DNA of 31,331 bases from a virus: positions 1 through 31,331 of IMG/VR virus record IMGVR_UViG_3300005732_000027; one strand, given 5' to 3'. The position numbers were made by a program, and so were the translations under genes. Under the pieces are notes generated by a model. The model saw only the letters and a program-made list of their open reading frames with translations. It searched no databases and had not been told where the DNA came from. The number at the start of each line of letters is the position of its first letter. Within the stretch, counting starts at the first letter, position 1. This document shows positions 1 to 31,331 of this stretch, piece after piece.

Positions 1-305
1 GGATTCTTGATGAGCGGCAACGCCTTGGGCTGATTGAGTGCCACAGCTTGTTCCGCATCGCCGCCTTTGTTGCTCCCTCTGGCGAGATTGCGTAACACAG
101 GGACGCTCTCAAGGACGCTAGCCGTTTCAAGGGACGCGTCCAGCATTGACGATTCGGAATCAAAAAGAAGGTATGGGTCAAGGTCATTTGGATGGAACGC
201 CTTTACTCCTTTTTGAAACAGGCCAGCACTAGAAAACAGGCCGGAAGCTGCTTGCAATCCGGCCCGTCCTGTTCCTATTCCAGCTTTAGGACTTTGAATC
301 TTCAT
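1..305 (-). CDS. LamG/lectin-like minor structural protein, N-terminal part
   Basis: The open frame begins at an ATG (303-305) that overlaps the stop of the preceding gene as ATGA and runs off the left edge without a stop, so about 101 N-terminal residues are visible. After a Gly/Ala/Ser-rich start it reads HPNDLDPYLLFD, then a stretch with RNLARGS and ending in NQPKALPLI. This is the pattern of ConA/LamG-type lectin modules in phage appendage proteins, where a 'location-of-structure' strand is followed by an RN/GN turn and a QP strand. It is the last visible gene of the tail block, so a tail-tip or fibre role is likely. The rest of the protein is outside the window. Confidence 0.55.
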   Translation of the reverse strand, partial: MKIQSPKAGIGTGRAGLQAASGLFSSAGLFQKGVKAFHPNDLDPYLLFDSESSMLDASLETASVLESVPVLRNLARGSNKGGDAEQAVALNQPKALPLIKN

Positions 306-547
306 TTTTCAAGAACCATTTCAGTTCCAGCCGCTGAAGGAGTCACTCGGATTTTGTCGCCTGCTGAATAGGTCACTAAAAACTTTTCAGTGCCAGCAAC
401 GACCGGGCTTCCTTCAACTGCTAGCCATGCTCCTGCTGCCGTCTTCCGCTCGACAGTTAGGTCACCGCTGGCGGCAGAAATGTAGTGAGTTCTCCCGCGC
501 TCAATTGGGTATTCAACCGGGCTGGTGTTTGCAAATGTTACAGTCAT
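302..547 (-). CDS. Small tail-region structural protein, 81 aa
   Basis: I do not recognise a family. The protein is 81 residues long, rich in Thr, Val, Ala and Gly, and alternates hydrophobic and polar residues (SGDLTVERKTAAGAW, KFLVTYSAGDKIRVT). This suggests an all-beta small structural protein. The start is an ATG 19 nt after a TTTGACA motif and there is no Shine-Dalgarno sequence. Its stop overlaps the start of the next gene as ATGA, so the two are probably translationally coupled. Position between two appendage-like genes suggests a tail accessory or capping protein. Confidence 0.6.
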   Translation of the reverse strand: MTVTFANTSPVEYPIERGRTHYISAASGDLTVERKTAAGAWLAVEGSPVVAGTEKFLVTYSAGDKIRVTPSAAGTEMVLEK

Positions 548-566
548 CGTTCTAATTTTGTGATTT

Positions 567-573
567 TGTCAAA
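567..573 (-). promoter_or_regulatory. TTTGACA motif before the 547 gene
   Basis: TTTGACA lies 19 nt before the ATG of the 81-residue protein gene. The gap is A/T-rich with no Shine-Dalgarno sequence and no -10-like box at the right distance for a promoter of this gene. Confidence 0.4.
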
Positions 574-1323
574 TTAACTCAAAGCAATGCTTCCGCTACG
601 AACTACGCCGTCAGTTCCTTTGAGCTTAAACGTCAGAGAAGTGTTGCTTGTCGCTTCAACAGTCAGCTCGCCGTTGCTTGCTGGTGTCCTTGTTGCATCA
701 GGGTTGAGCGTAAGGTTGCCAAACTCAGCATCATCATCTGTGTTCAGTTCTTGGTTGGGCTTGACGCTCTGGGTTGTGACGACGAACGAGCCATTGTTTT
801 GTTGGTCGCGGTCACAGATTCCCACCTGCTGAACGTTGGTTGCTGGCTTGGTTGCTGTAAATCCACCGCTTGGGCCAACATAAATTGGATTATTGAGACC
901 GAATCCATCGGTATTAATGTTCTCAACCAAGCCCGAGATAATGCAGTTTGCTCCTGCTGCGTCTGCGGCATAGTCGGCATCGATGACACCAATGGCTGGC
1001 ATCTTTGCATTGTTTCCAGCTTGTGCCTTGCGGACTTTGGGTTGGCTTGTCTCAGCGTTGAAGCCGGAAATATAAACAGGATCCCCTTTCGTCAGAGCTT
1101 CTTGCGCTTGGACGTGGACGTAAAGCTGGCCAGCGATATTGCCGTGGATGTGGTCTGCTGTCAGCAACCCTGTCACGTCCAAGTTCAGCAAATCAATGTC
1201 ACCTGTCCCATCACTTCCGGTTGTGCTTGTAATCTCATTTAATCCACCACCTCCACGGTTGATGACTACGGTTGAGGGCGCACCAGCCCGGGTTGCTGTA
1301 ACGACTATTGTTGCAACGCTCAT
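574..1323 (-). CDS. Tail/appendage structural protein with GDPVYI-type repeat domain, 249 aa
   Basis: I chose the ATG at 1323, which overlaps the stop of the upstream gene (TGATG), over a longer frame starting at 1377. The first 45 residues are Thr/Val/Gly rich with a four-glycine run. Residues of about 85-150 contain ALTKGDPVYISGF, VRKAQAGNNAKMPAIGVID and NPIYVGPSGGF, a motif set that recurs in tail-fibre, head-fibre and decoration proteins of environmental phages. The C-terminus (TLNPDATRTPASNGELTVEATSNTSL) is a further beta-rich piece that resembles shaft segments. It is probably an appendage protein displayed on the tail. The exact position in the virion cannot be read from sequence. Confidence 0.6.
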   Translation of the reverse strand: MSVATIVVTATRAGAPSTVVINRGGGGLNEITSTTGSDGTGDIDLLNLDVTGLLTADHIHGNIAGQLYVHVQAQEALTKGDPVYISGFNAETSQPKVRKAQAGNNAKMPAIGVIDADYAADAAGANCIISGLVENINTDGFGLNNPIYVGPSGGFTATKPATNVQQVGICDRDQQNNGSFVVTTQSVKPNQELNTDDDAEFGNLTLNPDATRTPASNGELTVEATSNTSLTFKLKGTDGVVRSGSIALS

Positions 1324-1652
1324 CAGGTGTTTGGTGTGTTGCGGTTGGCGAGAATCAGACGAACCGGACTTGTCCAATAGTCGTGCCCGTCAACGTCAGT
1401 GAGCCGGATATCGTAGTAATAGGTTCCATGGCTCCACTCTTCGTCTCCAGTGTCCAAGGTGGTTGTTGCCACGCCGTCAGCAATTGTCATCGTAGGATTT
1501 AAAATGACATCACCGCCGATTCTGTCTTCAGTAATGCGGCAGGCTGCACTCCATGTTCCATCAAGTGTGATTGGATCACCAGCAGTGTCTTGGGCTGATA
1601 CGCTGATGTCATATGTTTCGCCCCAAACGATTTCGTCAGTTGTAATAGCCAT
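1323..1652 (-). CDS. BppU-like/Ig-like baseplate accessory protein, 109 aa
   Basis: The protein is 109 residues and all-beta in appearance. It starts MAITTDEIVWGETYDISVSAQD, has DPITLDGTWSAACRI and HGTYYYDIRLTD, and ends with an Asn/Thr tail. The order 'drive-term, ITL-G strand, TYYYDI strand, W-S-P strand' is that of the small immunoglobulin-like module at the N-terminus of BppU baseplate proteins. Its ATG overlaps the previous stop as TAATG and its stop overlaps the next start. The larger neighbour at 1652-2779 begins with a similar module, so they may interact or share ancestry. Family assignment is from motif impression only. Confidence 0.5.
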   Translation of the reverse strand: MAITTDEIVWGETYDISVSAQDTAGDPITLDGTWSAACRITEDRIGGDVILNPTMTIADGVATTTLDTGDEEWSHGTYYYDIRLTDVDGHDYWTSPVRLILANRNTPNT

Positions 1653-2779
1653 TAGAGAGAAGTGGTTACAATGTTTCCAGAGTTATCAACAGTGATCCTC
1701 CACCTGCTAGCGTTTGGTGATTTGATAATCACCCCAGTCCCTCCAGCTACAACTTCCAAGTCTCCTCCGGGTATTAAAAACTTTCCTTGTTCGACTAAGT
1801 TTTTCAAGGCGTTTTCCTTCTGGTAGGAATCAAGGCCAGCCTCGGGAAGCGTAGAAACAAAGTCCGTGCTTGTATACAATCTGGAATCAGCCCCACCGGA
1901 AAGAGTTCCGCTTGTGTCGTAAGTGTCAGGAGTTGCCGCGAAACTGTAAGCTAGAGAGTTGCCCCCGGTCCCTCCAGTCTTTGCAATAAGCTTTAGATAA
2001 ATATCATCGGTATTATCATCAATGATCCCAGCTTTTACTGTCGGATGGACAATAGGAGAACCCGTGATACTAAACCCTGACTCCGTTGTCGTGCTTGTAT
2101 TGATTACGTCGCGGATTGCTCTGATCCATTCAATCCAAGGATAGAGGTAAGCCTCAAGATAGGGGCTGCTTGGAGCTGATCCCGTCACGCCATCCCACAG
2201 GTTCAAAGTCCAAGAATCAATCGTGATCGTCCCGCTTGTCAGGGTTAAAGCCGCTGCATCATCAAACAATAAATCTGCGCTTGCTGCTGGACTCGCTACA
2301 TTCCCAGCGACAGTTGGAGCGCCTTCGTTTCCTCGGTGGACGTCATTTTCGCAGACAACAGAAAAGGTTTTGATCGAGGTCGGCCCAGAGTCTCCGGTCG
2401 CCGTCCATGTTAGCTCCCCCATTAGGGTCACAGATGCGGGATCGTTACTGCTGTCAGCGTCGATCAGGAACAGGTCAGAAAGCTCCGTTGTGTTGAGTGA
2501 TGGCGAGGCGGTATAGTAAGGATCACTATCAGGACTTCCAACGGTTGAGGCCGTGAACGTCTGCTCTAACACTACCGGGTCATCGTCATACTTTCCATTC
2601 TCTTTGAGAGCGAAGGTGATAACGGTCGTGGCGTCAAGCCTAGTCGGTGTCTGATTCTCAAGAAACCGGACTGTCAATGGAAGCGCATCACCCCTTTTGA
2701 TTGTGAGAGTTCTTTGCTCCCGCCTATCTGTCTGGCTGGTAACCAGTTTCAAAGTCTCAAGCTCGATGAAGAGTTCCAT
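1652..2779 (-). CDS. Putative baseplate/tail-tip protein, 375 aa
   Basis: This is the first gene after the tape measure gene, the place where distal tail or baseplate proteins are normally found. Residues of about 20-70 (TLTIKRGDALPLTVRFLE, ATTVITFALKENG) resemble the BppU N-terminal Ig-like module. The middle is Thr/Ser rich and acidic, and residues of about 300-345 include a helical PEAGLDSYQKENALKNL segment that resembles a trimerisation or collar helix. There is no classical Dit or Tal sequence that I can recognise. The start ATG lies 14 nt after a TTTTGACA motif and lacks a Shine-Dalgarno sequence. Confidence 0.55.
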   Translation of the reverse strand: MELFIELETLKLVTSQTDRREQRTLTIKRGDALPLTVRFLENQTPTRLDATTVITFALKENGKYDDDPVVLEQTFTASTVGSPDSDPYYTASPSLNTTELSDLFLIDADSSNDPASVTLMGELTWTATGDSGPTSIKTFSVVCENDVHRGNEGAPTVAGNVASPAASADLLFDDAAALTLTSGTITIDSWTLNLWDGVTGSAPSSPYLEAYLYPWIEWIRAIRDVINTSTTTESGFSITGSPIVHPTVKAGIIDDNTDDIYLKLIAKTGGTGGNSLAYSFAATPDTYDTSGTLSGGADSRLYTSTDFVSTLPEAGLDSYQKENALKNLVEQGKFLIPGGDLEVVAGGTGVIIKSPNASRWRITVDNSGNIVTTSL

Positions 2780-2793
2780 TGTAATTTTTAAGG

Positions 2794-2800
2794 TGTCAAA
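2794..2800 (-). promoter_or_regulatory. TTTGACA motif upstream of the 2779 gene
   Basis: On the minus strand TTTGACA ends 14 nt before the ATG of the baseplate-like gene. No Shine-Dalgarno sequence lies between them. It is one of a set of similar sites placed just ahead of head and tail genes (567-573, 4623-4637, 5659-5665, 8732-8738, 10268-10273, 12236-12241, 14151-14167). The function is unknown: operator, promoter -35 element or leader element. Confidence 0.4.
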
Positions 2801-2802
2801 AT

Positions 2803-4614
2803 TTATTGAACTACTGGCTCTTGGCCAACTCCGGTTTTTACACCTTCCAAAAGTCCAACCATTTTCTCCTGCAAGCTCACAATCTGTCTCTGCAAGTCAG
2901 TTTGAGTCTTCTGAAGGTTTAACTCGCCAGAAACACCACCACCGCCACCGATTCTCTGCATGGATGAAACAGCAGTAAGTGACGAACGTGTCATTGCAGA
3001 TTCAAAGCTGGATTCTGTCTTTCCGATTTCTCCTTCAAGCTGTGCCTTGCCTTCTTCCGTCTTCTTTTGCGCTACTTGTGCAGACTCAGCTCTTTTTTGC
3101 TCTGCTTGTTCAGCTTCTCTTCTTTTCATCACAATCTTTTCGGCGCTTTCTTTGTCTAGAACAAACCCATCTCTAGCCGATGATTTTTGCTCTTCCAAGA
3201 TTTGCTTTCTCAACTCTTCTTGTTCCAAGAGCTTCTTGTCTCCCCTAATTCTTGCATCAAGTATTCTCAGGGTATTTGCGTATTCATCTCGAATGGATTT
3301 GATTATGCCTTTCCGCTTTTCAGCTTCTTCGTTGGCCTTCTTTTCCATTTCTTGCTGCTTTTTTGCAGCTGCTTCAGCTTCTGCAATTAACCCAGCCCTG
3401 AATTGTGCATTTTTCCTTTCAAGCTCACGCTGTTCTTTTAAAGCTTTCTCATTAATTTGTCCATTTTGTGGATTGCCCGGGAAACCCATCGGGCCTTCAG
3501 GAACGAACGGCGTAAGTCCTTCACCTATAAATTCACCAGCTTTAAATCCTGCTATTGCTGTTCCCACTGCAAGCAATGCTGGTAAAAATTTAGACAAAAC
3601 ACCACCTGCTGCCCCAGCGACTGCACCACCACCTGAAGCAGCAGTAGCTGCCCCGCCAGCAGACGCATTTCTTAATTTCGCTGCTGTATTTGCATTCACT
3701 GCTGCTGTCTCTGCGCCCCAAAGTGTAATTGTTTTGGTAAGACCAGAAATCATTGTCGCAAAAAAGCTTGCGATTTGAATTCCTTTTATTGCTATGCCTA
3801 CGCCAACAATAAGCGGTGCAAGATTTATAAAAGCTTTCGCAGTATTCCCTACCTTTTTTGCGATCTGGTCAAAGTCTAGTTCTTGAAACTTTTTGGTGAC
3901 CCGGTCAATGATCGGCATGAACTCAATTGCCAAAGACAAAGCAATTGCATCAAATGCAGTTCCAAGATTTCCAAACCTGTCGGAAAGTGTGTCAAGCCTA
4001 GTGGCGTTTTCAGTCAACAATCTTGGAAGATTTCCAAGTTCCTTTTCGGCTTGCTCAAATGCAGTCTGGTCTTCAAAAAGCGTAATAATTGCAGCGCCTG
4101 AACGTCCGAAAATATCCATTGCCGCAGAAGTTCTGTCTGCCGTGGAACCTACTGAGCGAAATGCAATCGCAATTTGCTTCAGAGCTTCAACCGGGTCCAA
4201 TGCTCGCAGATTAGCCATTGAAAGCCCAAGCATCTCAAAGGCTGCAACTGTTGATTTTTGTTCTGAATTTAAACCAGAAAAAGAATCCTGCATTTTCCGC
4301 AAAATGTCATCCATCTGAGCGGCTGCAATGCCGTTGTTTTTCAAAGCCCGTTCAAGGATGACTAAGCCTTCACCAGCTGCTCCGGTTTTTGCCATCTGGT
4401 CCGAAAGCTTACCGCCTGCATCAATCATCTCCTTCATGCGAGCAGGAACGCTTCTCGCTGCACTTATGAGACCATCGAACATTCTCTGCCCGATTCTTTC
4501 CTGAAAGCCCTTGGCAATTGTGGACGCAATTCGTCGGGTTTTCTTTTGGAAAGACGCAAGTTCTCTTTGTGCCTTGCTGCTATCAGCTCCAATTGTGACG
4601 TTTACACCTGCCAT
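2803..4614 (-). CDS. Tail tape measure protein, 603 aa
   Basis: Determines tail length and occupies the tail tube lumen. The N-terminus MAGVNVTIGADSSKAQRELASFQKKTRR is characteristic of tape measure proteins. Residues of about 260-310 and 345-370 are hydrophobic (for example LIVGVGIAIKGIQIASFF and FLPALLAVGTAIAGF), probably the membrane-active segments. From about residue 390 to the end it is a long charged coiled coil (many E, K, Q and R). About 600 residues predicts a fairly short siphovirus tail. I start it at ATG 4614; a longer frame begins at TTG 4629, which is part of the upstream TTGAC dyad. It follows the G/GT chaperone gene, as expected. Confidence 0.9.
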   Translation of the reverse strand: MAGVNVTIGADSSKAQRELASFQKKTRRIASTIAKGFQERIGQRMFDGLISAARSVPARMKEMIDAGGKLSDQMAKTGAAGEGLVILERALKNNGIAAAQMDDILRKMQDSFSGLNSEQKSTVAAFEMLGLSMANLRALDPVEALKQIAIAFRSVGSTADRTSAAMDIFGRSGAAIITLFEDQTAFEQAEKELGNLPRLLTENATRLDTLSDRFGNLGTAFDAIALSLAIEFMPIIDRVTKKFQELDFDQIAKKVGNTAKAFINLAPLIVGVGIAIKGIQIASFFATMISGLTKTITLWGAETAAVNANTAAKLRNASAGGAATAASGGGAVAGAAGGVLSKFLPALLAVGTAIAGFKAGEFIGEGLTPFVPEGPMGFPGNPQNGQINEKALKEQRELERKNAQFRAGLIAEAEAAAKKQQEMEKKANEEAEKRKGIIKSIRDEYANTLRILDARIRGDKKLLEQEELRKQILEEQKSSARDGFVLDKESAEKIVMKRREAEQAEQKRAESAQVAQKKTEEGKAQLEGEIGKTESSFESAMTRSSLTAVSSMQRIGGGGGVSGELNLQKTQTDLQRQIVSLQEKMVGLLEGVKTGVGQEPVVQ

Positions 4615-4622
4615 GATTATAA

Positions 4623-4637
4623 TTGACAAAAAGTCAA
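4623..4637. promoter_or_regulatory. TTGAC-N5-GTCAA dyad before the tape measure gene
   Basis: TTGAC (4623-4627) and GTCAA (4633-4637) form an inverted repeat with a five-base A/T spacer, the same spacer length as the dyad before the connector gene. It overlaps the stop codon of the GT frame and lies 8-23 nt before ATG 4614. Confidence 0.45.
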
Positions 4638-5262
4638 ACTTGGTTCTCTAACCTTTCAATTTCTCGCTCAAGTTCCCAGTCAGAATAAGCTCCGTTTTTA
4701 GGAAGCATCCCACCTGCCCAGCCGGAACAGGCTGAAAGCGCAAAAGCTTGTGACATTGGAAGCTCGTGGATCACATAATCAAGCTTCCATTTATATTCCC
4801 GGCAGATACCGGAAATGCTACTTACGAACCAGCCGAACGGGTTTTTTTTTGAGCTTTTACACCTTCGGGAGCATCCATTGGAACAATTGTCTTCATGGAT
4901 CCGAAGTAGTGAGCAATCAGTATTGCCGAAGATTGCTCAATCTCATCCATGGGAATCTCATCTAAAAATTCATACAAGGAGTCTTCAAGCATGTCTTCCC
5001 GCACTAAGCGGGTAAGCTCTTTGGATGTTCGCGTAAACGCAAAAAGGGCAACGGCGATGTCATAGGGTTTCCAATCATCAATTCGACCAGTGGCAAGCGG
5101 GTGGTCGATGTTGGAAAGGAACAAACCATGTCCAAAAGTGATGTCAACCAATGGGACTCCGCCCACGGTCTTACCTTTTGGCATAAAAGCTTCAAGAATC
5201 TCTTTCGGAGTTTTCCCCTCCGTTTTTTCGATTGCTTCCTGAAGCTGCTCAAGGCTAGCCAT
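4634..5262 (-). CDS. Tail assembly chaperone GT, product of a -1 ribosomal frameshift
   Basis: The upstream ORF of 146 residues (4822-5262) is read up to a run of nine A residues on the mRNA strand (plus-strand T run at 4842-4850). A slip of one base backward continues in a second open frame until TGA at 4634-4636. The sum is 210 codons, so the -1 register is exact. The extension reads NPFGWFVSSISGI, REYKWKLDYVIHELPMSQ, then a short acidic coil ending in ENQV. This is the G/GT arrangement of siphoviruses, directly before the tape measure gene. The frameshifted form bridges the tube protein and the tape measure protein during tail assembly. Frameshift efficiency cannot be seen. Confidence 0.85.
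4822..5262 (-). CDS. Tail assembly chaperone G (unshifted form), 146 aa
   Basis: This is the 0-frame product that ends at TAA just after the slippery A-run. It is mostly helical in appearance, with an N-terminal MASLEQLQEAIEKTEGKTPKEIL segment and a middle FALTRTSKELTRLVRE-like helix region. The C-terminus KAQKKTRSAGS lies over and beyond the slip site. Its start overlaps the stop of the tail tube gene as TAATG. It sits between the tail tube and tape measure genes, the standard place for gpG of lambda-like phages. Sequence similarity in this family is low, so the identification rests mainly on gene order and the frameshift. Confidence 0.85.
   Translation of the reverse strand: MASLEQLQEAIEKTEGKTPKEILEAFMPKGKTVGGVPLVDITFGHGLFLSNIDHPLATGRIDDWKPYDIAVALFAFTRTSKELTRLVREDMLEDSLYEFLDEIPMDEIEQSSAILIAHYFGSMKTIVPMDAPEGVKAQKKTRSAGS
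4842..4850 (-). other. Programmed -1 frameshift slippery site
   Basis: On the minus strand nine A residues follow GCTC and precede CCCG. The 0-frame codons are CAA AAA AAA ACC, so an A AAA AAA heptamer is available for tandem slippage. After the slip the codons are AAC, CCG, TTC, GGC and on through an open frame of about 70 codons. I did not find an obvious stable downstream hairpin by eye. Confidence 0.85.
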
Positions 5263-5645
5263 TAGACAAATGATGGATAATGAGTGACCGTAAAGCTCAC
5301 GGTTGCTGTATTGGTTCCAGCATGAGCAATGCTTGCAGATTCGACAAATGCTTCGCCAACGTTTAAATCAACGCCATCAATTGCGGACGCGAAACTCACC
5401 GCTGTTCCTTTTGCTGGCAGACTCGGGCTTGCAGTAGTAACCAAGCTTGAGAAAGTGACGGTGTTTTTTGCGCCATGGTCAACTCTTGCAACCATATCCC
5501 CGTCTTCGTCTGCAATCTCAGCAACGTTTCCATCGGTTGAGATTTCAAAGTCTTGAACGATTCCAGCAACCAGTGAATCGGCTACTGTCTTGCCTGCTGC
5601 GGGAATGCCCCATGATACGGTCGCGCCGTTGATTGAAACTGCCAT
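5262..5645 (-). CDS. Major tail (tube) protein, 127 aa
   Basis: The protein is 127 residues and beta-rich (VQDFEISTDGNVAEIADEDGD, NTVTFSSLVTT, TATVSFTVTHYPSF). The strand pattern, with an early 'EIADEDGD' strand pair and a final TVSFTVTHY strand, is typical of small tail tube proteins. It sits directly between a tail-terminator-like gene and the G/GT chaperone, where siphoviruses encode the tube subunit. The ATG is 13 nt after a TTTTGACA motif, with no Shine-Dalgarno sequence although a tube protein must be made in high amounts. It is also possible that it is an accessory tail protein. Confidence 0.7.
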   Translation of the reverse strand: MAVSINGATVSWGIPAAGKTVADSLVAGIVQDFEISTDGNVAEIADEDGDMVARVDHGAKNTVTFSSLVTTASPSLPAKGTAVSFASAIDGVDLNVGEAFVESASIAHAGTNTATVSFTVTHYPSFV

Positions 5646-5658
5646 ATCAAATTTCTAT

Positions 5659-5665
5659 TGTCAAA
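5659..5665 (-). promoter_or_regulatory. TTTGACA motif before the tail tube gene
   Basis: TTTTGACA lies 13 nt before the ATG of the tail tube gene, directly after the stop of the tail terminator gene. There is no Shine-Dalgarno sequence between. Confidence 0.4.
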
Positions 5666-5666
5666 A

Positions 5667-6071
5667 TCAAGCAGGACCAGCAATGAGCCTGTAAGTCTGA
5701 AAATGCGTCCACTTTGTTTCTTCCCGGCCTGCTTCGATCATTTGCGGATGCCAGACCGAAGCCTGAAAGCCGCCTGCATTAAGGTATGCCGTGACTTCAT
5801 CATAGTCGGCAAGGACATCAAACAATTCAGCAGCGTCTTCTTCTGCTGTCTCAATGGTCACGTCATCAGCGTCATGAAAGACTGCGACGATGACTGAGAA
5901 ATCCCAAACGTAAGCCTGATTTGCTCCCATGTCTTCGGAAGAGCTAATCCTTACAATAGCACAAGGCGGTGTTAAATCACCATCGTCTTCTTCAGCGAGA
6001 ATTGTGATTTCCCCGTCATACTGGGTTTGGAGATAGCTTTGCAGCCTTTTTATAATGTCTGACCTTATCAT
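5667..6071 (-). CDS. Tail terminator-like protein (gpU class), 134 aa
   Basis: The protein is 134 residues and begins MIRSDIIKRLQSYLQTQ, an N-terminal helix, followed by strand and acidic loop segments (CAIVRISSSEDMGANQ), a WDFSVIVAVFHD strand, a helix rich in Glu/Ala, and a C-terminal WTHFQTYRLIAGPA strand. Size, order of elements and position just before the tail tube gene fit the tail terminator that caps the tube and joins it to the head. The start overlaps the preceding stop as ATGA. Sequence families here are very divergent, so the assignment leans on synteny. Confidence 0.6.
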   Translation of the reverse strand: MIRSDIIKRLQSYLQTQYDGEITILAEEDDGDLTPPCAIVRISSSEDMGANQAYVWDFSVIVAVFHDADDVTIETAEEDAAELFDVLADYDEVTAYLNAGGFQASVWHPQMIEAGREETKWTHFQTYRLIAGPA

Positions 6072-6847
6072 CTTGTTCGCATTTTGCGGTTGGTTTTTTC
6101 AGCGTTTTTCTTAATCGCAACATCTATCAATGCTCTCAGATTACGCTCTGAGCGATAAATTGATTGATTTATTCTTGCTGCGGCATCTTTTGGGTAATAA
6201 TTGACCTTGTTTGCAATAGTAATTGCCAACCCAGCTTTGCTTTTTCTAAATAGAGCATACCCGGGTTTTGGTGTGTGCCTAGTAATCCATTTTGGAGTCG
6301 CTGCCTTTGCAAGTTTTAGATCCCTTGCAGCATTAAGCCATCCAGCATTAAGCAAACCGATTTTTGCGAATTGCTTTTTCTTGAATTCGTTTTTTAAACG
6401 AGTTCTGGTGATTGCCATGTTTGCAGATGCTCTTCCTGTATTGACTCGCCCACGCTTATTTCTTGCTTGTTTATGAATCCTTTCAAGCTCTGCAACAGAA
6501 TCAGCAAACTGATTAACTTTGCGCAATCCCATTGAAGTTTTAAATTCAAATCCAGATGCAATCTGGCCTTTAAGTTTTTCTTCCTTGGCGGCAGAAGTTG
6601 GAAACAACTTTGCAATATCTCCGGTAATTACTTTCTTTGCATTCTGAAATGCTGCATTTGAAATGTAGCCTTTCTTGTTTAAAAAGTCACCACCGCTTTT
6701 TTTCCCGGGTGGTGTGATAGCAATCAGATTTCCAAGGATGACTTTTGTCTGGTCCTTGATTATCTCGTTCATATCTTTGAAGTTCTCAGCAGCAAGCTCT
6801 GCCATGAGATAGTTAAGTTTTTTTGTATCTGCTTGAACGGTAAACAT
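6068..6847 (-). CDS. Head-tail/minor tail protein, HK97 gp10- or gpZ-like, 259 aa
   Basis: I chose ATG 6847, 22 nt after the preceding stop; the longer frame from 6976 would run deep inside the previous gene. The protein begins MFTVQADTKKLNYLMAEL, is very basic (many K, R and N) and contains LIAITPPGKKS, TPKWITRHTPKPGYALFRK and YPKDAAARINQSIYRSERNLRALID. This profile (N-terminal helix, a TPxxTG-like loop and a basic body) resembles the tail completion proteins lambda gpZ and HK97 gp10. It sits directly upstream of the tail terminator gene, which supports a role in completing the head-tail interface or tail. Confidence 0.5.
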   Translation of the reverse strand: MFTVQADTKKLNYLMAELAAENFKDMNEIIKDQTKVILGNLIAITPPGKKSGGDFLNKKGYISNAAFQNAKKVITGDIAKLFPTSAAKEEKLKGQIASGFEFKTSMGLRKVNQFADSVAELERIHKQARNKRGRVNTGRASANMAITRTRLKNEFKKKQFAKIGLLNAGWLNAARDLKLAKAATPKWITRHTPKPGYALFRKSKAGLAITIANKVNYYPKDAAARINQSIYRSERNLRALIDVAIKKNAEKTNRKMRTR

Positions 6848-6869
6848 GGTTTTAGGCTTGAAGGCAATA

Positions 6870-8021
6870 TCAACCCGGAACTGACTGCCAAGCTGGAGAT
6901 GCTCCGTCATGCCAAAGCTCCCAATGATCGTCTCCGGCAGGAACGGCACCGGGATTAGATAACACAACCCAATCACCGTTCAGGTTGTACAGCATGTCTC
7001 CGTTGTATCCTGTTGGAAGCCCTGCACATCCAGCTTTGAACGAAGCATTAGGATTGGTGTTCGTGATCAATCCATCTTCCCACGTCAACAGAGTCTCTCC
7101 TAGCTCTCCTCCAGTCTCTTCACAGTATTCCCAATAGAGTGAACCTGACTTGCTATTACCTCTAATTTTGATCGTTCCTGCGCCATCATCATCAACTTCT
7201 ATTTCTCCTTCTGCATGCTCAGAGATGACAGAGAATTTTATTGAATCGTTGACAGCATCGAACTCGGCACCGACTGGATCGACAATAACCTTACCATAAG
7301 GAGGAATCGTCCCTGACCCAGTTGGGACGAACTGCTTCAGCGTTCTGAAGTCGTAAGTATCAGTCGCCCCGTCCCATTGCTTGTGGATGTATCGAGCGCC
7401 CCCGATGTTCTGGCCTGTCCACAGTCTGGAATGTTCAACGTCTGATTGTTGATAAACCGTAATGACAGGACCGCCATCGGTAATGTCGAATTTAAGAATC
7501 TTGACGTAGTAAGAACCGACAGCGCCTGTTCCCGCTCCTGATGGCGGTTGATGGTGGTCAGAGTCTTTCTCAGTTCCAACGTCAATGATTGGAGTTCCTG
7601 TTACATGCCCTTCGGTGTCAGTATCGAAGTGGACAGAAACGAAGTCACCATCTTCAACCGTGACTTCAGGCCTTGGTCTCGACGACATTGGATCAGGTCC
7701 CACGCTTACTTCGTGAAGTAGCACTGCGTCATTTCCAACCACTGTATCTCTCTCAATAACCCAGCCTTCCTGAAGTGTTAGCGCGTATTGAACAGGATCA
7801 CTTTCAGGAATCTTCCTAAGTGAGATGACCGAGAACGGTGGAGCTTGTGACTGTCTTACTTCTCGTTTTGGTGCTGCTGAAATAATTGTTCCGCTGCTGG
7901 AACTGTCATCAACACGAATGCCTTCACCTGCACTAATCTCTCGACCTTTGAGATATTCCCCGAGAAGTCGCCACTTATTGGCAGTGTAGCCGCCTTGAAA
8001 GATTGAATAAAGATCGTTCAT
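6870..8021 (-). CDS. Structural protein of unknown role, 383 aa
   Basis: I do not recognise this family. It starts MNDLYSIFQGGYTANKWRLLGEYLKGREISAGEGI at ATG 8021, which overlaps the preceding stop as ATGA. The body is beta-rich with Gly, Asp, Val and Thr, including ISAGEGIRVDD near the start and a TIKIRGNSKSGSLYWEYCEE segment near residue 300, typical of phage adhesin or fibre proteins. The C-terminus has NGDMLYNLNGDWVVLSNPG and ends in a WxxxxDGAxPxWQ pattern, similar to small carbohydrate-binding tips. Its unusual place, between the capsid module and the tail tube genes, suggests a head, neck or whisker fibre rather than a tail fibre. Confidence 0.5.
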   Translation of the reverse strand: MNDLYSIFQGGYTANKWRLLGEYLKGREISAGEGIRVDDSSSSGTIISAAPKREVRQSQAPPFSVISLRKIPESDPVQYALTLQEGWVIERDTVVGNDAVLLHEVSVGPDPMSSRPRPEVTVEDGDFVSVHFDTDTEGHVTGTPIIDVGTEKDSDHHQPPSGAGTGAVGSYYVKILKFDITDGGPVITVYQQSDVEHSRLWTGQNIGGARYIHKQWDGATDTYDFRTLKQFVPTGSGTIPPYGKVIVDPVGAEFDAVNDSIKFSVISEHAEGEIEVDDDGAGTIKIRGNSKSGSLYWEYCEETGGELGETLLTWEDGLITNTNPNASFKAGCAGLPTGYNGDMLYNLNGDWVVLSNPGAVPAGDDHWELWHDGASPAWQSVPG

Positions 8022-8716
8022 GAGTAGATGTCTTCATCCCAGCCATTTCTGCCAGAAAGCTTCCAAACCGATGTGACTTGGTAAACGTGTCCCCGGCGCA
8101 CATAGCTTTCAGACCATGCCAGCCAATCTCTTCCGCTGACTGATGGATTCGGCCCTGTTGGTGGATCAATTGTCCCAACGTCCCGAATTCCTGTCGGTCT
8201 ATTTGTCTGAAATTTCGTAACTCTCCACTCAGCGCCCGGAGCTAGGTATGAATCAATTCCAGCTTTGCTGCTTGCCGTTCCATTATAGGCAAACTCCTTC
8301 CAGATCGCATTTGCCTTTTCTGATTTGTAACCAGTATCAGGATCGACGAATACTGATCCGTTCAAAGGTGCTGCTGGAGTTCCAGCAAAAGAAACGAAAT
8401 CTTCGTGAGTTTGGATTGGTTCTTGGCCGAGAGATGTTGTCAGCTCGTATGTCGGCTCTGGGATTTGCAGCAAAAAACCTTCAAAAATGTAATTCACCGT
8501 CCACCAGCCGGGCTTTCCCCGTTGCCCCGTCTTCCTGACGAGCGCCATCGAAGAAAACCTTGGATGGGGAGCAAAGTCCACAAGGACCGCTTGGGGGAAA
8601 AGTGAATCGGGTATTTCAACCGTCATCTCAACTGAGTCCACGCCAAAACGATCAGTTTCAAAACGCTCAGAGACCTGATTGATGACATCGCTCAAACCTT
8701 TAGAATTCGCTGGCAT
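8018..8716 (-). CDS. Structural protein next to the head-tail region, 232 aa
   Basis: The start is ATG 8716, 15 nt after a TTTGACA motif; a longer frame begins at the TTG of that motif and is not credible. The protein contains EMTVEIPDSLFPQAVLVDF, GWWTVNYIFEGFLLQIPEP and SGRDWLAWSESYVRRGHVYQVTSVWKLSG. Trp, Gly and Pro are frequent and the C-terminal strand pair is typical of a virion protein. I do not recognise a family. It is the first gene of the tail block, divergent from the two plus-strand regulators, and is coupled by ATGA to the 383-residue neighbour, so the two may act together. Confidence 0.5.
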   Translation of the reverse strand: MPANSKGLSDVINQVSERFETDRFGVDSVEMTVEIPDSLFPQAVLVDFAPHPRFSSMALVRKTGQRGKPGWWTVNYIFEGFLLQIPEPTYELTTSLGQEPIQTHEDFVSFAGTPAAPLNGSVFVDPDTGYKSEKANAIWKEFAYNGTASSKAGIDSYLAPGAEWRVTKFQTNRPTGIRDVGTIDPPTGPNPSVSGRDWLAWSESYVRRGHVYQVTSVWKLSGRNGWDEDIYS

Positions 8717-8757
8717 TAAAAATTGCAATTTTGTCAAATTATTGATAAATAATTCTT
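8717..8757. promoter_or_regulatory. Divergent intergenic region with TTTGACA motif
   Basis: These 41 bp separate the minus-strand tail block from the plus-strand regulator pair and are A/T-rich. The minus strand has TTTGACA (8732-8738) 15 nt before ATG 8716. On the plus strand a weak TTGCAA element with a downstream TAAATAAT region could drive the regulator genes, with a very short leader or leaderless transcript. A small region shared by two opposite start codons is a natural place for an operator. Confidence 0.4.
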
Positions 8758-9132
8758 ATGACTCATGAAACTTACTGGGAAAACGGTGAGAGGGTGCAGG
8801 TTTATGATCCAAGAACGGAAGTCGATGACAACGATCTTGTTGATTCTCCAACCTTGGTGATGATGCGACACCTGCTTGGATTTTTGAAGTCATCGCCCAA
8901 TCCGAGCCTGACAATCGATTGCTTGTGTCTGATTTCTGGAATTTGCTATGATGGCATGAGCATGGCAGAAATTGCACGAAAGAACCTTGTCACCCGTGCT
9001 GCTGCTTCAAGGCGCTGTGTTGATCTCTGTGAAGCCTTCGGTATCGAACCGACGAGAGCAATGCGATCAAGGAAAGGCCGTGAGAATTGCCGTTCTGCGC
9101 GAATTGAGAAGGTGAGTGATGTGATTTTATGA
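8758..9132 (+). CDS. Sigma-factor-like helix-turn-helix DNA-binding protein, 124 aa
   Basis: This is one of only two genes on the plus strand. Residues of about 60-95 carry DCLCLISGICYDGMSMAEI followed by ARKNLVTRAAASRRCVDLCE, the trihelical helix-turn-helix pattern of sigma-region-4-like proteins ('G-S-M-AEIA, VTRAAxSRR'). The basic C-terminus (RAMRSRKGRENCRSARIEK) would contact DNA. The N-terminus has an acidic EVDDNDLVD stretch. Its stop overlaps the start of the next plus-strand gene as ATGA, so the two are one operon. It is probably a transcriptional regulator of the phage; the target is unknown. Confidence 0.6.
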   Translation: MTHETYWENGERVQVYDPRTEVDDNDLVDSPTLVMMRHLLGFLKSSPNPSLTIDCLCLISGICYDGMSMAEIARKNLVTRAAASRRCVDLCEAFGIEPTRAMRSRKGRENCRSARIEKVSDVIL

Positions 9133-9743
9133 ACGAAATAAAAAAAAATGACGGACCCGGCTTGGTTGGGATGAGTTTCCAAGATGAACTTCCTTTTGAA
9201 GAATGGGAAGAAATCGGAAATCGCTTTGGTGAAGCCACCAAACGCTTTTCATGGGCTTTGGGTGATTGGTTAGTCTTTGGTGCAAAGAACTACAAAGGAC
9301 GAATTTCTGCGGAGCTTTATGAACAAGCAGAAAAGACAACAGGAGTTGACCGTGCATCATTGTTGGCACTGGCCACTGTCTGCCGAAGGATTCCGATTGA
9401 TGAACGGATTGAGAACCTGAGCTTTGAACATCATCAAGCAGTTGCGGCAATTGCAAACGATGATCGTCGAAAAGATTGGCTTCAATTCTTGAAAAGAGAA
9501 AAATCTCAGCCTTCCAAGAAATTTCTCAAGCTTTCGATTTCATGCTTTCCTGACTCACCAAAGTTGATAACGAAGGAGCAATATGGACAACGACAGCGCA
9601 AATTTGGTGCTGATAATTACATTCCCCACCTTACCCGTTTGCTGTCGGTGCTGAGAAAAACTCTTCCAATTATGAATGAATACCAGCGATCTGCGTTAAA
9701 AGCAGACACAAAGGAACTCAAAAACCTTTTGAATAAACTTTAA
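9129..9743 (+). CDS. Putative DNA-binding regulatory protein, WxxGDWL family, 204 aa
   Basis: The protein is 204 residues with FEEWEEIGNRFGEATKRFSWALGDWLVFGAKNYKG, LYEQAEKTTGVDRASLLAL and FEHHQAVAAIAND. The order 'W-LGDWL-FG, Y-Q-TG, R-I, LSFEHH-AVA' is familiar from a family of small regulators in phages and plasmids of Verrucomicrobia and Actinobacteria, which appear to combine a ParB-like or helix-turn-helix core with a C-terminal helical part. Its start overlaps the stop of the 124-residue partner. Its stop overlaps by 4 nt the stop of the convergent 9740-10054 gene. A role in regulation is inferred from fold impression and context. Confidence 0.5.
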   Translation: MNEIKKNDGPGLVGMSFQDELPFEEWEEIGNRFGEATKRFSWALGDWLVFGAKNYKGRISAELYEQAEKTTGVDRASLLALATVCRRIPIDERIENLSFEHHQAVAAIANDDRRKDWLQFLKREKSQPSKKFLKLSISCFPDSPKLITKEQYGQRQRKFGADNYIPHLTRLLSVLRKTLPIMNEYQRSALKADTKELKNLLNKL

Positions 9744-10054
9744 CGCTTAGAAGGTCGGCATGTAATCTCACCGACTAAAGCTCCGGGCTGTGTGCCTACC
9801 CGGGACACCCGAAAGTTTCTTGAGCGGAAAACGACTGGCCTTCCAAGGCTTGGAATTTGAGTCAGGTCGGAAAGTAAGACTTTTACTTCGATGTCACCTT
9901 CATCAGCAAAGCCGCCTTCCATAAGCTCCCGGGCAAATTGAGACTCTGAGACAAGTGCTGTGACGGTCTCACCGTCAATGATAATGCTTACACCGTAGTC
10001 ACTGCGGTGCTGCACAAAAGCATCCTTGATGCTATTTGCTATCGCTGTCTGCAT
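9740..10054 (-). CDS. Head-tail joining/attachment protein, 104 aa
   Basis: The protein is 104 residues with MQTAIANSIKDAFVQHRSDY at the N-terminus, then SIIIDGETVTALVSES and FRVSRVGTQPGALVGEI near the C-terminus. A short N-terminal helix followed by a beta barrel ending with VSRVG-QPGALVGEITCR fits FII-type head-tail joining (head closure) proteins. It follows the small Lys-rich head gene and overlaps it by 23 nt. Convergent overlap with the plus-strand regulator gene at the 3' end means read-through on either strand would produce antisense RNA. Confidence 0.55.
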   Translation of the reverse strand: MQTAIANSIKDAFVQHRSDYGVSIIIDGETVTALVSESQFARELMEGGFADEGDIEVKVLLSDLTQIPSLGRPVVFRSRNFRVSRVGTQPGALVGEITCRPSKR

Positions 10055-10253
10055 CTACCTTCTTGGCTGCTTTCTTTGATGCTTTCTTGGCTGCTTTCTT
10101 TTTTGGTGCTGCCTTCTGAATTTCGGCAATCTTGGCTCTCCCGCTGGTTAGCAACTGAGCGGCGACAGAATTGTCTACGTTCTCAATAATGTCGCCAACT
10201 TCCACGGGCTGGCCCTTAACGAAACAAGATTCCGTGATTTCCAAGTTCTTCAT
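10032..10253 (-). CDS. Small head protein with Lys/Ala-rich tail, 73 aa
   Basis: The first 45 residues (LEITESCFVKGQPVEVGDIIENVDNSVAAQLLTSGRAKI) look like a small beta/alpha module, as in the small head-completion proteins encoded after the major capsid gene ('V-KG-PVEVGDII, A--L---G-A'). The last part is a run of Lys and Ala blocks (AAPKKKAAKKASKKAAKK) ending in an acidic DADSDSK. The basic tail could bind DNA inside the head or at the portal. The ATG is 13 nt after TTTTTTGAC, and the gene lies just behind the terminator of the capsid gene. Confidence 0.6.
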   Translation of the reverse strand: MKNLEITESCFVKGQPVEVGDIIENVDNSVAAQLLTSGRAKIAEIQKAAPKKKAAKKASKKAAKKVDADSDSK

Positions 10254-10267
10254 GCTTTCTTTTAAAA

Positions 10268-10273
10268 GTCAAA
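10268..10273 (-). promoter_or_regulatory. TTTGAC motif before the Lys-rich head gene
   Basis: TTTTTTGAC overlaps the T-run of the capsid terminator and ends 14 nt before ATG 10253. An AAAGAAAG stretch could serve as a weak ribosome site. Confidence 0.35.
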
Positions 10274-10304
10274 AAAGGGCGGCAGGAATAAACCCACCGC
10301 CCTT
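10271..10304 (-). terminator. Rho-independent terminator after the capsid gene
   Basis: On the minus strand AAGGGCGG and CCGCCCTT form a perfect 8-bp GC-rich stem around a 14-nt loop, followed by TTTTTT. It lies 26 nt after the stop of the protease-capsid gene. The T-run is the start of a TTTTTTGAC motif that leads into the next gene. Partial read-through would be needed for downstream head genes unless a promoter lies here too. Confidence 0.8.
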
Positions 10305-10329
10305 GTGATTGTTGTTGAACTTAGGCTAA

Positions 10330-12219
10330 TTAAGCACCCAGCGCGTCGAGCATTGCTGCGAAGCTCTTAGGACGGCGAACACCGCCATCATAGTAGGTGT
10401 TGGCGACCAAAGTGTGCAATCCAGACTTGGCGTTGGTGCTATCACGAAGAAGCTCAAGGTTGAGTCCGCCCCAGTAGCCAATAACGTAGTCTGCAAAGTT
10501 GGCAAAGAAGACTGCCGAGCAAACTCCAGTCGAAGTTCCTTTGTCAAGGTCACGCTTAATGGCATTGGTAAATGCAGCACGGTAACCGTTGATGGTGTCA
10601 GGGCTAACATCAGAGATGATGAAGTTTCCTTCAACTCCAGAAGTCTGCTTGCTGGTCTGCTTGAGCTTGGCACGAATCTGTCCGTTCGTTGCATAAGCAA
10701 GTCCACCCTGAAGAGCATTCTGAGCATCGACCTTTTCTTCAAGGCTAACGATGTCAGCGTAATCAGGAGCAGCTCCGTTCGTTCCACCAACAACAGAACC
10801 AATTCCAGAAGTTCCAGCAATGCCGTTTGCTTCGTTGGTTCCAGAACCGTGGAAGAATGCAGTCTCTTGGGTCTCAAGCATCTGAGCGGTCAGGTGTCCG
10901 CGGAGCATGGCTTCGATTGCGGAAGAAGACTGATTCATCAGCTGGTCGCTCACGTCGATGAAAGCAGGAAGACGCTTCGGAGTCAGGCTCAACTGAGAAG
11001 TGGTCGGGCTAACTTCGTCAGCTCCACCGTTCTCAGCTTTACCAGCGGCAGCAGTAGCAGCGGCAAGAATTGGAATGTCAAGGTTGCCAGTCAGTCCGGT
11101 GAGAACAGTAGCACCAAGCTGGTTCATGACCGAAGAAGCGAAGAAGTCGTCAAGAAGACCAGCTTTTTCGGTTGCAACAGTGTGTCCACCTTGGTTGGCG
11201 GTTCCAGCAGTCATGTCACGCTTGGAGACATAGAACGAAGGAAGCATGATGCCGCGAGACTGACCGATGCCAGCTTCTTTAGCTTCGCGGATTCCTTCTT
11301 CAACGATTTCACGCTCGGCACCTTCAAGGTTGCGTCCGTTGTAGTGGGCGCGAAGAGCGGTTCCAAGGTCGAAACGGGCAAGGTCACGCTTCTCAGACTT
11401 GGAAAGGTCAGCCGGGACAAACTCAGCCTTCTTTTCACAAACCTTATCAAATGCAGCCTGACGGAAGTCGTCGGCAGAAACACCTTCGGCGACAGCCTTG
11501 CTGACATCAAGGTTGATGCCGCGCTCTTTGGCCTGCTCGGCAACTGCTTGGATGGTTGCGATGCGGCTGCGCTCGGCAGAGACAGCACTGTGACGCTCGG
11601 CGTTGATGTCAACACGGGGAGCTTCATTGATTACCTCCACAGAGCGCTGCTGGGGAGCCGATGGGATGTCTTTATTTTCTGACATATTTTGATTTTTTGA
11701 GTTTTGGGTTTCCGTTTGTTCGTTTTTCATCGCCCTGCCAACTCCCACGGAGTCGTCGGCTGGGATGCTCACCAAGCTGAGTTCAAACGGCTCCCAATCA
11801 GTTGCCCGGATGGACTCCCGTCCTCCGTCCATCTTTTCAGAATCCATTTCGTGAATCCGATAGCCGACCGAAACCAATCGACGAATGCCATCTTTCACGT
11901 CTTGGAAAATCTCTTCGGCTCTTGCCGATTTTGAAAATTTAACGACTGCACGACCTTTTTTGTCGTCGTCAATCCATGCTCGCTCCACAACGCCAATCTG
12001 ATCATTGCGGTTGTGTTCCATCAGGAAAGCCCCGCCGTTGTTAAGACGGTCAAGGCGAACGCTTGCGGCACGATGGTCTAGCACCTCAGTGCCGTATCCG
12101 CGCTCTACTTCTGCTTCGGAAGAAAACGCAATTTCAATCGTGCGGTCTTCTTCGTTGATTGCCCGTTGATTTAACTCAAACGAGCGATGCGATAGCTCTT
12201 CAACTTTCTTGCGACTCAT
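10330..12219 (-). CDS. Fused prohead protease and major capsid protein, 629 aa
   Basis: The first 165 residues are an HK97-type (S78) prohead protease: RTIEIAFSSEAEVERGYGTEVLDH, LMEHNRNDQIG with the catalytic-type His near residue 69, RRLVSVGYRI, and FELSLVSIPADDSVGVGRA with the expected Ser near 148. A polar Gln/Asn linker follows, then an HK97-fold capsid protein from about residue 300 (AGTANQGGHTVATEKAGLLDDFF, PILAAATAAAGKAENGGADEV, AMLRGHLTAQMLETQETAFFHGSGTNEANGI). I start at ATG 12219; the longer frame uses a TTG within the TTGACA motif. An in-frame ATG at 11685 (MSENK) could give a separate capsid start. A terminator follows the gene. Confidence 0.9.
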   Translation of the reverse strand: MSRKKVEELSHRSFELNQRAINEEDRTIEIAFSSEAEVERGYGTEVLDHRAASVRLDRLNNGGAFLMEHNRNDQIGVVERAWIDDDKKGRAVVKFSKSARAEEIFQDVKDGIRRLVSVGYRIHEMDSEKMDGGRESIRATDWEPFELSLVSIPADDSVGVGRAMKNEQTETQNSKNQNMSENKDIPSAPQQRSVEVINEAPRVDINAERHSAVSAERSRIATIQAVAEQAKERGINLDVSKAVAEGVSADDFRQAAFDKVCEKKAEFVPADLSKSEKRDLARFDLGTALRAHYNGRNLEGAEREIVEEGIREAKEAGIGQSRGIMLPSFYVSKRDMTAGTANQGGHTVATEKAGLLDDFFASSVMNQLGATVLTGLTGNLDIPILAAATAAAGKAENGGADEVSPTTSQLSLTPKRLPAFIDVSDQLMNQSSSAIEAMLRGHLTAQMLETQETAFFHGSGTNEANGIAGTSGIGSVVGGTNGAAPDYADIVSLEEKVDAQNALQGGLAYATNGQIRAKLKQTSKQTSGVEGNFIISDVSPDTINGYRAAFTNAIKRDLDKGTSTGVCSAVFFANFADYVIGYWGGLNLELLRDSTNAKSGLHTLVANTYYDGGVRRPKSFAAMLDALGA

Positions 12220-13906
12220 TGACCTTTTTCGGAGTGTCAATTTTAGCTGGTTTTTTGGCTGTTGTATTTGCGAAGATTTTATTGATTTCAGCTTCTGACA
12301 AAAGCGGGAATGCGGCAGCAGCTATTGCTTTGGCTGAGTTGAGCGGAATCAATCCTTCTCCAACTTCAGAAGCAAGCTTAATCAATGAAGCAATTTGCGC
12401 CCCATTCATTCCAGTCTTTTGAATTTCTCCAGACTCAGCAGCTTCTTCGTTTGAAATTGAGCTTTCTGCATCATCAGCATTGTCAGTTAAGACAATTGTT
12501 TCAGATGCCACTTCTTCCGATAGGCTTAAGCCATAGCTTGCAGCAAGCTCTTCGTCTTCTTTGACCTTTGCAAGAACATCATAAATGTCATCACCAGCTT
12601 CGGCAATGATGTCACGCAGTGGTTTGATGCGGTTACGCATTGCCAAGACAGCGGCTTCCATGTCTTTCTTTGGGTCAACCCAAGCCCATCGTCGGCCCCG
12701 AAACTCTGGAGCATTGAATTTAAAGAATTTGTCGAAAGGTAAACCAAGGCGACCGGAAAGCAGTTCAATTTCAAGCCATGCTTCAAAGACTGGCTCAAGA
12801 ACGTGGTCAATCATCATGCGCTGGATTGCCTTCCAAACTTCACGCTCTTCGATCAATCCGGCCCGAATGCTTGAGTAGTTGACTCCTTCAAGGTCATTGC
12901 TTAAAGCGTTGTAAGAAATACCCAAAGAAGTAGCTACTCCACGAAGACAGGACTTAACAAAATCACCATAACCAGAATTCGGGTGGTTTGTGTCCCAGCT
13001 CTTGAAGTCAACACCAGCAGGTAGCTCTTCAATTGTTCCCGGCGATGAATCAACAGGCAGGTTGCCGTCATCATCAATCTCACCCGTCCAGCCGTCCGGT
13101 GTTGCTTTCGTGAAGAAACCCATTTTGGCGGCTCCAGTTCTAGCAGCAACAAGCTCGGCTTCTGCATAGCCGTCCAGCATCTTGAGCCTGTTCATTGAGC
13201 TTACAAGCCAAGGGATGCCACGGCTTTGCTCTGGACGCTCTGTCTTGAACGGGTGAATGATTTCTTCGGCTGGCACTCTGATTCTCCGCTTGAAATCAGC
13301 GTTGAATTGAGAATCTCCGGGGTGATTTCCGAGAAGGTGGTAAGCAACCGGTCGGCGGTATGAATCAAACTCAACACCAAAGCGGATTTCGTTGCCGTTG
13401 TCAGCCCGGGCATTGTAGCTATCGTCCAAAAGGTCCGCTTCAAGAATCTGCAAGCAAAGACCAGTGCTTTTCTTAATCATTCTGATGAGAACTTCACCGT
13501 CACGGGCAATGCAGCGAAGGATTAAGCGTTGAACGTCAACCCAAGAAAGCCGACCAGTGACTTCACAGTTCCCGACTTTGCTCCATTGCTTCCAAGCTCT
13601 TTCGATTATGTTGTTTGCGACTTCGTCAAGCTGTCCGTTTGGCTCTTTTGCTCTCACCTGCAACGAAACACCTTTTTCGCCCAGCGTGTTGTTTTCAAGG
13701 CTACGCAGAAATCCTTTTACCCACTCATTGTTGCGCTCAAGATCCCGGGAGCGGTCACGAAGAATTGGAAGCTGACCTTTAAGCTCGCCATCCTGTGACA
13801 AGCACGCAGTAATCCAGTCGAGCGTAAGTCGGCTTGACTGGGTAGCGTTAAATCTGCGGACGGCTGTTTTAGGCGGTGAGAATTTGCGCTTGAGATACTG
13901 AATCAT
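12200..13906 (-). CDS. Portal protein, lambda gpB family, 568 aa
   Basis: Forms the dodecameric ring through which DNA is packaged and to which the tail attaches. Residues of about 25-60 include RFNATQSSRLTLDWITACLSQDGELKG and RDRSRDLERNNEWVKGFLRSL, the familiar N-terminal region of lambda-family portals. Further motifs are ISYNALSNDLEGVNYSSIRAGLIEE and EIIAEAGDDIYDVLAKV-like helices. The ATG at 13906 overlaps the stop of the small upstream gene as ATGA; the longer frame to 13978 has no good start. The 3' end overlaps the protease-capsid start by 20 nt. Confidence 0.9.
   Translation of the reverse strand: MIQYLKRKFSPPKTAVRRFNATQSSRLTLDWITACLSQDGELKGQLPILRDRSRDLERNNEWVKGFLRSLENNTLGEKGVSLQVRAKEPNGQLDEVANNIIERAWKQWSKVGNCEVTGRLSWVDVQRLILRCIARDGEVLIRMIKKSTGLCLQILEADLLDDSYNARADNGNEIRFGVEFDSYRRPVAYHLLGNHPGDSQFNADFKRRIRVPAEEIIHPFKTERPEQSRGIPWLVSSMNRLKMLDGYAEAELVAARTGAAKMGFFTKATPDGWTGEIDDDGNLPVDSSPGTIEELPAGVDFKSWDTNHPNSGYGDFVKSCLRGVATSLGISYNALSNDLEGVNYSSIRAGLIEEREVWKAIQRMMIDHVLEPVFEAWLEIELLSGRLGLPFDKFFKFNAPEFRGRRWAWVDPKKDMEAAVLAMRNRIKPLRDIIAEAGDDIYDVLAKVKEDEELAASYGLSLSEEVASETIVLTDNADDAESSISNEEAAESGEIQKTGMNGAQIASLIKLASEVGEGLIPLNSAKAIAAAAFPLLSEAEINKIFANTTAKKPAKIDTPKKVNESQES
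12218..12241. promoter_or_regulatory. ATTGAC-N12-GTCAAT dyad at the capsid gene start
   Basis: ATTGAC (12218-12223) and GTCAAT (12236-12241) form a perfect 6-bp dyad with a 12-nt spacer across the start codon (12217-12219) of the protease-capsid gene. A short AAGG lies 3 nt before the ATG. A bound protein here would block ribosome or polymerase access. Confidence 0.4.
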
Positions 13907-14145
13907 CGAAACTGGATTTTCAAAGTTTTGCGGTGGCGATTTACTGATGCCTTCAAAGTTTCTGCTTCCTGCCGCCAACGGTCACGGCTCTTCTCCAAAT
14001 CAGCGATGCTGGCAAGTGTCAAAGATTGGTCACCAAAGCTGGTGGATGTTGCCGTTTTTTCATAAAGAGTCCCAAGAGTCGTCTCAATTTTGGTTATCAT
14101 TGCCAAAGCTGCTTCCAGCTTTTCTTCGTCAGTTCTGTCGGCCAT
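13903..14145 (-). CDS. gpW-like head-tail connector, 80 aa
   Basis: The protein begins MADRTDEEKLEAALAMITKIETTLGTLYEKTATSTSFGDQSLTLASIADLEKSRDRW. The order 'two helices, then YxxTATSxSxGDQSxT, then LxxLxxxRxxW' is the signature of gpW-like and related connector proteins of about 70-90 residues. In lambda the W gene lies between terminase and portal, exactly as here. Start ATG 14145 comes 15 nt after the second half of a TTTGAC-N5-GTCAAA dyad. A longer frame begins at the TTG of that dyad and is unlikely. Confidence 0.65.
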   Translation of the reverse strand: MADRTDEEKLEAALAMITKIETTLGTLYEKTATSTSFGDQSLTLASIADLEKSRDRWRQEAETLKASVNRHRKTLKIQFR

Positions 14146-14150
14146 TGAAA

Positions 14151-14167
14151 TTTGACTAAATGTCAAA
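14151..14167. promoter_or_regulatory. TTTGAC-N5-GTCAAA dyad before the connector gene
   Basis: TTTGAC (14151-14156) and GTCAAA (14162-14167) form a perfect inverted repeat with a TAAAT spacer. It lies in the short gap between the terminase stop (14170) and the connector start. Perfect symmetry suggests a dimeric regulator binding site, although a small RNA hairpin is also possible. Confidence 0.5.
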
Positions 14168-14169
14168 CT

Positions 14170-15993
14170 CTACCAATTGTTCACCCAGCCGCCTGATTTC
14201 CTTTTGGCATTCTTTTTGGGTTTCTCATCCTTTTTCTTCGGCAGGTCTTGGATGGTTTGCTTGAGCTTGTCCCAGTTTACCCGCATCAATGACAGTGCAG
14301 CGGTTGCATAGACTCGGATGTCAAGTGCTTCGTTTCTTGCCTTGCTCGGGTTTTCAAAACGAGCAAAAGGAACGCCGTTTTTGTAACGCGTCACTTTTGT
14401 CTCACTGACAAGCTGACGAAACCAGTCTTCCGGTCGGTCATTTGGGAAGTGCATGAAGCCACTGCCTTTTTCACCAAGCGAAAGTCTGGAGTAAGTCAAT
14501 TCCTTGGCTGTATCCGTTCCAACGCTGAAAAGTGCAGCCCTTTCAGCTCCCCTGCGGGTTGGTCTGCCAACTAATGGCACTCCGGGACCGCCGACACCTT
14601 TGCATGCGTAAACCCTGCGGCCTTCTCTTGGCTTCGTGAACGAATAGACGGCCTTGGTCTTGTGTCCTGAGTCAATAAACGTGCAGGTGATTGGTAACTC
14701 GACACCGCTTGGGTGGATGTATTTCTTTTGTAAGATTTCATCCAATGATGCTTGCGTGTCAGGCGAATTAAAATCACCCATGACGCTGTAGTGGTCAATA
14801 CTCCAAGACTCTTCCCCATCACCCCAGCCGACGACTTCGACTTCGAAGCGGTCCCCTTGGATGTCAACTCCAGCTGTAAGTATAAGAGCATCCTTGGGAA
14901 ACTCTCCCCAGTCTTCCCGGCGTTGCATCAACGGCTCCCATGCGACACTTTCACCTTCATCTTCCCAAGTTTCGGCCAAAAACGTGTTTATCCACGTCCT
15001 GAGCGTTTCTTTGCCTGCCTTTTTGGCTTTAATATTTTCAAAAGCCATCTGGTGGATCCTGCTTTTATAGCCTTTTTTGTGCCTGAAAAGTGATGCGATT
15101 CCGGGCAGATGATACCCGCGACCAGTTCGTTCTGGATAAGTGGCAACCCATTTTCCTACTTTTACCATCTCGATGCGCTGCTCATCAGTCAGCTTTGCCT
15201 TGCAACCTTCGCATTGGAGCCACGCATCACTGCCGTCTTCGGCTTCCCACTTTACGTTCACCCATTTCAAGCTTTGAGAATAACCGCACTCGGGACAATC
15301 AACGTAAAATCTGCGCTGGTCGCTTGCTTCGAACTCTGTTTCGATTCGGCTGCGTCCTTTGACCGTTGGCGTTGATGTCATGACGATGACGGCGTTCCAA
15401 AACGTCTCTGTTCGTCGAATAGCCAAGCTTGACGGGTCACCTTCGCTTCCTGCTGTAACCGGGTAGCGGTCAACTTCGTCAAGTAACACAACTCGCCTTG
15501 GACGTGATGCCAAGCCTGCCGGGGCATTAGCTCCAGCAATGGCCAAGTTGCCGCCCGGAAAGGTCTTGTGCAAGATTGTGTTGCCGCTCGTTCGAGATTT
15601 TACATCTGCAATCTTGTCCTTGATTCTCGGCGTGTCCCGGCACATCGGCGCAAGTCGTTCTTTGCTCCATGCTTCACCCATCTCAATCGTCGGCTGCACC
15701 ATCAACATCGGTGACGGCTCGACATCAACGAAATATCCAATCATGTTGTTGAGAACTTCCGTTTTCCCAAGCTGCGCTCCCACCATCAGAACTGTTGATG
15801 TCGCTTCCGGGTCGTTGATTGAGTCCATCCATTCGCGAGCATATGGAGTTAGGTCAGAAGAATACTTACCCGGCTGTCCTGATGACTCCGGTGAAAGAAA
15901 GCGGTATTGGTCAGCCCATTCCGAGACTGTCACCCGTGGCGGCGGTTCACAAACCGAAAGCCATGATTGAATGATTTTTTCAACCTTGCTCAC
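14170..15993 (-). CDS. terL: Terminase large subunit, GpA family, 607 aa
   Basis: Packages and cuts the genome. The ATPase has a Walker A variant GAQLGKTE (residues 72-79), an acidic Walker B region LLDEVDRY (171-177) and a coupling motif IVMTSTPTVKGRSRIE near 203-218. Two CxxC pairs (C233/C236 and C261/C264) form a zinc-binding insert. The nuclease part has AGVDIQGDRFEVEVVGW (D377) and TFIDSGHKTKAVY (D441). The C-terminus is strongly basic. It starts at GTG 15993 with a good AGGA Shine-Dalgarno, one of the few clear ones here, and overlaps the small subunit gene by 14 nt. Family type implies a cos-type phage, but the cos site is not identified. Confidence 0.93.
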   Translation of the reverse strand: MSKVEKIIQSWLSVCEPPPRVTVSEWADQYRFLSPESSGQPGKYSSDLTPYAREWMDSINDPEATSTVLMVGAQLGKTEVLNNMIGYFVDVEPSPMLMVQPTIEMGEAWSKERLAPMCRDTPRIKDKIADVKSRTSGNTILHKTFPGGNLAIAGANAPAGLASRPRRVVLLDEVDRYPVTAGSEGDPSSLAIRRTETFWNAVIVMTSTPTVKGRSRIETEFEASDQRRFYVDCPECGYSQSLKWVNVKWEAEDGSDAWLQCEGCKAKLTDEQRIEMVKVGKWVATYPERTGRGYHLPGIASLFRHKKGYKSRIHQMAFENIKAKKAGKETLRTWINTFLAETWEDEGESVAWEPLMQRREDWGEFPKDALILTAGVDIQGDRFEVEVVGWGDGEESWSIDHYSVMGDFNSPDTQASLDEILQKKYIHPSGVELPITCTFIDSGHKTKAVYSFTKPREGRRVYACKGVGGPGVPLVGRPTRRGAERAALFSVGTDTAKELTYSRLSLGEKGSGFMHFPNDRPEDWFRQLVSETKVTRYKNGVPFARFENPSKARNEALDIRVYATAALSLMRVNWDKLKQTIQDLPKKKDEKPKKNAKRKSGGWVNNW

Positions 15994-16459
15994 TTAATCC
16001 TTTTATTTTGATTTTTAAACCTGATAGGTTTTTTAAACATTTATCCTTTGCTTCATCGGTCACTACATCATTTAGAATTACGTTTTTTATTGCCGCCATG
16101 ATTTCTTGACCAGCCCTTTCCACATCTTCGACAGGAATAAGCTCACCCCGGGTTCTGGCATTGGCAAGTTCTAGCTTGTCAGCTTCTTCTTTAGTTCGTC
16201 TTAATTGCTGCTTTTTCAGCTCAGTAGGGTCAGCAGTGTCACTATCCCATTGATTCACTTTTCGCTCTTGCAGATAGGCAATATAAGCCCGGACACTAGG
16301 CCAAAGGTCATATTGCCCCCGTCCTGACTTCTGAATAATGCCGTCAGCAGCTAATTGCTGGACACGAACAGAAGTAAGATTGAAAAGCTTTGCAAGTGTT
16401 GAGACTGGAACAGTTGGTGATTTCCCGTTGTCTTTTGCAATATTATCCTTCTTCGCCAT
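15980..16459 (-). CDS. terS: Terminase small subunit, Nu1-like, 159 aa
   Basis: Recognises the phage DNA for packaging. Residues of about 18-65 hold a winged helix-turn-helix (PVSTLAKLFNLTSVRVQQLAADGIIQKSG), as in Nu1. A charged coiled coil (KKQQLRRTKEEADKLELANARTRGELIPVEDVERAGQEI) follows, the standard layout in this family where the LANARTRGELI block is nearly universal. The start overlaps the stop of the Mom-like gene as TAATG. The stop overlaps the start of the large subunit. Confidence 0.85.
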   Translation of the reverse strand: MAKKDNIAKDNGKSPTVPVSTLAKLFNLTSVRVQQLAADGIIQKSGRGQYDLWPSVRAYIAYLQERKVNQWDSDTADPTELKKQQLRRTKEEADKLELANARTRGELIPVEDVERAGQEIMAAIKNVILNDVVTDEAKDKCLKNLSGLKIKIKGLSEQG

Positions 16460-17286
16460 TATTCTTTAGAAGGATGGAGCGCATCGGTCGGAGTTGCACC
16501 GCCCTTTCCAGACTGGAGGTCTGGCGTGTCACTGGTTTCACTTGATGCGCGTTTTTTCGATTTGCCTTTATACATCCCCGCTCCCATTTCGTCAATCTTT
16601 GAAAAAGGTAATATTGGGACAGTCAAACGCTCTTTTGCTTTAGGGTTTAAAAAATAAAGGTATCTCAATTGAAACCCCGGAATAGGCACAAATCCCGCCG
16701 CAGCATAAGCTTTCATTGAAGCTGCACCCGTTGCGCTATTGTTTCCACCTTTTGTCATTGTGGTGCGGCTTATAACTTTTTGGGCTTGTTGTTGTTGCTG
16801 TTTACTTTTTCCGTCCGTCAAAGACATGCGGCTAAATTTCTCTCCAGTTGGAGCTGCCCACATTTGATTGTTCTTTTTAATTGCTGTTAAAAAAAAACCG
16901 CTTGCCCTGTAAATAGTCCCATCACCGCATTGCGCTCCATCCGCAAAAGAAATAACCCATTCGATATGAGGGTAAGTTTTGCGAATAATACGCATCGCAA
17001 CAGAAATTGCTCTTGATTCACTATTTCTCGGCAGCCAATCAGCAAAAGCCATTCGATTTAGCTCAATGAAACCGTTCCAACTAGTGTCTCGGACTAGCCC
17101 TTGAATTTTTCGTTTATCAAGAGACGGGCCAAATTGCATTGCCCCCCCGCATTTTCCATCAAGAAAAACTCCAAAATGAAGTTGCGAATTTTGAACGACC
17201 TTGCCGGAGTAGTGGCATGACTTTATAATTCTGGAGGCATCCTTGCTTGAAATTGGTTTTACAATAATCTTCTTTGCTTTGCTCAT
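16459..17286 (-). CDS. Mom-like DNA adenine modification protein, 275 aa
   Basis: Resembles phage Mu Mom, a GNAT-fold enzyme that turns adenine into N6-methylcarbamoyl-adenine in phage DNA and so protects it from restriction. Residues 24-27 are CHYS, then LHFGVFLDGKCGGAMQFGPS (36-55), IELNRMAFADWLPRNSESR (74-92), WVISFADGAQCGDGTIYRASGF (110-131). The HY pair, RNSESR block, FAD segment and TIYRASG tyrosine match the conserved core of Mom homologues. The C-terminal part has a polyGln stretch (residues about 158-162) and a basic KGKSKKRASS region. ATGA overlap with the ParB-like gene and TAATG overlap with terS put it in the packaging operon. Confidence 0.8.
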   Translation of the reverse strand: MSKAKKIIVKPISSKDASRIIKSCHYSGKVVQNSQLHFGVFLDGKCGGAMQFGPSLDKRKIQGLVRDTSWNGFIELNRMAFADWLPRNSESRAISVAMRIIRKTYPHIEWVISFADGAQCGDGTIYRASGFFLTAIKKNNQMWAAPTGEKFSRMSLTDGKSKQQQQQAQKVISRTTMTKGGNNSATGAASMKAYAAAGFVPIPGFQLRYLYFLNPKAKERLTVPILPFSKIDEMGAGMYKGKSKKRASSETSDTPDLQSGKGGATPTDALHPSKE

Positions 17287-17909
17287 GAATTAGCCCGGTT
17301 AAATGATTGGCAAATGAAAGCTAAAGAGTTGCCGTTGCTGTTTTCGTTTACTGCGCTTTCCCCGTGTCCCATGCTTTTCGCTTTTGCAATTGCGGCTTGA
17401 ACATCTTCCGCTTGTTCGTCGTGAACAGTAAAGGTCATTTGCTGGAATGGTTGCTTGTCTTCGTCGGAAAGCTCTGGCATGTCCGTTTCTTCAATTTCAA
17501 ATGCTCCAAGTTCTTCTTCATTAAATCCAGTCAGGCATAGGTCAAAATCCATCTCCCGCAAGTCTGACAATTCAATGCCAAGCAACTCTTCATCCCAGCC
17601 AGCATTGAGTGCCAGCTTGTTGTCAGCAATGATGTAAGCCTTCTTTTGAGCATCAGAAAGATGCCCCAAACGAATGCAAGGCACTTTGCTGATGCCGAGC
17701 TTCTTGGCTGCCATTACCCGGCCATGTCCAGCAATGATGTCATTGTCTGTTCCAATCAGAACCGGGTTGGTAAATCCAAACTCTTGAATGCTGCCAGCTA
17801 TTTGAATTACTTGCTCTTCGGAGTGTGTGCGGCTGTTCCTTGCATATGGTATCAGCTTACTAACTTCTAAGCTCTCAAGCTCTTTGGGTTGTTTGGGTTT
17901 CTTATTCAT
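17283..17909 (-). CDS. ParB/Srx-like nuclease-fold protein, 208 aa
   Basis: Residues of about 10-95 form a ParB N-terminal-like domain: VSKLIPYARNSRTHSEEQ, SIQEFGFTNPVLIGTDNDI, IAGHGRVMAAKKLGISKVPCI, with the GHGR nucleotide-binding-type motif at 61-64. Next comes KKAYIIADNKLALNAGWDEE. The C-terminal half (QMTFTVHDEQAEDVQAAIAKA, VNENSNGNSLAFICQSF) is a separate small domain also found in phage ParB-like proteins. No methyltransferase is fused to it, unlike in many phages; instead the next gene is Mom-like and is coupled by ATGA. A role in guiding or supporting modification is inferred. The ATG at 17909 is chosen over a TTG 12 nt upstream. Confidence 0.75.
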   Translation of the reverse strand: MNKKPKQPKELESLEVSKLIPYARNSRTHSEEQVIQIAGSIQEFGFTNPVLIGTDNDIIAGHGRVMAAKKLGISKVPCIRLGHLSDAQKKAYIIADNKLALNAGWDEELLGIELSDLREMDFDLCLTGFNEEELGAFEIEETDMPELSDEDKQPFQQMTFTVHDEQAEDVQAAIAKAKSMGHGESAVNENSNGNSLAFICQSFNRANS

Positions 17910-18014
17910 CTGCAAAAACAAAGTAGCATTTGAAAAAAGTTTTGACTAGGAAAATGGCGCGCGGCGTTTGACACCAAGACGTCAAACCTCTGGAAGTACC
18001 TTTTGTATTGATAA
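17910..18014. promoter_or_regulatory. Intergenic region before the ParB-Mom-terminase operon with TTTGAC dyad
   Basis: GTTTGAC (17966-17972) and GTCAAAC (17981-17987) form a perfect 7-bp inverted repeat with an 8-nt spacer. A third TTTGAC lies at 17941-17946 on the plus strand, and the rest is partly GC-rich (GGCGCGCGGCG at 17957-17966). I see no clear -10/-35 pair for the late operon. The dyad position, at the head of the packaging operon, is that expected for an operator. Confidence 0.5.
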
Positions 18015-19022
18015 TCAGTGCTTTAGGAGAAGCTCGGGCTGACAGTCGATGATTCGGTCTCGCTTTGCCATATTCTCATCAGCCCACATCGGCCTCAAGT
18101 TTGAGAAGTGAGACAGCTTTATCAGCTCATCTTCATCCGATGCTGATGAAAGAGGAATGATGTGATCTACATGCCAATCACCTCTATTATCCCAAGACAT
18201 ACCCTTTGTGAATTGTTTCTCAATATGCTTAACCAACATGTTCCATGAACACCCTATAATATCATTCGTTCTGCTTCTTTTTGTGTAGCCTTTCTTGTTC
18301 AAGGCAGACCATAGCCTAACTCTTAACCTGTTCTGCATTGCTCCCATAGGCGTCTTCCTGTGATTCCTCAGCCATTCTTTTGTTCTGCTTAGGCATAGAT
18401 CCCTGTTGGCTTCGTAATACTCCTTAGCCTTCGCTTTATATTCTGGCTTCGACCTCCTCAACCTTTCTCGCTCCTTGATCTTTTCTTTATTCTTAATACG
18501 CCACGCACGGGCATATTCATTGATCCTTTCTCTGTTCTCTTCTCTGTATTTCGCCTTTGACTTGTTCACTTTGTCCTTGTTGTCCTCTCTCCATCTCTTG
18601 CGCGCTTCCTTTATCTTGTCAGGATTATTATTACGCCATCTCTTCTGCTTGGCGTTTACCTTGTCCCGATTGTTCTTCTGCCACTCAGAAACTCTCTTCC
18701 TCTGTAGGACTAGCTTCCAATCCTTTCCATGAAGATCCACCATATCCTTCTCATGCTGCCTCTTGATCGCATCTCTCTGTTTCCTCCTAATGGCTATCTG
18801 TTCCTTCCTTTCGGCCTCACGTCGTTCTCTCGCTGCCTTAGCCTCGGCCCTCCTCTTGGTGATCCCCTTAATTTCTCTTCTGCAAGGTATGCAGCTATTG
18901 TTGAAACCGTCTGGCCTGCTCTTGTCCTTGTAGAACTGGCTGACTTCTTTTGTCTCTCTGCACCTCAAGCATAGCTTGACTGAATGGGAGGATGGTCCTA
19001 TTTGGTGTGTAGTCTTCGGCAT
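18015..19022 (-). CDS. HNH homing-type endonuclease, 335 aa
   Basis: The N-terminus has a zinc-finger pair (CLRCRETKEVSQFYKDKSR then CIPC). Residues of about 100-215 are a run of roughly 15-residue Lys/Arg/Asn-rich repeats of the type 'DKVNAKQKRWR-NN', seen in HNH enzymes that bind DNA along an extended helical arm. The nuclease core is WHVDHIIPLSSA (H284, D286, H287), SNLRPMWADENMAKRDR with Asn near 308 and 317. The gene has its own promoter and 5' hairpin and sits between the early block terminator and the packaging operon. This free-standing position and own promoter suggest a mobile selfish gene. Confidence 0.85.
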   Translation of the reverse strand: MPKTTHQIGPSSHSVKLCLRCRETKEVSQFYKDKSRPDGFNNSCIPCRREIKGITKRRAEAKAARERREAERKEQIAIRRKQRDAIKRQHEKDMVDLHGKDWKLVLQRKRVSEWQKNNRDKVNAKQKRWRNNNPDKIKEARKRWREDNKDKVNKSKAKYREENRERINEYARAWRIKNKEKIKERERLRRSKPEYKAKAKEYYEANRDLCLSRTKEWLRNHRKTPMGAMQNRLRVRLWSALNKKGYTKRSRTNDIIGCSWNMLVKHIEKQFTKGMSWDNRGDWHVDHIIPLSSASDEDELIKLSHFSNLRPMWADENMAKRDRIIDCQPELLLKH

Positions 19023-19045
19023 GGTTTTGTCATGTTGGGATTAGA

Positions 19046-19075
19046 GTCATGGATGGTCTGATCACTATCCATGAC
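19046..19075. promoter_or_regulatory. 9-bp inverted repeat in the HNH leader
   Basis: GTCATGGAT (19046-19054) and ATCCATGAC (19067-19075) are perfect reverse complements around a 12-nt loop. It lies between the promoter and the HNH start codon, so it would be a leader hairpin of the HNH mRNA or an operator that overlaps the transcription start. Confidence 0.55.
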
Positions 19076-19079
19076 TTGT

Positions 19080-19107
19080 TTTTATACCTGATCTTGTTTT
19101 GAGTCAA
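19080..19107 (-). promoter_or_regulatory. Sigma-70-like promoter for the HNH gene
   Basis: On the minus strand TTGACT is followed after 15-16 nt by TATAAA/ATAAAA, close to consensus -35 and -10 boxes. Transcription would start near 19072 and run into the HNH gene. It is the clearest promoter in the window. Confidence 0.55.
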
Positions 19108-19110
19108 TGC

Positions 19111-19147
19111 ACAAAAGAACACCCTCACCGACTGAACGGAGAGGGTG
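19111..19147 (-). terminator. Rho-independent terminator of the early block
   Basis: CACCCTC and GAGGGTG form a 7-bp stem, extended after one mismatch by CCG/CGG, around a TTCAGT loop, followed by TTCTTTTGT. It lies 90 nt after the stop of the last early gene (19237) and directly before the HNH promoter. The stretch 19023-19236 otherwise holds no gene that I can see. Confidence 0.7.
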
Positions 19148-19236
19148 CCTTTGTTGCTGAGTGTGTGTGAGTGTTTATAGCATTTCCATATTGCTGCTCT
19201 CCAGTCGCTTCACATGGGCGCTACTGTTCTTGATCG

Positions 19237-19647
19237 TTAGCCCTCACCAAATTCCGTCACTATGTCGGCTAGATCTTCCCTGCATTTGGCGTCTGTCCGG
19301 ATTTCAATCCCTCGGATTTTGTCGATCTCTTGGAATGCACCGACCATCCAATCTTCGAGGTCTGACAGTTCTCTGGCATGTTCTTCGTCTGGGTCAGGCA
19401 GCCAGTCGAGTCCAGCGCACTTCAGCGTATCATCGAACATTTTGCATTGGACGTATGCCTTTAGCACGTTCTCAACGTCCTCTTGATTGTATTCTAGCTT
19501 TCCACCCCGAAGAAGGGCTAACAAGTCGTCGCTGGAAACAGCCTCCTGCGTGCTGTCTGAGTTTAGTTCTGAGTTCATCGTCTTTTTGTGTTGCTTGAGT
19601 CCTCGCTCCTTGGCCTCCTTGCGCGTGATGATGGTTGGTTGGTTCAT
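19237..19647 (-). CDS. Hypothetical protein, 136 aa
   Basis: I start at ATG 19647 (MNQPTIITRKEAKERGLK); the longer frame from 19704 has a Cys/Phe-rich start and no better signal. The motif ITRKEAKERGLK is a common N-terminal element in phage early proteins. The rest is acidic and helical, with DDLLALLRGGKLEYNQEDVENVLKAYV and LPDPDEEHARELSDLEDWM. The function is unknown. It is the last gene before the early-block terminator. Confidence 0.5.
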   Translation of the reverse strand: MNQPTIITRKEAKERGLKQHKKTMNSELNSDSTQEAVSSDDLLALLRGGKLEYNQEDVENVLKAYVQCKMFDDTLKCAGLDWLPDPDEEHARELSDLEDWMVGAFQEIDKIRGIEIRTDAKCREDLADIVTEFGEG

Positions 19648-19725
19648 GTCGTTGGTTGGTTTTGTTTGGTAAAAAAAACAGGTCGATACAGCAGACCGCT
19701 TCACGGCTCCTGATCTTGGGTGTTC

Positions 19726-19905
19726 TCAAAACGGTCTGGCCTCCTTTGCTCGTTTAATCATTGCCTCGATGCGATCCCGGCCCAGTCGCCTCGCCTTCTC
19801 GACTGCGCTTGTCTTGATCCGGAACGGCAAAGGAATCCGAGGATCGTCCTCCGGTTTCCGCCCCGCTCCTTTGCGTTTGCCGCCTCTCGATGAACTACTG
19901 CCCAT
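19726..19905 (-). CDS. Small basic GGKRxGAGRKP protein, 59 aa
   Basis: The protein has MGSSSSRGGKRKGAGRKPEDDPRIPLPFRI at the N-terminus, a motif widespread in small phage proteins with a basic DNA-binding-like arm, followed by a helical KTSAVEKARRLGRDRIEAMIKRAKE tail. The predicted fold resembles short ribbon-helix-helix proteins. Its ATG overlaps the 3' end of the preceding gene by 11 nt. It may be a regulator; evidence is by composition only. Confidence 0.5.
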   Translation of the reverse strand: MGSSSSRGGKRKGAGRKPEDDPRIPLPFRIKTSAVEKARRLGRDRIEAMIKRAKEARPF

Positions 19906-20098
19906 GAATTTCAATCGTTTCGATTCTACATGGAATGATTGTTCCGTGCATGTTCACATCCACAAGGGTCTGATCCAAGCATTCACGAACAGAAACTACT
20001 GTTCCGTAGATGCTTTTCCCAGATGGAAACCCAGTTACTGTGCATCCGGTTGATTTTCCGCTGACGTGCTGGCCGACTTGGACTTGGTTCGTTGTCAT
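19895..20098 (-). CDS. Hypothetical protein, 67 aa
   Basis: I start at ATG 20098 (MTTNQVQVGQHVSGKSTGC); the longer frame from 20185 overlaps a terminator. It is 67 residues and beta-rich (VQVGQHVSG, IYGTVVSVRE, TLVDVNMHGTIIPCRI), like a small barrel. It lies directly after the terminator at 20152-20190. An AGAGGA lies 12 nt upstream of the ATG, which is rather distant. No function can be assigned. Confidence 0.5.
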   Translation of the reverse strand: MTTNQVQVGQHVSGKSTGCTVTGFPSGKSIYGTVVSVRECLDQTLVDVNMHGTIIPCRIETIEIHGQ

Positions 20099-20151
20099 GT
20101 GCGTAGCTTCCTCTATTTGATTCCCGTCAACCCCCAAAATGAAAAAAAGTG

Positions 20152-20190
20152 AAAAAAAAAACGGGGCAGGGCTTTTACACCCCACCCCGT
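20152..20190 (-). terminator. Strong rho-independent terminator
   Basis: On the minus strand ACGGGG and CCCCGT pair, with a further GGG/CCC pairing inside, around a loop containing GTAAAAG, followed by ten T residues. It is the best terminator in the window. It lies 16 nt after the stop of the DDIPF-tailed protein and ends the main replication operon. Confidence 0.9.
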
Positions 20191-20205
20191 GAACACACAG
20201 AAAGC

Positions 20206-20526
20206 TTAAAACGGAATGTCGTCCCCGTCTTCAATGTCGGCAGCTACCTGCTCCCCGGTTGGTCTTTGACCAGCCCATTTCCCGTTTCCAAGAATTGCTC
20301 CTTTGATGCCTTGCTCACGCTCTTCTTTCGAGACGTCTTGGACAATCATGCCGTCATTGCCGTATTGGTCAGGCTCATCCTTGAGCAGCACGGCAGCGTT
20401 TAGGTAAACACCTTTTTTGCCTTTGTAGAGCTTGCTTTTGTCGATTTTGCTGACGTCGATTGACAGCCTCAATATTCCTCCCTTGTTCATTTGTTCTGTT
20501 TTTTTGGGTTGTTTTTTTGGTTTCAT
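20206..20526 (-). CDS. Putative ssDNA-associated protein with SSB-like acidic tip, 106 aa
   Basis: The protein starts with a Lys-rich arm (MKPKKQPKKTEQMNKGG), then ILRLSIDVSKIDKSKLYKGKKGVYLNAAVLLKDE and DGMIVQDVSKEEREQGIKGAILG. The C-terminus is acidic and ends DIEDGDDIPF. Bacterial SSB proteins end in the same kind of DDIPF tip, which recruits partner enzymes. Its start overlaps the stop of the OB-fold-like gene as TAATG. The two are therefore probably made together and could act as one single-strand-binding unit. No direct proof of ssDNA binding is visible. Confidence 0.55.
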   Translation of the reverse strand: MKPKKQPKKTEQMNKGGILRLSIDVSKIDKSKLYKGKKGVYLNAAVLLKDEPDQYGNDGMIVQDVSKEEREQGIKGAILGNGKWAGQRPTGEQVAADIEDGDDIPF

Positions 20527-20804
20527 TACTCAGCGCACTCAATACGCCAAGCAATAAGATTTGTGTAATGGTTACCGTCTTTCCCACGGTTTCCCTTGAT
20601 GTCGTAAAAAACCTTCACGAAATCACCTTCCATATAGGACGCTATGATGTCAGCCTTGTCGTTGTGAAGTTCAAAAATCAGCTCCTGTGAGTATGCTCCC
20701 GGTGTCATGATGATAAACTTAACTTTCCGAAAGCCGTTCTCATACTCTTCCTCCGGGTAAATTGTGACAATCTCACCAAGCTTGGTGTCAGGCTTGCGTT
20801 TCAT
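20526..20804 (-). CDS. DUF3127/SSB-like OB-fold protein, 92 aa
   Basis: The protein is 92 residues and reads GEIVTIYPEEEYENGFRKVKFIIMTPGAYSQELIFELHNDKADII, then EGDFVKVFYDIKGNRGKDG and YTNLIAWRIE. The pattern 'I-PEE--NG-F-K--F-I-T---Y-Q-I-FEL---K, GD-V-V-YDI-G, YTNL-AWRIE' is that of the DUF3127 OB-fold, SSB-like proteins found in Bacteroidetes. I start at ATG 20804. It lacks an acidic C-terminal tip, which the next gene supplies. A role in protecting or coordinating single-stranded DNA during replication is inferred. Confidence 0.65.
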   Translation of the reverse strand: MKRKPDTKLGEIVTIYPEEEYENGFRKVKFIIMTPGAYSQELIFELHNDKADIIASYMEGDFVKVFYDIKGNRGKDGNHYTNLIAWRIECAE

Positions 20805-20848
20805 TTCCAATTGATTTTGTGGTTTTCCTGTATTTTAGCAATCATTTT

Positions 20849-22150
20849 TTAAACTTCCCGGAAATAAATTTTGTCCGACTCTCTCAAAATCGGAAGCGTC
20901 AAGCCCGAGCGTCCTGTGTGCCTGTCTTTCTTGATTGTGATCCCTGTAACAGAGAGATAGTCCTCTTTCTTTTCATCCAGTTCTTGAACCAAGGAAAGAA
21001 CAAGGTCTGCATCTTCATTTATGGACGTGGCATATTTTAGATGACCTTCTTTGTTTTGCTGAGATAGCACAAAGATGAGCAAGTCTAGCTCTTTTGCGAT
21101 ACCCTGCAGAGCATGAGAAATCTGCGTCAGTTCCTGCTCTTTACTGCTCGCATCAGCGACTTGGATCAGTTGGAGATAGTCGATCCCAACCACTCTCACG
21201 CCATGGCGCTTGTGCGCTCGCCGTATCATGGTGATGATTTGCCCGATTTTTGGAGAAACTGGCTCTTCAAAATACAGAGGCATGTCTTTAATTGCGCTGT
21301 AAGCCTTTCTGAAGGCGTTTAGCTCTTCTTTCGATACCGTTGTCCTATTTTGCTTCCGAGCGTATGAGAGCGGATCTGAGAGCAATTCAGACGGCAATCT
21401 GCCATATGTCCCTATGAACCTTTGCATGATTTGCTGGGCAGTCATCTCACAGCTTATCATCAAACACGGTGTCCCGGTGCTGGCGATGTCGGTCAGGAAC
21501 TGCCCAGCAAGCAATGTCTTCCCGCTCCCGGGATAGCCTGCAATTACGCAATACCTTGGTGTTTTAAAACCGCGCAACGCCGCTGAGAGCGTAGACAGTG
21601 AGACTTCAAAACCATTCGGCTGAGATTTCCCGTTGACCAAATCAGCAAATTCATCCGCAACAGCTTTGAGCAATGCCGCTCGGTCTCGGGTCGTCTCAGT
21701 GTCGGTTGCTGACTCTGCCACTTCTGTCATCGGTTGCCCAGTCGCTTCGATGAATCCAGTTTTGTCAGTCATGTCAGCAGCTCTTTCGGCAAGGTTCTTA
21801 GCTGCATCAATTGCCAGCCGCCTACTGTGACAATCACGCATTGCATCCACGCTTTGCCCAAAATGGCTAATGGTGGGCGCATTTACTAAAATTTGAGCAA
21901 TATCAGCCACGCCGTCAGTTCCGTCAATCATGCCGCGCTGCTTCAGTGCTTCAACGGTCAAGGACAAGTCCCCTTGGACATCAGCCGGGAGCTTGTTGCT
22001 CGTTGCAAATTCGTAGAGCTTTCGGTAGTGCTGCGAGTAAAACCATTCTGGTTGGATCGGCTTATCATCCCAGCCGGGTAGCTTTTGCATTACCACACTG
22101 AGAACATATTTTTCAGCTTCCAAGGCTGTCGGTTTTTGAATTTCATTCAT
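20849..22150 (-). CDS. dnaB: Replicative DNA helicase, DnaB family, 433 aa
   Basis: Unwinds the phage DNA at the fork. The N-terminal domain (residues about 1-150) begins ALEAEKYVLSVVMQ, as in DnaB. The RecA-like core has a Walker A GYPGSGKT (205-212), a Walker B VVGIDYLQL (D324), and the downstream LSQQNKEGHLKYATSINEDADLVL block. It is DnaB-type and lacks an obvious primase. The start overlaps the stop of the initiator gene as ATGA. This is the usual initiator-helicase pair, the initiator being the likely loader. Confidence 0.92.
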   Translation of the reverse strand: MNEIQKPTALEAEKYVLSVVMQKLPGWDDKPIQPEWFYSQHYRKLYEFATSNKLPADVQGDLSLTVEALKQRGMIDGTDGVADIAQILVNAPTISHFGQSVDAMRDCHSRRLAIDAAKNLAERAADMTDKTGFIEATGQPMTEVAESATDTETTRDRAALLKAVADEFADLVNGKSQPNGFEVSLSTLSAALRGFKTPRYCVIAGYPGSGKTLLAGQFLTDIASTGTPCLMISCEMTAQQIMQRFIGTYGRLPSELLSDPLSYARKQNRTTVSKEELNAFRKAYSAIKDMPLYFEEPVSPKIGQIITMIRRAHKRHGVRVVGIDYLQLIQVADASSKEQELTQISHALQGIAKELDLLIFVLSQQNKEGHLKYATSINEDADLVLSLVQELDEKKEDYLSVTGITIKKDRHTGRSGLTLPILRESDKIYFREV

Positions 22151-22917
22151 AGCATTTCTTTGGTCAGGATTCTTGTCGGTTTACTGGCTGGTTGCTCAGG
22201 CAAATCCAGCCACTTGTGATTTTTTAACCATAAATGCAGACCGGGAACAAAACTCCCGCCGTCTTTCGTCCAATCGTCGCACCTGTTCCATGCTTCGATG
22301 GCGTTGACGATTGTCTCCTTGTCGGGCCTGTCTGATTTTTTAATTTTTTTCCACTCATCGGCGACCTGCTTCCGGCTGCTTCGCCGCCTTGCTCGTTCTG
22401 GAGCAGAGTCCCAGACTGCACGCAGCAAGTCCTTGTCCAACTCCTCCGCATTCGCGGAGTTTGTAGGTATATTTTCTTTTCCTTTCTTTTCCTTTCTTTT
22501 CTTTTCGTTTCGCTGATGGTTACCCATATGGTTAACCTTATGGTTATCCATATGGTTTTTTTCCTTTATTTCATCAAGGTTTTCGGCTGGCTTAACTTTT
22601 TTCGGACGACCGCCAAGTTTGCCTTTTTCACGCTTCGCCTTCACTGCTGCTTCCGACTCTACCGGGTAGAATTTTACCACTAGGTTTTCACCTTCAAAAC
22701 CATATAGTTTGCTACTGGTTTTCACTTCTTCCTCGGTCACTCCGGCAAGCTGTTGCCATTGCCGGCTTTTCCAGTTCTTGCAGCCTTCAATGACTCCGCT
22801 GTTCTCCTGTGTCGCACACCAACCAAGCAAGGCAATCCATGTTGCTCTTTCTGTCGGATCTGCACCAATAAACTCAACACCGCGTAAAATGTCGGTGTGG
22901 ATGTTCAAGTAATTCAT
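22147..22917 (-). CDS. Replication initiator/helicase-loader-like protein, 256 aa
   Basis: The N-terminus MNYLNIHTDILRGVEFIGADPTERATWIALLGWCATQENSGVI followed by KNWKSRQWQQLAGVTEEEV is a winged-helix domain I remember from Verrucomicrobia phage replication proteins. A central low-complexity linker from about residue 95 contains GRPKKVKPAENL, the repeats NHMD NHKV NHMG NHQR (residues 121-136) and a Lys-rich run, then a C-terminal SRKQVADEWKKI and WLKNHKWLDLP domain typical of helicase loaders (DnaT/DnaD-like). The linker is encoded by the candidate origin iterons, as in lambda O. The stop overlaps the dnaB start. Confidence 0.75.
   Translation of the reverse strand: MNYLNIHTDILRGVEFIGADPTERATWIALLGWCATQENSGVIEGCKNWKSRQWQQLAGVTEEEVKTSSKLYGFEGENLVVKFYPVESEAAVKAKREKGKLGGRPKKVKPAENLDEIKEKNHMDNHKVNHMGNHQRNEKKRKEKKGKENIPTNSANAEELDKDLLRAVWDSAPERARRRSSRKQVADEWKKIKKSDRPDKETIVNAIEAWNRCDDWTKDGGSFVPGLHLWLKNHKWLDLPEQPASKPTRILTKEML
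22466..22557 (-). other. Candidate replication origin: four 12-bp iterons plus purine tract
   Basis: On the minus strand four tandem 12-bp units start at 22557, 22545, 22533 and 22521: AACCATATGGAT, AACCATAAGGTT, AACCATATGGGT and the weaker AACCATCAGCGA. Each of the first three is nearly a palindrome (AACCAT/ATGGTT). They are followed at 22466-22509 by an A/G-only strand of about 44 bases made of repeated GAAAAGAAAGG blocks and ending ATATACC, a likely unwinding element. A CTCCGC/GCGGAG hairpin lies at 22444-22459. All lie inside the initiator gene, the layout of the lambda origin. Function is inferred from architecture. Confidence 0.6.
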
Positions 22918-22923
22918 TCGTTT

Positions 22924-22998
22924 TCAGTTTCTTTTTTGGGTTTCTTGTCGTTGCTCTTTGAGCCTATAAAGGTCTCTTGTCGTTTTGTCTATTTTCAT
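22924..22998 (-). CDS. Possible micro-protein, 24 aa
   Basis: The ATG at 22998 overlaps the stop of the upstream nuclease gene as ATGA. The frame is open for 24 codons (MKIDKTTRDLYRLKEQRQ, then basic) and ends 6 nt before the initiator start. Its charged C-terminus resembles the end of the 50-residue protein at 27360-27512. It may be a real coupled micro-gene or only a leader that keeps ribosomes close to the initiator start. Confidence is low because a short frame occurs by chance. Confidence 0.3.
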   Translation of the reverse strand: MKIDKTTRDLYRLKEQRQETQKRN

Positions 22999-23531
22999 TC
23001 TGGAAATTCTGAAAGCAGTTTGGAAATTGGCAAATTGAACATGTTAGCTTTAACCGTAAATCCATTTGATCCGTCGATCTCTCCTTTTTTTAAGAATCTA
23101 GCACGCTCGAAATATTCTGAACGGCTCATAAATCCACAGAGCCACAAGGTTTTCGGAGAGTAATATTTTGAATTCACACCAAAACCAGTTTTTTGAGCGA
23201 AGGTGATGGATGTGAACGCGTAGAAATCAGTTTGTTGATGTTTACTAACTTCAGCGATTGAGACTTCATAATGCTGCTGCGGATCAACAGTTCTTCTTTT
23301 GGTTTTGACTTCAATTTTTTTGCCGTTTTTGAGCAAATCAAAGTCATATTTATGCTCTCCCGGATCACATGATACTATCTTGGATCCCAGATGCTCAGAT
23401 AGTGCTATCTCTGAAAGGTATCCAGCGACATTTCCAGCACCGTTTGTGATTGAATTTTTAATTGTTCCTAATTGCTGGGCTTTTTTAGCGGCCAGCCTTA
23501 TCATTTCTTCATTGAATTTCAGTTTCTTCAT
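22995..23531 (-). CDS. PD-(D/E)XK nuclease-like protein, 178 aa
   Basis: Residues of about 40-80 read GYLSEIALSEHLGSKIVSCDPGEHKYDFDLLKNGKKIEVKTKRR. The pattern E41, D65 (YDFDLL), then E74-V-K76 is the catalytic motif of the PD-(D/E)XK superfamily, as in many phage and restriction-type nucleases. The C-terminal half (FYAFTSITFAQ, KTLWLCGFMSRSEYFERARF) adds a beta-rich part. Start and stop are both ATGA overlaps with neighbours. It may nick DNA during recombination or degrade host DNA; it cannot be told from sequence. Confidence 0.65.
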   Translation of the reverse strand: MKKLKFNEEMIRLAAKKAQQLGTIKNSITNGAGNVAGYLSEIALSEHLGSKIVSCDPGEHKYDFDLLKNGKKIEVKTKRRTVDPQQHYEVSIAEVSKHQQTDFYAFTSITFAQKTGFGVNSKYYSPKTLWLCGFMSRSEYFERARFLKKGEIDGSNGFTVKANMFNLPISKLLSEFPE

Positions 23532-24664
23532 CCGTCACATCGTTCACATATCCAGCCTTGGGTATGATTGTGGTATAAATTCACGCCACATTTGCAGACT
23601 TTCTTCTCGGTGTCGACGTAATGCGTCAACCGGGCAACTTGGCCATTGTCGTAGCTGTGAATAAATGCTTCCACTGCTTTCGGGCTTCGATACCCCTTTT
23701 TAGCATGCCAAACGTCACTCGCTGACGGGCTGCGAAGATACTCAGCAGTCACTCCAATAAAATCCTGCCCAGCCATGAATTTAGCCGTTTGCTTGTGATG
23801 GATGTGATGCAAATAAATGTAGCGATGCACGCTGTTGCTCCACATCTCCGGGCGTTCGGTCGCCATCAGCAATGGCGTGTCTGCAAGTTTGGCACCGTCA
23901 CCATGCGAAAAGCTCAAAAGGTTCTTTCCATAAGCTGTGTATTTCCGATGCGCTATGGAAGCATCAAAGGTTATGTTTTTCGATTTGCGAAAATAAGCTT
24001 TGATAGTCTGGGCCAGCATGAACCCGCTCATAAAATCATGGTTTGACGGGCAAAAAATAATTTCAACATCGGCTAACGGTAAACATTTCTCAATAGCCCT
24101 GACATACATGTCCCGGGCAGCTAGGAACGCATCATGCCATTTTCCATCCATGTCTTGGCTTGTTCCACCAGTAGTTACGGGTGAGCTTGATGAGTCGATA
24201 TGAAGGCAATCGTTGCCGATCACAAAAATAATTTTGTCGATGGGAAAACCGGAAGCTTTTTGCAGAAGTGAATCGATGCCTGAGTCAACTATGCTGACGG
24301 CCTTCTTGACGTTGTAAGTCTCACCAGATTCTTGGTTTACGGCTAGCTTTCCAACATGAATGTCAGATGGGTCGAGAATAAGGCAGTGTGGATTCTTGAT
24401 TTTTGTCCGCTTTATTTTCTGGATTTTAGGCGAATAGCGTTGGATGTCCTTTATGATTGGCTCAAAAACGTCTTCCAACTGCAACCCGTCCGATTTGCTG
24501 AAGATTGAGAACTTTTCACTTTTATACCAAAAGTGCTTCACGTTCGAGAGCGGCAAACCAGCTTCGTTGCACTCGTTGACGAGTTCGGTGGCGACATTTT
24601 TATCTCGAAGGCTTTTGATAAGCTCAAATTCGTCTTCGCTAAGTCTAATTCTTGGAACGCTCAT
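23528..24664 (-). CDS. Metallophosphoesterase, SbcD/Mre11-like class, 378 aa
   Basis: Residues 101-103 DIH, 150-152 GND, 208-209 NH (PSNHD), H254 (SFSHGDG) and HHIHH (286-290) form the classical set of calcineurin-like metal-binding residues in order. The N-terminus (RLSEDEFELIKSLRDKN) is a helical, HTH-like lead, and the C-terminus has a zinc-ribbon pair (CKCG and CERC). The start ATG 24664 overlaps the preceding stop as ATGA. No ATPase partner (SbcC type) lies next to it, so it may act alone or with the neighbouring PD-(D/E)XK nuclease on DNA ends. A phosphatase role is also possible. Confidence 0.7.
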   Translation of the reverse strand: MSVPRIRLSEDEFELIKSLRDKNVATELVNECNEAGLPLSNVKHFWYKSEKFSIFSKSDGLQLEDVFEPIIKDIQRYSPKIQKIKRTKIKNPHCLILDPSDIHVGKLAVNQESGETYNVKKAVSIVDSGIDSLLQKASGFPIDKIIFVIGNDCLHIDSSSSPVTTGGTSQDMDGKWHDAFLAARDMYVRAIEKCLPLADVEIIFCPSNHDFMSGFMLAQTIKAYFRKSKNITFDASIAHRKYTAYGKNLLSFSHGDGAKLADTPLLMATERPEMWSNSVHRYIYLHHIHHKQTAKFMAGQDFIGVTAEYLRSPSASDVWHAKKGYRSPKAVEAFIHSYDNGQVARLTHYVDTEKKVCKCGVNLYHNHTQGWICERCDG

Positions 24665-24951
24665 TGCATTAATCTTTTTTGTGTTCGTTCCCATGCTGGG
24701 AAAAATACTTCGTCCATGCACCGGACAACCGCTTCCTGCTCATAATTTTCGCACCAGCCAACACCTGACAAAAGCAGCGATGCTTCGAGCATCTCATGTC
24801 GCAGTGTTGTCTCTAGGGTCCAACCGTTGAGTTCTTTGTTGATTAAAATCACCCTGTCATCGTGCCGATATTGCCCAAAACAATCGTCTAGCTCGGCAAG
24901 TTTGATTTTGATTCGTTGCCCCGCAATCAGGACGCTCTTCGGGAGTGGCAT
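24661..24951 (-). CDS. Small zinc metallopeptidase-like protein, 96 aa
   Basis: Residues of about 46-58 read TLETTLRHEMLEASLLLSG, where HExxx(A/L) is a one-turn metal-binding helix as in the small ImmA/IrrE and SprT-like proteins of phages. A second acidic helix (EQEAVVRCMDEVF) lies about 20 residues on and could supply a third ligand. Before it is a strand with VILINKELNGW, typical of this class. Such proteins sometimes cleave repressors, but other substrates are possible. It overlaps the zinc-ribbon gene by 25 nt at its start. Confidence 0.5.
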   Translation of the reverse strand: MPLPKSVLIAGQRIKIKLAELDDCFGQYRHDDRVILINKELNGWTLETTLRHEMLEASLLLSGVGWCENYEQEAVVRCMDEVFFPAWERTQKRLMQ

Positions 24952-25175
24952 GGGGAAAATTGGTAATGTTTTAAACGTGGCTCGTGAACCACATTGATTG
25001 CCCGAGCAAGTTCAAGATACTCTTCATCCGGCATCGCATGGCGGCGGCACTTACACTCAGCGAAGGTTACACCCGGCTCGTATTGTAGTTTTGGCTGGCA
25101 TTTGCACTTTGGACAATGTGAGACAAGCCACTGGGCTTGGGTGAGTTCGTCGTAATGTCTATCGGGTGCGCTCAT
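24927..25175 (-). CDS. Small zinc-ribbon protein, 82 aa
   Basis: I start at ATG 25175, overlapping the stop of the resolvase gene as ATGA. Residues of about 20-45 hold CPKCKCQPKL and FAECKCRRH, giving four to five Cys that could form a zinc ribbon. The C-terminus includes EEYLELARAINVVHEPRLKHYQF. Function is unknown, probably DNA or protein binding. Confidence 0.5.
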   Translation of the reverse strand: MSAPDRHYDELTQAQWLVSHCPKCKCQPKLQYEPGVTFAECKCRRHAMPDEEYLELARAINVVHEPRLKHYQFSPCHSRRAS

Positions 25176-25654
25176 GCTCGTTGCCAATGGTGTCTCGCTA
25201 TCAGGTAAGCGTCAATTATCCCGTCATGCGGCTTCTTTGCTCGCTCGCTGGCAAGCCAGTTTTCATCCGGGCAAAGTCGGCTGGCTTCGCGTAGGGCAAA
25301 AGCTTTCGTTTCCCCCCTTGGCACCTTGCCGAGCATGGCCTTCTGCCACTCTCGCACTTGCACCCGGACGACTTCCTGCACCCGGCTCTCTGCCATGCCG
25401 ACCAGCTTTCCAAATGATAAAGCCATCGAGCGCACTGCTGCACTGCTCTTTGCATGCGGCAGCGGCTCTTCAATGGCTAAAATGTAAGGCGAATGCAGGT
25501 CACACAGCCAACGGTAGACAGCGAGTGCATCAACTTCCCGCTTGTTGCCCACTTTTTTGGTTGGCATCTTGATTCGGTCAATCAAATCACCGTTGTAGGT
25601 CGAGATTGCTGCTAACCCGCCGTCCAGCCCGTTGTCTATGCCAACAATAATCAT
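25172..25654 (-). CDS. RuvC-like Holliday junction resolvase, 160 aa
   Basis: The catalytic acids of the RuvC fold are visible: D7 in IIVGIDNGLDGG, E62 in ILAIEEPLPH, D144 and D148 in KPHDGIIDAYLIA. The size matches RuvC-type enzymes. It cuts four-way junctions during recombination or before packaging. It belongs to a recombination module with the ERF and exonuclease genes. Start and stop are both ATGA overlaps with neighbours. Confidence 0.85.
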   Translation of the reverse strand: MIIVGIDNGLDGGLAAISTYNGDLIDRIKMPTKKVGNKREVDALAVYRWLCDLHSPYILAIEEPLPHAKSSAAVRSMALSFGKLVGMAESRVQEVVRVQVREWQKAMLGKVPRGETKAFALREASRLCPDENWLASERAKKPHDGIIDAYLIARHHWQRA

Positions 25655-25953
25655 TTGAAAATGTCGTCTAAGATGTCTTGTGCCTTGTGCGTCAAAGAAT
25701 AACGAGCGGTGTCACGTCCGCGCTTTCCGTCTTCGTGCTGTAAAATCACAAAACCTTTTTGGGCTAGTTGCACCATCAATGCACGGACGTTGGATCTAGT
25801 TGTTTTTAGGGTTTTCGCCAATTCTGTGGTTTTGATTCTCGGGTCGAAATCAATCGCAAGCAATGCCATCTCCTGACGTTTAGTGGTCAAGCCAGCATCT
25901 ATTAGCCGCCTGATGGATGTCAGCTTTGCGATGTGGCTAGTTTTCATCATCAT
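25651..25953 (-). CDS. Winged-helix transcriptional regulator, MarR-like, 100 aa
   Basis: The body reads TTKRQEMALLAIDFDPRIKTTELAKTLKTTRSNVRALMVQLAQKGFVILQHEDGKRGRDTARYSLTHKAQDIL, the winged helix order 'helix, helix-turn-helix LAKTLKTTRSNVRALM, strand-wing HEDGKRG' of MarR/GntR-like proteins. The start is one of three consecutive ATG codons (25953, 25950, 25947) that overlap the 3' end of the exonuclease gene. It lies between the exonuclease and the resolvase. Its target may be the recombination operon itself. Confidence 0.7.
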   Translation of the reverse strand: MMMKTSHIAKLTSIRRLIDAGLTTKRQEMALLAIDFDPRIKTTELAKTLKTTRSNVRALMVQLAQKGFVILQHEDGKRGRDTARYSLTHKAQDILDDIFK

Positions 25954-26785
25954 CTTGCATTTGCGCCCAGACAGGGCGGTTTAGTATTGGATTTTCATTC
26001 TCCGCCAGCATCGGCCAGTAGTCTTCCTGCGCGGCATACTTGAGCTTTCTAAGCAATCGCATTGCTGTTTGTAGCCCTGCCGCAATCTCATCTCTGTGCA
26101 GTTCGGTCACACAGACTTCATAAGGCGGCTGACTTGATTGCCAGACAATCTTAAAACGCTGCCGGGTGTCTTCCGGGTGTGTTGAGTTCCAGAGTGCGAG
26201 ATATAGCGAACCTTGAACGTGATAGCCGAAATTCGCAATGGCCTTGCTGAATCCTTCCAGCGTGAATTCGCCGCCTGTTGTTTTAAGGTCCACAAGGTAA
26301 TCTTCGCCTTCAGGTGCAAGGTCAACCAGCCCTTTAAATTGCACGCCAGAAATCTTTGCGCCAATGATAACCTGTTTCAAGCTCCGCTCAAAAATCTCGG
26401 CACTTTGAACATTTGTCTGCATTAGCATCTCCGATGCCTTCACTCCTTCATCAAACTGGGCTTGGGTGATTATTGTCTTACCAACAGCAAGCTGCTCATC
26501 ACGCCACTCCTTGGCTTCTTTGGTTCGATATGAAGAAAAGGGTGAAATTCGGATTTCTTCTTCAACCAACTCCGGGGTGGTGGTTAAACAATCCACCAAG
26601 CTGCCCCACTGCATTGCCGGGGTGGGTGAGAACTCCCGGGGGTGAAATCGCCACTTGAACAGGCTTGAGCTGTTAAGCTCCCAAAGAACTGATTTTGAGA
26701 GATAAGACTCCGGCGCAAAGATGTCAGCCCGGTTGCAACGCAAGAGCGTGTGATAATCCGCTGATGATACTTCGTGAATCTTCAT
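25937..26785 (-). CDS. RecE-like/PD-(D/E)XK exonuclease, 282 aa
   Basis: Degrades one strand of duplex DNA ends to give a 3' overhang for the ERF protein. The motifs are DLAPEGEDYLVDLKTTGG (D155, then D166-x-K168) and the following FGYHVQGSLYLALW (Q191, Y195), matching the catalytic core of the RecE/YqaJ-related exonucleases. An upstream acidic residue in MQWGSLVDCL (D65) may also take part. The start overlaps the ERF stop as ATGA, and the two are the classical exonuclease-annealase pair. Confidence 0.8.
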   Translation of the reverse strand: MKIHEVSSADYHTLLRCNRADIFAPESYLSKSVLWELNSSSLFKWRFHPREFSPTPAMQWGSLVDCLTTTPELVEEEIRISPFSSYRTKEAKEWRDEQLAVGKTIITQAQFDEGVKASEMLMQTNVQSAEIFERSLKQVIIGAKISGVQFKGLVDLAPEGEDYLVDLKTTGGEFTLEGFSKAIANFGYHVQGSLYLALWNSTHPEDTRQRFKIVWQSSQPPYEVCVTELHRDEIAAGLQTAMRLLRKLKYAAQEDYWPMLAENENPILNRPVWAQMQDDDEN

Positions 26786-27363
26786 TGCAGCGGCTCAATT
26801 TGGGTTTGCACTTTGCTTTCAAGAACCGTCTTCGCTTTAACAAAGTCGATTTTTGGAACGTCCTTAATGGCATCAACTCCGAGCCACTTCAGGAACTTGC
26901 CCTTGTCTGAGCTTGTTTGTGTCAGCAAGGTTTCCAGCTTCTTGGCTTGGGTTGCTGTAATCACCTGCACGGTGTGCCGTGCTTGGTGGCTGTCGCTGTC
27001 TTCACTAGCATCAAGGCATAAAAGCCCAGCCAAAGCATATTTCCGAGCATAAGAGCTAGCAGAGCCGCTGATTTGCTCCATGCTCATCCCTTTCCTAGCA
27101 GAGTCCAGTTCAGCATATCCGGTGCTGGATAAAGCTGTTTCACCGTCACTAATTGTTGCGGTCGCCTTAACAAAAAGACGGCCATCTACGTCATACAGGT
27201 CATCACTGATATTGAGCAGCAGATTGTGCTTCTCTAGCAATGGCTTGGCTGCTTGGGTAATGTCTTCGACGTTTCGATATTGAAACTTTGCAAAAGAATT
27301 TTTGCGCTGCTTGGGTGTCTTCAGTTCGGCTATAAGCTGAACCATGTTTTTTGGTGTTTTCAT
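26782..27363 (-). CDS. erf: ERF-family single-strand annealing protein, 193 aa
   Basis: Anneals complementary single strands during phage recombination. The motif SFAKFQYRNVEDITQAAKPLLEKHNL in residues 23-48 and the strongly conserved GMSMEQISGSASSYARKYALAGLLCLDASED in residues about 105-135 are diagnostic of the ERF family. The C-terminus is a helical extension with QAKKLETLLTQT. The start ATG overlaps the stop of the upstream 50-residue membrane protein as ATGA, and the stop overlaps the exonuclease start. Confidence 0.9.
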   Translation of the reverse strand: MKTPKNMVQLIAELKTPKQRKNSFAKFQYRNVEDITQAAKPLLEKHNLLLNISDDLYDVDGRLFVKATATISDGETALSSTGYAELDSARKGMSMEQISGSASSYARKYALAGLLCLDASEDSDSHQARHTVQVITATQAKKLETLLTQTSSDKGKFLKWLGVDAIKDVPKIDFVKAKTVLESKVQTQIEPLQ

Positions 27364-27512
27364 TGTTGTTTTCTGTTTTGTTTCTTGTCGGCTCTTTGCT
27401 TGAGCTTTCTAAGGTATCTTTCGTTGCTACGCTTCATGTTAAGTGCAACAACCAAAACGGTAAACGGAGCCATTAAAAGAATGGCGAGTATTGTTAAAAA
27501 TGGATGATTCAT
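27360..27512 (-). CDS. Small membrane protein, 50 aa
   Basis: The 50-codon frame begins at ATG 27512. The first part is a single hydrophobic helix (FLTILAILLMAPFTVLVVAL), followed by a strongly basic helix (RYLRKLKQRADKKQ). The arrangement is that of a one-span membrane protein with a cytosolic basic tail. Its stop overlaps the ERF start as ATGA. Function is unknown. Confidence 0.6.
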   Translation of the reverse strand: MNHPFLTILAILLMAPFTVLVVALNMKRSNERYLRKLKQRADKKQNRKQQ

Positions 27513-27520
27513 ATCGTTTT

Positions 27521-27601
27521 TTAGTTGGTTACCCGTCTTTCCGGGCTGTCAGGATTTGTTTTAGCTCGTTCCAAAGAGCGGGGAGTAGGATGCCCAGCCA
27601 T
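27521..27601 (-). CDS. Possible micro-protein, 26 aa
   Basis: The frame starts at ATG 27601, overlapping the stop of the preceding micro-gene as TAATG, and encodes MAGHPTPRSLERAKTNPDS and a few further residues. It is Pro/Arg-rich with no recognisable motif. Coupling to the neighbour is the only support. Confidence 0.25.
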   Translation of the reverse strand: MAGHPTPRSLERAKTNPDSPERRVTN

Positions 27602-27681
27602 TAAACTTGTCCGCCAGCCCAGCCGAGTAAGATTAAAACGGCACAAACTAAAACGGTTTGGAGAATCTCTTGAATATTCAT
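27601..27681 (-). CDS. Small one-span membrane protein, 26 aa
   Basis: The frame encodes 26 residues with a central hydrophobic stretch (QTVLVCAVLILLGWAGG), enough to cross the membrane once. It starts 2 nt after the stop of the previous gene. Such small spans occur in phage early regions as membrane-targeted host inhibitors or as holin-like proteins. Function is unknown. Confidence 0.45.
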   Translation of the reverse strand: MNIQEILQTVLVCAVLILLGWAGGQV

Positions 27682-27683
27682 AA

Positions 27684-27965
27684 TTACTTCAAAACGTTGC
27701 TGCCTGCATGAACAGGCGTTAATTTAAGTCCACCGACTTTGTCAGTGGGAACCAAAGCCCTTTTTACAGAGCCTTTGTCACGGAGAAGAATTTCTCCGAC
27801 TTCAAAAGTGCAGCCTTTAAAGTCAACAAGGCTTCCAGCGACTCCATCAATGACTGATGGACTCCGAAAGCAAGTTCCAGATTTGTTGGTCTGAATTGTT
27901 TCAGCAGGAAATCCTGCTTTAACTGCTTCGTCTAATGTCTTGAATTTATTTGCTGTGTTTTTCAT
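27684..27965 (-). CDS. Hypothetical protein, 93 aa
   Basis: I start at ATG 27965 (MKNTANKFKTLDEAVKAGFP), just after a 7-bp hairpin; the longer frame uses a TTG. The protein has FRSPSVIDGVAGSLVDFKGCTFEVGEILLRD and VGGLKLTPVHAG, a small beta-rich fold. No family is recognised. It heads the early block. Confidence 0.5.
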   Translation of the reverse strand: MKNTANKFKTLDEAVKAGFPAETIQTNKSGTCFRSPSVIDGVAGSLVDFKGCTFEVGEILLRDKGSVKRALVPTDKVGGLKLTPVHAGSNVLK

Positions 27966-27967
27966 AT

Positions 27968-27996
27968 CGCCGGGACTATTCCACAAACGCCCGGCG
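27968..27996. promoter_or_regulatory. GC-rich hairpin before the early-block start codon
   Basis: CGCCGGG (27968-27974) and CCCGGCG (27990-27996) form a perfect 7-bp stem with a 15-nt loop, ending 2 nt before the ATG at 27965. It could occlude ribosome binding, act as an operator, or be part of a leader. No T-run follows on the minus strand. A weak TTGGAC/TTTTAC pair lies upstream. Confidence 0.45.
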
Positions 27997-28058
27997 GGTA
28001 AAAGACTTTTTTTGTCCAATCGGCGCTTTTTCTTTGGAATCCCTTATTTCACAAGGGT

Positions 28059-28670
28059 TTAAGACGCAAAATATTTTTGCAAACCATCAGCATAAATCTC
28101 CGCGAGCTGGTCTTCGTTCCCGTCAAACAGCACCCATTCTGTTGGGTTGCTGCCGAAAAATGGCTCACAAATCAATGATGTCGGCTTAGTTTTGGACAAA
28201 AACCCAAACCCACGCTGGCCAATGTTAATGCCTTTGATGCCCCGATTGTGTTGCGCCGGAACACCTATTGCATGAGCATCGCGGAAGCATTGTGCCAGAA
28301 GTCTGCCTTGTTTGCTTTTGTGGTAGTAAAGGTATTCATAACCTTTGGCAGACGAGCTTGAGTAGGAGTTGAAGTGCAGCTCAATCGCCACATCGAATCC
28401 CCACGTCTTCTCCCCGAGCCAGCGCATGGATTTGCTGTAACTTTTGAACGGGTAATCGTTGACGACTTCTGAAGCGATTGCTCGGGCCTTTAGCGCACTT
28501 TTAAGATTCTCCGCAACTTCATTGTTGTAAGCCCACTCTGTCACACCTCCAACGCTTCTTGCGCCTGAGTCGTTCAGTCTGCTGTGGCCTACACAGATCG
28601 CCACTTTTGGGATTTTTGCAGGTTTCTTTTTGCGAGCAAAAATTTGGAGCAGTTTTTTGAGCCAGTTCAT
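28059..28670 (-). CDS. N-acetylmuramoyl-L-alanine amidase (endolysin), 203 aa
   Basis: Cuts the peptide stem from the glycan chain of peptidoglycan. The Amidase_3 motifs are visible: AICVGHSRLNDSGA (H29), the zinc-ligand Glu in AYNNEVA (E51), ELHFNSYS (H99) and the catalytic-type Glu in CEPFFGSN (E169). The N-terminus is a basic amphipathic or weakly hydrophobic segment (NWLKKLLQIFARKKKPAK) which may attach it to the membrane. No separate cell-wall binding domain is present. It follows the lipoprotein gene with ATGA overlap, completing the lysis cassette. Confidence 0.88.
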   Translation of the reverse strand: MNWLKKLLQIFARKKKPAKIPKVAICVGHSRLNDSGARSVGGVTEWAYNNEVAENLKSALKARAIASEVVNDYPFKSYSKSMRWLGEKTWGFDVAIELHFNSYSSSSAKGYEYLYYHKSKQGRLLAQCFRDAHAIGVPAQHNRGIKGINIGQRGFGFLSKTKPTSLICEPFFGSNPTEWVLFDGNEDQLAEIYADGLQKYFAS

Positions 28671-28897
28671 TTGCCTATAATGATTGCGCGACGATAGGAA
28701 TAGTCACTGTGAAACTTTTGCCCACGCCCGGGAAGTTTGCCTTGTTCAAACTGATAGACCTTCCCATCAATCAACGTCACTGTCGGCGGGTCGTAAAGTG
28801 CGCTCTCGTTCAAGTCGTTTTGCGAGTCGTTCAATCCGCAGCTTGGAAGCAGGACTGCCATCAGCAGCAAGCTTATCAATTTCGTCTTCAAGGCCAT
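28667..28897 (-). CDS. Small lipoprotein, possible outer-membrane spanin, 76 aa
   Basis: Start ATG 28897 gives MALKTKLISLLLMAVLLPSC, a signal peptide with a lipobox LPSC, so the mature protein would be a lipid-anchored chain of about 55 residues. It contains DLNESALYDPPTVTLIDGKVYQ. The first 130 nt lie within the out-of-frame upstream gene (28767-28970). A lipoprotein next to the amidase, nested out of frame, recalls the Rz1/Rz spanin pair that disrupts the outer membrane, but no i-spanin with a membrane span is recognised beyond doubt. Confidence 0.65.
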   Translation of the reverse strand: MALKTKLISLLLMAVLLPSCGLNDSQNDLNESALYDPPTVTLIDGKVYQFEQGKLPGRGQKFHSDYSYRRAIIIGK

Positions 28898-28970
28898 AAA
28901 TGTAATTTCGTTGTTTCCACTCCAGATTTGCAATAAAGGCTCTCAGAACGGCTGTGAGAAGCTTTATCAC
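28767..28970 (-). CDS. Coiled-coil small protein overlapping the lipoprotein gene, 67 aa
   Basis: It starts at GTG 28970, overlapping the holin-like stop as GTGA. The N-terminal segment IKLLTAVLRAFIANLEW is amphipathic, perhaps membrane-associated. The rest (YGLEDEIDKLAADGSPASKLRIERLAKRLERERTL) is a helical coiled coil of a type seen in short phage proteins. It overlaps the lipoprotein gene in another frame over 131 nt. It could be the inner partner of a spanin pair, although a clean transmembrane helix is lacking. Confidence 0.5.
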   Translation of the reverse strand: MIKLLTAVLRAFIANLEWKQRNYIYGLEDEIDKLAADGSPASKLRIERLAKRLERERTLRPADSDVD

Positions 28971-29146
28971 TTGTCCTTAGCCTTGAAGACGTTCAGAGCA
29001 AGCCAGTCGATGACTTTGTAGACCTTACCGATGATACTATCGTCCTTCGGAGTAGGTGTCAGGGCAGCAATTGCAGAAGCGGCTGCGATGACTGTGGTGA
29101 CGATGCCGAAAAGCTCTTCTTTATTTTCTATAATGTAATCAATCAT
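28967..29146 (-). CDS. Holin-like membrane protein, 59 aa
   Basis: The protein begins MIDYIIENKEELFGIVTTVI and has a hydrophobic helix near residues 12-32 (LFGIVTTVIAAASAIAAL), then TPTPKDDSIIGKVYKVIDWLAL. The N-terminal helix, central TPTPKDD loop and C-terminal amphipathic segment are typical of a small phage holin family near lysis genes. The ATG at 29146 overlaps the stop of the other small membrane protein (ATGA). Confidence 0.6.
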   Translation of the reverse strand: MIDYIIENKEELFGIVTTVIAAASAIAALTPTPKDDSIIGKVYKVIDWLALNVFKAKDK

Positions 29147-29322
29147 TTTTTGCGGTTTTTGAAGTTGTGCCAAGTGTTTGCCAAAGAAAGGATGCCGATA
29201 ATAAGACCAATGAAAGCGGAAACCACACCCAGACCAGCAGCAAAGAAATCAAAGTAGGCAGAAACTGCTGAGTAGATTGAAGCTACAATCCCAGTCACTG
29301 GATGCGTGATGTGTTGGAACAT
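29143..29322 (-). CDS. Second small membrane protein, putative holin/antiholin, 59 aa
   Basis: The 59-codon frame starts at ATG 29322 (TAATG overlap with the gene before) and ends at TGA overlapping the next ATG. It reads PVTGIVASIYSAVSAYFDFF and AAGLGVVSAFIGLIIGILSL, two hydrophobic stretches with a short break, then a basic tail (WHNFKNRKK). Two coupled small membrane proteins before the amidase fit a holin with a partner, but which is which is open. Confidence 0.6.
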   Translation of the reverse strand: MFQHITHPVTGIVASIYSAVSAYFDFFAAGLGVVSAFIGLIIGILSLANTWHNFKNRKK

Positions 29323-29657
29323 TACAGTTCTTCGGTTGGTTGTGGTTTGATGGCCAAAAATTCCAGCTGGGTAAGCTCTTGGACACCCGGAGTCCCCTCG
29401 AGTAACGAATCGTCGTTCGCAGTGAATCGCCAGCAGTCGATAGCAATGAGTCGCCCTGAGCCGTCGCTAGCTTCAGCAAGCTGTTCAACAGGTGGCAACC
29501 CAGTGAGCGTAGTGCCTTGCTTGTTAGGATACCCACGGTCCGCGTCAACAGCAGCAGCAAGCCCAGTGTAAACATCGGGCTGCACTACGTAATAACGAAA
29601 CCCAGTGTCAGCGCGGGACTGCTCAATGTCGGTCAGTGGTTGTTCTAGTTCGTCCAT
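29322..29657 (-). CDS. Hypothetical acidic protein, 111 aa
   Basis: The protein is 111 residues and acidic, with FRYYVVQPDVYTGLAAAVDA and GRLIAIDCWRFTANDDSLLEG, which suggest a small beta-rich fold. It precedes the lysis genes and follows the acidic 110-residue protein by 3 nt. No family is recognised. A role as a tail-fibre accessory or chaperone is possible given its place after the fibre gene. Confidence 0.5.
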   Translation of the reverse strand: MDELEQPLTDIEQSRADTGFRYYVVQPDVYTGLAAAVDADRGYPNKQGTTLTGLPPVEQLAEASDGSGRLIAIDCWRFTANDDSLLEGTPGVQELTQLEFLAIKPQPTEEL

Positions 29658-29660
29658 GGC

Positions 29661-29993
29661 TTAATATTCAATCATTGGGGGAAGCTCATCAAGCATCTCA
29701 AGGTCTTCTTCGACTGGTGGCTCCCAGTGTAGTCGCTCAAGGTAACTCTCAAGGGTCAACTCTTCGATACCCTCAAGGCTAAAGTCGTCAGTGTCGAGAA
29801 TCAGTGACCGCTTGATGCAGTAGAGTTTATCGCTTGATGTCTCTGGGTCTAAAAACAGGTCATCCCAAAGTGCGAGCCACCGTGTCGTTCCGTTGTCGTC
29901 TGGTAGGTTCCGCGCAGTGTTTCCAGCAGTCGTCAGTTGGTCGTAGCTGGTCTCGTTGGAGAATCTAAAGAACCTGTGGGTTTCGTCTGTCAT
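29661..29993 (-). CDS. Hypothetical acidic protein, 110 aa
   Basis: The protein is 110 residues and strongly acidic, starting MTDETHRFFRFSNETSYDQL and ending in Glu/Asp-rich PPVEEDLEMLDELPPMIEY. The start ATG is 3 nt after the stop of the fibre gene. No family is recognised. Small acidic genes straight after fibre genes are often fibre assembly chaperones, which is a reasonable but unproven guess. Confidence 0.5.
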   Translation of the reverse strand: MTDETHRFFRFSNETSYDQLTTAGNTARNLPDDNGTTRWLALWDDLFLDPETSSDKLYCIKRSLILDTDDFSLEGIEELTLESYLERLHWEPPVEEDLEMLDELPPMIEY

Positions 29994-29996
29994 TAA

Positions 29997-31331
29997 TTAA
30001 AGTGTTACGTTGTTAACAATGATGCTCCAGCCCTTCGACTTGAGAGATGTTATTGCAGCAGTCGTCGCGGCACTGAGTGAACCAGTGGCTACATTGTAGT
30101 CGATGTCGATGCCAGCGTCAGCCAAAGGTGTGCCACCAGATGCTCCGGTATCCGTTGCGTATTTGCCGGATGCGTCGATGGAGACAAGGATGTTTTCCAC
30201 CGATTGAGCGGTGAGTGACGTGCAGAGACCCCATGCAAGGTTGAATACTCCTGACGTTAGGCTTGATGGGTTCCAGTTGGCGAAAACGTCTGCTGAGAAA
30301 TCGGTGAGTGCTGTGCAGTTATACCAAGAGACGGTTGCGTCAGTTGCCGCGGGGAGAGGAGTGCTAAACGAAATGAGCGATAAGTTATCACGCCATCCGC
30401 TCGTAACGTTAGTCGCTGTTCGCAACGGAGTGCTAAATGACGTAAGTCCACTTGACCGCCATGCGTCCGTAAAGTTCACATTGCTCGCCTCAGTGCCTAG
30501 CTTTGCGCCAGACGGGAATTGCGTTAGTGATGAGCAGTTTTCCCATGCGCTTTGGAAGTTTGAGCAGTTGAGGGCTTCGATAGCCGGAAATGATGCGAGA
30601 TTGATATTCCCTTTCCATCCTCGATAAAAGGATGTAGCCCCTTGAAGATCAGTTTTCTTAAACTCAACAATATCAGTTCTATTTAACCACGCGGAGCCAA
30701 AGGATCCAGAATAAGCAGCATCAAGCGCACCGCGATCAATCAAAAGCTGCCGGGCCTCGTTGATGTCTCTAGTAGTTGCGCTTTCTGGTAACAATATAAT
30801 CCCGTACAAATCGCCAAATGCCCGATAAGTCCCAGCGTTGCCAAACATTGTTAGCTCAGTGACAGCACTGGCATTCACACGATACACAAACGTGCCTTTC
30901 GACGTGGCGACAACCTGCCAGCCTGCCTGCGTGGTCGATGGGATGTTGAGGTGATCTGTGGTATCCGCGAAGGTGACGACGTAGCCATCGGACTGCGGCT
31001 GGTCTGCGGCTGTGGCTTGGGTGGCTAGCTTGTCAACATCGCCATTGTCTGATCCAATAATGCGTCCGTTCCATGATGTCACCGCGCCGGACGCAAGGGA
31101 CTGCGGATCGTAGAAGTAATAGCCGAAGCCGTCCTTGAGATCAAAGACGTTGTTCCGGTTGTTGATGTAGTTACGAACGGCGTCCGCTTGGGAGTCGGTG
31201 ATGGATGCGGGAAACAGGGCAAGGTATTCTAGGTCTATTGGCATATTGAAATCACCCGCTTTGCGTGCGGCTAAAACAAAATCATCGACTCCAACAGTTC
31301 CGCTTAAAGTTTTATTCTCTTCGTCAGCGTT
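29997..31331 (-). CDS. Tail fibre/receptor-binding-like protein with BspA-type leucine-rich repeats (5' end outside window)
   Basis: The frame is open to the right edge, 29 codons beyond the first internal ATG at 31244, so the true start lies outside. Counting from that ATG, residues of about 40-180 form a LamG/lectin-like domain with YFYDPQSL, TSWNGRIIGSDNG and LYGIILLPESATTRDINEA. From about residue 205 to 345 there are BspA-like leucine-rich repeats with a recurring 'W, C/S-LT-F' core (SAWENCSSLTQF, DAWRSSGLTSF, SGWRDNLSLISF, SWYNCTALTDF). The C-terminus (YNVATGSLSAATTAAI, GWSIIVNNVTL) is typical of such phage appendages. The repeats probably bind host surface structures. Confidence 0.65.
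   Translation of the reverse strand, partial: NADEENKTLSGTVGVDDFVLAARKAGDFNMPIDLEYLALFPASITDSQADAVRNYINNRNNVFDLKDGFGYYFYDPQSLASGAVTSWNGRIIGSDNGDVDKLATQATAADQPQSDGYVVTFADTTDHLNIPSTTQAGWQVVATSKGTFVYRVNASAVTELTMFGNAGTYRAFGDLYGIILLPESATTRDINEARQLLIDRGALDAAYSGSFGSAWLNRTDIVEFKKTDLQGATSFYRGWKGNINLASFPAIEALNCSNFQSAWENCSSLTQFPSGAKLGTEASNVNFTDAWRSSGLTSFSTPLRTATNVTSGWRDNLSLISFSTPLPAATDATVSWYNCTALTDFSADVFANWNPSSLTSGVFNLAWGLCTSLTAQSVENILVSIDASGKYATDTGASGGTPLADAGIDIDYNVATGSLSAATTAAITSLKSKGWSIIVNNVTL
30210..30632 (-). repeat. BspA-like leucine-rich repeat coding region
   Basis: Four to five imperfect repeats of about 23-30 codons encode W-N-(C/S)-LT-F units within the fibre gene. They vary in the solvent-exposed positions and are conserved in the hydrophobic core, as expected of a receptor-binding solenoid under diversifying selection. 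The DNA identity is low, so it is an old repeat. Confidence 0.55.

Follow-up and report, generated by a model that had tools for sequence, protein, structure and literature searches.

To our knowledge, most metagenome phages have no known replication origin. The locus described here raises the question of whether an origin can be read from a phage initiator gene itself. The window, which is the whole stretch of DNA that was analyzed, is a 31,331-bp virus record, and a preliminary description of its sequence had proposed a lambda-style origin embedded in the replication initiator gene. With a probability of about 0.85, the segment at 22444-22557 is the phage replication origin, embedded in the linker-coding part of the phage's own initiator gene. 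The anatomy, the conservation, the DNA-level constraint on repeats and tract, and the gene neighborhood were seen directly, and from them we infer binding, unwinding, and helicase recruitment.

The initiator gene and its neighborhood

The genes and protein domains of the locus are as follows.
22147-22917, minus strand: replication initiator gene, from the open reading frame and its translation (256 aa)
Initiator residues 1-107, about 108-150, and about 155-256: N-domain, linker, and C-domain, respectively
22588-22917, minus strand: N-terminal domain, predicted by AlphaFold2 as a winged-helix-like DNA-binding fold, then a basic helix and GKLGGRPKK
20849-22150, minus strand: DnaB-like replicative helicase (433 aa), with a 4-bp overlap with the initiator gene

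The C-terminal half of the initiator resembles the PHROGs families 'replication initiation protein' and 'primosomal protein' (E 1e-10 to 1e-11), and the helicase gene matches phrog_19 (E 2.4e-54) and Pfam DnaB_C (E 2.4e-34). The replication and recombination block runs in the order Erf-like annealing protein, exonuclease VIII, DNA repair exonuclease, initiator, and DnaB-like helicase. A DnaB-like gene follows the initiator in 24 of 82 loci; in ten further loci the next gene is a DnaC-like loader (seven), a primase-helicase (one), a DnaB-like helicase (one), or unknown (one). Elsewhere in the window, a Mom-like DNA modification protein is encoded at 16459-17286 on the minus strand (phrog_1384, E 8.4e-51), which suggests that the phage DNA is modified.

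The N-terminal domain had been described as a winged helix, and the AlphaFold2 prediction (pLDDT 90.9) agrees. The predicted fold is a bundle of helices plus a beta hairpin, arranged like a winged helix, and a basic helix follows (helices 21-37, 51-58, 62-66, and 86-101; strands 72-75 and 78-81). The best PDB folds found by Foldseek were RepA-type plasmid initiators including 4pt7 and 5kbj, among them DNA-bound RepA of the pSK41 type, as weak matches with E of 0.16-0.66. The N-domain had no sequence match in the PDB and none in a Pfam search of the protein. In BFVD it matched phage 'replisome organizer' proteins and many DUF1376 proteins. The low-confidence model of the C-domain had no recognizable fold match.

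The repeat array in the window

The repeat units within the linker-coding DNA are listed below.
22546-22557, minus strand: iteron 1, AACCATATGGAT
22534-22545, minus strand: iteron 2, AACCATAAGGTT
22522-22533, minus strand: iteron 3, AACCATATGGGT
22510-22521, minus strand: iteron 4, AACCATCAGCGA, degenerate, with the left half only (AACCAT) retained

Direct reading confirmed the four 12-bp units reported in the initiator linker (minus strand, 22557-22510), the fourth in degenerate form, and translation confirmed that they are in frame as NHMD NHKV NHMG NHQR. Iterons 1-3 are each one mismatch away from the 12-bp palindrome AACCATATGGTT. With up to two mismatches, this palindrome occurs at four sites in the 31-kb window, namely iterons 1-3 and 22698-22709; shuffled sequence gave a mean of 0.94 sites, and four were reached in 2 of 100 shuffles. 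The identity at lag 12 over units 1-4 is 27/36 by direct count, and the best identity at lag 11 or 12 among 60 order-2 Markov sequences was 23. The TRF score of the array is 63. Because a period-12 array with a higher score (68) is present at 10060-10100 in the same window, the iteron array alone is not exceptional. It is modestly unusual within the window, and the case therefore rests on the relatives.

The array at 10060-10100 consists of TTCTTGGCTGCT repeated 3.4 times and codes for AAPKKKAAKKASKKAAKK, the Ala/Lys-rich C-terminal end of a small protein (10032-10253, minus strand). It looks like a repeat at the protein level.

Conservation of the repeats as DNA

Among deposited phages there was no DNA-level match, and a genome scan with the single initiator protein gave one distant relative. 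A profile search with the N-domain only gave 80 loci, which were pooled with others into 69 unique genes. The relatives are IMG/VR contigs together with three cultured Akkermansia phages (Chambord, Chantilly, and DTMo-2021a). Retention of the repeats in close relatives, which the preliminary description had expected, was found in L002-L006. The 48 nt of the array show 1-3 changes between distinct sequences, against 65-126 differences over the 771 positions of the whole genes. A chance tandem duplication with no function would be compatible with the second period-12 array and its slightly higher TRF score. This explanation is nevertheless the least probable of those considered here, at odds of a few in a hundred, since relatives with differences at about 15% of gene positions retain the array and such repeats recur superfamily-wide at the same protein position.

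The repeats could also be a feature of the protein, a flexible charged linker of short tandem peptides with no role as DNA. The window taken alone gives this explanation some ground, for the four units are in frame (NHxx four times) and a count of four sites compares with a mean of 1.64 in synonymous shuffles (fraction 0.057), which falls short of significance. In the family, spacing and reading frame vary and the DNA is kept. Recurrence of pyrimidine-containing 5-mers was counted in 32 non-redundant linkers against synonymous-codon shuffles that keep the protein. At lag 11, 116 recurrences were observed versus 17.1 (sd 5.2), and at lag 12, 207 versus 66.2 (sd 11.2). The counts at lags 22 and 24 were 62 versus 10.9 and 135 versus 45.5, lag 23 was also well over the synonymous null, and recurrence was low in the N- and C-domain controls. 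Since a lag of 11 is out of frame, it is the DNA of the repeats and not the encoded peptide that is preserved, with a spacing of about one helical turn.

The same palindrome is moreover read in two frames among relatives. In L010/L032 and L011/L034, AACCATATGGTT is read as AAA CCA TAT GGT (KPYG), compared with AAC CAT ATG G (NHM) in the window. Linkers with AACCAACTGGTT and AGCCATGTGGTT are found in L007 and L008, whose N-domains are 85% identical and whose C-domain is another one, and the Akkermansia phages carry palindromes of the form AACC-N6-GGTT, for example AACCAACGTTGGTT. When up to one mismatch is allowed, the 69 linkers, many of which are related, contain 105 AACC-N4..6-GGTT sites versus 31.9 expected under synonymous shuffling. 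A 7-mer two-frame test is weak in the family (34 of 69 versus 23.5 expected), and the lag analysis is the better test. The expectation that spacing stays constant while repeat number and sequence vary largely held. The number is variable (L084, L092, L096, and L088); the spacing is 11 or 12 bp and not always 12. Tandem repeats preserved at the DNA level are thus found in the linker-coding DNA of the initiator gene, which is one trait of iteron origins embedded in an initiator gene (lambda, P22, and pSK41 type).

The purine tract and the hairpin

Two further elements lie beyond the repeats.
22472-22506, minus strand: purine-only strand of 35 nt, candidate unwinding element
22444-22459, minus strand: hairpin CTCCGCGAATGCGGAG, 16 nt (DNA fold -7.4 kcal/mol, z -4.05)

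A purine run 3' of the iterons is present as described, at a shorter length than the reported 44 bases or so: it is 35 nt, or about 40 with one C. It is the longest purine run on either strand of the window, the runner-up being 14. The AT-richest 40 nt of the initiator gene overlap the iterons. The tract encodes a Lys/Glu linker, which again could be taken as a demand of the protein. The choice of codons indicates otherwise. All-purine Arg codons make up 38/51 in the tract versus 112/539 elsewhere in the same family genes (P 1.3e-14), and all-purine Gly codons make up 74/76 versus 252/575 (P 9e-22), where the sequences are related, so that the P values overstate independence. Since purine-only codons are chosen for Arg and Gly, the tract is not explainable by a preference for Lys and Glu. 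The purine tract is selected at the DNA level across the family. A role of repeats and tract as peptide only is already refuted at the family level, and for the window it is very unlikely, though marginally less so than chance duplication.

The small hairpin reported beyond the purine tract was recovered as CTCCGCGAATGCGGAG with the folding energy listed above. It is retained among the closest relatives only. As a general element of the family the hairpin was rejected, as it beats 90% of control windows in just 7 of 32 linkers. Right after the purine tract, L020, L036, L079, and phage P22 (L127, 4841-4985) have a run rich in C (CACCCCCTTACCCCC or one like it), in some cases with GGGGG as a partner. 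It is possibly a priming signal.

Initiator-binding repeats of iteron plasmids can also regulate. The iterons might accordingly bind the initiator mainly for control of its own gene or of copy number, as operator or incompatibility sites, with replication starting elsewhere, and the near-match at 22698-22709 inside the initiator gene could then be a fifth site. That candidate iteron was rejected, being absent in L108 and L115 and only partly kept in L109. The repeats also lie over 350 nt into the gene, away from its promoter, and a DNA-level purine tract follows them in the whole family, whereas regulation needs none. A mainly regulatory role is therefore improbable, with a chance below one in ten, and ranks ahead of the two explanations weighed above.

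Proposed mechanism

For an origin at 22444-22557, the following course of initiation can be proposed. The N-terminal winged-helix domain would bind the 12-bp palindromic iterons, which lie about one helical turn apart, and initiator dimers would fill the palindromes, so that a nucleoprotein complex may assemble along a single face of the DNA. Melting of the adjoining purine/pyrimidine tract by the complex would follow, and the C-terminal domain, a putative loader domain in the terms of the preliminary description, would recruit the phage DnaB-like helicase, the product of the next gene.

A change of GC skew at the site had been anticipated and was not found. The cumulative skew declines steadily across the site, its turning point lies near 29 kb, and the third-position skew has no switch. 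The skew test is weak and uninformative here because nearly all genes run one way.

Comparison with known systems

The lambda-like anatomy put forward in the preliminary description was borne out. The linker of a two-domain initiator contains iterons followed by an A/purine-rich tract and then by a hairpin, and the same order is found in lambda O (L103), where experiments have established ori in the middle of the gene (PMC7466680). The systems share iterons placed centrally in the initiator gene, an AT-rich/purine strand (AAAAGAAAAAAGAAAAGA in lambda, the longest purine run of O), and a hairpin. They differ in that the lambda iterons are 18 bp long at 20-24 bp spacing, compared with contiguous 12-bp units here, and in that lambda encodes the loader P whereas the window phage encodes a DnaB-like helicase. 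Comparison by hhalign showed no homology with lambda O for either the N-domain (probability 0.2%) or the C-domain (0.1%), and the initiator has no match to Pfam Phage_rep_O (PF04492), which lambda O matches at 5.7e-36. Because neither protein domain aligns with O, membership of the initiator in the lambda O family is not supported.

Gene 18 of P22 (L127) has an annotated rep_origin embedded in the initiator, with repeats, an A-rich tract, and a hairpin in that order, and the DnaB-like helicase gene 12 follows directly. It differs in its GGTAAA-type repeats and is annotated as O-like; the likeness is one of layout. In pSK41, four Rep boxes central in rep are the binding sites of the N-terminal winged-helix domain, and the ori-encoded linker is dispensable as protein (PMC5703833). 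The natural chimera pPR9 has its N-domain plus origin swapped and its C-domain kept (PMC5703833). The locus shares with pSK41-type RepA_N systems the boxes inside the initiator gene, and its N-domain has the weak fold matches to 4pt7 and 5kbj given above. It differs in that pSK41 is a plasmid and not a phage, and in that the pSK41 CTD contacts the host DnaG primase. The best reading is that the present system would function in the manner of lambda O/ori, of P22 gene 18, and of pSK41 rep. It is likely a new family that follows a known strategy, with a layout common to many related phages with different repeat sequences.

A second family with DUF1376-like N-domains

A scan of the collection for the doubled motif led to other replication genes with DUF1376-like N-domains. 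These N-domains appear to be distantly related to those of the window family (hhalign 91%, E 1e-6, from a small alignment that is itself under the Pfam cut-off). When members were fetched by N-domain, 73 unique ones showed the same layout with 11/12-bp lags and several repeat types; the scan query held motif-selected members, so the frequency of the AACC type is biased and the lags of the other types are unbiased. The DUF1376-like phage initiators (L128-L207) share with the window family the linker position, the 11/12-bp repeats, and an A-rich tract, and some members use the window family's AACCATATGGTT or AACCCAA repeats. They differ in having extra repeat types (TGCCACGGCA, CATATG) and a tract, GAAAATGAAAATG, that is not purine-only. 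The linkers of L106, L110, L114, L119-L123, L126, and L128-L207 show 11/12-bp repeats of AACCTNNNGGTT, TGCCACGGCA, AACCCAA, or CATATG followed by GAAAATGAAAATG tracts.

A wider proposal would take both families as one superfamily, in which the origin lies in the linker-coding DNA, with repeats set one helical turn apart (11 or 12 bp in any frame) and a few half-site codes (AACC, CAAGC, GCCAC) that switch between lineages. We propose this tentatively, at slightly less than even odds. If true, it would define phage replicon compatibility groups that are readable from sequence alone. For the window family, which includes the cultured Akkermansia phages, the origin would be readable from the initiator gene itself.

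Repeat specificity and domain exchange

Mapped on the N-domain tree, the repeat classes need 12 changes versus 39 when shuffled, a clustering that near-copies inflate, and the C-domain classes give an equal number. Near-identical N-domains go with different repeats, AACCCAAGC in L071/L077 versus CTTCAAGCC in L078/L079/L084, with CAAGC as the only common part. Strict matching of N-domain and repeat is not supported, as the tree does not separate N-domain from C-domain association and two repeat types stand on near-identical N-domains. The tandem repeats on these almost identical N-domains are AACCCAAGCGGA in L071/L077 and CTTCAAGCCCCC in L078/L079/L084/L092, around the core CAAGC, and the contrast between the two groups is a test of repeat recognition provided by nature. 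With their many repeat variants, related N-domains lend themselves to the study of how winged-helix initiators choose DNA and how phage replication specificity changes.

In L028 and L029 (from the records of L008 and L007), the C-domain is unlike that of the window and the neighboring helicase keeps an identity of 88-91%. The C-domain appears from these sequences to have been exchanged without the helicase. Since the helicase is retained despite another C-domain, a simple pairing of C-domain and helicase is uncertain. In L012-L018 and L213-L217, the window's C-domain (about 55%) is joined to an unrelated N-domain, and the linkers of L013, L016, and L017 carry CCACCTCCGTGCCACC-type repeats before a GGAGAAGGAGAA purine tract.
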